A DNA stretch of 64,000 nucleotides from Alphaproteobacteria bacterium (GTDB lineage: Bacteria > Pseudomonadota > Alphaproteobacteria > Micavibrionales > Micavibrionaceae). Where the stretch lies: assembly GCA_016125135.1 (NCBI GenBank), contig WGMJ01000017.1, forward strand, positions 1 to 64,000, written 5' to 3'. A program made the position numbers and the translations under genes. Below are positions 1-64,000 of the stretch, one piece after another; position 1 is the first letter of the stretch; each line of letters begins with the position of its first letter. The notes under the pieces were generated by a model. The model saw nothing but the letters and a program-made list of their open reading frames with translations. It did not search any database and had not been told where the DNA came from.

Positions 1-497
<497 letters not shown>

Positions 498-503
498 ATT
501 CAT

Positions 504-537
504 GTCCCGCAAGGATACCTTGCCTGGTATCCGGGAC
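504..537 (+). other. Hairpin in the 23S-5S spacer
   Basis: Nested inverted repeats in the spacer: GTCCCG (504-509) pairs with CGGGAC (532-537), and inside it GGATACC faces GGTATCC. The position just after the 23S 3' end suggests an rRNA precursor-processing stem. It is not followed by a T run, so it is unlikely to be a terminator. The rest of the spacer (538-630) holds no gene that I can recognise. Confidence 0.45.
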
Positions 538-636
538 GAAACACGCGCGCAGCGGAAAAATTGCTGCACGAATGATACCTTTGAAAATTTTTGAAAGGTT
601 CTTAGCAAAGACAGATAAAACGAAACGGGTTTGGAT

Positions 637-755
637 GACTTGGTGGTTATACCGGATGTGCAACACACCTTCCCATTCCGAACAGGACCGTGAAAAACTC
701 CAGGGCTGATGGTACTTCGTCTTAAGACGCGGAAGAGTAAGTCGCTGCCAAGTCT
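637..755 (+). rRNA. rrf: 5S ribosomal RNA
   Basis: About 119 nt with the conserved alphaproteobacterial 5S layout. The helix I strand GACTTGG (637) pairs with CCAAGTC ending at 755. The loop region CCATTCCGAACAG and the GATGGTACT element lie between. Pairing can be extended outward to 631-760 (TTGGA with TCCAA), so the precursor stem is longer than the mature RNA. It sits about 140 nt after 23S, as expected for an rrn operon. No tRNA follows before the terminator. Confidence 0.93.
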
Positions 756-804
756 TCCAAGCCCGTTTCTCCCTATAAAACAAACGTATTCACGATTTTT
801 AACA

Positions 805-829
805 AGCCCGCCTTCTGGCGGGTTTTTTA
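805..829 (+). terminator. Rho-independent terminator of the rRNA operon
   Basis: The stem CCCGCC / GGCGGG with a TTCT loop (807-822) is followed by six T residues. It closes the rrn operon about 50 nt after 5S. Confidence 0.9.
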
Positions 830-883
830 TTGCCCGAAATCTTAATATCCACGCTGTTTTTGCACTGCAAAGTGCGAGTTTTC

Positions 884-912
884 TTGCCTTTTTCCCTAAG
901 TCTTCGTATGAA
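884..912 (+). promoter_or_regulatory. Candidate sigma70-type promoter of the M17 aminopeptidase gene
   Basis: TTGCCT (884-889), a 17-nt spacer and TATGAA (907-912) predict a start near 919 and a leader of about 28 nt ahead of the ATG at 947. Both hexamers are imperfect, so this is a moderate call. Confidence 0.4.
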
Positions 913-946
913 TCGATTATACAAAAAACATACAGGGATTAGGGAT

Positions 947-2488
947 ATGCGCGAAAAATGTACGCTCGTTGATTTTCAACTCGTGGCTGAAAGAAGCAAC
1001 CAAACACCAACTGAGCTTGTCGTGCTTTCTCCAGAAATGGTGGAGCCCTACAAAGAGGTTGCTGATGCGAGAATCAGAGAGTGGCTCAACAATATGGGCT
1101 TTGACGGAAGTGACGGCGTAAAAATTGACCGTGGTTCCGCTGATGCTTCTGCATGGACACATGTTTTTGTTGGCGTTGAGTCGCAATCGGATGATGTTGC
1201 GGATCCTTATGATTATATGTACGGCTTAACGGCCCATGCCAATTCATTTGATCCCGGTACTTATGCTTTCTCATCGCAAATTGATCTCACACCTGTACAA
1301 AAAGCAAACCTGCTTCTTGGTTTTGGACTGGCTTCTTATAAATTTGAAAAGTACAAAACAGAAAAAGATGTGAGCAAGGTTCGCTTGGTTGTGCCGTCTG
1401 ATGTAGACAAAACCGAGTTGCTGCGCAAGTTACAGGGTACAACCATCGTGCAGGATATGATTAACGAGCCCCCGAATTTTATGACTCCCGGTCAAATTGA
1501 AAGGGAGGCGCGTGAAGTTGCTGGTATGTTTGGCGCCAAAACAACAGTCATTAAGGGCGATGAACTGCGCGAAGAAAACAAGAATTTCCCGCTAATTTAT
1601 GCAGTCGGAAAGGGTGCAATTGACAATGACGAGACCGCGCCGCGGCTCATAGATATTTATTGGGCCGGGCCCGATGAAGGGTTTTCACCAAAGAAACGCC
1701 GCGATCTACCGCTTGTAACGCTTGTGGGCAAGGGCGTTGCGTTTGATACGGGCGGGTTAAGCCTTAAAACAGATGGCCAGATGCGTAACATGAAATATGA
1801 TATGGCTGGCGCGGCACATGCGCTGGCAACTGCCTATATGATTATGGATGCAAAGCTGCCCGTTCGTGTACGTGTTTTATTGCCCACTGTTGAAAACATG
1901 ATCGGGTCGAAATCATATAAGGTTGATGACATTATCAGGTCACGCAAAGGGGATACGATTGAAATTGTTGATACTGATGCCGAGGGTCGTTTGATATTGG
2001 CTGATGCTTTGTACGAAGCAGCACATCCTACAAAAGCGCATCTCGACCCATCACTGATTGTTGATTTTGGCACGATAGGTTGGTTTGGCGCGAATAATTT
2101 TCCCGGCTGGGCATCATCTTACGCAAATAACCAGAGTTTGTCTGACGAGTTTTACCGTGCTGTGGCTGCCGAACAGGAGTCTTTCTCACCGCGTCCTGTT
2201 ATGTGGCAGCTTATCAAGCATGAACTTGCCTCCAAAGTCGCAGATTTGCGTCAGTGTAACGAGGATCATGATAACTATGACGATCTGCTTGCGATTGCAT
2301 TTCTTGCCCATCAGGTTGGCAAGGAAGTGCCATGGATGCATATTGACTTACAGCCATGGCGTGATGAAATTCTGGATTCTACTGGTCACGTACAGCCGCC
2401 TAATATGCCGCATGGTGGCCATGCGCAAGGGGTGCGGTCTGTCTATCATATGATCAGGGATAAGCATCCACCTGTTGGTCCCAAATAG
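947..2488 (+). CDS. Leucyl aminopeptidase, peptidase family M17
   Basis: Cytosolic dinuclear-metal aminopeptidase that removes N-terminal residues from peptides during protein turnover. The M17 signatures are intact. VGKGVAFDTGG carries the metal and catalytic residues K262 and D267. DTDAEGRL carries D344, E346 and the catalytic R348. The protein has 513 residues, about the family length of 500. The ATG at 947 is preferred over upstream starts because AGGGA (934-938) lies 8 nt before it and the N-terminus then resembles the family. It stands alone behind the rRNA terminator, with the M3 peptidase gene 97 nt downstream, so the two may act in the same peptide-breakdown step. Confidence 0.93.
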   Translation: MREKCTLVDFQLVAERSNQTPTELVVLSPEMVEPYKEVADARIREWLNNMGFDGSDGVKIDRGSADASAWTHVFVGVESQSDDVADPYDYMYGLTAHANSFDPGTYAFSSQIDLTPVQKANLLLGFGLASYKFEKYKTEKDVSKVRLVVPSDVDKTELLRKLQGTTIVQDMINEPPNFMTPGQIEREAREVAGMFGAKTTVIKGDELREENKNFPLIYAVGKGAIDNDETAPRLIDIYWAGPDEGFSPKKRRDLPLVTLVGKGVAFDTGGLSLKTDGQMRNMKYDMAGAAHALATAYMIMDAKLPVRVRVLLPTVENMIGSKSYKVDDIIRSRKGDTIEIVDTDAEGRLILADALYEAAHPTKAHLDPSLIVDFGTIGWFGANNFPGWASSYANNQSLSDEFYRAVAAEQESFSPRPVMWQLIKHELASKVADLRQCNEDHDNYDDLLAIAFLAHQVGKEVPWMHIDLQPWRDEILDSTGHVQPPNMPHGGHAQGVRSVYHMIRDKHPPVGPK

Positions 2489-2585
2489 ACAACAAAGGTT
2501 AATTTTAACTTTTATGCTTGCTTTTGGCGGCGTGCATATGCTGAGATAGCCCAATAATAAACATAATAAAGTTAATGGGGCGGAT

Positions 2586-4826
2586 ATGGCGCGTATAATC
2601 AAAAAACTACCCGATGGAACACCTGTTCCTCGCGCTTTACAATCTAACCCGTTTTTCTACTTTGCCGAAAATGAAAATCTAATGCCCGCGTGGGACGAAA
2701 TTCGCCCCGAGCATGTCCGCCCCGCTATAGATTTTGCCCTAGATTTGGCGCGTAAAAATATTGATTCTATCCGTACCCGTGCGCAAGCAGATATCGACAA
2801 TAATACGAATACCGCCACTTACGAGAATACCGTGGGGAAGTTGTTGGCCGCAGATGAGTTGCTTGCCCATTTTCTCATGTCTATGTTTCACACACTGCCA
2901 GAGAGCGCTTCTGCACGAAAGGCATACGATAAACTGGGGCGTGACATCATACTGGAATATGTGGCGCTCTATGAAGATATTTTTCTGGATCCTGCTCTTT
3001 ATAAGGCGGTTTGTAATGTCGGGGTGCGTCCTTCTGCATTAGACCGCGAGGAAAAGCGCCTGCAAGAAATGTATAAAAACGCTTTCCGTCCTGACATTAT
3101 TTATGGATCAGCCGCCATACAGGCTGAATATAGAAGTACAAACAAGAAGATTTTTAAACTTGAGATGCAGCTTGCAAATCGCATGCGCAAGGCCGCAGAA
3201 GAAACACTTATTGTTATTGATGATCCAACCCGATTAAGTGGCATTTCGCCCATACTTGTTAACGCGGCGAAAGAGAATGCAGAGCGGAATGGGCTAAGGG
3301 GACGTTGGGCATTCTCAATGGACCGTGGTCTTTTTGCAGCGGTGATGAAATCTGCAGATGACCGCAAGCTTCGCAAAGAATATTGGGACGCTTTTTATTC
3401 CCGTGGCTCAATTCCTCCATATGATAATCGCGATATGATTTTGGAGCTGGTAAAGCTCCGCCAACGGCAAGCTGAAATACAAGGTGAGGCTAGCCATGCG
3501 CACGCAACGATGAAATACCAAATGGCAGGAGTGCCAGAAAATGCCGAGATTCTGCTTGAGGATTTGCGTCTGGCAACGATGCCTGTTGCACGAAAGGAGC
3601 TGCGGAAGATAACAAAATTCATGCGTGATACAACCTCTTATACGAAGTTAAATCCATGGGATGTTGATTATTATAAATCAAAGCTCAAGAAAGAGGAGTT
3701 CGGATTCGATGACGAGGACCTGAGGCCCTATTTCGAATTTAATAAGGTCATGGATGGCGTTATGAAACATTTTGAACGCGTATATCCTGGCATAAAAATA
3801 GAGAGAACCGACCAATACGCAACCTATCACCCTGATCAACTGGCATACAATGTCTTGGATAAGCGCACCGGAAAAATTTTGGGCGTGCAGTTTATGGATC
3901 CTTTCTCACGCCCGCATAAGCCAGCAGGCGTTGCGTGGTCGGCCCGTGTGCGCGGTCGCGGCGTTTTTATGGAAGAAATGCACGGGGCTATTAACTCGGT
4001 CGTTACAAAGCTCACAAAAGGCAGCGCAGGCAAGCCTACGCTCATGACATTCCGTGATGTTGAAGTGATCATGCATGAATTCGGGCATGGTACGCACGAG
4101 ATACTAAGCAAATGCAAATCGCAGGCTTTATCCGGTTTTGGTGTTGCGCGCGACTGGGTTGAATTTCCTTCGCAGATACAGGAAAACTGGTGCTATCAGC
4201 CACAATTTATAAATAGCATTGCCCGCCACCATGAAACGGGCAAACCGCTTCCCAAGGAATGGGTTGATAAGCTTTCAAGGTCACGCGGCTATATGAACGG
4301 GCTTCCAACGCTCGAGATCATTAAAAAGGGCACGCTTGATCTTGCGTGGGCGCAGGCAAACCCTGCTAAAATTACGTCAGTTGAAGATTTCGAACGTGCG
4401 GCGTTGAAAAAGTACAACGTTATGGATATGGGTAAGGCGCTTTATTCCCCATGGTTTGACCATATATTTGCAGGGGGGTATTCCGCAGGATTTTACTCGT
4501 ATCAATGGGCGCAATTCTTTGAGGCGGACGCTTACGCACTTTATTATCACAAGAAGAATGTTTACCATCCTGATGTAAACCGCCGCCTCAAGAGCGTCAT
4601 TGAGCAAGGCGCATCTGCTCATCCTGTTAAACTATTTCGTGATTTTCGCGGGCGCGCCATGGCAAACCCCATGTATATAAAAATTCGTGAGGGGCTTGAT
4701 GCATCGCGGGGCGTTGAAGACGCTGACCCGGAGGAAATCCTTGAATCGCTATTTGGTATTTCAGCTTCACCCAACAGTGTTATGAAGCCATGGGCTATTT
4801 TTCACCAGCATAAGCATATTTGCTAA
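2586..4826 (+). CDS. M3 family oligopeptidase / peptidyl-dipeptidase
   Basis: Zinc metallopeptidase of the thimet-oligopeptidase family (Dcp / OpdA type) that cleaves short peptides in the cytosol. The zinc motif HEFGH is at residues 497-501, with a further acidic ligand expected in the downstream VEFPSQ segment near 526. At 746 residues it is slightly longer than typical Dcp (about 680). The N-terminal helical half and the C-terminal GGYSAGFYSYQW segment are typical of M3. GGGGCGG just before the ATG serves as the ribosome-binding site. There is no signal peptide. It follows the M17 gene on the same strand and is convergent with the exported paralogue at 4832. Dcp versus oligopeptidase A cannot be settled by eye. 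Confidence 0.9.
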   Translation: MARIIKKLPDGTPVPRALQSNPFFYFAENENLMPAWDEIRPEHVRPAIDFALDLARKNIDSIRTRAQADIDNNTNTATYENTVGKLLAADELLAHFLMSMFHTLPESASARKAYDKLGRDIILEYVALYEDIFLDPALYKAVCNVGVRPSALDREEKRLQEMYKNAFRPDIIYGSAAIQAEYRSTNKKIFKLEMQLANRMRKAAEETLIVIDDPTRLSGISPILVNAAKENAERNGLRGRWAFSMDRGLFAAVMKSADDRKLRKEYWDAFYSRGSIPPYDNRDMILELVKLRQRQAEIQGEASHAHATMKYQMAGVPENAEILLEDLRLATMPVARKELRKITKFMRDTTSYTKLNPWDVDYYKSKLKKEEFGFDDEDLRPYFEFNKVMDGVMKHFERVYPGIKIERTDQYATYHPDQLAYNVLDKRTGKILGVQFMDPFSRPHKPAGVAWSARVRGRGVFMEEMHGAINSVVTKLTKGSAGKPTLMTFRDVEVIMHEFGHGTHEILSKCKSQALSGFGVARDWVEFPSQIQENWCYQPQFINSIARHHETGKPLPKEWVDKLSRSRGYMNGLPTLEIIKKGTLDLAWAQANPAKITSVEDFERAALKKYNVMDMGKALYSPWFDHIFAGGYSAGFYSYQWAQFFEADAYALYYHKKNVYHPDVNRRLKSVIEQGASAHPVKLFRDFRGRAMANPMYIKIREGLDASRGVEDADPEEILESLFGISASPNSVMKPWAIFHQHKHIC

Positions 4827-4831
4827 TCAAA

Positions 4832-6268
4832 TCAGGTGGGTTGTGGCCCTGCGCCGCCGCAGGCCTGTACGGGGAGCTCTACATAGCGGTTTGGCACGCC
4901 GACAGGCGCTTGCCCACTTCGCAATATCGAATTGATCTCCGCAGTTATTTGCGCCTGTCTGACCGGTGTTACGGGTGATGGTGGTGCATCGGGTAGTGCG
5001 GGCGAGTTCGCCATAATTTGTGTCATTTCAGCAGCGAGTGTTTGTGCCGCAGGGTAATCGCCCTCATAAAGCATCGCATAGGCCTCTTTATATTCCCGCA
5101 ATAATTCCAGCGCAAAGACATCCGTGACAACATTGGCAGCTAGCAACAAATCAGCCGCCACATATTGCCGCATCCGGTAATCCATTTGAGAAAACACTTC
5201 AGCCCGCTCCGGATGAGTGGCGCGTAAAGTTGCATCAAGATTTCGCAGTAAATCCCGTGCCGAGGCGTTGGCAATGGCCTGACCACGCTGCGCATCTGTG
5301 AAAATGCTGCGGTCAAGCCTGTCCAGATCGGTTACCGAGCGGATATTCAGGTAAGGTTCTGGTACCACGCGGTTATCTACCACATCTATAAAGGCGCTAT
5401 AGGGGTGGCTGTCAAAAGCAATGCCGCTCTCGCTATTTCTGTTCATCGCAAAATAGCCGATTGTCAGCCGGTCAATTGCAATCTCCGCAAGTGTCAGGCG
5501 GGTATAATCAATCGCTTGCTGGCCGTACTGGCGGGCTGTCAGGTCGTAGCGTAACCCCGCTGCAATAACTTCCTCACGCGGGCCGCCTGTCGCAGAGGGG
5601 CGTGTATGGATCATCTCTTCCAAAATAACATCACGCCAATGCATGGTCATATAATCCCGTGCGGCCTGAGGTAGCTGTACTTGTGTTGCATCATAAGGCA
5701 GACAGAGACGGTTTTCCGCCAGCGTAATTAAATCAAAACTACGGAAAGCCTGACTGCGGTTTTCCAGTATTTTCATGGTCAGCCACAGGCGTAACTGGTT
5801 ATGGCTTTCCGAGAAGGTACGTTGCCGCCCGTAACGGCGGTTAAATTCCCGCTCGCCTATACCGGCATTGTTCAAAAATCGCGTGAAAACAGCGAGGCCG
5901 AGATCAGCGATGCCATCTTCTTCGCGGTAATTACTATTTACATGTGTCTGTATTCGCGCAAAAAAGTCGGCGGGCGCTATCGTTATGCCGCGGGCTGCGG
6001 CTTCTTGCTGCAGGGCCGTTTCCATGTCGCGTTGCGAGGCAATAATCAGCGGGTCAACATTGCCGCGCTGGTTACGCCGCATTTCGTTGCCTACATCAAG
6101 AATTGTCAAATCTCCCAACCGGTCACGCATGAACGATGTCATGTAAACAATGGCGTTATCACGTGCTGTACGGTCGGTGCGCGATCTGTGCGCCGGCTGT
6201 GCAAATGCAGCCGTGCTGGCCAGAATCCATGCGGTTGTAGCCGCGAAAGCTTTTTTTGCAAGTCCCAT
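4832..6268 (-). CDS. Exported protein of unknown function, paralogue 1 of a tandem pair
   Basis: I do not recognise the family. The 478-residue product starts with a Sec signal peptide (cleavage likely after AAFA, about residue 23). It aligns throughout with the next gene (6345-7865). Shared blocks are RLGDL, SQRD, CLPY, ILEE(M/V)IHTR followed by GPREEV, F(D/N)SHP.(A)FID and SARDL.RN. The mature protein has exactly two cysteines, in LCLPY and near the C-terminus, and the paralogue has the same two, so a disulfide in the periplasm is likely. The E-E-x-I-H motif with a later conserved SHP could be metal-binding, but no known peptidase signature is complete. It ends GPQPT. AGGGA sits only 3 nt before the ATG. 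Confidence 0.75.
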   Translation of the reverse strand: MGLAKKAFAATTAWILASTAAFAQPAHRSRTDRTARDNAIVYMTSFMRDRLGDLTILDVGNEMRRNQRGNVDPLIIASQRDMETALQQEAAARGITIAPADFFARIQTHVNSNYREEDGIADLGLAVFTRFLNNAGIGEREFNRRYGRQRTFSESHNQLRLWLTMKILENRSQAFRSFDLITLAENRLCLPYDATQVQLPQAARDYMTMHWRDVILEEMIHTRPSATGGPREEVIAAGLRYDLTARQYGQQAIDYTRLTLAEIAIDRLTIGYFAMNRNSESGIAFDSHPYSAFIDVVDNRVVPEPYLNIRSVTDLDRLDRSIFTDAQRGQAIANASARDLLRNLDATLRATHPERAEVFSQMDYRMRQYVAADLLLAANVVTDVFALELLREYKEAYAMLYEGDYPAAQTLAAEMTQIMANSPALPDAPPSPVTPVRQAQITAEINSILRSGQAPVGVPNRYVELPVQACGGAGPQPT

Positions 6269-6313
6269 TAATCCCTGTCGTATCTTTTTTATTTATTGGA
6301 ACCATTAAGACGT

Positions 6314-6332
6314 GGTTTTGCTGCAAAGTCAC
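6314..6332 (-). promoter_or_regulatory. Upstream element shared by the exported paralogue pair
   Basis: Read on the minus strand, GTGACTTTGCAGCAAAACC here matches GTGACTTTGTTGCAGAAAA upstream of the second paralogue (about 7909-7927). It lies about 45-65 nt before each gene. This could be a duplicated promoter or operator, or simply sequence carried along in the gene duplication. Confidence 0.35.
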
Positions 6333-6344
6333 GCTTTTTTTGAA

Positions 6345-7865
6345 TTAGTTTGGCTGTGGGCCTAACCCATCGCAGGCTCGCGCGGATTGTGAGACATAGA
6401 CAGATGGAACACCTCTTCCTGCGCGGCCGGGTGTGCGCGCAATACGCTGTATTTCTTCCATAAGCTGTTGCTGTCGTAAAGCTGTTGTAGGTAGTGGTGG
6501 AATATGGTTTACATCTGTTTTAACAAGCTCGAGGCTTGGAACCTCGCCCTCGACTGTCTCGAGCGCGCCGCCTTGCCAGCCAGCAAGCAATTGTGTGAAA
6601 TCCTCTATCATCCTATCGCCACGGGCGACCATATCTCCGTGTAAATGCGCAAACGCTTCGCGGTATTCCTGTAACATGTTCAACGCAAACGGGTCAGTCA
6701 CGGCTCCGGAATTAATCAGGATGGTGGATGCAACATAGCGGCGTATTTCAACAGGGCTCCGTAAGAGCGCTTGCTGTTCGGCAGCACCGTTTTCATGTGT
6801 AGCCAATGCAAAATGGATGTTCCGCATTAAATCGCGCGCCGAAACATTCGCCAATGCAATACCATATTGGGCTTGCGGGAACAGGCCTGCCTCCAGCTGG
6901 ATCATGTCTGTCAGCGCGACATCACCAAAGCGCGGGTCAACAATAATACGACCTTCATTGTAATCAATAAAAGCGGCAATCGGGTGGCTATTAAAAACAA
7001 GGCCGCTGGGGTTATTGTCATTATAGGCATAGTAATGGTAATTCATCATATTGATTGTGTACTCGGCCATCATAGTCCGGATGAAATTCACAGCTTCGCC
7101 GCCGAACTCATCCGCCATGACATCATAGCGGTATCCGGCAGCAAGAACTTCTTCTCGTGGCCCGTATACATTTGTTGCACGCGTATGAATAACTTCTTCC
7201 AGAATAACATCATTCCAACCCATAAAGGCATTGCGTCGTGGTGTTAGGAATGGAACCGGTGCACGGTTGTTATAGGGCAGGCATAAATGTGCTTCCGAAA
7301 TCGAGACAATATCAAACCACGGGTAAGCGGTGCTGCGGTTATGCATCAGGCTATGGAGCGTGCGTACTTTTGTTTGTTCTAGCGTTAAGTTATCAATCGT
7401 TTCTTTCGCGTAATATTCATTAAATTCTTCGGGTGGTAGGCCTACGTTTTCGAGGAAGAAATCAAAAGCCTTTGCAGCGAGTATTCCGATTTCTGGGTCC
7501 TCGCGGTAGCCACTCGTTACATGCTCCTCAAGCCGGTTAAAAAAATCACTCATTGGCATGGGCGCCATTGCACCTGCATCAATCATCTCCTGAATGGCAA
7601 ATTCGATATCACGCTGGGAACTGACAATAAGCCTGACAGGGCCACCAGCAATTTCATGCCGTACACGATTGCCGAGAAGGAGTGGCGAGAGGTCGCCCAG
7701 TCTTTCCCGAGTGTAGTTGCCTATATATACTTTATCGCCGTTTTGCATGCTGAAGGGGGCCGGCGCGAATGGACCATTATGAGCCTGACTTTCCGCAGAG
7801 AAGGGGGCTGTAAGCCCCAGAGCAAAAGCGGCGGCGGCAGTGAAGGCGCGTTTGGCCGAAATCAT
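6345..7865 (-). CDS. Exported protein of unknown function, paralogue 2 of a tandem pair
   Basis: 506 residues with a signal peptide (SAKRAFTAAAAFALGLTAPFS, cleavage near residue 25). Full-length similarity to the 4832-6268 product indicates tandem duplication. The copies have diverged strongly but keep DVILEEVIHTR, GPREEV, FNSHPIAAFIDY, two cysteines and the C-terminal GPQPN. The ATG at 7865 is chosen over the GTG at 7868 because AGGGA (7874-7878) is then 8 nt away. The function is unknown. An envelope role is inferred from export and the disulfide pattern. It lies upstream of its sister on the same strand with a 76-nt gap, so co-transcription is possible. Confidence 0.75.
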   Translation of the reverse strand: MISAKRAFTAAAAFALGLTAPFSAESQAHNGPFAPAPFSMQNGDKVYIGNYTRERLGDLSPLLLGNRVRHEIAGGPVRLIVSSQRDIEFAIQEMIDAGAMAPMPMSDFFNRLEEHVTSGYREDPEIGILAAKAFDFFLENVGLPPEEFNEYYAKETIDNLTLEQTKVRTLHSLMHNRSTAYPWFDIVSISEAHLCLPYNNRAPVPFLTPRRNAFMGWNDVILEEVIHTRATNVYGPREEVLAAGYRYDVMADEFGGEAVNFIRTMMAEYTINMMNYHYYAYNDNNPSGLVFNSHPIAAFIDYNEGRIIVDPRFGDVALTDMIQLEAGLFPQAQYGIALANVSARDLMRNIHFALATHENGAAEQQALLRSPVEIRRYVASTILINSGAVTDPFALNMLQEYREAFAHLHGDMVARGDRMIEDFTQLLAGWQGGALETVEGEVPSLELVKTDVNHIPPLPTTALRQQQLMEEIQRIARTPGRAGRGVPSVYVSQSARACDGLGPQPN

Positions 7866-8011
7866 CACTAAAATCCCTGTTTTTCTTAACTTTTTTGTAT
7901 TTAGGCAGTTTTCTGCAACAAAGTCACCTCAAAATGACCACAATTCCATAATTTATTTATTGACGTAATGCGTATAAGCCATTAAAAAGAAAAGAAAAAA
8001 GAGGGAGTACA

Positions 8012-8641
8012 ATGCTCAGATTGGCCAAAGCAAACAAACAAGACCTGCCACTTGTCCATCACTGGCGTGCCAAAGATAAAGTGGGCAACGGGCCGTATAC
8101 GCATCCGCTCGAGAAAGAGTTTGTCGATGAGGCTGGCTTTTTTAAAAAATTAAAGCTTCCGCAGGGGCTTTACATCGAGGGCGAAATCGATGAAGCAACG
8201 GGCGAGATAGGAGACCCGGCTTCCGCATGGCGCTACTGGCTTATCCAGCCGCATCTTCAGAAGGCCTATTGGTGCGTTACAAAACGCACGCTCGACGATG
8301 AAACGCGCGAGGTAACAAGGCTGGCCCACATCAGAGATACGCTGGGGGCGGGTTATTCTTCTTATCAGGCTGTTGAAAATGCCTTGCGTAAGATTGGTGG
8401 TTACGAAGACGATATTTATTTTGTTGTCGATAAAATCAAACCAAAGAACAGAGGTGGCAACAAAGAAGATATACTTTCCATGACACTCTTTGATCTTGAG
8501 ACGAAGCAGCCGCTTCAGGAAATCGCACGCGGCAAAGATGCAGAAGACCTTATCGAAAAAGCCTTTGCCTATGTTTGTGCGTTGAGTAAAGAAAGAGACG
8601 GAAAGCCTGTCTCGAAAGCAGAATTACGTCCCGTTATTTAA
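8012..8641 (+). CDS. Conserved hypothetical protein
   Basis: Not recognised. The 209-residue soluble protein is rich in charged residues, with no signal peptide or membrane segment. The start is supported by GAGGGAG placed 6 nt upstream. A segment near residues 65-100 (WRYWLIQPHLQKAYW) looks structured and the C-terminus is helical. Its stop shares TTAA (8638-8641) with the stop of folA on the other strand. The region upstream (7869-8011) holds a TTGACG near 7959 but no convincing -10 partner. Confidence 0.6.
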   Translation: MLRLAKANKQDLPLVHHWRAKDKVGNGPYTHPLEKEFVDEAGFFKKLKLPQGLYIEGEIDEATGEIGDPASAWRYWLIQPHLQKAYWCVTKRTLDDETREVTRLAHIRDTLGAGYSSYQAVENALRKIGGYEDDIYFVVDKIKPKNRGGNKEDILSMTLFDLETKQPLQEIARGKDAEDLIEKAFAYVCALSKERDGKPVSKAELRPVI

Positions 8642-9159
8642 GCCGGTTTTTTGGCGTAAAGGCAAAACGCATAAGGCGGAATGTTTTTTTCAATATCCGC
8701 AGCATTATTTTCCTGTGAAAGTAAATTCCATTCATCACGGCTAAAAACGGGGTAGAAGGCATCACCCTCATAATCCTGCATAATCTCGGTGATATACATC
8801 CGGTCAAGTTTGGGGAGCGCCAGTTCGTATATCTGCGCGCCGCCAATAATCATGATCTCAGCGCCTTCACAGGCCTGCGCTTTTTCTATCGCTTCATCAA
8901 GCGATGTCGCCCACAGCGCGCGCGTATCATTTAAATCAGGCGTGCGGCTAATCACAATGTTTGTGCGTTCAGGCAAGGGTTTGCCAAGCCGTGCAATAAT
9001 GGAGTCGTAAGTTTTTCGCCCCATAATGCAGGGCTTGCCCAGCGTATTTTTTTTGAAATGTTTCAAGTCAGCGGGGATGTACCACGGAATATCATTATCC
9101 CATCCGATCACACGGTTCTGGCTCATCGCAACAATAGCAGCAAGAGGCTTTAAGTTCAT
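8638..9159 (-). CDS. folA: Dihydrofolate reductase
   Basis: Reduces dihydrofolate to tetrahydrofolate with NADPH, regenerating the cofactor oxidised by thymidylate synthase. The 173-residue protein shows the family order: N-terminal AIVAMSQNRVIG; the active-site segment IPWYIPADLKHFK, where D is the catalytic acid; MGRKTYDSI for NADPH binding; and IIGGAQIYELAL. It is on the same strand as thyA with one unknown gene between them, so the two dTMP-cycle enzymes probably belong to one transcription unit. The stop overlaps the convergent gene by 4 bp. Confidence 0.95.
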   Translation of the reverse strand: MNLKPLAAIVAMSQNRVIGWDNDIPWYIPADLKHFKKNTLGKPCIMGRKTYDSIIARLGKPLPERTNIVISRTPDLNDTRALWATSLDEAIEKAQACEGAEIMIIGGAQIYELALPKLDRMYITEIMQDYEGDAFYPVFSRDEWNLLSQENNAADIEKNIPPYAFCLYAKKPA

Positions 9160-9179
9160 GCCGCTGAAGATATCAGGCT

Positions 9180-10592
9180 TTATTGAGGCTGTCTAATTTC
9201 ACGCTTCGGCACGATACCCAGTTCTTGGATGTGTTTCAGGGCATCTTTTGCAGCATTGATTGCAAATTCAGGTTTGTGAGCCGTGCCGTAAGAATCATCT
9301 GACAGCCAATCCAACTGAGGAAGAAAAGTCTCGATAAAGTTTGTTCTTGTCCAGCTGCAAACATTAGACTTCTCGCCATAAACGTGCTGGATAAGGTCTT
9401 TAAGTGGGCGCGTGTATGTAACATTGCCCTCACGTGCCACGGCATCGCCATCTTTAAAGAAAACAACGCCCTGCAACATTGGCTCTCCGCTATTGATCGT
9501 CCCCGCTGGGTGAGGCCTTACATCGGAGATGGTGTATACGCCGTTAGTGGCACAAACATCCCGGAAGATTTTATAGTCCAAATGTTCAGAGCTTTTAACA
9601 ACATGGTCAAGGCAAAGAAGAGCGGCAATTTTATCTTCCTGGGCCAAGGGCTCGTAACTTGTGTTTGTGTCATCTTTAATGCCAAGTACATAGCAAGTCA
9701 CATTATTCAGGATGCGGCGTAAGTCATTTTTGACCGCTGTGCATTGTGCGGCGGCTTCAACAATTCTGAGGAGGGTTCGTCCCTCGTCATCTGCTGTACA
9801 GTGATGTTTTAAAAGGCGTTCAACTGCATTAGGAAGGTCATGTTGCAGATGCTCGCTTTCTGCTAGCACGGCAAAGGTTTTTTGCAGTCGCTCAATATTG
9901 GTCGGAGCTGACATCGGATACTCAGTGAAATCATACACTATGCTTTGCGCCACATCAGCAGGGTCAAGAGCATGCCAGAACATATTGGTTTGTTTCGGGC
10001 CTCTAAGTTTCTCAAGGTGTTCAAGTGGGTGGTCACCCTGTCTGAAAAGGGATGAATTTCTACGAATAACATCAAACAAAACAGATGCGATTTCTGTTCG
10101 CGGATCTTGCGTTATTGCTTCACCGTAAATCGAGATCATATAGAATTGCGGCAGCGTTTTGAGGGCCAGATCAAAAGATTTTTGTAAGATCTCTCCTGAT
10201 ATATAGTCTCGTGTTTCCGGCTTGATTAGAATCGGGTGTATAAAATTGGATAATGCCTTGTCTGCCGCCTTTGCAAGGGCCCCATCAATCGCCTGACTTA
10301 CGATTTCTTGCGTTTCTGACTTTGGAACCCCTATATTTTCAAGCGCGAGCAGCGCAGCGTGTACAAGGGATTTTTTGCCGCGCGGATTTGCAATCTCTCC
10401 CTGAATGACGCCGTAAAGGGCGCTCTTGGTTGACTGCACGCCCCGCGTTGCTGCAAACCAGTTGGTTTTTGCTGCCATTTTTAGCGCGACTTTGTCGTCA
10501 TCAGTAGTATATGCGGCTGCTTCTTTTAGCTGTGCCTGAATATGCCGCGCTGTGCGGGTTACGGTTTGCTCCTCTGTTGTTGCAATCGCCAT
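9180..10592 (-). CDS. Hypothetical protein between thyA and folA
   Basis: Not recognised. The 470-residue protein is predicted to be soluble and mostly helical, without a signal peptide, transmembrane segment or known catalytic motif. The ATG at 10592 (MAIATTEE) is chosen because the longer form adds a segment with no ribosome-binding site and an unlikely composition. Upstream TTTGGA is a weak site. It is flanked on the same strand by thyA (92 nt upstream) and folA (20 nt downstream), so it may share their transcript. Nothing ties it to folate metabolism. Confidence 0.6.
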   Translation of the reverse strand: MAIATTEEQTVTRTARHIQAQLKEAAAYTTDDDKVALKMAAKTNWFAATRGVQSTKSALYGVIQGEIANPRGKKSLVHAALLALENIGVPKSETQEIVSQAIDGALAKAADKALSNFIHPILIKPETRDYISGEILQKSFDLALKTLPQFYMISIYGEAITQDPRTEIASVLFDVIRRNSSLFRQGDHPLEHLEKLRGPKQTNMFWHALDPADVAQSIVYDFTEYPMSAPTNIERLQKTFAVLAESEHLQHDLPNAVERLLKHHCTADDEGRTLLRIVEAAAQCTAVKNDLRRILNNVTCYVLGIKDDTNTSYEPLAQEDKIAALLCLDHVVKSSEHLDYKIFRDVCATNGVYTISDVRPHPAGTINSGEPMLQGVVFFKDGDAVAREGNVTYTRPLKDLIQHVYGEKSNVCSWTRTNFIETFLPQLDWLSDDSYGTAHKPEFAINAAKDALKHIQELGIVPKREIRQPQ

Positions 10593-10684
10593 GATAAATT
10601 CCAAATATGTTGAATGTTTATGGTAATTTATAGCGCGCGGATAACACTGCTGCAACACAAATTTACTTATTATTTATCAATAAG

Positions 10685-11479
10685 TTAAACAGCTACAGGC
10701 GCTTTAATGGCGGGGTGCGGCTCGTACCCAACAAGTTCGAAATCCTCATATTTGAAATCGAAGATATTCGTCACGTGCGGATTCAGGTGCATTTCCGGCA
10801 ATTTGCGGAAGTCACGGCTAAGGAGCAAATCAACTTGTTCCATATGGTTTGAATAAATATGCGCATCGCCAAATGTATGGACGAAATCACCCAGCTTATA
10901 ACCACATACTTGTGCAATCATCATGGTGAGGAGCGCGTAAGAGGCAATGTTAAACGGCACGCCGAGGAAAATATCAGCGCTGCGTTGGTAAAGCTGGCAG
11001 CTGAGTTTCCCATCAGCAACATAAAACTGGAAGAAGCAATGGCAGGGCGGGAGTGCCATTTTGCCGATCTCACCGACATTCCACGCGCATACAATATGGC
11101 GGCGTGAATCAGGGGTATGTTTGAGGTCATGAATCAGGTTGCTGATCTGGTCAATGTGTCTGCCGTCTGCTGCGGGCCATGAGCGCCACTGCGAACCATA
11201 AACAGGACCAAGATTACCATTCTCGTCAGCCCACTCGTTCCAGATGGAAACGCCGTTCTCGGTCAGGTATTTGATATTCGTGTCGCCTTTCAGGAACCAC
11301 AAGAGTTCATGGATGATGGATTTTGTATGCACCTTTTTTGTGGTGAGAAGCGGGAAACCTTCCGAGAGGTCAAAACGCATCTGGTAACCAAAAACACTTT
11401 TTGTACCCGTGCCTGTGCGGTCGGATTTTTCGGTGCCGTTGGCGAGTACATGACGTAATAAATCGTGATATTGTTTCAT
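10685..11479 (-). CDS. thyA: Thymidylate synthase
   Basis: Methylates dUMP to dTMP using methylene-tetrahydrofolate. The 264 residues match the E. coli enzyme in length, and the nucleophile C146 falls in [10 protein letters not shown] at the same number. Further signatures are the N-terminal SDRTGTGT with the phosphate-binding Arg, [20 protein letters not shown], and the dUMP-contacting HIYSNH. A GAGAGGGA ribosome-binding site precedes the ATG. It heads the thyA / unknown / folA group and is divergent from ssrA across about 80 nt. Confidence 0.97.
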
Positions 11480-11557
11480 AGATCCCTCTCTGTGGCTAAA
11501 ATAAGCTAGTTCGCACCCGCAATAGAAGCAAAGAATAGCTAAAATCCCCTGCTTTTA

Positions 11558-11586
11558 TTGAAAAAGTACCCCCAAAATGCTATATT
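11558..11586 (+). promoter_or_regulatory. Sigma70-type promoter of the tmRNA gene
   Basis: TTGAAA (11558-11563), a 17-nt spacer and TATATT (11581-11586) predict a start near 11593, just before the first paired bases of the tmRNA precursor. It is a near-consensus promoter, as expected for a stable RNA. Confidence 0.75.
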
Positions 11587-11591
11587 AAAAG

Positions 11592-11935
11592 TGCCGGCTT
11601 GCCGGCTATGACGCTAAACCCCATGCGGAATAGGCGTAGTGGACCCGGGGGCAGTGCCCGGCGGCTCCACCAAAATGCGTCAATCGACGTGTTTTGGCGG
11701 GGCCGAAACAGGATCGACACGCGCAATAAAGGTTTGGGCTGTTTCCGTACAGGTACCAGTCGTTATCTGGCCATTTTATAAATGCAAACGATAACTCTAT
11801 GTTCGTTGCTGCTAATGACAACCGCGAGGTTGCTTTCGCAGCTGCAGCCTAATTTATTAGGTTGTAAAGCATCAAATCCCTAGGGCTTGAACTCCCTAGG
11901 TGGGGCGTGGGGCGGCCTCGCAACAGAACTGCCCC
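11592..11935 (+). ncRNA. ssrA: Transfer-messenger RNA, circularly permuted (two-piece) form
   Basis: Rescues stalled ribosomes and adds a degradation tag. The acceptor piece comes first: its 3' strand CGGCTCC (11662-11668) is followed by an encoded ACCA (11669-11672). A short loop (11673-11698) is expected to be cut out. The 5' strand GGGGCCG (11699-11705) pairs with CGGCTCC over seven base pairs including one G-U, and continues into GAAACAGGATCGACACGC. The tag reading frame at 11808-11852 reads AANDNREVAFAAAA then TAA; whether the first or second Ala is the resume codon is uncertain. Acceptor before coding piece is the permuted order known from alphaproteobacteria. The 3' limit is placed near the GTGGGGC / GCCCCGC stem and is approximate. 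Confidence 0.93.
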
Positions 11936-12022
11936 GCTTTCTTCCCCTTTTCCTCGCCCCGCTTTTCCCCTAAACTATTCAGGAATCGAATTTTACAGAT
12001 TTCTGGATTTCTATAGGTTGTT

Positions 12023-12541
12023 ATGAGTAAGAAAGACGAAGAAGACGCCCTCCGCTATGATCGCATGGTTGAAGGAGCACTCCGCGGTGTTGTCCGCGAA
12101 GCTTTGCAAGAAGTTGTCGACACAGGTTTGCCGGGCGACCACCATTTCTACATCACGTTTATGACGGACCATCCGGGCGTCTCGATCCCCAGCTATCTGA
12201 AGGACCGTTACCCTGGCGAGATGACGATTGTTCTGCAATACCAGTTTTATGACCTCGCAGTTACAAAAGAAATTCTCAATGTCACATTGTCTTTCAACAA
12301 CGTGCCCGAGAAGCTTGTTATTCCTATTCCTGCCATCACAATCTTTGCTGACCCATCAGTCAATTTCGCGCTGCAATTCCAACCGCTGAATGATAGTGCT
12401 ATGGAAGATGATATTGATGATGCGGATGATGATGATCCGATCTCGCCTGACGATAAACCGAAAAAAGGCCGCAAGAAAAAGACGGATGGCGATGCCAAAT
12501 CAGGCGAAGTTATATCGCTCGACCAGTTCCGCAAGAAATAG
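12023..12541 (+). CDS. sspB: SspB, alpha-type ClpXP adaptor for ssrA-tagged proteins
   Basis: Binds the ssrA tag and delivers tagged proteins to ClpXP. The 172 residues have the SspB order. An N-terminal helical dimer segment is followed by the tag-binding beta domain (HFYITFMTDHPGVSIP, then DRYPGEMTIVLQYQFYDL). An acidic linker of consecutive Asp/Glu follows near residues 128-140, then a basic stretch. The C-terminus VISLDQFRKK resembles the ClpX-binding tail. It starts about 90 nt after the tmRNA gene, so adaptor and tag are genomic neighbours. The upstream TATAGG is 5 nt from the ATG and an AGG is also close, so a leaderless or read-through transcript cannot be decided. Confidence 0.9.
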   Translation: MSKKDEEDALRYDRMVEGALRGVVREALQEVVDTGLPGDHHFYITFMTDHPGVSIPSYLKDRYPGEMTIVLQYQFYDLAVTKEILNVTLSFNNVPEKLVIPIPAITIFADPSVNFALQFQPLNDSAMEDDIDDADDDDPISPDDKPKKGRKKKTDGDAKSGEVISLDQFRKK

Positions 12542-13759
12542 ATGATCCGCGGTAAAATCGAAAACATCTTTTTGTTATTTCTGTTCGCGCTACCTTTCTG
12601 GGCGCTGCTGTCTGCAAAGATTATTGCGTTTATTATGCCTGTACTCGGGATAGCTGGAGCGTATATTTTTTTTAGCGCGCCCGAGAAAAAACTGCCGCGC
12701 TGGCTATGGGGCATTTATATCCTGCTTCTGCTTTTCTGGTTCAGTTGTAAATGGACCATTATGCCTCTGCCCGACTATCTAAATGATATGTTGCCGACCA
12801 GTTTACTTCTGGTGGCGGGATGCTTTGCAGTGCTGGGGGCATCTCATACAAAACTGGAACCGGCGCATCTGCTGGTATTGCCCGTTACATGGTTGTTATT
12901 GGCAGCTTTTCTGTTGTTCGAGAAATATACGGGCCATAGTTTGCGCAAACTTTTCTACGGATTACTTGAAAAAGAAATGCGTAGTGATCTGGTGAGTGTT
13001 CTCAATAAACAGACATGTATTCTGGCCTTTTTGTTGTTGCCATCACTTCTGGCCGCGTGGCAAGGGGGTTGGCTATGGCTCAAGCGGCTGTTTCCTGCTC
13101 TTGCAATCGCAGCCATAACGGCGCTGCTTTATAAAAGTGCCAGCCAGATAGCGCAGGTGGCGCTCGCTGTTACATTGTTGTTTCTACTATTTCCCACACG
13201 TTTGAAGTTGGCATGGGGAGGGCTTGTACTCGGCATAGGCGCAGCTATTTTGCTGATGCCATGGTGGCTTGCGCTGCTACATGATTTTCTGATGCCTTAT
13301 GCTGTTGTGCCATCTTCGTTCCTCGGGCAAGCTTCGGCCGCGGCACGGCTTGAAATCTGGGATGCATTGGCGCGTTACCTGATGCAATCACCTTTTACCG
13401 GCTTCGGCGTTGATGCCACGCGCCATATTCAGGACCTCAATATACAAGGCCAATTCTATAAAGGCGAAACGGTGGTGCATCCGCATAATTTTACGTTGCA
13501 ACTCTGGTTCGAGTTTGGTGTTGCTGGTGCTTTATGGGGCAGTATCTTTGTGATCTATCTCGTAAGGCGCATCCAGAAAGCTGAGATCACGCGCGGTGCA
13601 CGTAAACTCTTGCTGGCTTCATCCATGGGCGTACTTGTGGCCGCCTTTACAGGCTGGGGCCTTTGGCAAGGGTGGTGGATTGGTTTCTTGTTCTTGTACG
13701 CTGCTATCTGGCAATCGCTTTTGGCAAGAGCACCCAGTAACGCCCCCGCGACTGCATAA
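12542..13759 (+). CDS. O-antigen ligase / polymerase-like membrane protein (Wzy_C family)
   Basis: Polytopic inner-membrane protein of 405 residues with about ten hydrophobic segments. A large periplasmic loop near residues 270-330 contains LEIWDALARYLMQSPFTGFG and HPHNFTLQLWFEFG. The R/W...G.G and H..N pattern is typical of O-antigen ligases and polymerases that join undecaprenyl-linked glycans to lipid A core or extend them. No other glycan genes are nearby, so ligase versus polymerase is open. The ATG directly follows the sspB stop at 12541, so translation is probably coupled. Its last 56 bp overlap the 3' end of mltA on the opposite strand. Confidence 0.8.
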   Translation: MIRGKIENIFLLFLFALPFWALLSAKIIAFIMPVLGIAGAYIFFSAPEKKLPRWLWGIYILLLLFWFSCKWTIMPLPDYLNDMLPTSLLLVAGCFAVLGASHTKLEPAHLLVLPVTWLLLAAFLLFEKYTGHSLRKLFYGLLEKEMRSDLVSVLNKQTCILAFLLLPSLLAAWQGGWLWLKRLFPALAIAAITALLYKSASQIAQVALAVTLLFLLFPTRLKLAWGGLVLGIGAAILLMPWWLALLHDFLMPYAVVPSSFLGQASAAARLEIWDALARYLMQSPFTGFGVDATRHIQDLNIQGQFYKGETVVHPHNFTLQLWFEFGVAGALWGSIFVIYLVRRIQKAEITRGARKLLLASSMGVLVAAFTGWGLWQGWWIGFLFLYAAIWQSLLARAPSNAPATA

Positions 13760-14879
13760 GCCCTGCAAAATGTGCAGCTTCTTCGCCGCTGCCCCAGAAA
13801 TAATCACCGCGTACAGCACCCTTAATCGCGCCACCAGTGTCTTGCGTGACCATCAGGTTCTGAATACGGTTGCCGCTTTTGTCGGGGTGTTCAATATCAA
13901 CCCAAAGCGGTATGCCATAGGGCATCAGGTTTTTATCAACAGCAAGTGAGTGGTGCGGTGTCAGGACGGTACCTTCCGCACCAATAACACCATCGCCCTC
14001 AAGCCGGCGGAAGAAAACATAGGATTTGTTTTCATGCATCACAGAAGCAGCCTGATCCTGATGTGTTGCCAGCCACTCTTTGAGTGATTGCATTGTTACG
14101 TTGCCCTTTTCCAGTTCGCCGCGCTCCATCAGCACTTTACCAATGGCGGTGTAGGAATGGCCGTTTTGCCCGTCATACCCTACGCCCATGCGCGTACCGT
14201 CGGGGAGTTCAACTGCGCCAGAGCCTTGAATGTGCAAGAAGAAAAGGCCAACAGGGTCATTTGTATAAGCGATCACGCGCGCTTCAGTTAGCCCATGTGT
14301 ATCAATGGCTGCGCGGTCAGGGTAGGGGACAAGCCTGTCCTTTTGTAACTGGCCAGCCAGTTTTTTACCTGCCCATTCGTCTTTAAACAGCCCGAGATCG
14401 ACACTGATCAAATCAGTAGGCTTCGTATAAATGGGATAAATAAAATCGCCTGTTTTATTGAGTGACGCCTTCAATGTCGGTACAAAGTAGCCTGTAAAAA
14501 GACCATCTGCATCGCCGTTATTTGTTGCCAGATGCGGTGTAAAGTTCTCTTCGAAGAATTTCTGCATCGAAGCGCCGCTGCGCGCACTTGTCATGACAAA
14601 ACGCTGGCACAGGGGCTTCCAATCAGCATAAGTGCCGGCCCAGCCGCCCGTCAGGCTTTTCTGTGCGTCTTTCGCAAGTATCTTTTCGCAGCTTGCACCG
14701 AGCGCACGGCCTGCGCCTGTGGCTTGTTCATCGCTCAGGGGCCAGCTAGGCAGGTCAGAAAATGTGGCGGGCGCTAATTGGACCCGCTGCGGCACATCTG
14801 TAGATGTGATGGTTTCAGTGCTGATGGTGGAACAGCTTGCAAGCGCGGTGACAGCAAGGAGAAGGAGGATATTTTTCAT
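13704..14879 (-). CDS. mltA: Membrane-bound lytic murein transglycosylase A
   Basis: Outer-membrane lipoprotein that cleaves peptidoglycan glycan strands to give 1,6-anhydro-muramyl ends. A lipobox (ALASC, C16) follows a hydrophobic signal. The MltA barrel region contains LFTGYFVPTLKAS. The C-terminal 3D domain includes TQDTGGAIKGAVRGDYFWG with the aspartates expected for catalysis. 391 residues is normal for the family. It follows the Tim44-like gene by 11 nt, an arrangement common in alphaproteobacteria. The C-terminal 18 codons overlap the convergent membrane-protein gene. No clear ribosome-binding site is seen, so coupling to the upstream gene is likely. Confidence 0.93.
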   Translation of the reverse strand: MKNILLLLAVTALASCSTISTETITSTDVPQRVQLAPATFSDLPSWPLSDEQATGAGRALGASCEKILAKDAQKSLTGGWAGTYADWKPLCQRFVMTSARSGASMQKFFEENFTPHLATNNGDADGLFTGYFVPTLKASLNKTGDFIYPIYTKPTDLISVDLGLFKDEWAGKKLAGQLQKDRLVPYPDRAAIDTHGLTEARVIAYTNDPVGLFFLHIQGSGAVELPDGTRMGVGYDGQNGHSYTAIGKVLMERGELEKGNVTMQSLKEWLATHQDQAASVMHENKSYVFFRRLEGDGVIGAEGTVLTPHHSLAVDKNLMPYGIPLWVDIEHPDKSGNRIQNLMVTQDTGGAIKGAVRGDYFWGSGEEAAHFAGLMQSRGRYWVLLPKAIAR

Positions 14880-14890
14880 GGGATACCAAT

Positions 14891-15568
14891 TTATGCGGTG
14901 TAAGGAACGGTTTGACCATGGATCTCGCGCTCGCCATCAGCAGTTGCGCTTAGATACCATGTCGGATCTTTTGATTTCATGTCGCGGCTGAACGTCCAGA
15001 GATCTACCATATCGATCACGTGGTTTTCATCGCCTTCAATCACGCGGCCAGCAGAATCGCGATGCACGATTGTTTCACTGGCGGAAATTTTAAGTGTCAA
15101 AGAGGCAGTATGGCCGTCCAAGGCTGCATCAACAACTTCCACTTTCTTGACGTTGTGAATTTCTGTTTCCAGTGTCTCGCCGGTTTTTTCACGTTCGCGG
15201 AGTGCCTGATCGAAGGATTGATACATAGAAGGCGTTAACAACATTTTAAGTGTGTCGCGATCACCTGTCGAGAAAGCTGTCACAATCATGGTAAAGGCAT
15301 CACGGGCATTCGAAGCAAACTTCGCCAGATCAAACCCTGACTGCATCGAACGGATTTTGGCAAGGGCTGCATGCGCTTCATCGGAAAAACCACTCACGCG
15401 GTCCTGTATAATCTCGGCCAGAACTTCCTTAACGGCTGTTTCATCCGCGGGGGGCGTAAAGGGATTTGCCCGCTCGCGTTCGTCACCGTGGCGCGTGCCA
15501 AGCACGCTTCTAAGCCACAAAACAAGCCCGGCGGCAATTACAGCGTAAATTATCAGGTCTACAGCCAC
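14891..15568 (-). CDS. Tim44 / TimA-like inner-membrane protein
   Basis: 225 residues with one N-terminal transmembrane helix (about 4-20), a charged linker and a C-terminal Tim44-like domain (about 80-220) with MLLTPSMYQSFDQAL and VDLWTFSRD. Bacterial members are linked to membrane-protein biogenesis, and the domain is shared with the mitochondrial import motor subunit Tim44. The start is a GTG at 15568, supported by AAAGGATAG upstream. It is divergent from secB and followed by mltA, matching the conserved alphaproteobacterial order. Confidence 0.85.
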   Translation of the reverse strand: MAVDLIIYAVIAAGLVLWLRSVLGTRHGDERERANPFTPPADETAVKEVLAEIIQDRVSGFSDEAHAALAKIRSMQSGFDLAKFASNARDAFTMIVTAFSTGDRDTLKMLLTPSMYQSFDQALREREKTGETLETEIHNVKKVEVVDAALDGHTASLTLKISASETIVHRDSAGRVIEGDENHVIDMVDLWTFSRDMKSKDPTWYLSATADGEREIHGQTVPYTA

Positions 15569-15586
15569 TTTTCTCTATCCTTTTGG

Positions 15587-15616
15587 TTGACAGTATAATA
15601 GCAAAAAGCCTAATTT
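15587..15616 (+). promoter_or_regulatory. Promoter of secB, overlapping a divergent promoter for the Tim44-like gene
   Basis: On the plus strand, TTGACA (15587-15592), an 18-nt spacer and TAATTT (15611-15616) give a leader of about 20 nt before the secB ATG. On the minus strand, TTGGAG-16-TATTAT lies in the same bases and points to the Tim44-like gene. The two promoters interlock, so the divergent genes may compete for polymerase. Confidence 0.6.
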
Positions 15617-15641
15617 CTCCAAGTAAATAAAGGAAAGTATT

Positions 15642-16151
15642 ATGGCTGATACCAAAAAAGCATCGAATGCCGCCCCGACTATGCCGGTCACTTTTTATGC
15701 CCAATATGTGCGCGATTTGTCATTTGAAAACCCGAAAGCGCCTGAAACATTACGCGTTGGCCAAACGGCCCCGCAAATGGGCATCAGCCTCAATATGGAT
15801 TCACGTAAACTCGGTAATCCACAAATTCCTGATCTGCATGAAGTGATTATGCGTTTGCGCGCCACAGCCAAGCGTGATGAAGAAACTGTTTTCGTTGTTG
15901 AGATCGAGTATGGCATTACAGTGAGCTTGAACGGCGCACCGGAAGAGTTCCACAAGCCATTATTATTTATTGAAGTGCCGAAACTGGCTTTCCCGTATAT
16001 TCGCAAAATACTGGCCGATATGGCGGTGAACGGTGGTTACCCGCCTATTATGCTGCAGCCAATTGATTTCTATGCAATGTATGTTGCGAAAAACGGCCAA
16101 CCCGGAAAAAACATGCCTCAAGCTGTTGAACAGCAAGCGGCAGCGTCTTAA
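15642..16151 (+). CDS. secB: Protein-export chaperone SecB
   Basis: Cytosolic tetrameric chaperone that keeps preproteins unfolded and passes them to SecA. The 169 residues show the SecB core: FYAQYVRDLSFENPKAP at the start; VVEIEYGITVSL in the middle; and KPLLFIEVPKLAFPYIRKILADM then GGYPPIMLQPIDF, the conserved peptide- and SecA-binding side. AAAGGAAAG precedes the ATG. The low-complexity Ala/Gln tail is typical of alphaproteobacterial SecB. Confidence 0.96.
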   Translation: MADTKKASNAAPTMPVTFYAQYVRDLSFENPKAPETLRVGQTAPQMGISLNMDSRKLGNPQIPDLHEVIMRLRATAKRDEETVFVVEIEYGITVSLNGAPEEFHKPLLFIEVPKLAFPYIRKILADMAVNGGYPPIMLQPIDFYAMYVAKNGQPGKNMPQAVEQQAAAS

Positions 16152-16168
16152 TTAAAAATTTTCTTTGT

Positions 16169-16486
16169 TTAAATTATTACAGGATCACGCATCAGCGGAC
16201 CGGCTGTTGTGCAGTATGAAACTGTGCCTGACACGCGTGCACCGGCTTTAATGTCAGGGTATCTGTCACGGCATAGAAAAGCACCACTCTTACCATCTAT
16301 TGCTGTATCAAATTTGACGACAAGATAGCTTACACCTGCTTCGTTCATATGCGCCCTTTCCTGACCATCAGGTTCCTGCACTGTTGCCGCAGCGACATGA
16401 AAACATGAAACAGGTGAATCTGTCAGCCTTCCGCGAGTCTCGCGGCAGATTGGCGGCGTTTGTTTTTTTCTTAAGAAGCTAACCAT
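16169..16486 (-). CDS. Small hypothetical protein
   Basis: 105 residues, not recognised. A conventional ribosome-binding site (GAGGGAGATAG) precedes the ATG at 16486, which supports a real gene. The sequence contains four cysteines (at about 14, 28, 72 and 92) and a small beta-rich C-terminal half, without a clear signal peptide. It lies between convergent secB and dnaQ. Codon use is not obviously aberrant. Confidence 0.5.
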   Translation of the reverse strand: MVSFLRKKQTPPICRETRGRLTDSPVSCFHVAAATVQEPDGQERAHMNEAGVSYLVVKFDTAIDGKSGAFLCRDRYPDIKAGARVSGTVSYCTTAGPLMRDPVII

Positions 16487-16562
16487 TTCTCTATCTCCCT
16501 CTATTTATTAGGATTGTTGCGGCATATAAGCAAAAAACAGGGAATATGGCAACTGTTTTCCG

Positions 16563-17255
16563 TTAGGCGGACCAAAGCGCGTTTTTCAGCTTTTTAACCA
16601 TATCGCCATGGGCCTCTATTTCAGCTTTTTTTGCAGGGAATTTACGGTGTTTACGCTTTTGTTGCGGCGCGGTGTCAACATGCGCGGTGTCCAGTATGGG
16701 GCTGCTTGTTGCCGTTGCGGTATCCAGCGCAAGGCCTTGTTGCCGGCCGCCTTTTAACTCCAGATACACATCGGCCAATAAGCGAGAATCAAGCAATGCG
16801 CCGTGATAATCCGCACGGGCACTCAAATCAATCCCGAAACGCCTGCAAAGCGCATCAAGGCTGGCGCTTTGCCCGGGGAATTTCTGGCGTGCCAGCATCA
16901 GCGTATCAACAACACGGCGGTTGGAGATCGCGGCGTAACCGCCTTCTTTCAGATGGTGGTTCAGGAATTTTAGGTCAAATTCCGCGTTGTGAATAATCAG
17001 CGTATCGTCGCCGATAAAATCAAGGAAATCGCCGACAATCTCGATGAAGGTTGGTTTGTCCTTCACCATCTCGTTGCTGATGCCGTGGACGGCTTGTGCT
17101 TCTAGCGGTATGTCGCGCTCGGGATTAATGTAATGCCAGAAGGTTTTTTGCGTTGGCATATAGTTGATCAGCTCAAGGCAGCCAATCTCTACAATGCGGT
17201 CACCCTTTGCCGGGTCCATGCCAGTAGTTTCGGTATCAAGAACAATCTCACGCAT
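16563..17255 (-). CDS. dnaQ: DNA polymerase III epsilon subunit (proofreading 3'-5' exonuclease)
   Basis: Proofreading subunit of the replicative polymerase. The DEDDh exonuclease domain fills residues 1-175. DTETTG carries D7 and E9, HNAEFDLKFL is motif II, and H..LLDSRLLADVY is the HxxxxD motif. A C-terminal basic tail would hold the alpha-subunit contact. The 230-residue length is normal. Its first 8 bp overlap the end of the amidotransferase gene, so it is the last gene of a four-gene overlapping operon with the PPDK regulator gene and coaE. Confidence 0.94.
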   Translation of the reverse strand: MREIVLDTETTGMDPAKGDRIVEIGCLELINYMPTQKTFWHYINPERDIPLEAQAVHGISNEMVKDKPTFIEIVGDFLDFIGDDTLIIHNAEFDLKFLNHHLKEGGYAAISNRRVVDTLMLARQKFPGQSASLDALCRRFGIDLSARADYHGALLDSRLLADVYLELKGGRQQGLALDTATATSSPILDTAHVDTAPQQKRKHRKFPAKKAEIEAHGDMVKKLKNALWSA

Positions 17256-17964
17256 TCTTACTGAACCCTTGCTCTTTCAACCATTCTTTAAAAAAGAGGC
17301 CCGTCTGCTTCTTCATGGCCGGAGCATATTGTTGTGTATCTTTGCGCAATGCCGAGAGGTCAACACGTTTTTTCTCGACTAGGTCACACATTCGTACAAA
17401 CCAGCTTTCAAGTGAATCCTGCGTCACCTCGGGGTGAAATTGCACGCCGAGTGCATTATCGCCATATTTATAGGCTTGGTTCTCGTATGTATCGTTCCGA
17501 GCCAACCTTACAGCCCCCGCAGGCAAATCAAACGTATCCTTATGCCATTGGAACACGGGGGATTTTGTCTCGCATAAATGTGCGATCGGGTGGTTCTTGC
17601 CTTCATCCGTAAGACTGAGTTTTGCCCACCCAACTTCAAGGCCGTTTGCACCCTTATAAACATTCGCGCCTAATGCTTTTGCCATCAATTGCGCTCCCAG
17701 ACAGATTCCAAGCACAGGTTTACCTGCTTGAATACGCTTCTCGATAATACGCACTTCGTCTTCAAGAAACGGGTAATCTTCTGCCTGATAAACACCCACA
17801 ACGCCGCCAAGGACAATCAGCAAGTCAGGCTCTTCGGCCTTGAATTCTTTCAAAGGCTCTTTATATGCCTCGACATATTGATAGCCGATATTCAGTTCAT
17901 ACAGAACCTCGGCCAGATTTCCCAAACCTTCGGAGTATGCATGGCGGAACGCAATTGCTTTCAT
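17248..17964 (-). CDS. Class I glutamine amidotransferase-like protein (GMP-synthase type)
   Basis: 238 residues with the class I GATase triad: nucleophile C88 in GICLGAQ, and H177 / E179 in VQFHPEV. This domain releases ammonia from glutamine or acts as a gamma-glutamyl hydrolase. With no synthase domain attached, the substrate is unknown. It overlaps coaE upstream by 4 bp (ATGA) and dnaQ downstream by 8 bp, so the three are almost certainly translated from one mRNA. The context (coaE, dnaQ) is housekeeping and gives no metabolic clue. Confidence 0.85.
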   Translation of the reverse strand: MKAIAFRHAYSEGLGNLAEVLYELNIGYQYVEAYKEPLKEFKAEEPDLLIVLGGVVGVYQAEDYPFLEDEVRIIEKRIQAGKPVLGICLGAQLMAKALGANVYKGANGLEVGWAKLSLTDEGKNHPIAHLCETKSPVFQWHKDTFDLPAGAVRLARNDTYENQAYKYGDNALGVQFHPEVTQDSLESWFVRMCDLVEKKRVDLSALRKDTQQYAPAMKKQTGLFFKEWLKEQGFSKNA

Positions 17965-18560
17965 GGTGCTAATCTAATTTGCTGAAGAATTTTATTCAAG
18001 CGTTTCAGTGTGTCAGCATGGCCAAGCCCTGTATATAACACAAAATCTGCCCGTTTTTTCTTTTCCGCATCATCCATTTGCTGTGCGCGAATGGCCAGAA
18101 ACTTCTCCGGTGTAAAGCCGGGGCGTGCTAACACACGCGCGGCTTGAATAAGTGGCGGTGCAATGCAACAGATTGTAATATCTACTTTTTTATCCGCACC
18201 TGTTTCAAACAGTAGCGGAATATCAAGAACGGCCATGGGTGCGCCGGCGCGGCGGCATTGTTTCAGGAAGTTATCTTGCGATTCCCAGACAACAGGATGC
18301 AGGAGGGCTTCTAGTTGTGTGCGCTTTTTTGCGTCTTTGAAAATTTCAGCCGCAACCTTGCTGCGCTCAAGCTGTTTCTTTCGCGTATTCCATGCGGCAG
18401 GAAATAATGTTCCTACGTTTTCAAGTACAGGGCTTGGTGTGGTCAGTGTCTTGCGGATAACAGCATCTGAATCATGCACGGGTATTCCCAGCTTTTCAAA
18501 CATGGCAGCCGTTGTTGATTTCCCCATACCAATTGAACCTGTAAGGCCTATAATTTTCAA
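17961..18560 (-). CDS. coaE: Dephospho-CoA kinase
   Basis: Last step of coenzyme A synthesis, phosphorylating the ribose 3'-OH of dephospho-CoA. The Walker A motif GSIGMGKST is at residues 8-16, followed by the substrate-binding HDSDAV (29-34). DIPLLFE lies near 130 and the lid with RPGFTPEK near 160. 199 residues is standard. The start codon appears to be TTG at 18560, inside the TTGA that also contains the stop of the PPDK regulator gene. This is a 4-bp overlap typical of coupled translation. Confidence 0.93.
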   Translation of the reverse strand: MKIIGLTGSIGMGKSTTAAMFEKLGIPVHDSDAVIRKTLTTPSPVLENVGTLFPAAWNTRKKQLERSKVAAEIFKDAKKRTQLEALLHPVVWESQDNFLKQCRRAGAPMAVLDIPLLFETGADKKVDITICCIAPPLIQAARVLARPGFTPEKFLAIRAQQMDDAEKKKRADFVLYTGLGHADTLKRLNKILQQIRLAP

Positions 18561-19405
18561 GCAGCCCCCCGTTTCTTTTGCAGCAGGAACATGATTTCAG
18601 CGGCAATCTCTTCAACCGATTTTTTAGTCACATCAATCACAGGCCATTTTTGCTGGCGGAAGAAGCGCCGCGCCTCTTCAACTTCTTTTTCAATCTCGGC
18701 GGGGTCAATATAGGCATTGCCAAATAAACTTCCCTGCTTTTGCATGTCGGCCTTCAGGCGCGAGGTCCGGATTTGTAACAATCTGTCGGCAGATTCTGAA
18801 AGTCCTACAAAGATTGGTTTTTTCAGTGCCAGAATTGCTTCGGGGAAGGGGGTGTGTGGCACTAGCGGGATATTGCCGGCCTTAATACCGCGCCGTGCAA
18901 GGTAAATGCTGGTCGGCGTTTTCGAGGTACGCGACACGCCAACAAGGATCACATCGGCATCTTCCAACCCGTCCATTGTTTGCCCGTCATCAAAATGAAG
19001 TGCGTAATCAATCGCATCAATGCGCTGGAAGTAAGCTTCATCAAGCGCGTATTGCAAGCCCGGTATACCTTTTGCCGGTAAACCAATAAATGATGAGAGT
19101 GATTTGATGATCGGGTCCAGCACGGGTAGGCAAGGTACATCCATGTCCTTGCAACCATCTGTCAGGACCTGTCGTAAAACAGGATCCACCATTGTATAAA
19201 GCACAGGCCCTTTATGGGCGCCGATATCGTCAAGCACGCGCGCCATCTGTCGCTCGGAGCGTATCAGCGGCCAGAAACGCTCTACCGCGCGAACGCCGTC
19301 GAATTGTGAAAGGCACGCACGCGATAGACCCTGCAAAGTTGTACCCGTTGCATCTGAAACCAGATGAACGTAAAAATCGAGGCGCGGCTCGCGTTTTTTG
19401 ACCAT
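18557..19405 (-). CDS. ppsR: Pyruvate phosphate dikinase / PEP synthetase regulatory protein (DUF299)
   Basis: Bifunctional ADP-dependent kinase and phosphorylase that switches PPDK or PEP synthase off and on. The 282 residues contain the N-terminal HLVSDATGTT, the loop GVSRTSKTPTSIYLA with the family P-loop, and PHTPFPEAI. It is the first gene of the overlapping run ppsR-coaE-amidotransferase-dnaQ. In many alphaproteobacteria this neighbourhood also has hemE, maf and aroE, which are absent here. Confidence 0.92.
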   Translation of the reverse strand: MVKKREPRLDFYVHLVSDATGTTLQGLSRACLSQFDGVRAVERFWPLIRSERQMARVLDDIGAHKGPVLYTMVDPVLRQVLTDGCKDMDVPCLPVLDPIIKSLSSFIGLPAKGIPGLQYALDEAYFQRIDAIDYALHFDDGQTMDGLEDADVILVGVSRTSKTPTSIYLARRGIKAGNIPLVPHTPFPEAILALKKPIFVGLSESADRLLQIRTSRLKADMQKQGSLFGNAYIDPAEIEKEVEEARRFFRQQKWPVIDVTKKSVEEIAAEIMFLLQKKRGAA

Positions 19406-19433
19406 AACCTATATTTGGCCGGATAGGCCAAAA

Positions 19434-20121
19434 TTACAAGGGCTTGCAGTTCTCAAGTTCTGTCAGTCGTTGGCTGCAATCTGCGCCCGCATACTTTGTT
19501 TCAATAAGCTTTTTCATGCGTTTATAGCCATCTTCGCCAAACTCATTTAAGTAAGCTTTTATATGTATGGGGTCTCCATGCAAAAAAACTGCATCCGCCT
19601 TATGCATATGCCTGATTGCTAATATTGGCAGAGCTGTTTTAAACGGGCTGAATGAAGTATTATGAAGCCCGCCGCCTTCCTGCTTTGGATGAAACCCACC
19701 GAGCATCATACCGCTTTGAACATAGTCCATTTTTAATTCTTTCTGAACGTCATCTATACATGTGGCATAGCGCTCCTCCGGAACATCGGGAAAGGCAATT
19801 AAAAACGCCTTGAGAATTGGCGGCGCATTAGCGGGCACAACAAGATCGTGAAACGCCCCTTTTGCGCCTCTTATCGTTCTTTCAATTTCCACCTTGGTAG
19901 CGGTCTGCGGAATTATGCTGGCATACAGGCAGCCTTGCGCAAGCGATGTGCCGGTGAAAGGGCAAACATCACCCGAGCGCCCGAGCGCAGAGTGGGGAGA
20001 GCCAAAGAAAGTCCCGTGCATAATGGAATACTTCTTTAAGCGGGCCTAGATGTGCAATCGCGGGCATGGTTGTCTGCGCAAAAAAGTCACGGACATTATA
20101 AATGACGTGTGGAAATGACAT
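19434..20121 (-). pseudogene. Hypothetical gene split by an apparent +1 frameshift (resembles the DUF6875 type)
   Basis: The main open frame is 19434-20021 (195 residues from MHGTFFGS), but its ATG has no ribosome-binding site. A good AGGAG site lies 6 nt before another ATG at 20119-20121, which opens a different frame of 50 codons that stops at 19969. Removing one T from the GACTTTC run near 20010 joins them smoothly as ...FHYARDFFGSPHSALGR..., giving about 229 residues. The PH..LGR.G.VCPF block resembles DUF6875 proteins as I remember them, at low certainty. The single-base difference could be an assembly error, a real mutation or programmed frameshifting. The function is unknown. Confidence 0.6.
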
Positions 20122-20285
20122 ATGTGTCTCCTGTAATAAAAAATTTAGACTTAGATTTTAAGAGAAAAAAGATATGTGCGGCTTAACGCCAGCAGATGTT
20201 TGCAGCAAAAAAAATAGAGATGTGGGCACAAGAAGGCATGCGGCCACTTTATCAAAACTGTTTACAGAAATCAATAAAAATCTGA

Positions 20286-21116
20286 CTAGTTTGAAAAGAG
20301 TCGTGCCAGCGTCTCGTCGGAGAACTGGATCGCACCGCTACGGTACTGGCTGACCTGATAAGCGGGATTGTGAAGCAGCGCATAAGAAAGCGGCGCAAGA
20401 TAGTGCTCGTTATCAATCAATGCGAAGCGTTGTTCCAGCTCATGTTCGCTTTGCTGTGGCAACAGCAGGCATGATAGTTTTTCAATGCGGTCTTTGCTGG
20501 CAAAGAAGCGGCGGAAAGCAGAAGCGCAAGCTTGTACAGTTGCTTTTTCTGGCGCTAATACTTCATAGGCATCATACACGCCGGCAAAATCAACAGCCAT
20601 ATCGCCATAGCGTGAGGCAATAAAGGCGCGCCACAAGCCAGGCTGACCAAAGCGCTGTAATTCATAAGCGACCATCATGGCGTGAATAACGCCATCAATT
20701 TCGTCAAGGTAGCTTTCTTCTTGTAAATTATAGCGGCTTTTCTGCGCACGTTCGATAAAACGCAGGCCGGTCATAAAATGAATAAAGAGATCCAGCCCGT
20801 CATCTTGCGGGCCAATGGAATCTGCAGGTAAAAACAATACACGGTCTTCCATGTCAAGTTCAGGCAGATCAATTGTATCATCCAGTGCAACGCCCCAATT
20901 GCGTCTCAACGCACGGTTCATTAATGCGCGGCCTAACGGGCTGGCATTTGAAAGCGAGAACACATAAAGCAATGACGGATTAATGTCCGCACCATCAAAG
21001 AAATCGACAAGACGGAAAATATCGGCCTTTGTGCAGTCAATGACACGCTTCTCGTCAGCGTGTGCATGTTTCTGGCTATGGTTTTTTGATTGCGGCATGA
21101 TGTTTAAAGCACACAT
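20286..21116 (-). CDS. Hypothetical protein, related to its upstream neighbour
   Basis: 276 residues from the ATG at 21116, placed 1 nt after the stop of the upstream gene. An internal ATG at 21098 is an alternative. A longer reading frame exists but would overlap the upstream gene by 140 bp and gives an improbable N-terminus. No signal peptide is present. The segment MMVAYELQRFGQPGLWRAF near residues 140-160 parallels the AWEMQLAGDKSAW segment of the upstream product, so the two genes seem to be distant paralogues of the putative metallopeptidase-like group. No histidine metal motif is present. The 164-nt region to the next gene upstream of the split gene (20122-20285) shows nothing recognisable. 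Confidence 0.6.
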   Translation of the reverse strand: MCALNIMPQSKNHSQKHAHADEKRVIDCTKADIFRLVDFFDGADINPSLLYVFSLSNASPLGRALMNRALRRNWGVALDDTIDLPELDMEDRVLFLPADSIGPQDDGLDLFIHFMTGLRFIERAQKSRYNLQEESYLDEIDGVIHAMMVAYELQRFGQPGLWRAFIASRYGDMAVDFAGVYDAYEVLAPEKATVQACASAFRRFFASKDRIEKLSCLLLPQQSEHELEQRFALIDNEHYLAPLSYALLHNPAYQVSQYRSGAIQFSDETLARLFSN

Positions 21117-21117
21117 A

Positions 21118-22392
21118 TCAGCCCAGCGTCTGGCTACTCTTGCCGTTATGCTGGCGTGAGGCCCATTGCGCGAGGCTAACGACATTGCTGCCGGCAGCTT
21201 CTTGGGCCATTTGTGAATGACCATCGCGCGTGGCGCTGGCTGGTGATACTGATGCATGGGCTGGGGTGCCTTGGGTGGGTTCTACCCCGCCTTTTTGCAA
21301 CTCCCGTTCCGATTCGTTGAAAGAGCGCTCGAACTTGATAAACCACAGGAAATTCGCGTTTGAACGGTCGCGGACTTCACAGAATATGGCATCCTGCATA
21401 ATCACATTTGCCTTGCCGACAAGGTAATTTTTGCCGAATGGCATACGGCCCAGACTTTCAATAAAGCTAAGTGTAATCGCACGGCTGCTATCCTGTAGAT
21501 TCTGGAAAGGTCCGTTTTGTGGTGCAGCCAGCATGTGCTGGATTAGCGTCCGGTCATGCTTGCGGCAACGCTCTGACAAGAACCAGGCTTCAAGTGCTGC
21601 CTGTGTCGCGCGACCATTATTCAGTGTACGGAAATCAATGCAGGCTTCGCGGGCAAAAGCACGGCCCAGATCTGCCATTGTACCGTTTTCAATCCATGTC
21701 CAAGCGCTCTTGTCACCGGCCAGCTGCATTTCCCAAGCGGAACGTAGCATGGCCAGTAGCAAGTCTACACTCTGGAGGCGATTAACCAGAATTGCGTGAT
21801 CAGGGTAAAGCGTTAGCGGATTCAGCAACGCACCTTGTCTATATTGCCATGCGCGGCGCAGTTCGCGCACCGCAAGCATTGAAAGAATAGAATCGTCAAG
21901 CGACGGGTTCAGATAAATTGTGTTTGCATTTTTATCAAAGCTGGCTGCACCATATTGTGCAGAGAGCTTGATTTGCAGGTCAAAAGCTGTGCTGGCATTC
22001 AAAAGCTCGGCAGCAAAGCGGCTAGCGTTCATTTTCTCAAGTACCCGCTCAAGCTTGCTTTCTACGGCAGGCGCCGCGCCAAAACTTTCACAATTTTCTT
22101 CAAACAGTTTTGCCTTGTCTGTCCAGTCAATGGCAAAATCCTTTGAAACACGTTCGTATGCATCGAAACGCTGTTTGAGTTCTTCGAAATCTTCTTCAAG
22201 GATAGAAGCAGGCAGATCCGCAAGGATCGGATCATCAGCGAGTGTTTCTTCGTTCTCGAGGTAGAATAATGGCTGGTCACCAATAAAGCTCGAGCGTACA
22301 GGCTGGCTGGTGCCTAATGTATAAGACACACGGCAATTTGGTAGTGGTGTTAAATCCACAAAAATTCTTGCATTGTCGTCAAAGCTACTCAT
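21118..22392 (-). CDS. Putative metallopeptidase-like protein with degenerate HExxH (DUF6782 type)
   Basis: 424 residues, no signal peptide. The centre (about 115-260) has NTIYLNPSL.DD..LSMLAVRELRRAWQ, followed by a long helix, AWEMQ..GD and a region with EACIDF. Proteins I associate with this layout (DUF6782) have a zinc-binding HELRH at that place. Here it reads RELRR, so both histidines are arginine and the fold is probably not catalytic. The C-terminal 70 residues are low-complexity, ending in VVSLAQWASRQHN. GGGGTTGGG precedes the ATG. It is co-transcribed with the gene that starts 1 nt after its stop. Confidence 0.6.
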   Translation of the reverse strand: MSSFDDNARIFVDLTPLPNCRVSYTLGTSQPVRSSFIGDQPLFYLENEETLADDPILADLPASILEEDFEELKQRFDAYERVSKDFAIDWTDKAKLFEENCESFGAAPAVESKLERVLEKMNASRFAAELLNASTAFDLQIKLSAQYGAASFDKNANTIYLNPSLDDSILSMLAVRELRRAWQYRQGALLNPLTLYPDHAILVNRLQSVDLLLAMLRSAWEMQLAGDKSAWTWIENGTMADLGRAFAREACIDFRTLNNGRATQAALEAWFLSERCRKHDRTLIQHMLAAPQNGPFQNLQDSSRAITLSFIESLGRMPFGKNYLVGKANVIMQDAIFCEVRDRSNANFLWFIKFERSFNESERELQKGGVEPTQGTPAHASVSPASATRDGHSQMAQEAAGSNVVSLAQWASRQHNGKSSQTLG

Positions 22393-22538
22393 TGTCCCAA
22401 CCCCTGGTAATTTACGCGTTTTCGTCCCTAACCTTCATCAATCATGACAGGGCGAGGTTAAAGTTTCCCTAGCGAAAACTTCCTGAAATATTAAACGGTT
22501 ATGTAAATTATAGGGACGGAAACGTTGATTCTATTGGC

Positions 22539-23051
22539 TTATTGAAGGCGGGCATAACGTATCGCCATGTCCAGACTATCAAAAAAGCTACCCGAGCGAA
22601 GAATAGTAAGGGTAAAAATCCCGTCCTGTTTCAGTTTTTGCAGTTCGATGAGGAAGCGGGCGATGCGTTTTTCCTCGTCCGTTGTCAGTGCAGCCATAGA
22701 GGGTGTCTCAGTGGTGGCGGGTGGCGGTTCATCATCATGGCTGAAGCGCGCTGTGTTCTGATAGGCGCGCGCGGCATTGTTTGTTTTCACATTCATGGGC
22801 GCTTGTTGTGGCAGCGTTTCCTCTTCGGCAGGGCGGGCTTCTGCCAGCGAACCTTGCAGAAGCGCAATCACAGCATCAATGCTGACTTCCATAGAGTCAT
22901 CTTCTTCGCTCCATTGCGGCTTGCGTTCTTTTTGTTCTTCGCTGTCTTTGGTCAGCACTTTTATATCATCGCGGCGTATTTCCTGCCGCGTATCTGTTTG
23001 TTCGACAATGCGGTTCAAACGGTTTATAAAAGGGTCAAATCCCGAGAACAT
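22539..23051 (-). CDS. Hypothetical protein with disordered middle
   Basis: 170 residues, not recognised. There is a short N-terminal helical part, an acidic proline-rich middle (about 40-120) and a C-terminal helical domain (about 120-170) with IARFLIELQKLKQDGIF. TATAAT lies exactly 6 nt upstream of the ATG, and no Shine-Dalgarno is possible in that space, so translation from a leaderless mRNA is likely. It is divergent from smr (gap 43 nt). Confidence 0.6.
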   Translation of the reverse strand: MFSGFDPFINRLNRIVEQTDTRQEIRRDDIKVLTKDSEEQKERKPQWSEEDDSMEVSIDAVIALLQGSLAEARPAEEETLPQQAPMNVKTNNAARAYQNTARFSHDDEPPPATTETPSMAALTTDEEKRIARFLIELQKLKQDGIFTLTILRSGSFFDSLDMAIRYARLQ

Positions 23052-23057
23052 AAGTAT

Positions 23058-23063
23058 ATTATA
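23058..23063 (-). promoter_or_regulatory. -10 element placed for a leaderless transcript
   Basis: TATAAT on the minus strand ends 6 nt before the ATG at 23051, which puts the expected start of transcription on the A of the ATG. The -35 region 17-18 nt upstream is weak. Confidence 0.5.
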
Positions 23064-23094
23064 GCGTGTAACACCTTGCGGGCATAACGGAAAA

Positions 23095-23583
23095 ATGAGC
23101 GAAAGCGACCTTTGGTATTATATAGTGCAGGACGTAAAGCCTTTGAAGGGCAAAAGCGTCCCCAAAGCGCCCGCTTCAACACCTGCGCGCGCGCAAAAGG
23201 CGGTGACGACCTATGTGGCTCCGCCAAAGAAGATTGTGAAAGAGACACTGAAGCCTGAAACAGTGGATTGGAAGGTTGAAAAGAAAATTCGCCGCGGCAA
23301 GGTCGATATTGACGCGACGCTTGATCTGCACGGCCACACACAGGCAAAGGCCGAAGGCATTCTCGAGAGCTTTATATTAAACGCGATACAAATGAAGAAC
23401 CGTTGCATTCTTGTTATTACAGGGCGGGGTACAGCCAGCCGTAAAAGTGTTCTGAAAGAGGCGCTGCCAAACTGGCTCACACATAATGCCAATATCGCGC
23501 CCTATATTATGGGGTTCCGCGAGGCGGCCCAACATCACGGCGGTGCAGGCGCGTTCTATGTTTTGTTGCGCAAACCGCGCTAA
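23095..23583 (+). CDS. Smr domain protein
   Basis: 162 residues with a disordered basic N-terminal half and a C-terminal Smr domain (about 78-162). The signature LDLHGHTQ is present, as is ITGRG with the catalytic-loop glycine. Smr domains nick or cleave branched DNA or RNA; stand-alone Smr proteins in bacteria include mRNA endonucleases. In many alphaproteobacteria smr directly follows mltA, whereas here it has moved about 8 kb away. Only 17 nt separate it from the next gene, which also looks RNA-related. Confidence 0.85.
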   Translation: MSESDLWYYIVQDVKPLKGKSVPKAPASTPARAQKAVTTYVAPPKKIVKETLKPETVDWKVEKKIRRGKVDIDATLDLHGHTQAKAEGILESFILNAIQMKNRCILVITGRGTASRKSVLKEALPNWLTHNANIAPYIMGFREAAQHHGGAGAFYVLLRKPR

Positions 23584-23600
23584 ATCTGCTATGAAAAACC

Positions 23601-24062
23601 ATGGGCAAGCAAAGGGGATATATAGCGGCTGTATTTACCGAGCAGGCACGCGACAGATTATTCGCGCAGTTTGCGCCTGTATTTGACACCGTGATAGCGC
23701 ATCACACAACGCTACAAAATAACGTCGATGAGCCTGACGTTATGCCACAAATTAATGAAATCAGGGTTATCGGTGTAACGACTGATCAGCGTGGTTTGCA
23801 GGCATTGGCAGTTGAAGTTGATAATGTGCGCTATAATCCTTTCATGGGCGGCAATCCATATCATATTACATGGTCTTTAAGCTCAGGCGGACTTGTACCC
23901 GATTATATGCCGGATGCACCCTCAGAAATCCCCAGTGGGGATCTTGTCCCTGTGCGGGCAAAACATTCAGGGCCAATCATAAAACAATCTGGATTTGTAT
24001 CTACGGAGCCAGTTGTATTGCAGGCTGGGAAAGACTTTAAAGTGCGCCATATTCCACGTTAA
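23601..24062 (+). CDS. Putative 2H phosphoesterase-like protein
   Basis: 153 residues with two H-x-T-h motifs in the right order and spacing for the 2H phosphoesterase superfamily: H35-T-T-L in IAHHTTLQ and H88-I-T-W in NPYHITWSL. Members cleave 2',3'-cyclic phosphates or 2'-5' linkages in RNA and nucleotides. The similarity is by motif only, so the substrate is unknown. It begins 17 nt after smr on the same strand, suggesting an RNA-processing pair. Its stop shares TTAA (24059-24062) with the convergent XRE regulator. Confidence 0.6.
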   Translation: MGKQRGYIAAVFTEQARDRLFAQFAPVFDTVIAHHTTLQNNVDEPDVMPQINEIRVIGVTTDQRGLQALAVEVDNVRYNPFMGGNPYHITWSLSSGGLVPDYMPDAPSEIPSGDLVPVRAKHSGPIIKQSGFVSTEPVVLQAGKDFKVRHIPR

Positions 24063-24715
24063 AGAATTTGCGTGAAAGTTGTCAGGGGCTTTGCAATTGA
24101 CCAGTTATAATTGAATTGCTGGCGGAATGTTTCGGCAAGGGCCTTATTCTCCAGCAAAATCACGCGCTGTATGTCCCACTGTAGCAATGCAACTTTGTTC
24201 TTATAGATATAGTGTGGCGTCTGTGCAAAAAGCACCTTAGGGATTTGGCGGTAAATTGTTGGGTCGGCGCCTATAATTTCGCTATCGTCCTCGCAAAATA
24301 AAAGGCGTAAATCTATTTTCATATCTATCCTGCGGCGTACAAAGGCTGCAATTTCTTTGGGGTAGCGGTCAACAGCGGGCCTGTCTGAAATGCCGCTCAT
24401 TAAAATTTCGCCGCCATTGCCATCGCTAAACTCTTTAAACATATCGGCCCAGATCTTGAACTGGCTGTCATGGCCGCTCCACATTTTCATCGAAAACTTA
24501 TCGCCGACAAACTGCACGCCATACGGCTCGATAAATTCAATGCCGTTTTGCTCGAAGGTTTGCTGGATAAGCTCTAAAGTATCTTGTCGCGGCTTGGCAG
24601 CCCCGCGCTCTATATTGGCAATGGCAGGGATAGAAAGCCCACTTTTCTGGGACAAAGTCTGTTGGTTCCAGTCCAAAAGCGCCCGCGCCGCCTTGATTTT
24701 CTTAGCATCCAGCAT
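24059..24715 (-). CDS. XRE-family transcriptional regulator with a C-terminal TrmB-like domain
   Basis: 218 residues. An XRE helix-turn-helix fills about 5-62 (ALLDWNQQTLSQKSGLSIPAIANIERG). Residues 95-218 form a second domain with FVRRRIDMKIDLRLLFCEDD and IYKNKVALLQWD..RVILLENKALAETFRQQFNYNW. This part resembles the PLD-like sensor half of TrmB regulators and the regulator at 39469-40221. AAGGAAAC precedes the ATG. It is divergent from the four-gene cassette across a very AT-rich region and is the obvious candidate regulator of that cassette. Confidence 0.8.
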   Translation of the reverse strand: MLDAKKIKAARALLDWNQQTLSQKSGLSIPAIANIERGAAKPRQDTLELIQQTFEQNGIEFIEPYGVQFVGDKFSMKMWSGHDSQFKIWADMFKEFSDGNGGEILMSGISDRPAVDRYPKEIAAFVRRRIDMKIDLRLLFCEDDSEIIGADPTIYRQIPKVLFAQTPHYIYKNKVALLQWDIQRVILLENKALAETFRQQFNYNWSIAKPLTTFTQIL

Positions 24716-24761
24716 GTTGTTTCCTTCATTAAGTATATAAAAAATATCTTAATCAATAAAT

Positions 24762-24774
24762 AAAATATTATTTT
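24762..24774. repeat. AT-rich inverted repeat between the XRE regulator and the cassette
   Basis: AAAATA-T-TATTTT is a perfect 13-bp palindrome inside a region (24716-24887) that is almost only A and T. It is a candidate operator for the XRE regulator. Its low complexity means it could arise by chance. Confidence 0.3.
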
Positions 24775-24824
24775 TATATAAAACAATATTTTTTCTATTT
24801 TTATCTATACATTTACTATTATTT

Positions 24825-24853
24825 ATGACAAACTATTTACATAAGATTAACAA
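24825..24853 (+). promoter_or_regulatory. Promoter of the four-gene cassette
   Basis: ATGACA (24825-24830), a 17-nt spacer and TAACAA (24848-24853) predict a start near 24860 and a 28-nt leader that includes the AGGGGAAA ribosome-binding site. The ATG inside the -35 box is therefore not a start codon. Confidence 0.5.
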
Positions 24854-24887
24854 ACCAAAGAAAAACAAAAGAACAAGGGGAAATAAA

Positions 24888-25082
24888 ATGGGTGGGGATT
24901 TTGAAAGTGTAGTGGTGCCGTTCAAGCCAGATACGCAAGTGAGCGACCAGATCGCGAAGATCGCATTCTCGAATGCAATTGATGAAAACGAAGAGTTGAG
25001 TGAAGAAGAGCGCAAGATGAAAAGCTTTAACGCAGACGCAGCGGCGAAAACATTTTCGCTGGCGCTACAACTGCAAATGTAA
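24888..25082 (+). CDS. Small protein, first gene of a four-gene unknown cassette
   Basis: 64 residues from the ATG at 24888, which has AAGGGGAAAT just upstream. A longer frame would start inside the promoter. It is acidic and helical with no cysteine, signal peptide or membrane segment. Not recognised. It is separated by only 30 nt from the next gene, which has its own strong Shine-Dalgarno sequence. Confidence 0.6.
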   Translation: MGGDFESVVVPFKPDTQVSDQIAKIAFSNAIDENEELSEEERKMKSFNADAAAKTFSLALQLQM

Positions 25083-25112
25083 TTTTTAAACGGCTAAGAA
25101 GAGGAGAGGGAA

Positions 25113-25553
25113 ATGAGCTTAAGGGCAAAATTTATAGGAAGGGGGGCAGTAGAAGACGGGAAGCCGATGAGGGAACAATATGACCGTTTGATAAAAGTGC
25201 AGGCTTCCTTAACGGAGCTAATCTCCCATACAGGGGGTGCAGAGCAGGAAAGATGTATAGAGGCACGCCAACTTATAATCCCGCAAGCAATTGCTGCAAA
25301 GGTAGATGCTGGCCTTGAAACGCAAAATATTTCTAGAGAAACGCTTGATGAAGAAACATTGGGCGCTCTGACAACAGCGGCAAGGAGCGTGTATGCGGAT
25401 ATTGTATGTGGGGATACGCTCTGCAGGACCGAGCGGGACGGCGAAAGCGCACAAGCAGAAGCATTTCAGGTTTTTGTCTGTGATGTCGTGCAGATACTCG
25501 GATCACGTGGCGTTTTTCAAGCAATGACGATGCCGACCATACGCCCGGCATAG
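25113..25553 (+). CDS. Hypothetical protein, second gene of the cassette
   Basis: 146 residues, start supported by GAGGAGAGGG. It is predicted to be mainly helical and soluble, with three cysteines in the second half (DIVCGDTLCRTE and VCDVV). No family is recognised. The upstream gap is 30 nt and the downstream gap 47 nt, consistent with one operon. Confidence 0.6.
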   Translation: MSLRAKFIGRGAVEDGKPMREQYDRLIKVQASLTELISHTGGAEQERCIEARQLIIPQAIAAKVDAGLETQNISRETLDEETLGALTTAARSVYADIVCGDTLCRTERDGESAQAEAFQVFVCDVVQILGSRGVFQAMTMPTIRPA

Positions 25554-25600
25554 TAGAAAGTTAATTAGTAGATTTGAAACTCGAACAGTAGGGGAAGAAA

Positions 25601-26362
25601 ATGACGAACACTAAAACTAAAAACGAATTTACAACAAATGCAGGAGCATCGCCAACTGCAAAGCTAACAAGCGAACGGCTTGAGGATATGATGGAGTACG
25701 AAGAAGAGCTAATGCGTAGCTGCCACATTCGTTCCCATGTATCTGAATCAAGCTATTCGGATAGTTCATATTTCCTCGGCTCTGGTTTCGAGGTCCGCAA
25801 AATTATACAGGGCTTTACGCTGGGGCAACAGGAGGGGAAGGATACTCTTGCGGAAACTGTAGAGCAGGTCAGGAAAGCTGTAGCGACTATGGCGAATGAC
25901 CCAAAATATAAAAAATACCTTCTAGATGATATCTTGCAGATTGGTGGTTCTGCAGAGCTTATCCTTCTTCGCCAAAGCTTGATGCAAGAATACTTGCCTG
26001 TATGTGCACAGGCAGCACCGGAGAAATTTCTGACAAATATCAGGCTGGTTGGCATGATGCTTGAGGCGGGTGACATAGTTCAGATAGATGCAACAAATGA
26101 AATCAACTACAAGGAGATCGCGCAGCGTGCGGCTAATACAATACGTCCACATGCTCTTCAGGCGGCCCGCAATATTGATTCTATTGCGTTTGGGCAAATT
26201 CTTGAGCAGGCGTTCTCTAGGCGGTCAGCATTCCCGAAAAGAGTTTTTGCCATGCTCGGGCTTGAAATCGCCAAAACGTTTTCGGAGATCCGCACAGAAA
26301 ATTATGCAGCAATGATTGCGGGAGTGGAGCCGCCAGCGGCACCAGCGCCAAAGCTTAAGTAA
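25601..26362 (+). CDS. Hypothetical protein, third gene of the cassette
   Basis: 253 residues with AGGGGAAG before the ATG. The disordered Thr/Ser-rich N-terminus (about 1-30) is followed by a Ser/Tyr-rich patch and then a long all-helical body (about 65-240). It ends in a Pro/Ala/Lys tail. No transmembrane segment or catalytic motif is visible. The cassette members share size range and helical character but I see no sequence similarity between them. Confidence 0.6.
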   Translation: MTNTKTKNEFTTNAGASPTAKLTSERLEDMMEYEEELMRSCHIRSHVSESSYSDSSYFLGSGFEVRKIIQGFTLGQQEGKDTLAETVEQVRKAVATMANDPKYKKYLLDDILQIGGSAELILLRQSLMQEYLPVCAQAAPEKFLTNIRLVGMMLEAGDIVQIDATNEINYKEIAQRAANTIRPHALQAARNIDSIAFGQILEQAFSRRSAFPKRVFAMLGLEIAKTFSEIRTENYAAMIAGVEPPAAPAPKLK

Positions 26363-26404
26363 TACGGGTCATAACATTAAGAGCAAAAACAGAAGGAGAG
26401 AAAA

Positions 26405-27037
26405 ATGAAACCATTAGATGCGTTAGCGCAATTTAGGCAAGTGAACGGTTTGTCAAAAGAGGCACTTACACAGTACGACCTACACAAAGAAAGCCAGCGC
26501 AGTAGTGTAAACGCAATAAAAGAGATTGTTGCAGGTATGAATAGTGTTTTTGAGCAAGCAAATACCAACGGGAAGTATGGAGAAGAACTGAAATTTCTTG
26601 CGGCAATCGAAATTAAGGAGTCTCAAGTCAAGACTCTGGGTTACAAAGAAATGCCAACATATGAAATCGATGCCAAGGTAGAGCTAGAGGGAGTGAATAT
26701 AAGATGGGGCGCGGTCGATATAGATTCTGACCAAGGAGTACGTGGTGAAATCAAATGTGTGGATGGCTGTGTAAGTATAAAATTAGTGATACATGCAAAT
26801 GAAGATGTGCCCGTAAGAGGGTTTTCCGATGCTTTGCAAAGGTTTCTAGTCACAAAGCTGAAGGGTGATTCTAAGGGGTTTTTTGATAAACAAGGGCGGC
26901 CCAAGGTCGCGGAAGATCTAACGGCAAAGGCTGAAGTGTTTCAAATGGCTTTGGAAAGGGCAGAAAGCATTGTTCAGTCGTATGAGGCGGCCCAGCAGAA
27001 TGTACAGCCGGTCGGGCCATCGCTAAAGCCTGTATAA
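26405..27037 (+). CDS. Hypothetical protein, fourth gene of the cassette
   Basis: 210 residues with GAAGGAGAG upstream. An N-terminal helical region (1-60) is followed by a beta-rich middle (about 65-135, YEIDAKVELEGVNIRWG) and a helical C-terminus. Not recognised. It is the last gene before a strong terminator, which defines the 3' end of the cassette. Confidence 0.6.
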   Translation: MKPLDALAQFRQVNGLSKEALTQYDLHKESQRSSVNAIKEIVAGMNSVFEQANTNGKYGEELKFLAAIEIKESQVKTLGYKEMPTYEIDAKVELEGVNIRWGAVDIDSDQGVRGEIKCVDGCVSIKLVIHANEDVPVRGFSDALQRFLVTKLKGDSKGFFDKQGRPKVAEDLTAKAEVFQMALERAESIVQSYEAAQQNVQPVGPSLKPV

Positions 27038-27050
27038 ATTTCCCCCACTT

Positions 27051-27082
27051 GGCGGGTAGTGAAGGCTACCCGCCGATTTTTT
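27051..27082 (+). terminator. Terminator of the four-gene cassette
   Basis: A perfect 9-bp stem GGCGGGTAG / CTACCCGCC (27051-27059 with 27066-27074) and a 6-nt loop are followed by GATTTTTT. The 3' arm contains the stop codon of the convergent Nudix gene. Confidence 0.88.
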
Positions 27083-27557
27083 GCAGAAGAATATCAAGCG
27101 CCTGTTTATGTGCTGCGTGCATAGTCTCTTTTGCAATTTCATCAAGTGCCAGCCATGCGGCCTTGCCGTTTTCCGGCGTTGTTCGGGCCCCCTCAAAATA
27201 AATTGCTTCAGCATCGTTGATAAAGAAATAGCGTTGGTGATAATCCCAAAACTCATGATCACAAAGCGCGTAGTAGGGCGTGACCCTATCTAGAAAAGGT
27301 GTGGCGGGTATCAATTTTCTGGGTAGCTGAACACCAGTCTCTTCGTAAAACTCACGCACGAGCGCTTCGTAAACATCTTCGCCTTCATCAATGCCGCCAC
27401 CTGGGACTTCGGGCGTATCCGGAGCTTCTTCAGACCAAAGAAGCAGATATTTGTTATGCGCACGTGCAATACCAAAGGCACCGCTACGCGGGCGGCGTTT
27501 ACTTGTTTCACTTAAAGTATAAAGTTTCCCGTTACGGTCAAAATATTGCTGGCTCAT
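27066..27557 (-). CDS. Nudix hydrolase
   Basis: 163 residues with a complete Nudix box (G54 to V76: GGGIDEGE, then REFYEETGV), which binds Mg2+ and hydrolyses nucleoside diphosphates linked to another moiety. A segment of aromatic residues near 105-120 (EFWDYHQRYFF) may shape the pocket. The substrate cannot be inferred. Its ATG overlaps the stop of the M23 peptidase gene by 4 bp (27554-27557), so it is translated from the same mRNA. Confidence 0.88.
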   Translation of the reverse strand: MSQQYFDRNGKLYTLSETSKRRPRSGAFGIARAHNKYLLLWSEEAPDTPEVPGGGIDEGEDVYEALVREFYEETGVQLPRKLIPATPFLDRVTPYYALCDHEFWDYHQRYFFINDAEAIYFEGARTTPENGKAAWLALDEIAKETMHAAHKQALDILLQKIGG

Positions 27558-28615
27558 TTAATCACAAGCTCGTGGTTGAACCTTTGTTCAACAGGGGGAC
27601 TGCCGGCGCGTTTTAAAACCACCTCGCCCTTATAATTACCTGAGGCCCAGTCCGCGTCTTTTCTTTTCTTGCCCAGATAGTAAAACTGACGCGCCCTTGT
27701 TTTTTCAGCCTTGATATTCCGCTCGGCCACCGCCATGCCATCGGGCCCGCGAAGCACCATGGTTACTTCGTCATTCACCTGCAGGCCCAATATCCCCGCC
27801 CAGAAAACCAACGCGGGCGATGATGCGGTAACAGGTTTTTGCTCTTGCCCTTGTGCAATCGTATCAAAGTCCGGCACTTGCGTGGTAAAGCCGCCGTCAT
27901 AGAGTGCAAAGGGTTCGTATGTGGTGAATTTTTTGCGGAAGGTCAGATCTGTTCTTTCTTTTGTGCCGCAGGCTTGTGTGCTTTCAAGCCCTGTGAGCGG
28001 GTCAATAATCTTGCCCTTTTGGTATATTGAAAGATGCAAATGCGGGTGTTCTGTTACACCGCTCATGCCGATTTTGGCAATAGGTTGACCAGCAACAACT
28101 TTATCGCCGGGCTTTACGGTGATGCTATTTTTCTGCAGGTGGCAGTAATGCGATATAATGCCATCGCCATGGTCGATCATCAGCCCATTGCCACATTCTT
28201 TTTTAGCGGCACGTATCTTGTCCAGCTCCTCACGCGTTAAAAACTTATCGTCTTCACTCGCACGTGTCCGGTAGATTGTACCGTCCGCAACACTCAGTAC
28301 CGCGATCCCTTCTTTCATTTCACGGCCACTACGGATGGCAATATCAAGGCCCTTGTGCCCGTCATAGCTCCGCGGGCCACAGGCAAAATCTTTGCTTAAC
28401 CCTTCGGTGGGGTCGGTATCCAGATAATTCATGACCCAGCAATTTTTCCCAAGCTCGCAGGCCACAGGCCACATAAAACGTTGATTTTCTATGGAATTAG
28501 CAGGCCCCACCAGCAATATATTTGACATAATTATTGACGTGATGGCCAGAAAAAGGTATAAAAAACGTATGTTTATCGCTTTGGCGCAGTTTGCGGATGG
28601 GTCAGAACGTGTCAT
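27554..28615 (-). CDS. Exported M23 family peptidase (LytM domain)
   Basis: Zinc endopeptidase of the type that cuts peptidoglycan cross-bridges. H87 and D91 (HKGLD) and H192-L-H194 (HPHLHLS) complete the metal site. The LytM domain covers about 80-215, followed by a beta-rich C-terminal domain of unknown role. The N-terminus has a hydrophobic signal (FLYLFLAITSIIMSNILLVG). The start is uncertain: the ATG at 28615 keeps the whole signal but has no ribosome-binding site, while the ATG at 28528 would remove it. With the long form, its 5' end overlaps the divergent CoiA-like gene. Confidence 0.82.
   Translation of the reverse strand: MTRSDPSANCAKAINIRFLYLFLAITSIIMSNILLVGPANSIENQRFMWPVACELGKNCWVMNYLDTDPTEGLSKDFACGPRSYDGHKGLDIAIRSGREMKEGIAVLSVADGTIYRTRASEDDKFLTREELDKIRAAKKECGNGLMIDHGDGIISHYCHLQKNSITVKPGDKVVAGQPIAKIGMSGVTEHPHLHLSIYQKGKIIDPLTGLESTQACGTKERTDLTFRKKFTTYEPFALYDGGFTTQVPDFDTIAQGQEQKPVTASSPALVFWAGILGLQVNDEVTMVLRGPDGMAVAERNIKAEKTRARQFYYLGKKRKDADWASGNYKGEVVLKRAGSPPVEQRFNHELVIK
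28534..28562 (+). promoter_or_regulatory. Near-consensus promoter giving a leaderless start for the CoiA-like gene
   Basis: TTGACG (28534-28539), exactly 17 nt and TATAAA (28557-28562). The predicted start of transcription is 28569, the A of the ATG. The promoter lies inside the signal-peptide codons of the divergent M23 gene. Confidence 0.7.
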
Positions 28616-29600
28616 CAGAATTGATGATTACGTGCAAGACCATGAATTGCAAGAGGCAGTTGCGCGAGAAGAGACCCGGTTGTGCTGTGTGGAGTGCGGG
28701 CATGATGCTTCTTTCAGACGCGGTGGGCCTACGCGAGGCAATCTGGAATATCGCCGTGATCATTTCTATGTTCCCAACGGACATCGCAGAGGCTGTGACA
28801 TTGCATCACAAAGCGAGCTCGATAAAAATTCTATCTCTCTTCCAGAGGCATTGGAAAATGATTTTCCAATCATTGTGAATATGAACTTTTCGACAGGCTA
28901 TGCGCTAAGGGATAAATTTCATCCAGCAGCCAAAGGCGCACATCCAGAGTGGAAACATGAGGCTGGCGAATACACAACTTACTCTACGCGGTCTGCACAG
29001 GATATTATAGATTTTGTAAATTCTATTCCAGATAATAAAAAACGCTTACTACGCTTTCATTATCAAGGAGCAGAAATCCCACGCCACGAATTTTTCATTG
29101 AAGATCGTACGGATAACTACCAAGATCTTTTTAATGCCCTGTATGTTGAGCGTGATCTGCATGAGGGGGCAACCAAAAATGGCCCTCAATATCCGCTTGC
29201 TGTTACAATAGCCGAGGAAGGGCCCTATGCACTAGCAGTACCAAGATTTCTAACAGTGCATCGCCCTACAACACCAAAGGAGGGGGATGGCAAGATAATT
29301 GTCAGGTGCATGATTACCTATGCTAATGCTTTAACCGGAAGGCCTAATGGCGCATCACCACAGAAGGATCTTGAGCTTGTTATTCATTGTAAAACGATAG
29401 CACTTGCCGAGACTATCAAGGAGATGAAGAGTTTTTCAATTGTCGCCACGCCATCTGTACGGGAACACAGCAGAATTCCACATGAAAATGATGGGCCTGT
29501 TGACGAGATCCATGTTTACTTACAAGGCATGAATCAGATTATGCCGGCCACCGATCCCGCTGGGCCATCACAACAAAACATTTTCCGGCCGCAGCGCTAG
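28569..29600 (+). CDS. Hypothetical protein with CoiA-like cysteine/histidine motif
   Basis: 343 residues from the ATG at 28569. Longer starts (28542, 28491) would lie upstream of, or inside, the promoter. The N-terminal part has FIALAQFADGSERVIRIDD, then CCVECGHDASFRRGG and HFYVPNGHRRGCDI. This Cys/His arrangement is likely to bind zinc and resembles the front of competence protein CoiA and related nuclease-associated families. The remaining 250 residues are not recognised and I see no nuclease motif. Whether it acts in DNA uptake is speculation, although comM is 2 kb away. Confidence 0.6.
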   Translation: MFIALAQFADGSERVIRIDDYVQDHELQEAVAREETRLCCVECGHDASFRRGGPTRGNLEYRRDHFYVPNGHRRGCDIASQSELDKNSISLPEALENDFPIIVNMNFSTGYALRDKFHPAAKGAHPEWKHEAGEYTTYSTRSAQDIIDFVNSIPDNKKRLLRFHYQGAEIPRHEFFIEDRTDNYQDLFNALYVERDLHEGATKNGPQYPLAVTIAEEGPYALAVPRFLTVHRPTTPKEGDGKIIVRCMITYANALTGRPNGASPQKDLELVIHCKTIALAETIKEMKSFSIVATPSVREHSRIPHENDGPVDEIHVYLQGMNQIMPATDPAGPSQQNIFRPQR

Positions 29601-29608
29601 GAGAAAAA

Positions 29609-30184
29609 TCAGATCGCGAAATTTAGTACAGGTACAAAGCGCTGGTCAGGCGGTGCATCGTAAGTTACAGGCGAGCGTGACTGTACAGCGCGCAGTAAAA
29701 GCAATGCATTCAAATGATGTTGTAGTTGCGATGTATTGCGGTCACGCACGGTGCCTGCTGCGATCTCTTCAACACCATCACTATGGGGCATTGCACGTCG
29801 TGAAGAAGAAAATCTGTTTGTATCCTGAACAAAATTTACAGCTTCAAGCACGTAACCAGCAAAAGGATTAATGGCAGAAAGTGCCATGCCAGCGCCAAGG
29901 CCAATGGCGCGTGCCATAAATTGTCGGCTCGGTGCAGGTGGTGTGACATCAAAGCGCGTGCGTAAACCTTGTTGTCCTTCAAGCCCTGCTAGTGTTTGTA
30001 AGTTGCGCTGCGCGCTTGTAACGGCAGAAGAAGAAACGTGAATTGCATTCTCCACATTGAAATTACCAAGCGGCCTGTCAAAGGCAGGAATTTGAGCTGG
30101 GCCAAATGCCGCACGCAGGTCAGCACGCTGTGCGTTTCCGCCCAAACGTCTTTTACCTGTATAATCTGTTGCGACACTGGCCAT
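29609..30184 (-). CDS. Hypothetical protein with AINPxAG hydrophobic motif, paralogue 1
   Basis: 191 residues, unknown. It shares with the next gene (30239-30823) a front motif (I/P..D(R/K)PLGNFN followed by an acidic helix) and a glycine-rich hydrophobic stretch near 90-115 (GLGAGMALSAINPFAGYVLEAV). That stretch could be a membrane hairpin. A second shared region is SQL(Q/N)HHL.AL near the C-terminus. TATAAA sits 6 nt before the ATG, predicting a leaderless mRNA. Confidence 0.6.
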   Translation of the reverse strand: MASVATDYTGKRRLGGNAQRADLRAAFGPAQIPAFDRPLGNFNVENAIHVSSSAVTSAQRNLQTLAGLEGQQGLRTRFDVTPPAPSRQFMARAIGLGAGMALSAINPFAGYVLEAVNFVQDTNRFSSSRRAMPHSDGVEEIAAGTVRDRNTSQLQHHLNALLLLRAVQSRSPVTYDAPPDQRFVPVLNFAI

Positions 30185-30190
30185 ATTCTC

Positions 30191-30219
30191 TTTATAGCAA
30201 TGAAAGCGCGCACATACAA
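30191..30219 (-). promoter_or_regulatory. Promoter for a leaderless transcript of the 29609-30184 gene
   Basis: On the minus strand: TTGTAT, 17 nt, TATAAA, 6 nt, ATG. The expected start of transcription is the A of the ATG. An AGAGAAT next to the ATG is too close to act as a normal Shine-Dalgarno sequence. Confidence 0.5.
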
Positions 30220-30238
30220 ATTAGATTAACATAATATA

Positions 30239-30823
30239 TTATGTGGGCTGTGGGGCGGGCGCTGCGTATTTCAATGAGAAGTCCTGCCGCCGCGCGGCTT
30301 CATGCAATATCGCGAGTGCCATAAGGTGATGGTTCAACTGTGATGAAAATATTTTGCGCTGATGCGCAAGACTCATGCGCGTATTGTTACGTGACGGCTT
30401 AGGTGCGGTCGGGACAACTTGTCGTGCAGGCAAAATAAAATTCCTGATATCTTTGAGCACGTTTACAGTCTCTAGCGCAAAACCGGCAACAGGATTTATG
30501 GCGGTAATCGCAATACCAGCTGTAAATCCGAAAAGCCCACCCGCCATTTCACGGTTCATTGTTTGGAAGGGCATTCGATCACGTGGATCCATGCGCCTTA
30601 CAGGCATGCTGCTTTCCGGCGCGCGGATATTATCAAGCCGGTAAAGCGCAGATTGCGCAGCCCTTACAGCAGCATCAGAAGCAGCACGTGCATCTTGTAA
30701 GTTGAAATTTCCTAAAGGTTTCGATAGGTCGGGGATCTCCGCCGCTGCAAACCGCACGCCCACTAACGGAAGCGGGGTGGGTATAGCGGGTCCTGTATAA
30801 CGATCTGCAATTGTAACACTCAT
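30239..30823 (-). CDS. Hypothetical protein with AINPxAG hydrophobic motif, paralogue 2
   Basis: 194 residues from the ATG at 30823, chosen because AAAGGAG is 8 nt upstream; two upstream in-frame starts are too close or before that site. It shares with the 29609-30184 product the PLGNFN motif, the stretch GLFGFTAGIAITAINPVAGFALETVNVL and the SQLNHHLMAL motif. It ends APQPT, like the exported paralogues at 4.8-7.9 kb, which may be chance. Unknown function; the hydrophobic stretch suggests membrane association. Confidence 0.6.
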   Translation of the reverse strand: MSVTIADRYTGPAIPTPLPLVGVRFAAAEIPDLSKPLGNFNLQDARAASDAAVRAAQSALYRLDNIRAPESSMPVRRMDPRDRMPFQTMNREMAGGLFGFTAGIAITAINPVAGFALETVNVLKDIRNFILPARQVVPTAPKPSRNNTRMSLAHQRKIFSSQLNHHLMALAILHEAARRQDFSLKYAAPAPQPT

Positions 30824-30851
30824 GTTCATTCTCCTTTCAACAGAAGAAAAG

Positions 30852-31550
30852 TCACTCGGTATGGCCACCTCCCGCAGGCTCTGGCGGTGCTATACCGGCC
30901 TTATTCTGCGGTGCCGCAGGTTCTTGATCTGGCGCAAGCCCGCCCGGCTCTTTCTCGGGGTCAGCATCGTAGGTTGTAGCGCTACGCATTTTATTCGCAC
31001 GCAGCTCAGCAAGTGCTTTTTCATGTGCGCTTAGTTGCGCTTTATATTTTTCTTTTGCTTCATCAAGTTTGAATACAGTTTTTTCTTCTTCTACTTCTTC
31101 CACGGTTTCAGGGGTCAGGGTTGGAATAACAACAAGGTCCGTGCGTTCTTTCATAGCCTCCAGCATTTCAGGTGAAACTCCCCCCAACGGGTTCCCAGCA
31201 TTGCCCGAACTGCTTGCAAGTGAGTTTAATACTTCACGCCGTTCATCGGGTGCGAGATTGGGTTGCGGTGCCACTTCAGAAAATTCTTCAATAGGCTCCA
31301 GTACCTTTTCCGCTTCTTTTAAAGCGGGCGTTGTATCAATCTCCTCAATCGCCGCCAAACTTTTATGGGCCGATTCAACAGCGGCTTCCGAAATTTTTTC
31401 CTGTTCTGGCTGTGCTACTGGCTTTGTATCGCTGTTGGCTGCTTCAGGTGTTGCGAAATTGTTTTCAAGCGCAGGTGAAGGTTTTGGCACTTTCTTGATT
31501 TTGAGTGCCAGCTTGTTATTTTTCGTAACTTTATCTTTTGGCTTTTCCAT
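30852..31550 (-). CDS. Acidic low-complexity protein
   Basis: 232 residues from the ATG at 31550, rich in Glu, Ala, Pro and Lys. There is a basic start (MEKPKDKVTKNNKLALKIKK), long disordered acidic runs and a predicted coiled-coil helix near 150-195 (KLDEAKEKYKAQLSAHEKALAELRA). No globular domain is evident. It precedes the AINPxAG paralogue by 28 nt on the same strand, so it could be a scaffold or adaptor for the same unknown process. Confidence 0.5.
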   Translation of the reverse strand: MEKPKDKVTKNNKLALKIKKVPKPSPALENNFATPEAANSDTKPVAQPEQEKISEAAVESAHKSLAAIEEIDTTPALKEAEKVLEPIEEFSEVAPQPNLAPDERREVLNSLASSSGNAGNPLGGVSPEMLEAMKERTDLVVIPTLTPETVEEVEEEKTVFKLDEAKEKYKAQLSAHEKALAELRANKMRSATTYDADPEKEPGGLAPDQEPAAPQNKAGIAPPEPAGGGHTE

Positions 31551-31621
31551 TTCGCACCTATGCAATACTAACGCGCGGCAAATTGGCGAAGTTCAGGTGA
31601 TAATTTTATATTTTTTTGTAA

Positions 31622-33142
31622 TTAAGCCGCAGAGCGAATACGTCTAAAGCTAATCGCTTCCGAGATGTGATGAGGGGCGATAATTTCTGCATTATTATCA
31701 AGGTCAGCAATGGTGCGTGCTACGCGTAATAGGCGGTGGTAAGAGCGGGCGGAGAGATAAAAACTTTCGACAGCTTTGGAAAGCAATCCCTTGGCCTTCT
31801 CATCAAGTGTAACAACATTATCAATTTCTGCCGCACTTATATTTGCATTTATTTCAAAGGGCAGATTTAGAGCCACAAATCTTTCCTTTTGTACGCGGCG
31901 TGCCTTTTCGATCCGCGTTCTGATCGTGGCAGAAGTCTCACCGCCTGTTGCTGTTTGCAAATCCTGTACGCGCACGGGCGGTACATCAACATGTAAATCA
32001 ATCCGGTCAAGCAGTGGGCCCGATAATTTATTCTGGTAGTCATCACCACAACGTGGTGCTTTTGTACATTCTTGTGACGGGTCGCCCAAGTACCCACAAC
32101 GGCACGGATTCATAGCGGCAACAAGCTGGAACTCTGCAGGGTAGGTTGCTTGGTAATTCACACGGCTCACTAAAACTTCGCGATTTTCAAGTGGTTGGCG
32201 CAAGGCCTCCAGTGTCGCGCGTTGAAACTCGGGTAATTCATCAAGGAAAAGCACGCCCTTGTGCGCCAGCGCAATCTCACCGGGCTTGGGTTTATGCCCA
32301 CCACCAATCAAACCAGCAAGCGACGCTGAATGGTGTGGCGCACGGTAAGGGCGTTCTTGCATCAGCCCGCCTTCAGGTAATGTCCCCGCAAACGAATGAA
32401 TGATGGAAGCCTCTAAAGCTTCTTTGGGTGTTAACGCCGGTAAAATGCCGCCCAATGCTTGCGCCAACATTGATTTGCCCGAACCCGGTGGGCCGATGAG
32501 CAAAATATTATGCCCGCCTGCAGCAGCAATTTCTAAAGCGCGCTTTGCGGTCTCTTGCCCCTTCACAGCTGCAAAATCTAGCCTATTACTGTTTGCAGCT
32601 TCGGGAATTTTCGCCAAGGGCCGCGCCAGCACTTGTGTACCTTTGAAATGATTCAGCAGTTGCAATAAATGTTGTGGAGCAAGAATAGGAACATCACCCG
32701 CCCATGCTGCTTCTGCGCCGCAAGCCTCAGGACAAACAAGAGACAAATCATTCTCAAGCGCATGCAAAGCAGTCGGCAATGCACCTGCAACAGGTATAAT
32801 TTCTGCGTTTAACGCCAACTCGCCGAGCGCAATATAGCTTTCTATTTCATCATGCGGAATAATGCCAAGTGCTGTCAGAACGCCAAGCGCAATCGGCAAA
32901 TCGTAATGGCTGCCTTCTTTGGTCACATCAGCTGGCGCCATGTTAATGGTAATGCGTTTGGCAGGGAGTGAAATACCAAGCGCATGAAGCGCTGCGCGTA
33001 CACGTTCTTTGCTCTCGTTCACGGCTTTGTCGGGTAGGCCCACAATATTGAACGCAGGCTGGCCGCTGGCAATTTGTACCTGCACATCAACGGGCAATAC
33101 TTTAATGCCCTGAAAAGCGACAGTTTTTATGCGTGCAACCAA
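31622..33142 (-). CDS. comM: YifB / ComM family AAA+ ATPase (Mg-chelatase-like)
   Basis: 506 residues. The N-terminal Lon-protease-like fold (1-170, with NMAPADVTKEGSHYDLPIALG) is followed by the AAA+ core with Walker A GPPGSGKS, FLDELPEF as Walker B, a cysteine cluster MNPCRCGYLGD and the C-terminal Mg-chelatase lid. ComM hexamers are helicases that promote branch migration during natural transformation. The start is a TTG at 33142, with AGGGG 8 nt upstream. No other competence genes are adjacent, apart from the weakly CoiA-like gene. Confidence 0.9.
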   Translation of the reverse strand: MVARIKTVAFQGIKVLPVDVQVQIASGQPAFNIVGLPDKAVNESKERVRAALHALGISLPAKRITINMAPADVTKEGSHYDLPIALGVLTALGIIPHDEIESYIALGELALNAEIIPVAGALPTALHALENDLSLVCPEACGAEAAWAGDVPILAPQHLLQLLNHFKGTQVLARPLAKIPEAANSNRLDFAAVKGQETAKRALEIAAAGGHNILLIGPPGSGKSMLAQALGGILPALTPKEALEASIIHSFAGTLPEGGLMQERPYRAPHHSASLAGLIGGGHKPKPGEIALAHKGVLFLDELPEFQRATLEALRQPLENREVLVSRVNYQATYPAEFQLVAAMNPCRCGYLGDPSQECTKAPRCGDDYQNKLSGPLLDRIDLHVDVPPVRVQDLQTATGGETSATIRTRIEKARRVQKERFVALNLPFEINANISAAEIDNVVTLDEKAKGLLSKAVESFYLSARSYHRLLRVARTIADLDNNAEIIAPHHISEAISFRRIRSAA

Positions 33143-33208
33143 AATAAAGCCCCTGTTTGTATGAAAGAAGCTTTATAGCGTGAGAACAAAAAGAAAACAA
33201 CTAATGAT

Positions 33209-33237
33209 TAGACATATTCCAAACTGTATGCTAACTA
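33209..33237 (+). promoter_or_regulatory. Promoter for a near-leaderless isochorismatase-like gene
   Basis: TAGACA (33209-33214), 17 nt, TAACTA (33232-33237), then 7 nt to the ATG at 33245. The AAGGA next to the ATG is too close to be a working Shine-Dalgarno sequence, which supports a leaderless start. Confidence 0.5.
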
Positions 33238-33244
33238 CAAGGAA

Positions 33245-33757
33245 ATGCGAAAAACGTTACTCGTTGTTGATATGGAAGAAGGCGCAGCGCTAGGGCGCTA
33301 CCACGGCAATTATTTGAACCGCCGCTGGTGGGAACGCCATGCGCAGGTGGTCGAAAATATACGCAGCCTGTCAGAAGTGTTTGATGAAGTTGTTTTCGTC
33401 ACAGACACGAGATTCCGAAAAAAATCGCATATGCGCATTGTCACGCCTTTGCGCAGCTTGGCCCAAAAGAGCCGCCAATATTTAAAGCGGCAGGATGATG
33501 GTGCAACGGTGCTGGCAGATAAGCTTGACCCGGCCAATGAAGTAATGATTGTTGGCATGAACACAGATGCATGCATTTTGCGCACCGCACGTGGGTTGCT
33601 GCAACATGGGTTTAATGTGTTGGTGGTTGGTGATGCCTGCTGGACAGCCTATGCCGCAAAATCAACGCAGCCGCATCACCGCGCGCTTAATCGCATACGC
33701 AATATGGGCATAGGCGTGTCCAACACACAAAAGTTATGTGCCTCTATGCGCGCATAA
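33245..33757 (+). CDS. Isochorismatase-like cysteine hydrolase
   Basis: 170 residues with the Asp-Lys-Cys triad of the family: D9 in LLVVDME, K81 in QYLKRQ and C110 in NTDACILRTA. Members hydrolyse amides or vinyl ethers such as nicotinamide, N-carbamoyl compounds or isochorismate. The region following D9 is rich in Arg/Trp and unlike nicotinamidase, so the substrate is unknown. It overlaps the convergent gene at 33744 by 14 bp. Confidence 0.78.
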   Translation: MRKTLLVVDMEEGAALGRYHGNYLNRRWWERHAQVVENIRSLSEVFDEVVFVTDTRFRKKSHMRIVTPLRSLAQKSRQYLKRQDDGATVLADKLDPANEVMIVGMNTDACILRTARGLLQHGFNVLVVGDACWTAYAAKSTQPHHRALNRIRNMGIGVSNTQKLCASMRA

Positions 33758-34160
33758 CCGGCCATAAAGCACTTGAGGCTGCAGGGTGACCTATATACAT
33801 GATCCTTTGCGGGGGCGTGTAGCAATTTTCAGGGCTTTCAAGAATGCGAAGCGCCCGTGCTGCACGGTTGTGGATATGCCCTAGCGCTTGGTCTGCACGC
33901 CAGCCATGTTCCCCACCGTTATTATAATTCGCATGATTATAGCGTGCCCAGCTTGCATGCAGTGTGCCTGATTTGGCCATGCCAGCTTCTTGCACAAGAC
34001 CGAGAGCCTCTGCCTCCTGTATCAATGCACGTAACGTCGTCATATGGACTGTCCCCGCTCGTGCAGTTTCGCTGTCGAGAAGGTTTTTTGTTTTATCTTT
34101 AAGTGCAGAAATATCTGCACGCGAAGCCGTTGCCCAGGCTTCCTGGATTTTTATAGACAT
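33744..34160 (-). CDS. Hypothetical protein
   Basis: 138 residues, unknown, soluble and helical with several His/Asn residues in the middle (WARYNHANYNNGGEHGW). An AAAGGTG site precedes the ATG. The 241-nt region upstream (34161-34401) holds a small GCTGC/GCAGC hairpin near 34236 and a TATAAT at about 34291, but no gene that I can support. Confidence 0.5.
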   Translation of the reverse strand: MSIKIQEAWATASRADISALKDKTKNLLDSETARAGTVHMTTLRALIQEAEALGLVQEAGMAKSGTLHASWARYNHANYNNGGEHGWRADQALGHIHNRAARALRILESPENCYTPPQRIMYIGHPAASSALWPVMRA

Positions 34161-34401
34161 GGTTATTCACCTTTTGAATTTTAAAAGTTAGTTAGAAAAA
34201 TTAACAAAATGATCGGGTAGGGGGAGTGTATGAATGCTGCTTAGGCAGCAAAGAAAAAGAACGCGGCGAATTTGTTTGAATTGCGCATATAATGTTTATA
34301 CCAAATCCGCTCTCAAAAAAGCAATCATAATTTTCTTGTTTTGGTCTTGGGCAGGTGGTTAATTAGTAAAGAAATAAAAAAAGTAAAGAAATAACAGGGA
34401 T

Positions 34402-35322
34402 ATGGTTACACAAGATTTTAACCGCAGGGTAGCGAATACGACAGCCCAATGTAAAAAGGCTGCAACGAAGCTCCATAAGAAAGATAGCGAGATGCTTTTC
34501 TTCATGGCGTATCATGCAAGGCGGGTTCTTAACTCCATGCATGTGGGCGGTTACTTAGAGGATGAGCATTCGCAGCTTATGGCGGATTTATCGCGGTTTT
34601 CACGCTGGCGCGAACTTCATAAGAATCTCAAAAAGGCAAACACGCAAACGCGCCACATGCAGATTGTTGAGGGCGAAGAATTATTTGTAAAACTTGAGCG
34701 CGTGCTGATGCGCGCAATACGCGGGGAGGATCAAAAACTTGCGGAGGAAGCAAAGGAATTTTTACGCCATGGTCAATGGATTTTGCTGGCGTCTGATGAA
34801 ATTATGTTCCGGCCACCCCCTGAGGGCGTTTACCGCATGCGCTGGCATAATTTCCCCGCAGTAAATCCCTGGCTAATACTTCATTTTTGTGTTTTGCAGC
34901 TCCATACGCTTATTCAAGATTCCGCGCCGCTACAGGATGCTGGGGTTTTTAAATCAGCACCAAGGCTTCAGGCTGCTATCGCAGGCCTACAGGAATCGTT
35001 TGAAGAAACTGACATGAAGGGCCTCTCCGAAAAGTCAGCCCATCGCTATTACGAAATGGGGCCAGGAGACATTTGCAGCTATGAGAAGGCAATGATGATC
35101 ATGCGAAATGTTTATACGGACTCAAATGAAATTGCCCGTGCGCTAGAGCGCGGCAAGGGGCCTGATGACCTTGTTCAACTCGCAGATAATATTAATAGTC
35201 TCTCTTCACCACTGAAATGGAACTCGCCGATTTTTATTGAGAAATCACAAGGTGATATCGAAGAGAGCGCCAAGAATATTATAGACATGAATGTCTGGAG
35301 AAAGGGCCGGCGCTTTGGCTAA
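34402..35322 (+). CDS. Hypothetical protein
   Basis: 306 residues, not recognised. It is basic, mostly helical and soluble, with a Pro/Trp-rich centre (RPPPEGVYRMRWHNFPAVNPWLILHF). CAGGGA lies only 1 nt before the ATG, so either the start is slightly downstream or initiation does not rely on it. It is convergent with the HIT gene with a 4-nt gap. Confidence 0.5.
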   Translation: MVTQDFNRRVANTTAQCKKAATKLHKKDSEMLFFMAYHARRVLNSMHVGGYLEDEHSQLMADLSRFSRWRELHKNLKKANTQTRHMQIVEGEELFVKLERVLMRAIRGEDQKLAEEAKEFLRHGQWILLASDEIMFRPPPEGVYRMRWHNFPAVNPWLILHFCVLQLHTLIQDSAPLQDAGVFKSAPRLQAAIAGLQESFEETDMKGLSEKSAHRYYEMGPGDICSYEKAMMIMRNVYTDSNEIARALERGKGPDDLVQLADNINSLSSPLKWNSPIFIEKSQGDIEESAKNIIDMNVWRKGRRFG

Positions 35323-35326
35323 AATG

Positions 35327-35689
35327 CTAGCTGCGCCGTAAGCTGGAGCCTAGTTTTTCACCACCAATAATATGCACATGGAAATGCGGTACATCCTGCC
35401 CGCCATTCACGCCGGTGTTTGCAACCACACGGTAGCCTTCAGCAGTTAGGCCAGCATCCTTGGCAATTTGGCTGACGGCACGGTAAAATTCAGCGATTTC
35501 TTTTTCACTGGCATGAGCACCAAAATCACCAATATCTGTATAGGCGCCTTTCGGGATCACAAGAATATGCACCGGCGCTTGCGGGTGAATATCATGGAAT
35601 GCCAATACATATTCGTTTTCCAGCACCGTTTTGTTCGGGATCTCGCCACGCAGAATTTTTGCAAAAATATTATTGGTGTCGTAGGTCAT
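35327..35689 (-). CDS. HIT family protein (HinT-like)
   Basis: 120 residues, the usual size of HinT purine nucleoside phosphoramidases. The triad motif HFHVHII (H102, H104, H106) is complete, and the front motif IFAKILRGEIP is standard. The reaction is hydrolysis of AMP-lysine or similar phosphoramidates. It follows the D-Ala-D-Ala carboxypeptidase-like gene by 16 nt on the same strand and lacks a clear ribosome-binding site of its own, so it is probably co-transcribed. Confidence 0.92.
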   Translation of the reverse strand: MTYDTNNIFAKILRGEIPNKTVLENEYVLAFHDIHPQAPVHILVIPKGAYTDIGDFGAHASEKEIAEFYRAVSQIAKDAGLTAEGYRVVANTGVNGGQDVPHFHVHIIGGEKLGSSLRRS

Positions 35690-35705
35690 TTCTATGCTCG
35701 TTACT

Positions 35706-36926
35706 TTAGTAAAGTCCGAAAGGGTTCAAGCTGCGTTGATCTTCTGCAGTGAATTCGCGGCGACGCTGTGCCTGTAGATATTCCAGTCTTGATGTATCTC
35801 CACGGGCGTGCGCTTCAAGGAATGCGTCATCAATTCCAAGGGCTTCACACACGGCACCTGCAATAGAGTTTGCTGCATCTGTTCCGCCTGGTTCGTCCGC
35901 ACCTACGCCACCGCCAAATTTTACAGCCACAACGCTGCGGCCATTATATTCCGCATACACGGCCATATTGTTGCCCGAAGCCGCAATGTAGCCTGTTTTG
36001 CCGAATTTTATAATCCCATGATCAATCAGGAAGTGGGCATATGGTGAGAGGGAAGCGCGTACACCATTATAGCGGTTGTCTGTGTGCAGACGCGGATTAT
36101 TTTTTAACAGGATACAACCAGCACCACGTCTATCGCCGTTTTGTTCGACATAGGGCAGGCCAAAAAACTGGGTAAAAGATTCAAGGCCTAATCTGTTAAC
36201 TGCGCCTTTTATAAAATGGCATAGCTCGAAAGGTGTTGTTACTTGTGTTTCGCCTATTGCGCGACCATTTACAACGCGCATATCAGGCGTGCCATCGACG
36301 TTAATTAAATGCGTGCGTGGCGAAAGCCTGTCCTCCCCCGCTTCTGCACGCAGCAGATTTTCTTCGGCTAGCGCTGGTAATACAAATTCATCGGCCAGTT
36401 CAAGGGCGCGCGTAATAATGGGGGTTGGTGCGCCGCTTAAAACGCCGCAAGCATGCCCGGCAACCGTTCGCGTAGAAAGATTTGAAGACAGAGTGCCCAT
36501 TAACTCAAATTGGCGACGTAAATCAGACGGAACAGATCTCTCGATAAAATCCCCATTCGCACGACGGCTTGTTTGGTATGAGCTACCAATGCGTGCGAAC
36601 GGTGTAAATGCTGTGATGCGTGTGGAAAGATCAAGGCGATGTTGCGTTACACGTTCATATGATGCTGCAAAGCTAAACAGTTTTGCTAAAGATGCTGTGT
36701 AGCTGGCAAGGTGTGCATTGTCGGCGACATAGACTTCGTTATTATTTGGTGCGGCGTTGATAACGCAAATCCCCTCAAGCCGTCCGGCGTTGTTCCAGCG
36801 GCTCGTGCCTGAGGCGCGCCGTCTTCGTGCCCACGCATTTTGCCCAACAAGCGGTACCGCGGCACCAGCCATCGCAGCCGCGCCCTTAAGGACTGTACGT
36901 TTTGTCGGAGTATTCCCCTGTACCAT
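35706..36926 (-). CDS. Tat-exported D-alanyl-D-alanine carboxypeptidase-like protein (S11 family), copy 1
   Basis: 406 residues with the three penicillin-binding motifs: S79-L-A-K82, S147-S-N149 and K310-T-G312. These enzymes trim the terminal D-Ala of peptidoglycan stem peptides. The N-terminus TPTKRTVLKGAAAMAGA looks like a Tat signal with Lys-Arg instead of Arg-Arg. There is no C-terminal amphipathic anchor like that of PBP5. It is separated by 121 nt from a second, related gene. The pair has diverged strongly outside the motifs. Confidence 0.82.
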   Translation of the reverse strand: MVQGNTPTKRTVLKGAAAMAGAAVPLVGQNAWARRRRASGTSRWNNAGRLEGICVINAAPNNNEVYVADNAHLASYTASLAKLFSFAASYERVTQHRLDLSTRITAFTPFARIGSSYQTSRRANGDFIERSVPSDLRRQFELMGTLSSNLSTRTVAGHACGVLSGAPTPIITRALELADEFVLPALAEENLLRAEAGEDRLSPRTHLINVDGTPDMRVVNGRAIGETQVTTPFELCHFIKGAVNRLGLESFTQFFGLPYVEQNGDRRGAGCILLKNNPRLHTDNRYNGVRASLSPYAHFLIDHGIIKFGKTGYIAASGNNMAVYAEYNGRSVVAVKFGGGVGADEPGGTDAANSIAGAVCEALGIDDAFLEAHARGDTSRLEYLQAQRRREFTAEDQRSLNPFGLY

Positions 36927-37047
36927 AGTAAATACCAGTTTTATATATTATGTAATATTGCTAAAGAAATATCGGCAATTTTGCAATAAAAAAATCCATT
37001 TTTGCCCGTCTATCAAGCAAAAACAGCAAATAGGCCATTGAAAAGGC

Positions 37048-38244
37048 TTAATAAAGCTGTGGCAGCTCCGGCAAGGGCTGTCTTGGTGGCGGTGGAGGTG
37101 GTGGTGTGTAATCGGCATCCGGCCTGATCAGCATATCGCGGTTAATGCCATAGGCGGTCACAAGCGCATCCGACATACGGTTGACGGCACTCATTGCGCC
37201 ATGCCCACCAAAAACGGCACCGGAAACGCGCCGTCCGTTAAACTCGGCAACATTCGCTAGGTTATTTCTAGAAACACGAAGGTAACCAGTTTTGCCAGCC
37301 TTCACCATTCGTTGTGCAATAACAAAAGTTGTTTCCGCCGAAAGGGGGGCTTCAGGGCCAAACTCTTCATTCTCTTCGTCAACATCCATTTGGTTAAACG
37401 CATACACACTGCGATCAACTGAAGTGTTCATTGCGGGGTTGCCGGGGATCAAGCGGTGTGTCACGGCAATACCGCGCAGGCCGCGTGCCGGCCAATCAAC
37501 AGTCGGGCTACCAAAGAACTCTTCTGCATGCTCGCGGTAATTTTTGTAAAAATAATTCATTATATGCGCAAATTCCCAAGGGTTGGTAATTTGGCCTGGT
37601 CCCTCATTATTCAGTCCGTCAGCATTCAGGAAATTTGTGTCAGGTCTGCGATTCGGGTAGGCACGTTCAAATTCTGGCCCCATGTTGAAGTTGCGTGCCT
37701 GTGCTAATGCCTCACGGATAATGAGATCAGCCTTTTCATTCATCTTTTGCAGGAAGTGGCGGCGGCTGCGTGTACCAAGCCCCAGCCGATCAAATGTCCA
37801 TTCAGCAAGGGATGTGCTTAAACAGTTATTCGAGCGCCCGCCTACAAGATGAAGCGCCTCACGGATTGTAAAGCTATCGCTTGCCCGCATGCGTTTAAAC
37901 GCATAAGGCGTGTCCCAGCGTGCGCGTGAAAGTCCATGGCGTGTCGGGTTGATGCGTGAATCAAGGCCACGGCTAAATTCTCCCGCTTCGATAGCATCAA
38001 GAACAACCATTGCGGTTACAACTTTGGTCAGTGATGCAGGGTAGCAACGCTGGAATGCATTCTCACCGACAAGAACTTCGCCGGTCTCAGAATCTATCAC
38101 ACATGTACCTTGTTGACCCGCATAAGGCCAGCTTGCACTTGCCTCAGCATCATTGGCAGAAAAACCAAAAAGGGCCGCCACTGTTCCTGTGGCCAGTGCA
38201 CCTTGTAATATATGGCGGCGGCTTGGGTGATCTTGATTGCTCAT
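37048..38244 (-). CDS. Tat-exported D-alanyl-D-alanine carboxypeptidase-like protein (S11 family), copy 2
   Basis: 398 residues. The classical twin-arginine signal SRRHILQG is followed by a hydrophobic stretch. Catalytic motifs are S71-L-T-K74, S138-N-N140 and K318-T-G320. The C-terminus is proline-rich (DYTPPPPPPPRQPLPELPQLY), which may cross or bind the cell wall. AGGGA 9 nt upstream supports the ATG at 38244. It lies upstream of copy 1 on the same strand. The use of Tat rather than Sec for this family is unusual. Confidence 0.85.
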   Translation of the reverse strand: MSNQDHPSRRHILQGALATGTVAALFGFSANDAEASASWPYAGQQGTCVIDSETGEVLVGENAFQRCYPASLTKVVTAMVVLDAIEAGEFSRGLDSRINPTRHGLSRARWDTPYAFKRMRASDSFTIREALHLVGGRSNNCLSTSLAEWTFDRLGLGTRSRRHFLQKMNEKADLIIREALAQARNFNMGPEFERAYPNRRPDTNFLNADGLNNEGPGQITNPWEFAHIMNYFYKNYREHAEEFFGSPTVDWPARGLRGIAVTHRLIPGNPAMNTSVDRSVYAFNQMDVDEENEEFGPEAPLSAETTFVIAQRMVKAGKTGYLRVSRNNLANVAEFNGRRVSGAVFGGHGAMSAVNRMSDALVTAYGINRDMLIRPDADYTPPPPPPPRQPLPELPQLY

Positions 38245-38298
38245 ACGCTACTGTCCCTGTCATTTTTATATTTATTTTTTAGAGGGTCATTTTTGCAA

Positions 38299-38321
38299 TA
38301 AAAAACCCCCTGATCAAGGAG
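38299..38321 (-). terminator. Terminator after the azoreductase gene
   Basis: On the minus strand CTCCTT-GATC-AGGGGG forms a 6-bp stem with G-U pairs, followed by six T residues. It lies 46 nt after the stop at 38367 and separates the gene from the carboxypeptidase pair. Confidence 0.7.
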
Positions 38322-38366
38322 ATTTTCTTCAAAAAATGTTACAAAAAGCGGCGTTGACAGCCCCAT

Positions 38367-38963
38367 TTATGCTGCAAGTGCGTCGATCTGCTCTTCGGCA
38401 CGTTTAATGTTCTCAGCGGCATTCGGCAGGCCTGTCCCGGAAACGCCCAGAATCTCGATCGATGTAATTCCGATAAAGCCCAGAATAAACTTGAGGTAAG
38501 GCGAGATAAAATCAGAAGCCGAGCCAATCTGTGCGCCACCTGTTGCAATTACGATGTAGGTTTTGCGGTCACCGGCAAGCCCTTCCGAACCACTGCCGTC
38601 AGGCTTGTAACGGAAGGTGCGGCGGGCCTGTACAATTAAATCCAGCCATGTTTTTAAAATTGCGGGGATCGAGAAATTATGCATAGGTGTTGATATAACA
38701 AGGACATTTGATGTCAGCACTTCATCAACAAGTGTATCGGTAAAGCTTGCAACTTCCTTCTGGCGCGGCGTTTTTGTTTCGTCGGGTGTGCGGTTTGCAA
38801 ACACAGCTTCTTCATCCATCAGCGGCATCGATTTGCTGAGGCAGCGCGTAATAATTTCTATGCTTGCATCTTTTTGCTTCAATCTTTCTAGCAAGCGTTC
38901 GGCAAGCTTGCGAGAAACAGACTCATGATTCGGTGAGGATTGGACATGGAGGATTTTTGTCAT
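38367..38963 (-). CDS. azoR: FMN-dependent NADH-azoreductase
   Basis: 198 residues with the flavodoxin-like fold. The FMN phosphate loop is at QSSPNHESVSRKLAERLL, followed by TPMHNFSIPAILKTWLD, the substrate/FMN segment typical of AzoR, and IATGGAQ near the end. It reduces quinones and azo compounds by two electrons using NADH. AAAGG precedes the ATG. The 200-nt divergent region upstream (38964-39163) contains a GAGTC/GACTC short inverted repeat but no gene. Confidence 0.9.
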   Translation of the reverse strand: MTKILHVQSSPNHESVSRKLAERLLERLKQKDASIEIITRCLSKSMPLMDEEAVFANRTPDETKTPRQKEVASFTDTLVDEVLTSNVLVISTPMHNFSIPAILKTWLDLIVQARRTFRYKPDGSGSEGLAGDRKTYIVIATGGAQIGSASDFISPYLKFILGFIGITSIEILGVSGTGLPNAAENIKRAEEQIDALAA

Positions 38964-39163
38964 TGTTATAACCTTTCAGGAATAGCCCCGTTTTTGTAAT
39001 CAAATAGCATGCCTTTTGCAACAGACCCACCGAACTTGGGAAAAGCCAAAGTTTATGAGTCTCTAAAGGACTCTTATACACAATCTAAAACACTGGATTT
39101 ATTGGATTTTTTCTGATATAACCTAAATACAATCGAAATAAAAAAACAGGGAGTTGTCAGCCG

Positions 39164-39472
39164 ATGCCTAGAAAAGGTTATTGGGTTGAGTGTATCCCGC
39201 TACATGGGAACGCAAACCAGAATATGTCGCCGGATCTATACGGCGCATCCATCAGAGCCTTGCCGGAGGTTAGTGCCTATGCGCCCTCGCCCGACAAAGC
39301 TATTGAGAAGCTACGTGCCAAACTCAAGAAACTGAAACAATATTATGAACTGACAGGACGGACGATGCCTGATTCCGAAAGCCCAGCTGAACCGCCATCA
39401 CGACTAAAATTCGTAGAAGGCTGGATGTCGGTTTATGTCGATATGATCGATGAAAGCCAAGGCCGCGCTTAA
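39164..39472 (+). CDS. HicB-like small protein without a toxin partner
   Basis: 102 residues. The stretch LYGASIRALPEVSAYAPSPDKAIEKLRAKLKKL has the strand-strand-helix layout and the A..P...A.A....EA...L logic of the HicB-type partial RNase H fold. No DNA-binding domain follows and no hicA is adjacent, so a toxin-antitoxin role is not supported. CAGGGA lies 11 nt upstream. Its stop shares TTAA with the convergent TrmB-like regulator gene. Confidence 0.5.
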   Translation: MPRKGYWVECIPLHGNANQNMSPDLYGASIRALPEVSAYAPSPDKAIEKLRAKLKKLKQYYELTGRTMPDSESPAEPPSRLKFVEGWMSVYVDMIDESQGRA

Positions 39473-40221
39473 CGGCCGCTCCATACTAGATTAAAAAGCG
39501 CACGCAGGGAGTCTGCTATATGTGGGTTCCGTATCACGCAGCCGCCAACAGGTTTGTGCGGCGAGAAAATCATCACACTATCCACGTAAATACTGATAAC
39601 TGACTTGAAGGGGAATAACGTGTCATCAATAAATTTGATCTCCCGTAACCCTTCTTTTTTGTTATCGAATGTTTTTACTTTGTTGGCACTGGTAGGCGCA
39701 ATACCGCGATAGCTTACTTTCATTGCGATGCGTTTCTTGACGAATTGTTGCTCAATATCTGGGTAAAGGGCTAGTACACCTACTCCGTTTGTAAACTCTA
39801 TAAGTTCTTTCTCCTTTGTCTGTGTATGTTTCAGGCGAAGAAAAATATCGTCATAGGCTTTTTGTAAGCCTTGCTTGCCTTCAAACGAGAGAATCTCGGT
39901 TGCAGCAAAGTCGCCGCTACCTTTTAAGAGGAAGGGTGCCAGTTCAGCAAAATCATCCATTGTTTTTTGCTGGCGTTGCAAAATTGTGTCAGGCACTTCA
40001 GCAAAAAATTTATACCTTGCGCCGCTCTTTACACGCCGTAAAAAACGCCGTTCCAACAAGCGTTCAACAGTAACATCCACCGTACTGCGGCTGATCTTTG
40101 TCAGTGTGGTAATCTCATGCGTGTGCAGCCCTCCTGTGTGCGGCAGGCACGCCATATACACACGGGCCTCTTTTTCTTTCAGGCCGAACTGGTTGAAAAT
40201 TTGCAAAAAATCACGCCGCAT
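39469..40221 (-). CDS. TrmB-like transcriptional regulator
   Basis: 250 residues. An N-terminal winged helix of the TrmB type fills about 8-75 (FGLKEKEARVYMACL, then THEITTLTKISRSTVDVTVERL). After a linker helix, the C-terminal half (about 105-250) has the TrmB-like/PLD-like sensor fold with EFTNGVGVLALYPDIEQQFVKKRI. TrmB is best known from archaea, where it senses sugars, and bacterial examples are of unknown specificity. A GH13 glucosidase gene lies 2 kb away but is not adjacent. An 11-bp-arm palindrome sits immediately upstream and the gene is probably autoregulated. Confidence 0.8.
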   Translation of the reverse strand: MRRDFLQIFNQFGLKEKEARVYMACLPHTGGLHTHEITTLTKISRSTVDVTVERLLERRFLRRVKSGARYKFFAEVPDTILQRQQKTMDDFAELAPFLLKGSGDFAATEILSFEGKQGLQKAYDDIFLRLKHTQTKEKELIEFTNGVGVLALYPDIEQQFVKKRIAMKVSYRGIAPTSANKVKTFDNKKEGLREIKFIDDTLFPFKSVISIYVDSVMIFSPHKPVGGCVIRNPHIADSLRALFNLVWSGR

Positions 40222-40225
40222 CCCC

Positions 40226-40254
40226 TAAAAATAACAGAAATATTGTTATTTTTA
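40226..40254. promoter_or_regulatory. Palindromic operator candidate of the TrmB-like regulator
   Basis: TAAAAATAACA and TGTTATTTTTA form a perfect 11-bp inverted repeat with a 7-nt centre (40226-40236 and 40244-40254). It starts 5 nt upstream of the regulator's ATG and covers a possible minus-strand promoter (TGTAAA-17-TATTTT-6-ATG). The divergent gene starts at 40312, so one site could control both. Confidence 0.6.
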
Positions 40255-40311
40255 CATTAAAACAACAATAAATTAAACATAATGCAGAAAATAACAAATG
40301 GAGGTGTGTCA

Positions 40312-40974
40312 ATGAACGAGTATATGGAGAAATTGAAAGAAATATGGGGGCCACATAAAGAAGCGCGTGGCTATATGTCACAAGGTGATACGCAAAAAAT
40401 TATGGACTACCTTGCCGGAGAGTTTCCTGTGCTTGTAGAGATGCCGCTTTTCAAGGCGTGTATGCAAAAGGCGGATGTTCCGGCAAGCTGGCGCGCCTCG
40501 CGTTATATGCTGGATGTCGATATCAAGAAAGCGCCACGTTCGATACCAGCAAAGAATATTGAAGATGTCATTTATGACGGACTCGTTATCAGTTTTTTGA
40601 CACAAAGTCTGACATGGGACCAGACGCCCAGTAAGTATGCACCCGATCGTGATCCAGTTGTTTATCGTGATCTCGCCATAACTTCCTTTGTGCTTTCAAA
40701 GACGAGCAAGGGGTATCAAGTGCGGCATGGATTCACAACGGGTGACATCGATATGGAGCGGCTGGAGTCTTTCAGCGGCAATCCGCGCTTAAATGCGATA
40801 TTTCAACGTTGCTCTAATAATGACGAGGTTGCCGTTATGTTGCAGGCACAAGAGTGGCGTCCGGCCGCAAGACGTCCGGAAGGGTTTGTCGAGAAAGTCT
40901 TGGAAAAGATACTGGTAAGGGACGTCCCGCCGCAGGACAAAGTTATTGTGTGCAAGAGTTTTGCGTTGAATTAA
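40312..40974 (+). CDS. Hypothetical protein divergent from the TrmB-like regulator
   Basis: 220 residues from the ATG at 40312, preceded by GGAGG at 8 nt; an upstream in-frame ATG at 40282 lies before that site. Soluble with mixed secondary structure, not recognised. Its position makes it the likely target of the regulator. Its stop shares TTAA (40971-40974) with the convergent methyltransferase gene. Confidence 0.6.
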   Translation: MNEYMEKLKEIWGPHKEARGYMSQGDTQKIMDYLAGEFPVLVEMPLFKACMQKADVPASWRASRYMLDVDIKKAPRSIPAKNIEDVIYDGLVISFLTQSLTWDQTPSKYAPDRDPVVYRDLAITSFVLSKTSKGYQVRHGFTTGDIDMERLESFSGNPRLNAIFQRCSNNDEVAVMLQAQEWRPAARRPEGFVEKVLEKILVRDVPPQDKVIVCKSFALN

Positions 40975-41966
40975 GTTTTGGTAATGCGAAACGCCATGCC
41001 AGGAAGAAGTGGTGTTTCAAAGTAGCGTTCGAAATTTTCTATTTTTGTTTTATCGGGCTGAAGTGAAAGCAGGAGGCTTTGTAATTGTTCTTTGTTCAAA
41101 ACGTGCTGGTAAACGTGGTAGCCATAGAAATCATAGGTGTTGAGTGCGAATTGTTTATAACGCCGCGCGCTGTATGAAAGAGCGCTCTCGTTTTCGAGGC
41201 GTGGCACATCGCCATCCACCACAATACCTGCCCCGCCCAGTGCCTTACCAATAACGGGCACAATCCCGAAGAGCGCCACAAAATATGCATAGGCATAAAT
41301 AATAAATTTCGGACAGCGCGGTAAAACAGCACGCAGGGCTGTATAAATAGGGCGGCGTATCGTCCGCTTCCAACCTGTACCAAACATGCCTTCGTGGTAA
41401 CAATTCATCACTAGCTCGCCACCCGGCTTTACCAACGCATAAAGGGCCTGCGCTGTTTTCTCTACACTTGGTGTGTGCTGTATCACATTGTGGCAGTAAA
41501 CCATATCAACGCTATTGTCTTTTACAGGCGGCGCATCGATCGAGCATTGTATGGAGGTTACGTTCGTGAGGCCTTCCAGATTTTGTTTGATAATCCCGTC
41601 AACGGCATGGGACAGCTCGAGTGAGAGAACGTGGGCTGCACCACTTTCGGCAATCCAGCGTGTTTGCATACCGCTGCCAGCGCCTGCATCAACAATGATT
41701 TTTTCTTTGAAGGCATCGGTGGTGCCAAATGTATTTTGAACCGTATGTTGCAGCCAGTTTTGCTTAAACGCATCGAAATTAAATTTATTCCACTGCTCAC
41801 CAAAGGATTGTACGGTTTCAGCGCCAACATAACCTGTAAAGCGCGGAATATTATTCACAACCGGTATTTTCTTGCCTGTTTCTGTTGCAATGTAATCAAC
41901 CCCGTCCTTTACGAAAGGTTCTTTCGTCTCCGGCAGGCACAGGAGGTTTAAAATCGCTTGCTTCAT
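40971..41966 (-). CDS. SAM-dependent methyltransferase (class I)
   Basis: 331 residues from the ATG at 41966. An N-terminal Trm112-like or UPF0434-like segment (LLCLPETKEPFV...GKKIPVVNNIPRF) is followed by a Rossmann methyltransferase with IIVDAGAGSGMQTRWIAE as motif I and MVYCHNVIQHT as motif IV/V. A hydrophobic stretch near 230-250 (FIIYAYAYFVALFGIVPVIG) may sit on the membrane. The substrate is unknown. It starts 11 nt after the glucosidase stop, so the two are co-transcribed. Confidence 0.78.
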   Translation of the reverse strand: MKQAILNLLCLPETKEPFVKDGVDYIATETGKKIPVVNNIPRFTGYVGAETVQSFGEQWNKFNFDAFKQNWLQHTVQNTFGTTDAFKEKIIVDAGAGSGMQTRWIAESGAAHVLSLELSHAVDGIIKQNLEGLTNVTSIQCSIDAPPVKDNSVDMVYCHNVIQHTPSVEKTAQALYALVKPGGELVMNCYHEGMFGTGWKRTIRRPIYTALRAVLPRCPKFIIYAYAYFVALFGIVPVIGKALGGAGIVVDGDVPRLENESALSYSARRYKQFALNTYDFYGYHVYQHVLNKEQLQSLLLSLQPDKTKIENFERYFETPLLPGMAFRITKT

Positions 41967-41977
41967 AGGGCTTGAGT

Positions 41978-43612
41978 TTACTTGACCAGCTTGAGAATGC
42001 AAAACCCGTATGGGGCCAATATCACACCATTATCTTTAATTGCGCAGTTATTGCGTGGTACAGTATCAAGCGGTTGAAACGAACCTGGTATGCCCCATTT
42101 TACTTCTGCGTCGCCGGCGTTAAAGACGCAAAGAAGGGTCGTTGTGGCATCACTGCGTGTAAAGGCGATGATATTGTCAGGCGTTTCCAGTATTCCAATA
42201 TCACCAAATTTAAGCGCAGGTGTATTCTTGCGGCAGGCAAGAAAAGCGCGGGCGAAATGTAGTACAGAAGTCGGATCCTCTTCCTGCGCATCTACAGCCC
42301 ATTTATGGTGCGGTTCATAAACGGGGAGCCAGGGTTTACCCTCGGCGCTAAAGCCTGCGTTATGCGCATCTCGTTCCCACGGTATAGGTGTGCGGCAACC
42401 GTCACGGCCTTTAAATTCGGGGTAGAACATAAGGCCGAAAATATCCTGCATATCTTCATAAGCAACATTGGCTTGTTCTAATCCCAGCTCCTCACCTTGG
42501 TACATGCAATAAGAGCCGCGTAAGGATAGCGCCAAGGCTATGCCCAGGCAGGCGCGGTCTTTTTGTGTTGCGGGGTCCTGTTGCGGAAAGCGGGAAACAA
42601 TACGTGGCGCATCATGCGATCCCATTGCCCAACACATCCAGCTATCGCCCATACGGGATTCAAATTTTTCGATTGTACGTTCAACATTTTCCTTCGTGAT
42701 ATCCATGTAGGTAAAGCCATAGCAGTAGGATAGGTGAAAACGGTCTTTTCCTTGTGCGTAGAATATGGTGTCCTCAAGGCTGTTGTCCCCGCCCGCTTCT
42801 GCAAGTAGGGCAATATCACCATGCGTATCTGCCATGTTTCTGAATTCACGTATAAATTCCAGAACTTCTTTCTTCTGTGTTTGGCTATATTCACGCCACT
42901 GTTTCGCGAACGGGTTGCTGATATCAATATCTAGATCTGTGGGGTGATGGCTCTCGCGCACAGGATTATCGCGGAGCTGTATATCTGGCAGAATTTGTTG
43001 GACTGCATCAAGCCGGAAGCCATCAACTTTCAAATCAATCCAGAATTTTGCCGTGTCTAGAATTGCGTCTTTTACTTCGCGGTTCCAGAGATTAAGCGAG
43101 GGCTGTTCCTTGGAAAACGAGGCAAGGTAGTATTGCTGACGGCGCGTATCCCAATGCCATGCAGAACCTCCAAAATAAGCCAGCCAGTTATTTGGCGGCG
43201 TTCCGTCTTCTTTGGCATCAGCCCAGTAATACCAGTCATGCTTCTGGTTTGTTTTGTTTTGCCGCGATTCTTTGAACCATATATGTTCGTTCGATGTATG
43301 GCAGAGGACAAGGTCAATCATGACCTTCAGTCCTAGTTCATGCGCGCGTGTCCGAAGCGCAACAAAATCATCCATATCGCCAAAAATCGGATCAACATCA
43401 CGATAGCTGGCAACGTCATAACCACCATCTTTCATCGGCGATTTGAAAAAGGGTGTGATCCAGATGCCGTCTACACCCAACGCGGCGACATACTCCAGCT
43501 TTTCAATGATGCCCTTCAGGTCACCAGTTCCATCGCCATTATTGTCTTTAAAGCTGCGGGGATAAATCTCGTAGAGGACAGCGCCCTTCCACCAGTTATT
43601 ATTTGTGCTCAT
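41978..43612 (-). CDS. Alpha-glucosidase / oligo-1,6-glucosidase, glycoside hydrolase family 13
   Basis: 544 residues. Retaining GH13 enzyme with nucleophile D202 (DGFRLDAV), general acid E272 (LLAEAG) and transition-state D334 (GSHDAPR). The N-terminal YEIYPRSFKDNNGDGTGDL is typical of the oligo-1,6-glucosidase subfamily. There is no signal peptide, so it acts on imported or internal glucosides. GAGTGAG upstream is a weak ribosome-binding site. The gene lies downstream of RNase D by 7 nt and upstream of a methyltransferase; no transporter is nearby. Confidence 0.9.
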   Translation of the reverse strand: MSTNNNWWKGAVLYEIYPRSFKDNNGDGTGDLKGIIEKLEYVAALGVDGIWITPFFKSPMKDGGYDVASYRDVDPIFGDMDDFVALRTRAHELGLKVMIDLVLCHTSNEHIWFKESRQNKTNQKHDWYYWADAKEDGTPPNNWLAYFGGSAWHWDTRRQQYYLASFSKEQPSLNLWNREVKDAILDTAKFWIDLKVDGFRLDAVQQILPDIQLRDNPVRESHHPTDLDIDISNPFAKQWREYSQTQKKEVLEFIREFRNMADTHGDIALLAEAGGDNSLEDTIFYAQGKDRFHLSYCYGFTYMDITKENVERTIEKFESRMGDSWMCWAMGSHDAPRIVSRFPQQDPATQKDRACLGIALALSLRGSYCMYQGEELGLEQANVAYEDMQDIFGLMFYPEFKGRDGCRTPIPWERDAHNAGFSAEGKPWLPVYEPHHKWAVDAQEEDPTSVLHFARAFLACRKNTPALKFGDIGILETPDNIIAFTRSDATTTLLCVFNAGDAEVKWGIPGSFQPLDTVPRNNCAIKDNGVILAPYGFCILKLVK

Positions 43613-43619
43613 ATCTCAC

Positions 43620-44771
43620 TCATTCAAAAGTCAGGCCGTTATTTGTGCCCTTGAGACTACGTTTTCCTTTGAGAAATTCAAGTGCCGGCGCAGCAAAAAT
43701 TTCAGCGCGCCAGCCATCATTACAGGGAATCTTTGCTTTTTTGCCTTTCAGCACGAGTTGCTCGAGGTCATCATTCGAGGCAATCATGCGCGGCGCAAGG
43801 TCGGCTTCGTAACTGACAACCTTCAACACGATTTTCAGCGCATCAACCTGTAAATTCTGCGCAGGGCTGAGTTGTGCAGCGGTAGGCGGTTTCGGGCAAT
43901 CATCATTCTTGGCGCTACGTACATATTTTACCAGTGCCAATATTTTCTCGGCACGTTCGAAAGATATATCACGTGGGAAGTTGCGCAGACGGCCCATATC
44001 TTTTTCATCCTTAGGCAAACGCTGTGCAAGTTCAACAATTGCCTCATCGCGTATAATACGGCCACGTGGCACGTTATCTTCTTTTGCCCACTCTTCACGC
44101 GTTGCACAAAGCCCCTGTAATGCAAGCGCTTCACGGGGGCTCGGTTTACGTACTTTTAATTTCAGCCATAAATTTTCAAGTGGCGGGTTATAAATGTTTT
44201 CGTCATAAAGCGCATCCATCTCTGGTTTTACCCAGCCTGTGCGCCCGAGTTTTTCGATCTTGTCAGCGAGGTGTTTATAAAGCGGGGCGAGGTAGCGTAC
44301 ATCATCAAGCGCGTATTCAAGCTGCGCGTCTGAAAGCGGCCGTTTTGACCAATCGCTATATTGGTGGCTTTTATCAATCTTTGCACCAATCGCCATACGG
44401 GCCAGTGGTTCAAAACCAATCTGTTCGGGGAAGCCGCAAAACTGCGCGGCAATTTGTGTGTCGTAAACGGGGGTTGGCAGCTCGCCCATCCATTGCAGAA
44501 GGATTTCTAAATCCTGTCGCGCGGCATGGAAAATTTTCAGAATTTTCTTGGCCTTAAAAAGAGACCAAAGCGGAGCGAGATCTTTCTTCTTCCACGGGGA
44601 GAGCATATCAATGGCGTGGGGTTTGCCATCAGGCCCCGCCAGCTGGATCAGTGAAAGCTCGGCATAGAAGGTGCGCTCGCGGGTAAACTCGGTATCAACC
44701 GCTATAAACGGGTGTTTTTTAAGCTTTTCGCATAGCTTTTTTAATTCGGCTGCTGTATGTATAAGTGTCAT
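43620..44771 (-). CDS. rnd: Ribonuclease D
   Basis: 383 residues from the ATG at 44771. A DEDDy exonuclease domain (D26, E28 in [36 protein letters not shown]) is followed by an HRDC domain (about 205-280) that binds RNA. RNase D trims tRNA 3' ends and other small RNAs. It is divergent from aspS with 52 nt between start codons; the promoters must overlap. The upstream in-frame start at 44801 is unlikely because it reaches toward the aspS start. Confidence 0.92.
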
Positions 44772-44823
44772 TTGCGAGAGCCAGTTTCGGCCCGCTGACA
44801 AAGAAAATCAAGGACTTAAAACG

Positions 44824-46626
44824 ATGACGACCTACAGAACCCACAATTGTGCCGCCCTCAGACAGAGCGATGTCGGCAAAAACGTTAAACTTTCAGGCTG
44901 GATCGCCCGCAAGCGCGACCATGGCGGCATCCTGTTTATTGACCTGCGCGATACGTTCGGTGTTACACAATTGGTTCTCGACCCCGCTATCAAGGGCCTC
45001 GAAGAGGTTGATAGCTGGCGCCCTGAGTCGGTTATTACAATCGAAGGCAGTGTGGTCGAACGTGTAGGTGATACGAAAAACGCCAAACTCGCTACAGGTG
45101 ATATCGAAGTAAAGGTGACGAGTGCTGTTTTGCAATCTGCTGCGGATGTTCTGCCGTTCCAGATCGCAGAGGAAGACCAAGCCGGCGAGCATATTCGTTT
45201 GAAGTACCGTTACCTCGATTTACGCAAAGAGCGTATGCAAAAAAATATCCGTTTGAAAAACGGTGTTATCCAGTCTCTCCGTCGCCGCATGTGGGAGCAA
45301 GGCTTTCAGGAATTCCAAACACCTATCCTCACTGCTTCTTCACCTGAGGGCGCGCGTGACTTTTTGGTGCCTGCACGTATGCACCCGGGCCAGTTCTATG
45401 CATTGCCGCAATCCCCGCAGCAGTTCAAGCAACTTCTCATGATGGCAGGCTTTGACCGCTACTTCCAAATCGCCCCGTGCTTCCGCGATGAAGATAGCCG
45501 CGCTGATCGTTTGGCCGAGCATTATCAGCTCGATGTTGAAATGTCTTTCGTAACGCAAGACGATGTATTCGCAACCATGGAGCCTGTGCTGAAAGGCGTA
45601 TTCGAGGAGTTTAATGCCCACACAGGCAAGCCACATAAAGTATCCGATGCACCATTCCCGCGTATTGCCTATCGCGATGCGATGATGAAATACGGTTCCG
45701 ATAAGCCTGATCTGCGTAATCCGCTCACCATTGTTGATGTCACTGAAGTCTTCAAACGCGATGATGTGACCTTCAACGCGTTCAAGGGTGTTATTTCTTC
45801 AGGCGGCGTTGTACGTGCTATCCGCGCACCAAAAGTGTCTGACCGTCCACGTAGCTTCTTTGACAAATTAAATGACTGGGCGCGTGGTGAGGGCGCACCG
45901 GGTCTTGGCTACATCACAATCGATGGCGCAGAAGGCAAAGGTCCGATCGCGAAATTTGTGCCACCAGCCGCCATTGCCGAGTTAGCAAAGGCCGCAAGCC
46001 TTGAAACGGGTGACGCTGTATTCTTTGTGTGTGACAAGGAAGCTGCAGCTGCAAAAATGGCTGGCAAAGCACGCGATAAAATATGCGATGAAATGGATAT
46101 CCGCGAGAAGGGTGTTTATAAGCTCTGCTGGATCGTTGATTTCCCGATGTACGAGGAAGACGAGAAAACAAAAGAGATTATGTTCTCGCATAACCCGTTC
46201 TCGATGCCACAAGGCGGCCTCGACTCGCTCAATAACAAACACCCGCTTGAAATTATGGCGCACCAGTATGACTGTGTGTGCAACGGCTACGAGTTGTGTT
46301 CAGGCGCTATTCGTAATCACAAGCCTGAAATCATGGAGAAGGCCTTCGCGATTGCTGGCTACGGCAAGGAAGTGCTGGAGCGTAAATTCGGCGGTATGCT
46401 AAGTGCCATGAAGTTCGGCGCGCCACCACACGGCGGCTGCGGCTTCGGGGTTGACCGTATCACGATGATTTTAGCCGACGAGCCAAACCTGCGCGAAGTC
46501 AACGCGTTTGTGATGAACGGCGCATTCGAAGATCCGCTGATGGGCGCACCAGGCGAGGTTGACGAGCAACAGTTGAAAGATCTGCACATAAAGGTCGTGA
46601 AGCCTATGAGCGTAAAGGCGGCTTAA
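44824..46626 (+). CDS. aspS: Aspartyl-tRNA synthetase
   Basis: 600 residues, class II. The N-terminal OB-fold anticodon domain ([19 protein letters not shown]) is followed by the catalytic domain with motif 2 [10 protein letters not shown], a GAD insertion domain (about 285-420, bacterial type) and motif 3 [14 protein letters not shown]. The bacterial-type enzyme in alphaproteobacteria is often non-discriminating, charging tRNA-Asn as well, which cannot be read from sequence here. The start is MTTYRTHNC with AAGGAC upstream. The next gene begins in its TAATG. Confidence 0.96.
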
Positions 46627-47774
46627 TGTCATTCGAAGCAAGAAAATACCTTAATCCGGAAGCATCTACGATTGTGGAGGAGGGGTGTGTTCTTGATGTT
46701 GTGCGCGAGCTGCCACAGCCACTGATACTTATAGATAAAGCCGTTTCCGAGAATCCATCTGTACGTGAGTTGCTCGATAACAAAGGTGCAGCAGGAATTG
46801 TTTTTTTTCAATGCGACGAGCATTTGAAATCAATAGCGGACTATGCGCAGAATTGTAGTATTATTCCTGACCTGCCATATGAATCTGTTGTGGTCATCGG
46901 TTCGGGCGTACTTCTGAATTTTGCCTATTACTTCCTAGCAGATAAATACCAGCAACAACTACAAGATGGCACTTTGAAAGTTGTCGTTGCACCAACAAAT
47001 ACCATGGCCATTGCTGATGTTGCGATTGGCAGCCTCGGCCTGATGAATGATAATTTTCAAAAGAATGCGGTCAGAAAATACTGTGACCCTGATATCGTAC
47101 TTCTTGATAAGGCACTTTTTATGGCTTCCCCCCTTTCCCAGCAGGCAGATGGGTGTGTAGAGGTTTTAAAACATGCCTTGATGCAGGATGAAGGTGCCAT
47201 CGAGCAGGCGGCGCGTGCATTTCTGCGATTAGAGAAAAACCCTGAAACGCTTTACAGGCTTGCACATCAAGGCCTTCAGCAAAAATCACTTATTCAGGAT
47301 GTGTTTCTTACAACAGAACGCAAAGACACTTCTATATTGCTGTCATATGGTCACCTCGTTGCGCATGCAATAGAAGAGCAATCAGGTTTTGCCGTGCCGC
47401 ATTCCAGCGCTGTTTTTGTAGGTTTGCTCTGTGATCTGCTTCTTATGGGCCACGAAGAGATGGCTCAGAAACTCATGCAGCTTGCGCAAGGAAGTGCTCT
47501 ACAAGAAACAATTAACCACGCCGTTACGGTGGCACTACAATGTGATCTGGATGCGCTCACGCCGCAAAAACATAAATTCCGCGACGGGAACAATTTCCGT
47601 GTCGTAGCGCTTTCAAAGCTTGGCCAGTTTTCTGATCTTGAGGCGCCAATAGCCTTTAAAATTGTCACGCCGCAGGAATATGCTGATGCTATTCAACAGG
47701 TTGCAGAAGGTCTTGCGCCGGCAAGCCTAGAATCAAACCATGCAGCTGCCCACCGACCTCAGAACAAGGCTTGA
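46626..47774 (+). CDS. 3-dehydroquinate-synthase-fold protein (sugar-phosphate cyclase-like), divergent
   Basis: 382 residues with the AroB-type layout. An N-terminal Rossmann-like part has a modified nucleotide loop (VVVIGSGVLLNFA). Metal ligands are kept: E179 in CVEVLKHAL, a His in GHLVAHAIE and a His in VPHSSAVFVGL. The GGK block that holds the phosphate and substrate in true dehydroquinate synthase is replaced by GSLGLMND. It is therefore probably a relative acting on another sugar phosphate, or with altered chemistry. Its ATG overlaps the aspS stop (TAATG) and its 3' end overlaps rsm22 by 35 bp. Confidence 0.72.
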   Translation: MSFEARKYLNPEASTIVEEGCVLDVVRELPQPLILIDKAVSENPSVRELLDNKGAAGIVFFQCDEHLKSIADYAQNCSIIPDLPYESVVVIGSGVLLNFAYYFLADKYQQQLQDGTLKVVVAPTNTMAIADVAIGSLGLMNDNFQKNAVRKYCDPDIVLLDKALFMASPLSQQADGCVEVLKHALMQDEGAIEQAARAFLRLEKNPETLYRLAHQGLQQKSLIQDVFLTTERKDTSILLSYGHLVAHAIEEQSGFAVPHSSAVFVGLLCDLLLMGHEEMAQKLMQLAQGSALQETINHAVTVALQCDLDALTPQKHKFRDGNNFRVVALSKLGQFSDLEAPIAFKIVTPQEYADAIQQVAEGLAPASLESNHAAAHRPQNKA

Positions 47775-48675
47775 AGCGCTTTGTAGTGCGTTGCCTGTAA
47801 AAGCTTTGCAGGCCGCGGACGAAGCTGTACGGGTGCGGTATCGCGGCGACCGCGGCAAATTGTCAAACGAGCAACTACAAATACAAAACGAGGCTGAGGC
47901 GATTGCTTATTGCGCCACGCGCTTCCCTGCGACTTACGGGGTGGCAATAAAAGCAGCGCAGGAGATGACGCTTCAAGCTCCCGTTACATTACTTGATATC
48001 GGCGCGGGGCCTGCCACGGCTACACTAGCACTCGCGAGTATGTTTGATATCACGCACGCAACATTGCTGGAGCCAAATAACCATTTACGTGCCTGCGGCG
48101 AAAAGTTGCTGGAAGTGCTGCCCCATAACTGGGTACCGCACACTTTCGAACAATATAAGGTCGATACACAGTTCGATATCGTTGTGGCTTCCTATATGTT
48201 TAACGAAGCAAAATCGGATTTCGCTAAGCTCTGGGCTTTAACAAAACAATATCTGCTTATTATCGAGCCTGGGACACCGCATGGTTTTAGTATTATCTAT
48301 ACGCTGCGTGAGGAGGCCAGAAAGCAAAATATTTCTATCATAGGCCCGTGCTCGCATACGCAAGCCTGCCCGCTATTCACGCTGAACCGCTGGTGCCATT
48401 TCTCGGTGCGGATCGACCGCACAAAACTCCACCGCGCTATCAAGGATGCTGATCTGAATTATGAAGATGAAAAATTCTCGTACCTTTTGCTCTCAAAAGC
48501 CCCGATAGTGCAGGAAAAATATGACCGCCTTATCGGCCATCCGCGTGGCACAAAGCTGATCGAGGCCGAGCTTTGCACGGCTGAAGGCAGGATAGAGATG
48601 GCCAAAATCCCGAAATCCCACCCCAAACATAAGCAATTTCGCAAATCCGCATGGGGCGACAGAGTTAATTATTGA
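47740..48675 (+). CDS. Rsm22-family small-subunit ribosome assembly methyltransferase
   Basis: 311 residues. The methyltransferase-like core has LLDIGAGPATATLALA. The family signature GPCSHTQACPL then WCHF supplies three cysteines that, in mitochondrial homologues (METTL17/Rsm22), belong to an iron-sulfur site. A typical LNYEDEKFSYL block follows. The family helps mature the small ribosomal subunit. It begins 35 bp inside the previous gene. The acquired context aspS / cyclase / rsm22 suggests translation-related expression. Confidence 0.85.
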   Translation: MQLPTDLRTRLEALCSALPVKALQAADEAVRVRYRGDRGKLSNEQLQIQNEAEAIAYCATRFPATYGVAIKAAQEMTLQAPVTLLDIGAGPATATLALASMFDITHATLLEPNNHLRACGEKLLEVLPHNWVPHTFEQYKVDTQFDIVVASYMFNEAKSDFAKLWALTKQYLLIIEPGTPHGFSIIYTLREEARKQNISIIGPCSHTQACPLFTLNRWCHFSVRIDRTKLHRAIKDADLNYEDEKFSYLLLSKAPIVQEKYDRLIGHPRGTKLIEAELCTAEGRIEMAKIPKSHPKHKQFRKSAWGDRVNY

Positions 48676-48701
48676 CATATTGCTAGCCTTTATGCTAACA
48701 A
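48672..48701 (+). promoter_or_regulatory. Promoter of the 48737 gene
   Basis: TTGACA (48672-48677), an 18-nt spacer and TAACAA (48696-48701) begin at the stop codon of rsm22. The predicted leader of about 29 nt contains AGAGGC before the ATG. Confidence 0.65.
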
Positions 48702-48736
48702 GCGGCTAATCAATTAAAAATATAGAGGCATACATT

Positions 48737-49114
48737 ATGGCGGGTGTTGGCGATACAAACTCAAAAACTTTTCAGCTTTGGCAGACATTCCAGCGCGCAG
48801 CTGGAGAGGGTGATAAAAACCTTGCCGCGGCATCGCTCACAAATGCGGCTATAGCCCTGTATAATGAAAACCATGTACATATACCGACAAAAGCAGCAGA
48901 TGTTCCTGCTTTACTGTCTAGCTTGGGAAGCGTTGCAAAATTCTTCGAATATTGGAGTGATAACAATGGGCTTTTCCAAGATGGTGGTGCCCAAATATTC
49001 GGTGCTGCTGCTGCACGTCTTTACCAGATTGATGGTAATACAAGGAACTACGATCTGAGCCTCGATCTCGGCGGGGTCGCCTCGGTGCAGCCAACTGATT
49101 TCAATCTCGTTTAA
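48737..49114 (+). CDS. Hypothetical protein
   Basis: 125 residues, helical, soluble and Ala-rich, with no cysteines or recognised motif. It has its own promoter and a ribosome-binding site. Not recognised. It is convergent with nadD with a 12-nt gap. Confidence 0.6.
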   Translation: MAGVGDTNSKTFQLWQTFQRAAGEGDKNLAAASLTNAAIALYNENHVHIPTKAADVPALLSSLGSVAKFFEYWSDNNGLFQDGGAQIFGAAAARLYQIDGNTRNYDLSLDLGGVASVQPTDFNLV

Positions 49115-49126
49115 TTTATCGGTAAC

Positions 49127-49813
49127 TTAAATTTGCGGTGGTGCTGGCGGGCTTGCCGGCGGATTGTCAGGGTATAATCCGTTCTGCACCATGTAGTTTT
49201 CGACCGCTTGCGGCAGGCCTTTGATATTGCGCTCTCCCGTGCGCCATGCGTGACGTATTTTACGCGATTCAAATTCGCAGAGTTCGTTTTCAATCAAATA
49301 CCAACCACGGTGGGCCTTGAATAAATCATCGGCGTTATCTGTTCGGATTGAAGCTGCATGACGTGCCGCTTCACTTTCATTTGCTTGCTCCCCTTCGCCG
49401 GGGCGGGAAATAATGGCAATGGCGTGGTTGTCGATAATTTCTTGCCACCGCGCCCATTCGTGGAAATGAACAAGGTTATCGGCGCCCATAATCCATACGA
49501 AATCTACGTCAGGATATTCAGCGCGTAGCGCGTCCAGCGTGTCTATGGTTTGTGACGTGTAATAAGGAGTTTCGTCCACTACCTTCAACCAGTCGGCATG
49601 TGGCGCGGTCATCAGGTTGCACATGGCTAGGCGGTGGTGGAGTTCCGTGCTTTTATTTTTTTTCAGCGGGTTTTGTGGTGAAACAAGCACCCAGACTGCA
49701 TCCAGTCCGAGTTTTTCTCGGGCGACACGGCAGACATGCTCGTGCCCTTCATGCACGGGGTCAAACGAGCCGCCGAACAGGCCTATTTTTCTTCTTGAGA
49801 CTGTCTCAGACAT
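49127..49813 (-). CDS. nadD: Nicotinate-nucleotide adenylyltransferase
   Basis: Converts nicotinate mononucleotide and ATP to deamido-NAD. The nucleotidyltransferase motif GGSFDPVHEGH (14-24) includes the (H/T)xGH site. DFVWIMGADNL near residue 105 and the C-terminal SRKIRHAW (normally S-T-x-IR) match the family. The tail is proline-rich and unusual. TATTAA lies exactly 6 nt before the ATG with TTGCGT 18 nt further up, so a leaderless transcript is possible. AAGG also lies in the same place, so both modes are open. Confidence 0.93.
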   Translation of the reverse strand: MSETVSRRKIGLFGGSFDPVHEGHEHVCRVAREKLGLDAVWVLVSPQNPLKKNKSTELHHRLAMCNLMTAPHADWLKVVDETPYYTSQTIDTLDALRAEYPDVDFVWIMGADNLVHFHEWARWQEIIDNHAIAIISRPGEGEQANESEAARHAASIRTDNADDLFKAHRGWYLIENELCEFESRKIRHAWRTGERNIKGLPQAVENYMVQNGLYPDNPPASPPAPPQI

Positions 49814-49819
49814 GGCGCC

Positions 49820-49849
49820 TTAATAGCACGGGCGGGCAACCCAACGCAA
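49820..49849 (-). promoter_or_regulatory. Promoter of nadD placed for a leaderless transcript
   Basis: Minus strand: TTGCGT (49844-49849), 18 nt, TATTAA (49820-49825), 6 nt, then the ATG at 49813. Confidence 0.45.
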
Positions 49850-49854
49850 TATTT

Positions 49855-49883
49855 TTGACATAAATATATTTAATTGCTAACAT
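49855..49883 (+). promoter_or_regulatory. Promoter of the 49918 gene
   Basis: TTGACA (49855-49860), 17 nt and TAACAT (49878-49883). The predicted start is near 49890, with a 28-nt leader containing AGGGAAG. It is back to back with the nadD promoter. Confidence 0.7.
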
Positions 49884-49917
49884 CGCCCCATAATAAAGCC
49901 TTGTAGGGAAGTTAGAG

Positions 49918-50193
49918 ATGAAAAATCCGATAACAATGTCGGCGGGCAAACTGGCGGCCTGCGCAGTTTGGGGCCTTGTGGCGGCTACAAGTGTAGCTGT
50001 AACGGGCGAAGCCTTGCTGCCGGGTGACCAGGGGGTTTTTAGCGGACCGTTTTCAACAGAAATGCCGGAGGATTTTGACCCCGGCACCTCCAAAATGCTT
50101 GCCCTTGTCGCAGCCTTAGCGGCGATGTCGGCGGGCAGTACCGTTGCAAAATATGCGCGGGAAGATAATGCACCGCGCGTGCCACGCAGATAA
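49918..50193 (+). CDS. Small membrane protein
   Basis: 91 residues with two hydrophobic segments (about 11-30 and 61-77) joined by an acidic Gly/Pro-rich loop, and an Arg-rich C-terminus. The first segment could instead be a signal peptide. Unknown function. A strong promoter and ribosome-binding site support it as a real gene. Confidence 0.6.
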   Translation: MKNPITMSAGKLAACAVWGLVAATSVAVTGEALLPGDQGVFSGPFSTEMPEDFDPGTSKMLALVAALAAMSAGSTVAKYAREDNAPRVPRR

Positions 50194-50198
50194 CAATT

Positions 50199-50690
50199 TT
50201 ATTGCGTGTCCGTAAGCACCATCGTCATTTTCAAGGGTTTAAAGCCCAGTTTTTCGTAGAGCATAATTGCGGTTTTGTTATAGGCATGTACATTGAGCTG
50301 AATTTCATGAATACCGAATTTGGTTGTTACGGTTTCGCGCAGCACATCCATTGCCTTGTGCGCGTAGCTTTTGCCGCGCTCGTCGTCGTTAATATAAATC
50401 ATATAAAGAAACGCTGATTTACCGCTAAACTCGTCCTCGATCGAAAACCATATATGGCCGACTGGCTTATTATTCTCGTTCACTATGTAATAGAAGAAAT
50501 GGTTTTTCGTTTGCTGGCCATTTGGCAGTACTTCGCGGATTGCACTTTCACTCTGGTCCAGCGCCTGGTCTTCGTTCATCGGGATACCAACACCGTTATA
50601 GGCTTCCAGTAAATTATCGGCAAAATTTCGCGCAAGCTTGCGGCGCTCTTTCGAAAATTCACTTTCAGGGATCGTGAGGAATTGGACCAT
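50199..50690 (-). CDS. GNAT family N-acetyltransferase
   Basis: 163 residues with the GNAT fold: VGHIWFSIED, then YMIYINDDERGKSYAHKAMDVL with the acetyl-CoA pyrophosphate loop RGKSYA (a variant of Q/RxxGxG/A), and LNVHAYNKTAIMLYEKLGF. The acceptor is unknown. TAGAAT lies 6 nt before the ATG, which fits a leaderless transcript; no good Shine-Dalgarno sequence is seen. Confidence 0.82.
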   Translation of the reverse strand: MVQFLTIPESEFSKERRKLARNFADNLLEAYNGVGIPMNEDQALDQSESAIREVLPNGQQTKNHFFYYIVNENNKPVGHIWFSIEDEFSGKSAFLYMIYINDDERGKSYAHKAMDVLRETVTTKFGIHEIQLNVHAYNKTAIMLYEKLGFKPLKMTMVLTDTQ

Positions 50691-50696
50691 TTAACG

Positions 50697-50702
50697 ATTC
50701 TA
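50697..50702 (-). promoter_or_regulatory. -10 element placed for a leaderless GNAT transcript
   Basis: TAGAAT on the minus strand, 6 nt before the ATG at 50690. The -35 candidate TTCCGC at 17 nt is weak. Confidence 0.4.
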
Positions 50703-50734
50703 CATGAATCGGAAAATAAGCGGAAGACCCGCTC

Positions 50735-51646
50735 TTATTTGGGACGGAGAGATGTAAAAAGATTTTCGCGGACAAAGTTCCGCATGAAAAGAATAAGCGT
50801 TGCCGGGTCTTTTGTCTGGACGGGTGTTAGTGCTCCGTCCACGCCTTTTTCAAACCCGAGCGAGAAAATGCGCATCAGCGGGTGCGCAAAAGCACATTTT
50901 TTGTAGCCACTGCCAGTGTGGTAGCTCTCAAAAGCCTGCCTTGTAAAAGCATCCCTTATCCCTTTACGGATATTGACGGGCTGGAAAGGGTCTTCTTGTG
51001 AGCTCAGGTAATGCGCAATGATCGGTGTGAGGTCATGCGTGAGTGATAAACCCTTCGCATTACCATACATATGATCGCCTAGAATTCTATTGATCAACTT
51101 ATTCGAGTTCGATGTGAGCATATTGCTCAGCGAATATGCTTTATCAACTGCTTTATACCATTCGTGGAAATAACCTTGAAGCATATCTCGCAGATCAATC
51201 ATGCCATAAAGAAAGTCAGGGTTTTGTTCAAGAAAATCTATTGCGATTTCTGTCTCGTCATGTGTCATTGCATAAACATGGCTTTTCCGTACAGGCCTTG
51301 CCGGAAGAAGAACGCCCCGTTTCCGGCTATATTCTCCTACGCCTTCTCCAAATTCTCTTGTGCGGTTTTTCGCAGGTGAAACAGCAGAGCTGAATGTTGT
51401 ATAAACACTTTCAACATTAACTTTGACCGGATCTGTTGAAGGTAGCGCTGCCTTACGCAATGTTTTTTTAACATCAGTGCTATAATCACGTGAAAGATAA
51501 TGTGCGGCATACTGCTCGAATAGCGGCAACGACATGCAGATTGCATTGATCGTTTCATAATCAACATCTGCATTATAAGCTGGGTCATCCTTATCAAGAT
51601 AAGGCTTGAATAATTCTACTGCGCTTGAAAAATCGAAATCCGCCAT
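50735..51646 (-). CDS. Hypothetical protein
   Basis: 303 residues from the ATG at 51646, which is fixed by the promoter; a longer frame would include the -10 box. The protein is soluble, mixed alpha/beta and rich in Tyr and Phe. There is no signal peptide or known motif. It is expressed from its own consensus-like promoter, apparently as a leaderless mRNA. It lies downstream of the fadN stop on the same strand. Confidence 0.6.
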   Translation of the reverse strand: MADFDFSSAVELFKPYLDKDDPAYNADVDYETINAICMSLPLFEQYAAHYLSRDYSTDVKKTLRKAALPSTDPVKVNVESVYTTFSSAVSPAKNRTREFGEGVGEYSRKRGVLLPARPVRKSHVYAMTHDETEIAIDFLEQNPDFLYGMIDLRDMLQGYFHEWYKAVDKAYSLSNMLTSNSNKLINRILGDHMYGNAKGLSLTHDLTPIIAHYLSSQEDPFQPVNIRKGIRDAFTRQAFESYHTGSGYKKCAFAHPLMRIFSLGFEKGVDGALTPVQTKDPATLILFMRNFVRENLFTSLRPK

Positions 51647-51652
51647 GGGCGG

Positions 51653-51682
51653 ACCATAGCGGAAAGACAATATTTATGTCAA
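51653..51682 (-). promoter_or_regulatory. Promoter for a leaderless transcript of the 50735-51646 gene
   Basis: Minus strand: consensus TTGACA (51677-51682), 18 nt, TATGGT (51653-51658), 6 nt and ATG. The expected start of transcription is the A of the ATG. Confidence 0.65.
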
Positions 51683-51695
51683 TAAAAAAGCGACC

Positions 51696-54068
51696 CTAAT
51701 TACGAAGCGGTTTCCCTTTTTCCAGCATATGCTCGATACGGGCCATGGTGCCTTCCTGGCGGGTCAGAATGGTGAATTCCGCGCGTTCCAGTGCCAGAAT
51801 ATCATCCTCACTCATCGGGTTGGTCCAGTCGCCTTTTTTACCGCCAGTCAGAACATTAGCAAGGGCTGCCGAAACAGGCACGTCGTACGGTGTTGCTTTA
51901 CCGGCTTTCGCAAGGTCGGCAACAGCCATATCAAGCGCCATTTTACCGCCAGCGCCGGGGAGGCGAATATCTTTCACTTTTTCCGGCGCTGTGTAGTTTG
52001 CCGCAAGCTCTATAACTTTTTTGCGTGCATCAAACAGCAAGCGGTCACGGTTCATTGTAATGCCATCCGTGTCGCGGAAGTAACCAATGTCTTTCGCGTC
52101 AGCTGCAGACTTCGCAACTTTTGCCGTGCCGATTGTTTCAAAGGCTTGGCGAATGGCCGTCATCGGTGAATAAGGCGGTGAAAACCACATTTTCTTCGTG
52201 TTTTTAATTTCTTTATCACGGTAGCGGAGGATCATCTCCTTACAACCACCCCAACCGGGGATCAAGCCAACACCAACCTCAACGAGGCCGCAGTAGGTTT
52301 CTGCGTGCGCTTGCACATGGTCAGCATGCAGTAATATTTCACAGCCGCCCCCCAGCGCCATGCCTGAAGGCGCAGCAACAACTGGGAAGGGTGCAAACTT
52401 CAATGCGGCATAGGCACGTTGCCCGCCTTCAACCAGCGCTTCAATTTGCGGCCACATGGCAATATTCATGGCAAACATGGCCAAGCCTAAATTTGCACCA
52501 GCCGAGAAAACGGACGCTTCGTTATAAACAACAAGGCCTTTCCAGTCTTTTTTGCCATCGCCAATCAGTTTAATTGCATGGTGGATCACTTCAAAAACTT
52601 GTTCATCAAGCGCGTTCATCTTGCCTGTAAATTCGAGGCAGAGTACACCTTGCCCGACGTCCCATAGCGCAGCACTTCCTGTTTTGAAGACCGGTTTGGC
52701 ATTCAGTTTAATGTCAGAGAGCAACAGTACGCCCTCGGGCCGTTCAATCGCGTGGTATTTCCCGTCAACGCCGAAGAAGTATTTTTTGCCGTCTTCAACT
52801 TTATAGAAGCTCTGGTTGCCGAGCTTCTGCATGAGCGGCGGAATATCCTTACCCATGGCTTTCCATTCAGCATTCACAAAGCCTGCCCCGAGTTGGTCAA
52901 TCATTTCAAACGGGCCGAACTTCCAGTTATAGCCTAAGCGCATTGCTTCATCAGCATCCTGCACATTATCTGCAATTTCAGGGATCAATGAGGCGGCGTA
53001 ATGCAGAACCTGCAACAAAACCTTCTTTGCGTATTGTCCACCAATATCGTCGGCCGTTAAAACAGCCCTCAATCCCTTTTTGCCGTTCTCGACAGAGGGC
53101 AATTTCGTATCAACAGGCTTGCCGTAAGACTCTTCACCAAAATTTCCTACAGAGAGTTTGAGAGCCTGTTTGATCTTGTCTTTTGGCTTTGCTGGGTCAA
53201 GGCGGTAAAATCCACCTTTGCCTTTTCTTCCGGTGTATCCCGCCTCAATCATGCCTTTGATAATCGGGAAGTCTTTATAAATTTTGCGGTAGTCATCTTT
53301 CTCTGGGAGTGTTGCCAGCATTGATTTCGCAAGGTGCGGTATAAGGTCAACGCCAATCAAATCTACCAGCGCGAAAATGCCGGTTTTCGGAATGCCTACA
53401 GGTTTGCCCATCACAGCATCGGCAATTTCAATCGGCACATTCATCGCAACGGCTTCATTCAAGCCCACTTGTAACCAGTAAACACCCAAGCGGTTCGCAA
53501 TAAAGCCCGGCGTGTCATGGCATACAACAACGCCTTTGCCGAGAGTAATGTCGCAGAAATCGCGGATGGCCTTAACATGATCCTTCTTCGTCTTGTCGCT
53601 GTAAACAAGTTCCAACAGGCGCATATAGCGTGGCGGGTTAAAGAAGTGTGTAATCAGAAAATCAGGGGCCAGCTTGTCACCGAACGGTTCCACAAGGTTG
53701 TGGAGCGGAATTGTTGAGGTGTTAGAAGAAACTATAGAACCTGCTTTGCGGTGCGCCTGAATTTTCTCGTAGGTTTTGTGCTTCACAGCCAAATCTTCCA
53801 GCACCACTTCTACAATCCAGTCGCAGTCTTTAAGGAGCGCTAGATCATCTTCCATGTTGCCGCAGGTAATCAGCTTGGCATTGCGCGGGTGCATAAGGGG
53901 CGCGGGATCGGTTTTGAGAAGCTTCTCGACAGCTTTTGCAGCAAGGTTTGTGCCGTCAGCTGGTTTAATATCCAGAAGCACAACAGGCACGCCGGCATTT
54001 GCAATCTGCGCGGCAATCCCGCTTCCCATCACGCCTGAACCAATAACAGCTACTTTTTGAATGCTCAT
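51696..54068 (-). CDS. fadN: 3-hydroxyacyl-CoA dehydrogenase / enoyl-CoA hydratase fusion (FadN type)
   Basis: 790 residues. The hydroxyacyl-CoA dehydrogenase part comes first (NAD loop GSGVMGSG at 10-17, then FFNPPRYMRLLELV), and the enoyl-CoA hydratase part comes last (about 470-700, with FSAGANLGL and ALGGGCEILL). This order is that of Bacillus FadN, not E. coli FadB. Together with the thiolase it performs the hydration, oxidation and cleavage steps of fatty-acid beta-oxidation. It is the last gene of the operon fadA / small gene / fadN, overlapping the small gene by 4 bp. Confidence 0.92.
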   Translation of the reverse strand: MSIQKVAVIGSGVMGSGIAAQIANAGVPVVLLDIKPADGTNLAAKAVEKLLKTDPAPLMHPRNAKLITCGNMEDDLALLKDCDWIVEVVLEDLAVKHKTYEKIQAHRKAGSIVSSNTSTIPLHNLVEPFGDKLAPDFLITHFFNPPRYMRLLELVYSDKTKKDHVKAIRDFCDITLGKGVVVCHDTPGFIANRLGVYWLQVGLNEAVAMNVPIEIADAVMGKPVGIPKTGIFALVDLIGVDLIPHLAKSMLATLPEKDDYRKIYKDFPIIKGMIEAGYTGRKGKGGFYRLDPAKPKDKIKQALKLSVGNFGEESYGKPVDTKLPSVENGKKGLRAVLTADDIGGQYAKKVLLQVLHYAASLIPEIADNVQDADEAMRLGYNWKFGPFEMIDQLGAGFVNAEWKAMGKDIPPLMQKLGNQSFYKVEDGKKYFFGVDGKYHAIERPEGVLLLSDIKLNAKPVFKTGSAALWDVGQGVLCLEFTGKMNALDEQVFEVIHHAIKLIGDGKKDWKGLVVYNEASVFSAGANLGLAMFAMNIAMWPQIEALVEGGQRAYAALKFAPFPVVAAPSGMALGGGCEILLHADHVQAHAETYCGLVEVGVGLIPGWGGCKEMILRYRDKEIKNTKKMWFSPPYSPMTAIRQAFETIGTAKVAKSAADAKDIGYFRDTDGITMNRDRLLFDARKKVIELAANYTAPEKVKDIRLPGAGGKMALDMAVADLAKAGKATPYDVPVSAALANVLTGGKKGDWTNPMSEDDILALERAEFTILTRQEGTMARIEHMLEKGKPLRN

Positions 54069-54328
54069 ACTTTAATTCCAGTCTTATAAAATTTTTCAAT
54101 CCAGAGTTTTTTTAGTGGCGGCAATGAAAATGTTGAAAGCAGGTAACCGCCTGTGGGCACACAAGCGCCTGCCAATGCATTTCCCAGTCCCACAACTTCC
54201 ATATAGGTGGCCGCAACAATATAGGTTACAAAAGCAATAAAGCCGCGGCGCACAAAAGATGTTTCCCATGCCTTGTCGGCCTCAACACGGGCATTACGCT
54301 CTTTAATTGCTTGTAAATCCGCTTCCAT
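54065..54328 (-). CDS. Small membrane protein inside the fad operon
   Basis: 87 residues with one or two hydrophobic segments (about 28-45 and 48-68) flanked by charged ends. Not recognised. Its ATG overlaps the fadA stop by one base (TAATG) and its stop overlaps the fadN start by 4 bp, so translation is tightly coupled to both enzymes. It could anchor the beta-oxidation complex to the membrane, but this is inference from position alone. Confidence 0.7.
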   Translation of the reverse strand: MEADLQAIKERNARVEADKAWETSFVRRGFIAFVTYIVAATYMEVVGLGNALAGACVPTGGYLLSTFSLPPLKKLWIEKFYKTGIKV

Positions 54329-55455
54329 TAAATTGCTTCAAGAATAATCGCTGTCCCTTGCCCGCCACCGATACACATTGTGGCGATACCACGCTTTTTC
54401 TTCTCGCGTTTCAGCAGTGTTGCAAGCTTACCTGTAATACGTGCGCCTGATGCGCCAAGCGGGTGACCAATTGCAATCGCGCCACCATCTAAATTCACTT
54501 TAGCCGCATCAACGCCCATTTCTTTCAAAACGGAAAGCGACTGCGCAGCAAAAGCTTCGTTCAGTTCGTAAATATCAATATCCTTGTGCGTTAGTTTTGC
54601 GCGTTCCAAGGCTTTAGCGGTTGCGGGCACGGGGCCAATCCCCATAATCTCTGCCGCACAACCTGCAACGCCCACTGACACGATGCGTGCAAGTTTGGGT
54701 AGCTTGTGTTTATCCGCGTATTCTTCGGAGCATACAAGCACGGCGGCGGCGCCGTCTGTTAAAGGTGATGCAGTCCCTGCTGTAACAGTGCCCTTTTCAT
54801 CAAAGGCGAGTTTCAAACCAGCAAGATCTTCGAGTGTTGTTGCGCCGCGGATACAGCCATCTTCGGTGACATCGCCAATCGCAACAATTTCATCTTTCAG
54901 TCTGCCATCTGCCTGTGCTTTCGCTGCTTTTTGCTGCGAGCCAAGCGCAAACTCTTCCTGCTCTTTACGGGAGATCGAATATTTCTTTGCTAAATTTTCT
55001 GCGGTTTCACCCATGCCCATATAGGCTTGCGGGTAGGTTGTTGCTAACGCAGGGTTTGGCATCGGGTTAAAGCCCCCCATCGGGATGCGCGTCATGCTCT
55101 CTACGCCTGCACAAATAAAGGCATCACCGGCACCCATTTGAATATAACCGGCGGCCATCTGGATTGTTGTCATGGATGAGCCACAAAAGCGGTTTACGGT
55201 TGCGCCAGCAATTGAAACAGGTAGGCCTGCTAAGTTCACAACAATACGGGCAATGTTGAAACCTTGTTCAGCCTCGGGGAAGGCACAGCCCATCAGCACA
55301 TCCTCGATATCGGCAGGATTCACCCCTGTTTCCGCCACCAAAGCCTTGATAACAATTGCTGCAATATCGTCGGGCCGGACCTTGGCGAGCGCTCCTTTAT
55401 TGGCAAAAGTGAAGGGGGAACGCTTGTAACCGCATATTACGACTGGGGTCTTCAT
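54328..55455 (-). CDS. fadA: Acetyl-CoA C-acyltransferase (thiolase)
   Basis: 375 residues, the size of FadA. The acyl-enzyme nucleophile C91 is in NRFCGSSM. The catalytic His lies in GGAIAIGHPLGASGAR and the second Cys in MCIGGGQG near the C-terminus. It cleaves 3-ketoacyl-CoA in beta-oxidation and leads the fadA / small gene / fadN operon. A GGGGGTCTCC-rich stretch (complement of 55458-55470) precedes the start. Confidence 0.94.
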   Translation of the reverse strand: MKTPVVICGYKRSPFTFANKGALAKVRPDDIAAIVIKALVAETGVNPADIEDVLMGCAFPEAEQGFNIARIVVNLAGLPVSIAGATVNRFCGSSMTTIQMAAGYIQMGAGDAFICAGVESMTRIPMGGFNPMPNPALATTYPQAYMGMGETAENLAKKYSISRKEQEEFALGSQQKAAKAQADGRLKDEIVAIGDVTEDGCIRGATTLEDLAGLKLAFDEKGTVTAGTASPLTDGAAAVLVCSEEYADKHKLPKLARIVSVGVAGCAAEIMGIGPVPATAKALERAKLTHKDIDIYELNEAFAAQSLSVLKEMGVDAAKVNLDGGAIAIGHPLGASGARITGKLATLLKREKKKRGIATMCIGGGQGTAIILEAI

Positions 55456-55602
55456 GGTGGGGGGTCTCCTAATAACTTGATTCTACTATTGATATAGGGC
55501 GGGGTCTATTCGCATTACAGCACCCACTACACCAAATAAGTTTTGACAAACCCTTAAAAAGAGGGCATCAAAACAGGCAGAAAATCTTTAAGGAGACATA
55601 AT

Positions 55603-55980
55603 ATGGCCCAAACGACAGCAGATGCCCGCGGCATGAAGCGGATTTGCACAGGTTGCGGAGCGCGCTTCTACGATATGAACAAGCGTCCGATCAACTGCCC
55701 GAATTGCGATACAGAGTTTACAGGTGAAGTGAAAGCACGTGGCCGTCGCGGTCGCGCAGCAGCGAATGACGATTACGGCAACGACGAAGAAGCCGAAACT
55801 GAAACAGAAGTCGAAACAGAAGAAGCCGAAGCCGAGAATGAAGATGTTGTGAGCATCGAAGATATCGAAGATGGTGACGACGAGGATATGGACGGCGATG
55901 ATATTGAAACGCTCGATGACATGGATGACGAGGATGACCTCGATGACGAGCTGGATGTCGAAACCGAAAAAGAAGAATAA
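55603..55980 (+). CDS. FYDLN-type acidic zinc-ribbon protein
   Basis: 125 residues. The N-terminal zinc ribbon (C..C near 16-19 and CPNC near 33-36) surrounds the signature RFYDMNKRPINCP; most homologues read FYDLN. After a basic linker the whole C-terminal half is Asp/Glu-rich. This family is nearly confined to alphaproteobacteria and its function is unknown. AAGGAG precedes the ATG. A TTGACA at 55543 may be its -35, but the -10 is poor. Confidence 0.9.
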   Translation: MAQTTADARGMKRICTGCGARFYDMNKRPINCPNCDTEFTGEVKARGRRGRAAANDDYGNDEEAETETEVETEEAEAENEDVVSIEDIEDGDDEDMDGDDIETLDDMDDEDDLDDELDVETEKEE

Positions 55981-55983
55981 AAG

Positions 55984-56011
55984 AAGAACCTCCCCGATCG
56001 GGGAGGTTCTT
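55984..56011 (+). promoter_or_regulatory. Perfect hairpin that contains the prmA ribosome-binding site
   Basis: AAGAACCTCCCC (55984-55995), a GATC loop and GGGGAGGTTCTT (56000-56011) give a 12-bp perfect stem. It begins 4 nt after the FYDLN-gene stop. No T run follows on the plus strand. GGGGAGG in the 3' arm lies 7 nt before the prmA ATG, so when folded the stem would hide the ribosome-binding site. It may also pause or end transcription of the upstream gene. Confidence 0.6.
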
Positions 56012-56013
56012 AT

Positions 56014-56916
56014 ATGGGCACTTCATTCATGAACCTTAAACAGATTATCGTGGCACTCCCACTTACTGCTTCACAAGACGTTATTGGCGGCTTGCAGTGT
56101 ATTGGCGAAGAATGCTGTACGAGTATTTCTGCCATGCGTGTGCCCATCGGCACTCCCAAACTCTGGCATGTGACATGGCATGCCCCCGTTGATATGCATA
56201 AGGAAATATGGGCCGAGATCAATTATTTCCTCGATCAGCATAAAATCGAAGGTGAACCCGTTATTCAGGATGTACCAGACATCAATTGGCTTCAGCATGC
56301 CTATCAGCAGTTACCGGCACTCTCTATTGGGCCATTTTATGTTTATGGCGCACATATTGAAACCCCGCCCCCTGCAAACGCGATCCCTATTCAAATGGAT
56401 GCAGTCACCGCTTTTGGTTCCGGTTACCACGGCACAACAAAAGGCTGCTTGCTTGCGCTCGCAACACTGAAGGGAGAAAATAAATCATTCCACAAAATCT
56501 GGGATGTTGGCACGGGCACGGGTATATTAGCGATTGCAGCCCATCATTTATTCAACGTGCCTGTGTGGGCAAGTGATAATGACCCCGAGGCGGTGCGTGT
56601 TGTTGAAGAGCACATACAAAAAAATAATTTGAGCACAAAAGAAATTATCCCGCTGGTCGCTGAAGGCACGCAGCATGATGTGTGGGAACAAAATAAAAAA
56701 TTTGATCTGGTGATTGCAAATATTCTGGCGGGTCCGCTTGTGCAGCTTGCCCCTGATTTTGCGGACGGTGTTGAAAAGGGTGGGTTTCTGATTCTCTCCG
56801 GTCTTCTCAAAGAACAGTTCGATGATATCGAAAATGCCTACACACAAGCAGGTTTTAAGTTGTATAGGCAATTTCCAGAATACGATTGGCTCGCACTCAT
56901 CTATAAAAGAGTCTAG
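56014..56916 (+). CDS. prmA: Ribosomal protein L11 methyltransferase
   Basis: 300 residues. Methylates lysines and the N-terminus of L11. An N-terminal substrate-recognition domain is linked to the methyltransferase core by AFGSGYHGTTKGCLLAL (family motif FGTG.H.TT). Motif I is IWDVGTGTGILAIAA and the active-site block is VIANILAGPLVQLAP. The ATG at 56014 is chosen for its spacing from GGGGAGG; the ATG at 56029 is an alternative without a ribosome-binding site. Confidence 0.9.
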   Translation: MGTSFMNLKQIIVALPLTASQDVIGGLQCIGEECCTSISAMRVPIGTPKLWHVTWHAPVDMHKEIWAEINYFLDQHKIEGEPVIQDVPDINWLQHAYQQLPALSIGPFYVYGAHIETPPPANAIPIQMDAVTAFGSGYHGTTKGCLLALATLKGENKSFHKIWDVGTGTGILAIAAHHLFNVPVWASDNDPEAVRVVEEHIQKNNLSTKEIIPLVAEGTQHDVWEQNKKFDLVIANILAGPLVQLAPDFADGVEKGGFLILSGLLKEQFDDIENAYTQAGFKLYRQFPEYDWLALIYKRV

Positions 56917-57007
56917 AATCGGAAGCGAAACTTGAGTCATTCCCAAGGATTGCGTTACAGCAATTTTTCCCTGTTGATAGTTTCGATATTTTGCTGTTGT
57001 CTGACTA

Positions 57008-57013
57008 TATAAT
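57008..57013 (+). promoter_or_regulatory. -10 element upstream of the giant nuclease gene
   Basis: A perfect TATAAT about 49 nt before the ATG at 57062; the -35 region is weak (GATATT at 17 nt). The leader contains ACAGGG and TAAGGG. Confidence 0.4.
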
Positions 57014-57061
57014 CCGTCAAAAACAAAAATAATTGAGTAAACAGGGTAAGGGCTTTCAATA

Positions 57062-60000
57062 ATGTCGCTACAAGGGGACTTGTCAGACATATTGTCCATG
57101 TTGGGCCTTAGCGCGCGGGAGCGTGATTGGCTTGCTTCCTCCGGATTCGTCCTCCAAACATCCATTTCAACCGATCTTGCTTCAGGTCTCGTGCACGGCT
57201 TACAGGCACGTGTCACAGAAGAAAATCCACAAAGCTACAAAGTCGAGATTCGCCATCTTTATCATCCCGATAACCAGACAAATCAACTGACGGATGTTTT
57301 GACGTTTCGCCTGAAATCCGAGAATGGCGGCCAGACATTTAAGGTTGCGGATGGGGATGTCGGTATCTGGCGCAAGGCAACAAAAAAGCCAACCGAGAAA
57401 GATGGTATCAAGCTTGTTGGCGCGTTCCACGATATCTGGCACGAGCTTCGCCGCAATCGCTGGACAAACCCTGTGCCGCTGCTCGAGAAGAACGGACTAC
57501 CTTCACAAAAAGCGCTTCCCGGCCTTTATGGGACGGGTGAAATCAAGATACACGACGCCAAAGTGCAGGATAAACCAGAAGATGTTTTCTTCGAGGCGGA
57601 GTTTCTCCCCGCTATACTTGGTATCGGTGCTGATGTTTATGCGGGTCGTCAGAAATTCCAGCATACGCTTTCGGCCCGCGGTGAACGCGGTGCATTCTAT
57701 GCCCTGAAGCTGAATGGTGAGATTGGTCGCACACCGGCAAACGTGAAGCTAAGCTGTACACTCACGCGTCGTGATGGTCAGCAAGAGACAACCGAAGAGA
57801 TTTATTCGCTTGAAACTGTTGGTGTGGGTGACAACGACAAACAGGCGCGCCTGAAATCACTCACCTTCCACGGTGAAAAGCGCGAGCACCGTAACCGCAA
57901 AGTTGCAGGCCGTTTCCTTGATGCAATCCGCGAACACCACACGCTTATTCGCCGGGGCGAGAACGCTGCTGATATTGATGATCTGTTCCGCATGGCGGAG
58001 GATGGCGAGGTAAAGCTACCAACCGATATCATGCTCAGATCCGACCTTTATCCGCACCTGCAGGAAAAGCTCGAGATCGGCCCGAAAGGTCGCGCCTTCC
58101 TGACAATCGAGGGCGGCAACCCGCACGATGAAATATATCTTTCAAACCACGATCACCAGATCGGGGCTAACCGCTATATTTTCGAATTTCACGACAAGCC
58201 TGCCAAAACAAAGCCCGCACGTGTACGCGCTGTCGGGGTTGATGCCGGCGTCCAGTTTCAGGACAAGGCTGACCTTGCGGCGGTCAATGTTGACGCTTAT
58301 TACAAGCGCCGTTTCGACCCCGATCATAAGCCGCATTTACCGCTTATGGCAGAGGTTATCACGCACGGCCACATGGACCATGTGGGCTTCTACGCCTATC
58401 TCGTAAAAGCGGGTTACGACTTACCGCTTCTTATCATGACCCCCATGACGCGCGAGCTTCTGCGGCGGAAAATGATGCAGCTCAAAATCGAGCCAAAAGT
58501 CGTGTGGAAGCAGCTGGATAATTGCCATGTGATTGATCTGTTCTTCAAATCGCAAGACGACGGGGACTTTGACCTGTCAACCAATACATATAATTATAAT
58601 GGTACTGAATTTACTCAAAGCTGGGAGCCAATAAAAGACAAGGCTGGCAAAACACATTATTACCCCGTCCTTGATTTCGGCGGGGACATGAAGTTGCATC
58701 TTGCAGCCGCACCGCACTCGCTTCCTGGGTTTATGGTGCACTTCGATACACCTGCCGATAGCTGGACACATACGGGTGATTGGAAGCCGGACGATACCCT
58801 GCGAAATATGCTGCCCGGTATGCCACCACTTGATCCATGGCTTGAGAAACATCAACCAACGCTTCTAACGACAGATTCAACCGGTTCGCTAAAAGAAGAC
58901 GATGTTCCAACTGAAGCGCAGATTAAAGAGGGTTTCCTCGGGATCTACAAGAAACATCCGAAGCAACGATTTCTGTTCGCTTTGCTTGGCTCAAACCTTG
59001 CCCGTTTAATGACAATCATCGAAGCGACGACAGAGGCCGGTAAAGATGCATTGTTGATGGACGGTAAGGCGGTGAATGATCTTATAAAAGATCTTGATGC
59101 CACCTATATGCTGATAACGGGTGATGAAAAGAATTTCAGGCAGCATATATTCGATGAATACGGGCTGCAGATTTATTTACAGACACAAAGCAATTATAAA
59201 AAAATTCTCGAGGGCGAGCCGGTGAAGGTTCGTTACCAGAAAACCGATGAGGAAGAAGAAATCGCAGGCCTGCAACCGGAACCCAAGCAACGCCGTCGTA
59301 AAACAAAAGCCAGCCGGGATTTTCTCGAAGATGATTCCATCGATGAGGGCGACTTTGATGATGAAGAGAAGGGCGTTGTACTTTCCTACAGCATGGCCGT
59401 GACGGGCACGCAAGACGAGCCCTATTCCAGTCTTAACCAGGCCGCCCGTGATCTGAATCGCCGCTACCGTTTGACAAAGGGCGATGTGCTTGTGAATGCG
59501 CAAGGGGTTATTCCCACGGGTGAAAATAAAGAACGCCGTAAAAGTGTTATTGCCGCCATGGCGGAAATCACAGGAGCAACACTTTACTTCCCCGAGGCCA
59601 TCGAAAAAGAAAGCAACATTATTGTTGCCGGTTCGGGGCATACAACCAAACCAGGCCAGCGTGACCTTATCAAGAAGTTGGGCCTGCCTGTTGTTATTCC
59701 TGTACATGGCGGGCCTGACCAACTCAAGGCGCATGTGGCAACAGCGCAAGAAGTTGGCGCCAAGGCATATCGCGCCACAAATAGCTCGAAATTCGAACTT
59801 GTAGATGGCGATGTGCGTGAGGTGCAAAGTATCCCTAACCAGATGCTTTATATTACCACTGCTGCGCATGATACATTCGGCAAAATGTTCCTTGCGCCTG
59901 TTTTCAGTACGCAGGCAACGCCTATGAAGGGGCCATTGCTTTCAAAAGCGGGTGCACTTGTTGAAATCTTTGAACGTGCCGTTACACGCGGCCGCAAGAT

Positions 60001-61864
60001 CCAGCCGGAGCTTATTTCACGCCAACGCGGCTTTATCGCGAAGAAAGTTAAATTCGGGATCGAGAAGTATCGTTATGGTGCGCTTAAAGACAAGGATATT
60101 ACTGTTGTTGCCGGATGCGATACCGAGACAACGGGTATTCGTAACCTGCACCAGATGACACAATTTGCGCTTGTGCCGCAGCAGGTCAAAGATAGAGCTT
60201 TTCTTGACCCAAGCGTATTTTACGAACGTATGCAGGATGGTGTTGTTGCAAGCCCGGGTGCCGAGTTTGTAACCCAGCGCAAACTGACTGACCATCAACG
60301 CGGTGATAACGTATTCGTATTTGCTAATAGAATGTTCAAGGCAATTCGTGATCTACGCAAAACAGCCAGCGAGCTTTATACAGCAGACCATAAAAAGCCG
60401 GATAAGGCTTTCGGCGAAGATGATGTCGCCCGCAAGGAACATGGTAAGCAGATCACGCGTGAAGCGCGCTATGCCAAGGCCATGCTGGTCTTCCATAATG
60501 GCCGTTTTGATGACCGTTTTATCCGCGCTGAACTGGGACGCGGCGGTGTTATTGATAACAAGCCGCACAGCGGTAAGGGCGTGTTCTGGGTGGATACACG
60601 TGTGATCGCCCGCGCACTCCATGCCTATTCACCGGGTATTTTGAAGGTAGGTAAGAACAAGGAAACGGGCCTTGTTGATTTCAGCTTGAAGGCTCTCTGC
60701 CAGAAAAACGGCATTGAATATGATGAAAGCAAGGCTCACGCCAACGCGGATTATGACGCCGAGCGTGCGCTGGCACTTTTCTGGTTGATGCAAGACAAGG
60801 CACCGAAGATTGTTGACCAAATGATTTTAAATGCGGACTACCAGTCCAACCACTTGCTAAATGATATTTGGGGTATTGATTGTGGTTACGGGCCGCACAC
60901 ACCATACCCTGTCTTCTCGTATATGAGTGCGCGGGCCGACAAGCCCGATCCGAAGATGGGGTGCTTTATCGGTAGCTTCTTGAATAGAAGATACGCAATT
61001 GTTTTTAACCTTGCATATGACCCGGCAAAATATTTTAATTTGCCTGAAGCAAAAATAAAAGAAATGCTCGATGACCCGAATTGTGATGTTTTCGAGAAAA
61101 TTGATTTGCAAATGCAGCCAATTGTCATGCCTCCACGCGTGGGTATCAAGGTCGGCGCGCATAATGGCCTGCCTATCGAAACGCTCGATAAACGCGCGAG
61201 CGCCATGAAAATGCACTTACAAACGGCCCGCCACGACCATAAACGTACACTGGCCGAGAAAATCGACAACGTGCTGGCAGCAGATATGTTTATGCGTGAA
61301 GAAGTTGACTGGCAGGAAAGTGGCCCGTCACCTGTGCGGGCGATTGATGCTTGGGAAAAACAAGTGCTGTCGCCCGATATGGGCTTCATTGAGCTGAAGC
61401 GTATGAAGACAGGTCTCGCCGATCAGGTGAAGCAAGAGCTCTTCAAAAAAGTAAACGAATATCTGAACAAGGTGAAAAAATACGCCGAAGATTTTGGCGA
61501 GGATGCCGAACAGACAGAAGAGAACAAGGCGAACATCGCATCACATTTTGATGCTATCATGCGCTACCAGCATGACTACACGCAAGCGATCCAGCTTTAT
61601 ATTTGCACAATCCAATATGATATTGATCGTCGCAAGCTTTCAGCCGATCAGGTGAAGCAGGTTGAAACCTACCGTGCGATTCGAGCCTACATCACGAATC
61701 GGGAAGCACAGGAAGAATTCCCCAAAACGGGTGATTCGGCCTTCAAGAAGGAATACAAACCTTACTATGAGGCAGCGAACCAGAATCATGGTGAAGTCAC
61801 CGACAAGATGCGCGCTGTTGGCATATTCTCCCACAACCGTATATTACGTCCACATGTTGGATAG
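57062..61864 (+). CDS. Giant protein fusing an RNase J-like beta-CASP nuclease and an exonuclease I-like DEDDh domain
   Basis: 1600 residues without signal peptide. About 1-375 is a beta-rich region I do not recognise. About 380-960 is a metallo-beta-lactamase / beta-CASP nuclease with the RNase J motif set: H435-G-H437-M-D439-H440, H552, D573 in HTGDWK, H860 in GSGHTT and H882 in PVHGG. An acidic/basic insert lies near 726-770. About 1010-1480 is a DEDDh exonuclease like SbcB: D1020-T-E1022, HNGRFD with D1150, and H1226-ANAD. The final His-Asp spacing is one residue shorter than usual. A helical tail (1480-1600) ends the protein. The gene has a single open frame, so the fusion is real. A role in degrading or processing nucleic acid from both ends is inferred. 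Confidence 0.82.
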   Translation: MSLQGDLSDILSMLGLSARERDWLASSGFVLQTSISTDLASGLVHGLQARVTEENPQSYKVEIRHLYHPDNQTNQLTDVLTFRLKSENGGQTFKVADGDVGIWRKATKKPTEKDGIKLVGAFHDIWHELRRNRWTNPVPLLEKNGLPSQKALPGLYGTGEIKIHDAKVQDKPEDVFFEAEFLPAILGIGADVYAGRQKFQHTLSARGERGAFYALKLNGEIGRTPANVKLSCTLTRRDGQQETTEEIYSLETVGVGDNDKQARLKSLTFHGEKREHRNRKVAGRFLDAIREHHTLIRRGENAADIDDLFRMAEDGEVKLPTDIMLRSDLYPHLQEKLEIGPKGRAFLTIEGGNPHDEIYLSNHDHQIGANRYIFEFHDKPAKTKPARVRAVGVDAGVQFQDKADLAAVNVDAYYKRRFDPDHKPHLPLMAEVITHGHMDHVGFYAYLVKAGYDLPLLIMTPMTRELLRRKMMQLKIEPKVVWKQLDNCHVIDLFFKSQDDGDFDLSTNTYNYNGTEFTQSWEPIKDKAGKTHYYPVLDFGGDMKLHLAAAPHSLPGFMVHFDTPADSWTHTGDWKPDDTLRNMLPGMPPLDPWLEKHQPTLLTTDSTGSLKEDDVPTEAQIKEGFLGIYKKHPKQRFLFALLGSNLARLMTIIEATTEAGKDALLMDGKAVNDLIKDLDATYMLITGDEKNFRQHIFDEYGLQIYLQTQSNYKKILEGEPVKVRYQKTDEEEEIAGLQPEPKQRRRKTKASRDFLEDDSIDEGDFDDEEKGVVLSYSMAVTGTQDEPYSSLNQAARDLNRRYRLTKGDVLVNAQGVIPTGENKERRKSVIAAMAEITGATLYFPEAIEKESNIIVAGSGHTTKPGQRDLIKKLGLPVVIPVHGGPDQLKAHVATAQEVGAKAYRATNSSKFELVDGDVREVQSIPNQMLYITTAAHDTFGKMFLAPVFSTQATPMKGPLLSKAGALVEIFERAVTRGRKIQPELISRQRGFIAKKVKFGIEKYRYGALKDKDITVVAGCDTETTGIRNLHQMTQFALVPQQVKDRAFLDPSVFYERMQDGVVASPGAEFVTQRKLTDHQRGDNVFVFANRMFKAIRDLRKTASELYTADHKKPDKAFGEDDVARKEHGKQITREARYAKAMLVFHNGRFDDRFIRAELGRGGVIDNKPHSGKGVFWVDTRVIARALHAYSPGILKVGKNKETGLVDFSLKALCQKNGIEYDESKAHANADYDAERALALFWLMQDKAPKIVDQMILNADYQSNHLLNDIWGIDCGYGPHTPYPVFSYMSARADKPDPKMGCFIGSFLNRRYAIVFNLAYDPAKYFNLPEAKIKEMLDDPNCDVFEKIDLQMQPIVMPPRVGIKVGAHNGLPIETLDKRASAMKMHLQTARHDHKRTLAEKIDNVLAADMFMREEVDWQESGPSPVRAIDAWEKQVLSPDMGFIELKRMKTGLADQVKQELFKKVNEYLNKVKKYAEDFGEDAEQTEENKANIASHFDAIMRYQHDYTQAIQLYICTIQYDIDRRKLSADQVKQVETYRAIRAYITNREAQEEFPKTGDSAFKKEYKPYYEAANQNHGEVTDKMRAVGIFSHNRILRPHVG

Positions 61865-61978
61865 TTCCGGCACTTGTTATTCTGTCCCGATCTTTTTGTT
61901 TTTGTTCGTCTTTTTGAAACCATCCCCATAGCACAAAAAAAACTTCCAAAAAGGACTCTTGCACGGGTTGAAAACAGG

Positions 61979-61984
61979 TATAAT
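61979..61984 (+). promoter_or_regulatory. -10 element upstream of nrdA
   Basis: A perfect TATAAT in the 294-nt region between the giant gene and nrdA. The -35 match is poor. A second candidate promoter, TTGCCG (62023-62028)-17-TAGGTT (62046-62051), overlaps the first NrdR box and would be the regulated one. Confidence 0.4.
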
Positions 61985-62032
61985 TGAGTCGTGAACAGGG
62001 GCTTTTGGGGAATATATTCTTCTTGCCGGATA

Positions 62033-62081
62033 ACACAATATATAGTAGGTTAATATTAAGTTACACCGCTACAGATTGTGT
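62033..62081 (+). promoter_or_regulatory. Two NrdR-box-like sites upstream of nrdA
   Basis: The NrdR consensus is ACACwATATATwGTGT. The first site, 62033-62048, matches 14 of 16 positions, and the second, 62066-62081, matches 12 of 16. Their starts are 33 bp apart, close to three helical turns, which is the arrangement NrdR normally binds. They lie 78-126 bp before the nrdA start codon. Confidence 0.8.
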
Positions 62082-62158
62082 CTCATCTACAACTCTGTAA
62101 TCACCGTAAAAAACTTATAACTGCTTGTTTTGGGCACCCGCCCGGAAGGAATATGGCC

Positions 62159-63985
62159 ATGTTTGACGTCGCGCAAATGGAACGGGGCAACCGTGTAAAA
62201 ATTGACCGCAGCCGCGACGCTTATTTAAGCGAATTCGGTGTGGCCACTTTATACGACCGTTACCTGCTGCCCGAAGAAGGCCCGCAAGATTTATTTGCAC
62301 GTGTTGCCATGTATTACGGCGATGATAGCGACCACGCACAGCGCCTCTATGACTATATCTCCAAGCTCTGGTTTATGCCGGCAACGCCTGTTCTTTCAAA
62401 CGGCGGTACATCACGCGGGCTTCCAATCTCCTGCTTCCTGAACGAATGCAATGACTCCCTCGAAGATATTGTAAACCTCTGGAACGAAAACGTATGGCTG
62501 GCCTCGCTTGGCGGCGGTATTGGCTCTTACTGGGGCAATATTCGTTCTATCGGTGAGAAAGTCGGCCGTAACGGTAAAACATCGGGTATCGTGCCGTTCA
62601 TCCGCGTGATGGATTCGCTAACTCTCGCTATTTCGCAAGGCTCCTTGCGTCGTGGCTCTGCTGCAATCTATCTACCTGTCTGGCATCCCGAGATCGAAGA
62701 GTTTGTCGAGATCCGCCGCCCGACCGGTGGTGACCCGAACCGTAAAGCACTCAACCTGCACCACGGCGTTTTGATCCCAAACGCATTCATGCAGGCTGTT
62801 GCACAAAATGACGAATGGGCGCTTCGCTCACCGAAAGACAATTCAATTGTTGACCGCGTAAACGCACGTGATCTCTGGATCCGTATTCTGACTGCGCGTA
62901 TTGAAACGGGCGAGCCGTATATCGTGTTCATCGACCACGTGAATGATGCTATTCCGGCACACCACAAAATGGCGGGTTTGAACGTGAAAATGTCAAACCT
63001 CTGCTCCGAGATCACATTGCCAACAGGGCGTGACCATTTGGGTAATGACCGCACAGCTGTTTGCTGTCTCTCGTCGCTCAACCTCGAAACTTTTGACCAA
63101 TGGCAAGACCACCCGACCTTTATTGAAGACTGCATGCGCTTCCTCGATAACGTGCTGACAGACTTCATTAATAAAGCGCCGGATACAATGAAGCGCGCGA
63201 AATACGCAGCCATGCGCGAGCGCTCTGTGGGCCTCGGCGTGATGGGCTATCACTCATTCCTGCAATCAAAAATGATCCCGATGGAATCGGTCATGGCAAA
63301 AGTCTGGAACCGCCGTATGTTCCAACATGTCAAACGTCAGGTTGATGATGCGTCTAAAAAACTCGCACAAGAGCGTGGCCCATGCCCTGATGCTGCCGAA
63401 TACGGTGCGATGGAGCGTTTCTCGAACAAAATGGCAATTGCACCAACAGCGTCTATTTCTATTATCTGCGGTGGCGCGTCACCAGGGATTGAGCCAAACG
63501 CAGCAAATGCTTACAACCACAAAACACTTTCTGGCTCTTTTGCTGTTAAAAATAGCTACCTCGAGAAATTACTCGAAGAAAAAGGTAAAAACACAGAAGA
63601 AGTCTGGTCACATATCTTTACTGACGAAGGTTCAGTCCAGGGGCTTGATTTCCTCTCGCAGGAAGAGAAAGACGTTTTCAAAACTGCATTCGAGATCGAC
63701 CAACGCTGGCTCATCGAGCACGCAGCAGATAGAACGCCTTTTGTTTGTCAGGCTCAGTCGTTGAACGTGTTCCTGCCAGCCAATGTTCACAAAAAAGACC
63801 TGCACCAGATCCACTGGGAAGCATGGGAGAAGGGCGTAAAATCACTTTATTACTGCCGTTCGAAATCAATCCAGCGTGCAGAGTCAAACGCGAGCTGGAC
63901 GCGTTCAAAAGAAGGTGAAAAACCAACCCAACAACTTGAATTGGGCGAAGACAAAAAATACGAAGAATGCCTCGCTTGCCAGTAA
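62159..63985 (+). CDS. nrdA: Ribonucleoside-diphosphate reductase alpha subunit, without ATP-cone
   Basis: Class I large subunit that reduces ribonucleotides to deoxyribonucleotides. Start at 62159 (MFDVAQMERG), 8 nt after AAGGA; the ATG at 62153 is too close to it. 608 residues. Active-site residues are present: SNLCSEI holds the N-x-C-x-E trio, CCLSSLN and PISCFLNEC give the reducing cysteines, and the C-terminal ECLACQ is the thioredoxin-linked CxxC tail. The N-terminal ATP-cone of E. coli NrdA (761 residues) is absent, so dATP inhibition must be missing or reside in the small subunit. Two NrdR-like boxes lie upstream. The gene is complete; nrdB is not in the window. Confidence 0.94.
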   Translation: MFDVAQMERGNRVKIDRSRDAYLSEFGVATLYDRYLLPEEGPQDLFARVAMYYGDDSDHAQRLYDYISKLWFMPATPVLSNGGTSRGLPISCFLNECNDSLEDIVNLWNENVWLASLGGGIGSYWGNIRSIGEKVGRNGKTSGIVPFIRVMDSLTLAISQGSLRRGSAAIYLPVWHPEIEEFVEIRRPTGGDPNRKALNLHHGVLIPNAFMQAVAQNDEWALRSPKDNSIVDRVNARDLWIRILTARIETGEPYIVFIDHVNDAIPAHHKMAGLNVKMSNLCSEITLPTGRDHLGNDRTAVCCLSSLNLETFDQWQDHPTFIEDCMRFLDNVLTDFINKAPDTMKRAKYAAMRERSVGLGVMGYHSFLQSKMIPMESVMAKVWNRRMFQHVKRQVDDASKKLAQERGPCPDAAEYGAMERFSNKMAIAPTASISIICGGASPGIEPNAANAYNHKTLSGSFAVKNSYLEKLLEEKGKNTEEVWSHIFTDEGSVQGLDFLSQEEKDVFKTAFEIDQRWLIEHAADRTPFVCQAQSLNVFLPANVHKKDLHQIHWEAWEKGVKSLYYCRSKSIQRAESNASWTRSKEGEKPTQQLELGEDKKYEECLACQ

Positions 63986-64000
63986 GCCTAAGAAATTCCT

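Follow-up and report, generated by a model that had tools for sequence, protein, structure and literature searches.

In the window, a 64,000-nucleotide stretch of DNA from a bacterium of the Micavibrionaceae (contig WGMJ01000017.1), a single reading frame encodes a 1600-residue protein in which an N-terminal domain (aa 1-340), an RNase J-type nuclease (aa 341-933), and an exonuclease I (ExoI; aa 1013-1578) follow one another. The folds are known and the architecture is new; to our knowledge, this is the first polypeptide uniting RNase J with a complete exonuclease I. An earlier note, made from the sequence alone, had proposed that an RNase J-like and an exonuclease I-like nuclease are joined in one chain, and this proposal was supported by profile searches, profile-profile comparison, and predicted structures. 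The same note knew of no named family with this architecture; none was found here either, and a literature search of limited coverage yielded no such fusion. Of the 142 genomes surveyed from the order Micavibrionales, 20 carry the fusion, as an unbroken frame in 19 and cut by a contig end in one. Because the same architecture recurs in 20 genomes, chance is excluded, and joining of two genes by an assembly error, which the earlier note had named as a possible refutation, is ruled out; a true two-gene sister form also exists. The features discussed are collected in the table below.

Features of the fusion gene and its neighbours in the window (positions of the whole stretch)
Feature	Position	Strand	Basis
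TIGR02300 family gene, syntenic neighbour	55603..55980	+	family profile and locus comparison
prmA-like gene, directly upstream, syntenic neighbour	56014..56916	+	family profiles and locus comparison
Fusion gene, 1600 aa, single frame	57062..61864	+	ORF listing and genome survey
N-terminal domain, aa 1-340, function not assigned	57062..58081	+	alignment and model; in all fusions and in gene B of the split form
Duplication copy 1, aa 14-160, five strands then a helix	57101..57541	+	hhalign and model
Duplication copy 2, aa 190-335	57629..58066	+	hhalign and model
MBL/beta-CASP core of RNase J type, lacking the C-terminal domain of RNase J, aa 341-933	58082..59860	+	model and profile
HGHMDH metal-binding motif, aa 435-440	58364..58381	+	alignments of fusions and split pairs
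Acidic/basic low-confidence insertion, aa 709-757	59186..59332	+	alignment and model; not in the homologues aligned
Complete exonuclease I fold (DEDDh, SH3-like, and helical domains), aa 1013-1578	60098..61795	+	model and hhalign
DxE of the DEDDh site, aa 1020-1022	60119..60127	+	unchanged across 19 fusions and 11 split pairs
H-x5-D motif of the DEDDh site, aa 1226-1232	60737..60757	+	alignments
Ribonucleotide reductase alpha subunit, downstream	62078..63985	+	family profile and locus comparison

Domains and active sites of the fusion protein

Upstream of the ATG of the fusion gene, the frame stays open for only 15 bases. A terminator-like match at 61855-61872 shares positions with the stop codon and did not enter the interpretation. 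Pfam and NCBIfam searches with the whole protein returned beta-CASP (aa 778-822), RMMBL (aa 858-903), and an RNase J subfamily (E 7e-23), followed in the C-terminal part by a weak DEDDh exonuclease match (RNase T, E 4.5e-5); its best PDB sequence matches were RNase J entries. Template-free AlphaFold2 modelling on 18 sequences, those of the window and of homologues, gave two models, of aa 1-955 (pLDDT 78) and of aa 905-1600 (pLDDT 76). The MBL and DEDDh folds, whose absence from such models would have spoken against the earlier note, were both present.

RNase J1 (3zq4) matched the first model with a Z of 32.1 and an rmsd of 2.4 A over 431 residues, the match to RNase J spanning aa 337-954, and the next beta-CASP families followed at a Z of about 23. 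Profile-profile comparison with stand-alone RNase J-like relatives gave an E of 1.5e-49 over aa 343-933. The C-terminal domain of RNase J is absent: the alignment stops at about residue 450-460 of chains of 529-555 residues, and ExoI comes next. RNase J proper (TIGR00649) is thus the nearest structural relative of the MBL part and resembles it in fold and metal ligands, whereas the fusion lacks the C-terminal domain, has gained a duplicated N-terminal domain and ExoI, and lies far under the family cut-offs (80.7 bits versus a cut-off of 400 for the curated family). The beta-CASP part of the window's copy alone also carries a highly charged insertion of about 49 residues, which is predicted to be disordered.

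The second model matched E. coli ExoI (1fxx) with a Z of 23.9, and 441 of the 459 residues were aligned with the domains in order; stand-alone ExoI aligned to the C-terminal part in hhalign with an E of 2.6e-35. The helical tail that had been left unassigned in the earlier note aligns with the helical domain of ExoI itself. The likeness to exonuclease I/SbcB (NF008746, PRK11779) therefore covers the entire three-domain fold and the DEDDh residues, but the fusion's copy sits behind an RNase J and scores far under the cut-off. None of the 142 genomes passed the cut-off of the curated exonuclease I model, which matched homologues with E values of 4e-8 to 9e-21 and did not match the window protein at E 1e-6.

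Both active sites are complete in the window. All the residues listed in the earlier note, namely the RNase J ligands H435/H437/D439/H440, H552, D573, H860, and H882, and D1020, E1022, D1150, and H1226 of the DEDDh site, are present, and D1232 completes the latter. The HxxxD that the note ascribed to the exonuclease was a misreading: D1230 is not conserved, and the conserved aspartate is D1232, giving H-x5-D in the window and two homologues; H-x4-D is found in the remaining homologues. Among 19 aligned fusions, of which the other 18 share 20-34% identity with the window's copy, the RNase J ligands and the five DEDDh residues were invariant with two exceptions, a glutamate in place of H435 in two fusions of genus g34 and an unreadable base at D439 in one homologue from a metagenome-assembled genome (MAG). 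At the two g34 loci (L082 and L083), THxHxDH has become TExHxDH, with glutamate in place of the first metal-ligand histidine. The two conserved sites are expected to act with opposite polarity, the RNase J part from 5' ends and the ExoI part from 3' ends.

The earlier note had left about 375 N-terminal residues without assignment. This holds for Pfam and for PDB sequences, in which an N-terminal profile search with aa 1-340 found no credible match, and a conserved internal duplication is now apparent in this region. Its two copies matched each other in hhalign (compared with aa 170 or 190 onwards) with an E of about 3e-10, as against 0.13-0.48 for 12 control segments taken from this protein, and in the AlphaFold2 model a sheet of five strands and then a helix occur twice over. 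This domain may hold the substrate or a partner.

Distribution and the split sister form

The 20 carriers, in a survey consisting mostly of MAGs, include the cultured predator Micavibrio aeruginosavorus ARL-13 (G077). The named records, which a scan of genome contigs matched with a six-member alignment (A2), belong to Micavibrio sp. or to unclassified alphaproteobacterial MAGs; the window protein alone gave no match in such a scan, and a nine-row alignment was too diverged. No fusion was detected at E 1e-60 among 385 drawn members of the class and 398 drawn members of the phylum, partial samples in which this limit would miss split forms. The occurrence is patchy, with the fusion in one of 10 species of genus g35, one of 11 in g28, and all five in g22. 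Families f1, f2, and f7 are intermixed in the gene tree, which suggests that transfer has also taken place; the window's copy forms a long branch. A common neighbourhood of thiolase, TIGR02300, and mostly prmA was seen in the window, G047, G020, G070, and genus g22. A link to the downstream nrdA was rejected, as this pairing is not repeated in other loci and is probably incidental. Phage or plasmid origin was likewise rejected: the matches were weak and partial, covering 8-16% of the query, and alignment A2 confirmed none in viral contigs.

The N-terminal profile search also uncovered a split form made of two adjacent genes, carried by a further 11 genomes of the Micavibrionales and by two alphaproteobacteria outside the order. 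Gene B (1013-1168 aa) comprises the N-terminal domain and the RNase J-like part, and gene C, which comes next (1088-1351 aa), comprises the ExoI-like part and about 600 further residues; with a single exception among the loci compared, the two genes overlap or lie at most 58 bases apart. The 600 or so residues past the ExoI-like part of gene C (for example, L149:6500-9766 and L150:11026-14664) have no credible family match. All catalytic residues were kept in the 11 pairs. Trees of the RNase J and ExoI halves, made by a quick method, are nearly the same, and one branch (support 99-100) parts the fusions from the split forms; these matching sequence trees are consistent with a single fusion event.

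A further gene, gene A, of about 750-840 aa, is located upstream in most split loci and downstream in one. It forms a single family that is conserved across the order and the two other alphaproteobacteria (for example, L149:751-3186, L152:5868-8240, and L155:4962-7217), with no match in the tests made against Pfam, NCBIfam, PADLOC, PHROG, and PDB (the last by profile search). The comparison thus brings to light an uncharacterised protein family as well as an unassigned duplicated domain. Gene A is absent from the fusion genomes save for short weak matches in two of them, where frames of about 345 aa weakly match its C-terminal part (G020:C42:5024-5353 and G070:C18:3916-4398).

In family f3, an RNase J-like gene, ExoI, and the nucleotidase described below are separate and scattered, and occur in 15, 17, and 11 of 18 genomes, respectively.

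Nucleotidase companions and a possible catabolic role

Genes for nucleotide catabolism accompany both forms. A PF06189 5'-nucleotidase gene lies directly downstream of the fusion in six genomes, where it starts between -4 and +33 bases relative to the fusion's stop, and is present in 16 of the 20 fusion genomes (six linked, ten unlinked); the four fusion genomes in which it was not found are 85-92% complete. Outside family f3, 18 genomes carry PF06189, 16 of them with the fusion and two (G023 and G083, the latter by its gene A piece) with the split form, and no genome without either form carries it. Counted by genera where the genes are unlinked, the association of fusion and PF06189 (5/2/1/36) gave p = 1.1e-4, a value in which ancestry is only partly corrected, as kinship was reduced solely by the counting of genera. 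At the split loci, the companions are two HAD genes that match the TIGR01993 pyrimidine 5'-nucleotidase best (E 4e-12 and 4e-13, under the cut-off), and two deoC genes above the curated cut-off. In a sample of 51 genomes, deoC was found in 11 of 28 carriers versus none of 19 non-carriers of families f1, f2, and f7. The window's own genome has an unlinked PF06189 5'-nucleotidase and no deoC. In genus g34, the PF06189 gene of two loci (L114 and L120) lies within a ribosomal protein cluster near secY and adk, as named by eye.

The earlier note had offered repair, RNA decay, and defence. We prefer none of these three, which remain as rivals; the neighbours point to a fourth option, nucleic-acid catabolism. 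Our main argument is that two unrelated 5'-nucleotidase folds and DeoC as companions speak for a catabolic or salvage role. We suggest, with slightly less than even confidence, that the fusion is a cytoplasmic enzyme that attacks nucleic acid at both ends and breaks it down to 5'-mononucleotides, which would feed salvage or catabolism. The cytoplasm is the expected site because a sequence check found no signal peptide, nor was a membrane segment found. The RNase J part would take nucleotides off 5' ends and may also cut internally, and the ExoI part would take them off 3' ends of single strands. ExoI releases 5'-dNMPs. RNase J is reported to release nucleoside monophosphates from 5'-monophosphorylated RNA (PMC4652760), so that both parts would be predicted to yield 5'-mononucleotides. 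Nucleosides would then be made by the 5'-nucleotidase, PF06189 with the fusion or the HAD pyrimidine-5'-nucleotidase-like protein in some split operons, and in some genomes deoC would pass deoxyribose into carbon metabolism. E. coli can use DNA as a nutrient (PMC9273947). The order being predatory, the likely substrate would be prey or scavenged nucleic acid, which is the weakest step of the proposal.

Several points count against the salvage reading. The window's own genome has its nucleotidase unlinked and lacks deoC, no PF06189 was found in four fusion genomes, and PF06189 proteins also match PDC-S08, a defence candidate in PADLOC. Six of the 16 PF06189 co-occurrences are simply linked genes. 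Moreover, the known nucleases with which predators digest prey DNA are reported to be secreted (PMC7925074), but the fusion protein has no export signal. The Bdellovibrio nucleases Bd0934 and Bd3507 (PMC7925074) are likewise predator nucleases tied to degradation of foreign DNA; they differ from the fusion in being secreted. A broader proposal, which we regard as possible but rather doubtful, is that predatory and related alphaproteobacteria possess an undescribed machine for digestion from both ends, built either as a fusion or, together with a new family of about 800 aa, as a split operon, and coupled to dephosphorylation of the products inside the cell, in which the duplicated domain and the ~800-aa protein would be new substrate-handling parts. 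Little is known about the use of prey nucleic acids by predators such as Micavibrio, and the fusion is a concrete candidate enzyme with partners; its presence in the cultured strain ARL-13 makes it directly testable.

Rival readings of the fusion

In anti-phage defence, the nuclease would destroy the invader's DNA or RNA, and nucleotides would be depleted by the linked 5'-nucleotidase. The patchy occurrence and the hint from the tree that the gene has moved between families would suit such a role, as would two PADLOC matches, those of the PF06189 proteins to PDC-S08 (E 6.8e-54) and of the ExoI part to RTas-SbcB, the SbcB-like nuclease found in DRT systems (E values as low as 5.7e-21). However, the RTas-SbcB match may reflect only the ExoI fold, and the minority of neighbours that were scanned included no reverse transcriptase; the likeness to PDC-S08, in the PF06189 nucleotidase, is to a candidate model only. 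No known defence gene was matched in these few neighbours, the gene stays beside the same housekeeping genes in the window, in G047, and in the Micavibrio genus, all five g22 members carry it, and deoC in split operons is ill-suited to defence, which we therefore consider unlikely. DNA repair or recombination, with ExoI and its fused 5'-3' partner replacing separate ExoI and RecJ-type enzymes, also seems improbable. In its favour, no stand-alone ExoI was found in any fusion genome, and in genus g34 the fusion lies in the genomic surroundings that house exoI in other families. There is also an archaeal precedent: the RecJ3/4-aRNase J complex of Haloferax volcanii, which acts in DNA-damage survival, joins RNase J to an exonuclease whose activity is mainly 3'-5' (PMC10470531), although its subunits are separate and its partner is RecJ (DHH family), whereas the partner here is fused and of ExoI type. 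Against this, most relatives in family f1 lack both the fusion and ExoI, which indicates that the function is dispensable, and repair does not predict 5'-nucleotidase and deoC companions.

A second RNA-decay nuclease working from both ends is, in our judgement, quite unlikely. RNase J is the closest relative of the MBL part, and the fusions retain the Ser-Gly-His and TGT/SQ motifs of RNase J. However, the window's genome encodes an ordinary RNase J elsewhere (556 aa), which makes a role in RNA decay less likely and led us to reject housekeeping RNase J activity as the primary role; ExoI-type enzymes are DNA exonucleases, and patchy occurrence is ill-suited to core RNA decay. As a separate observation, stand-alone RNase J-like genes of families f3 and f5 (L035, L038, and L040) lie among conserved genes that by eye look like secretion or conjugation genes.
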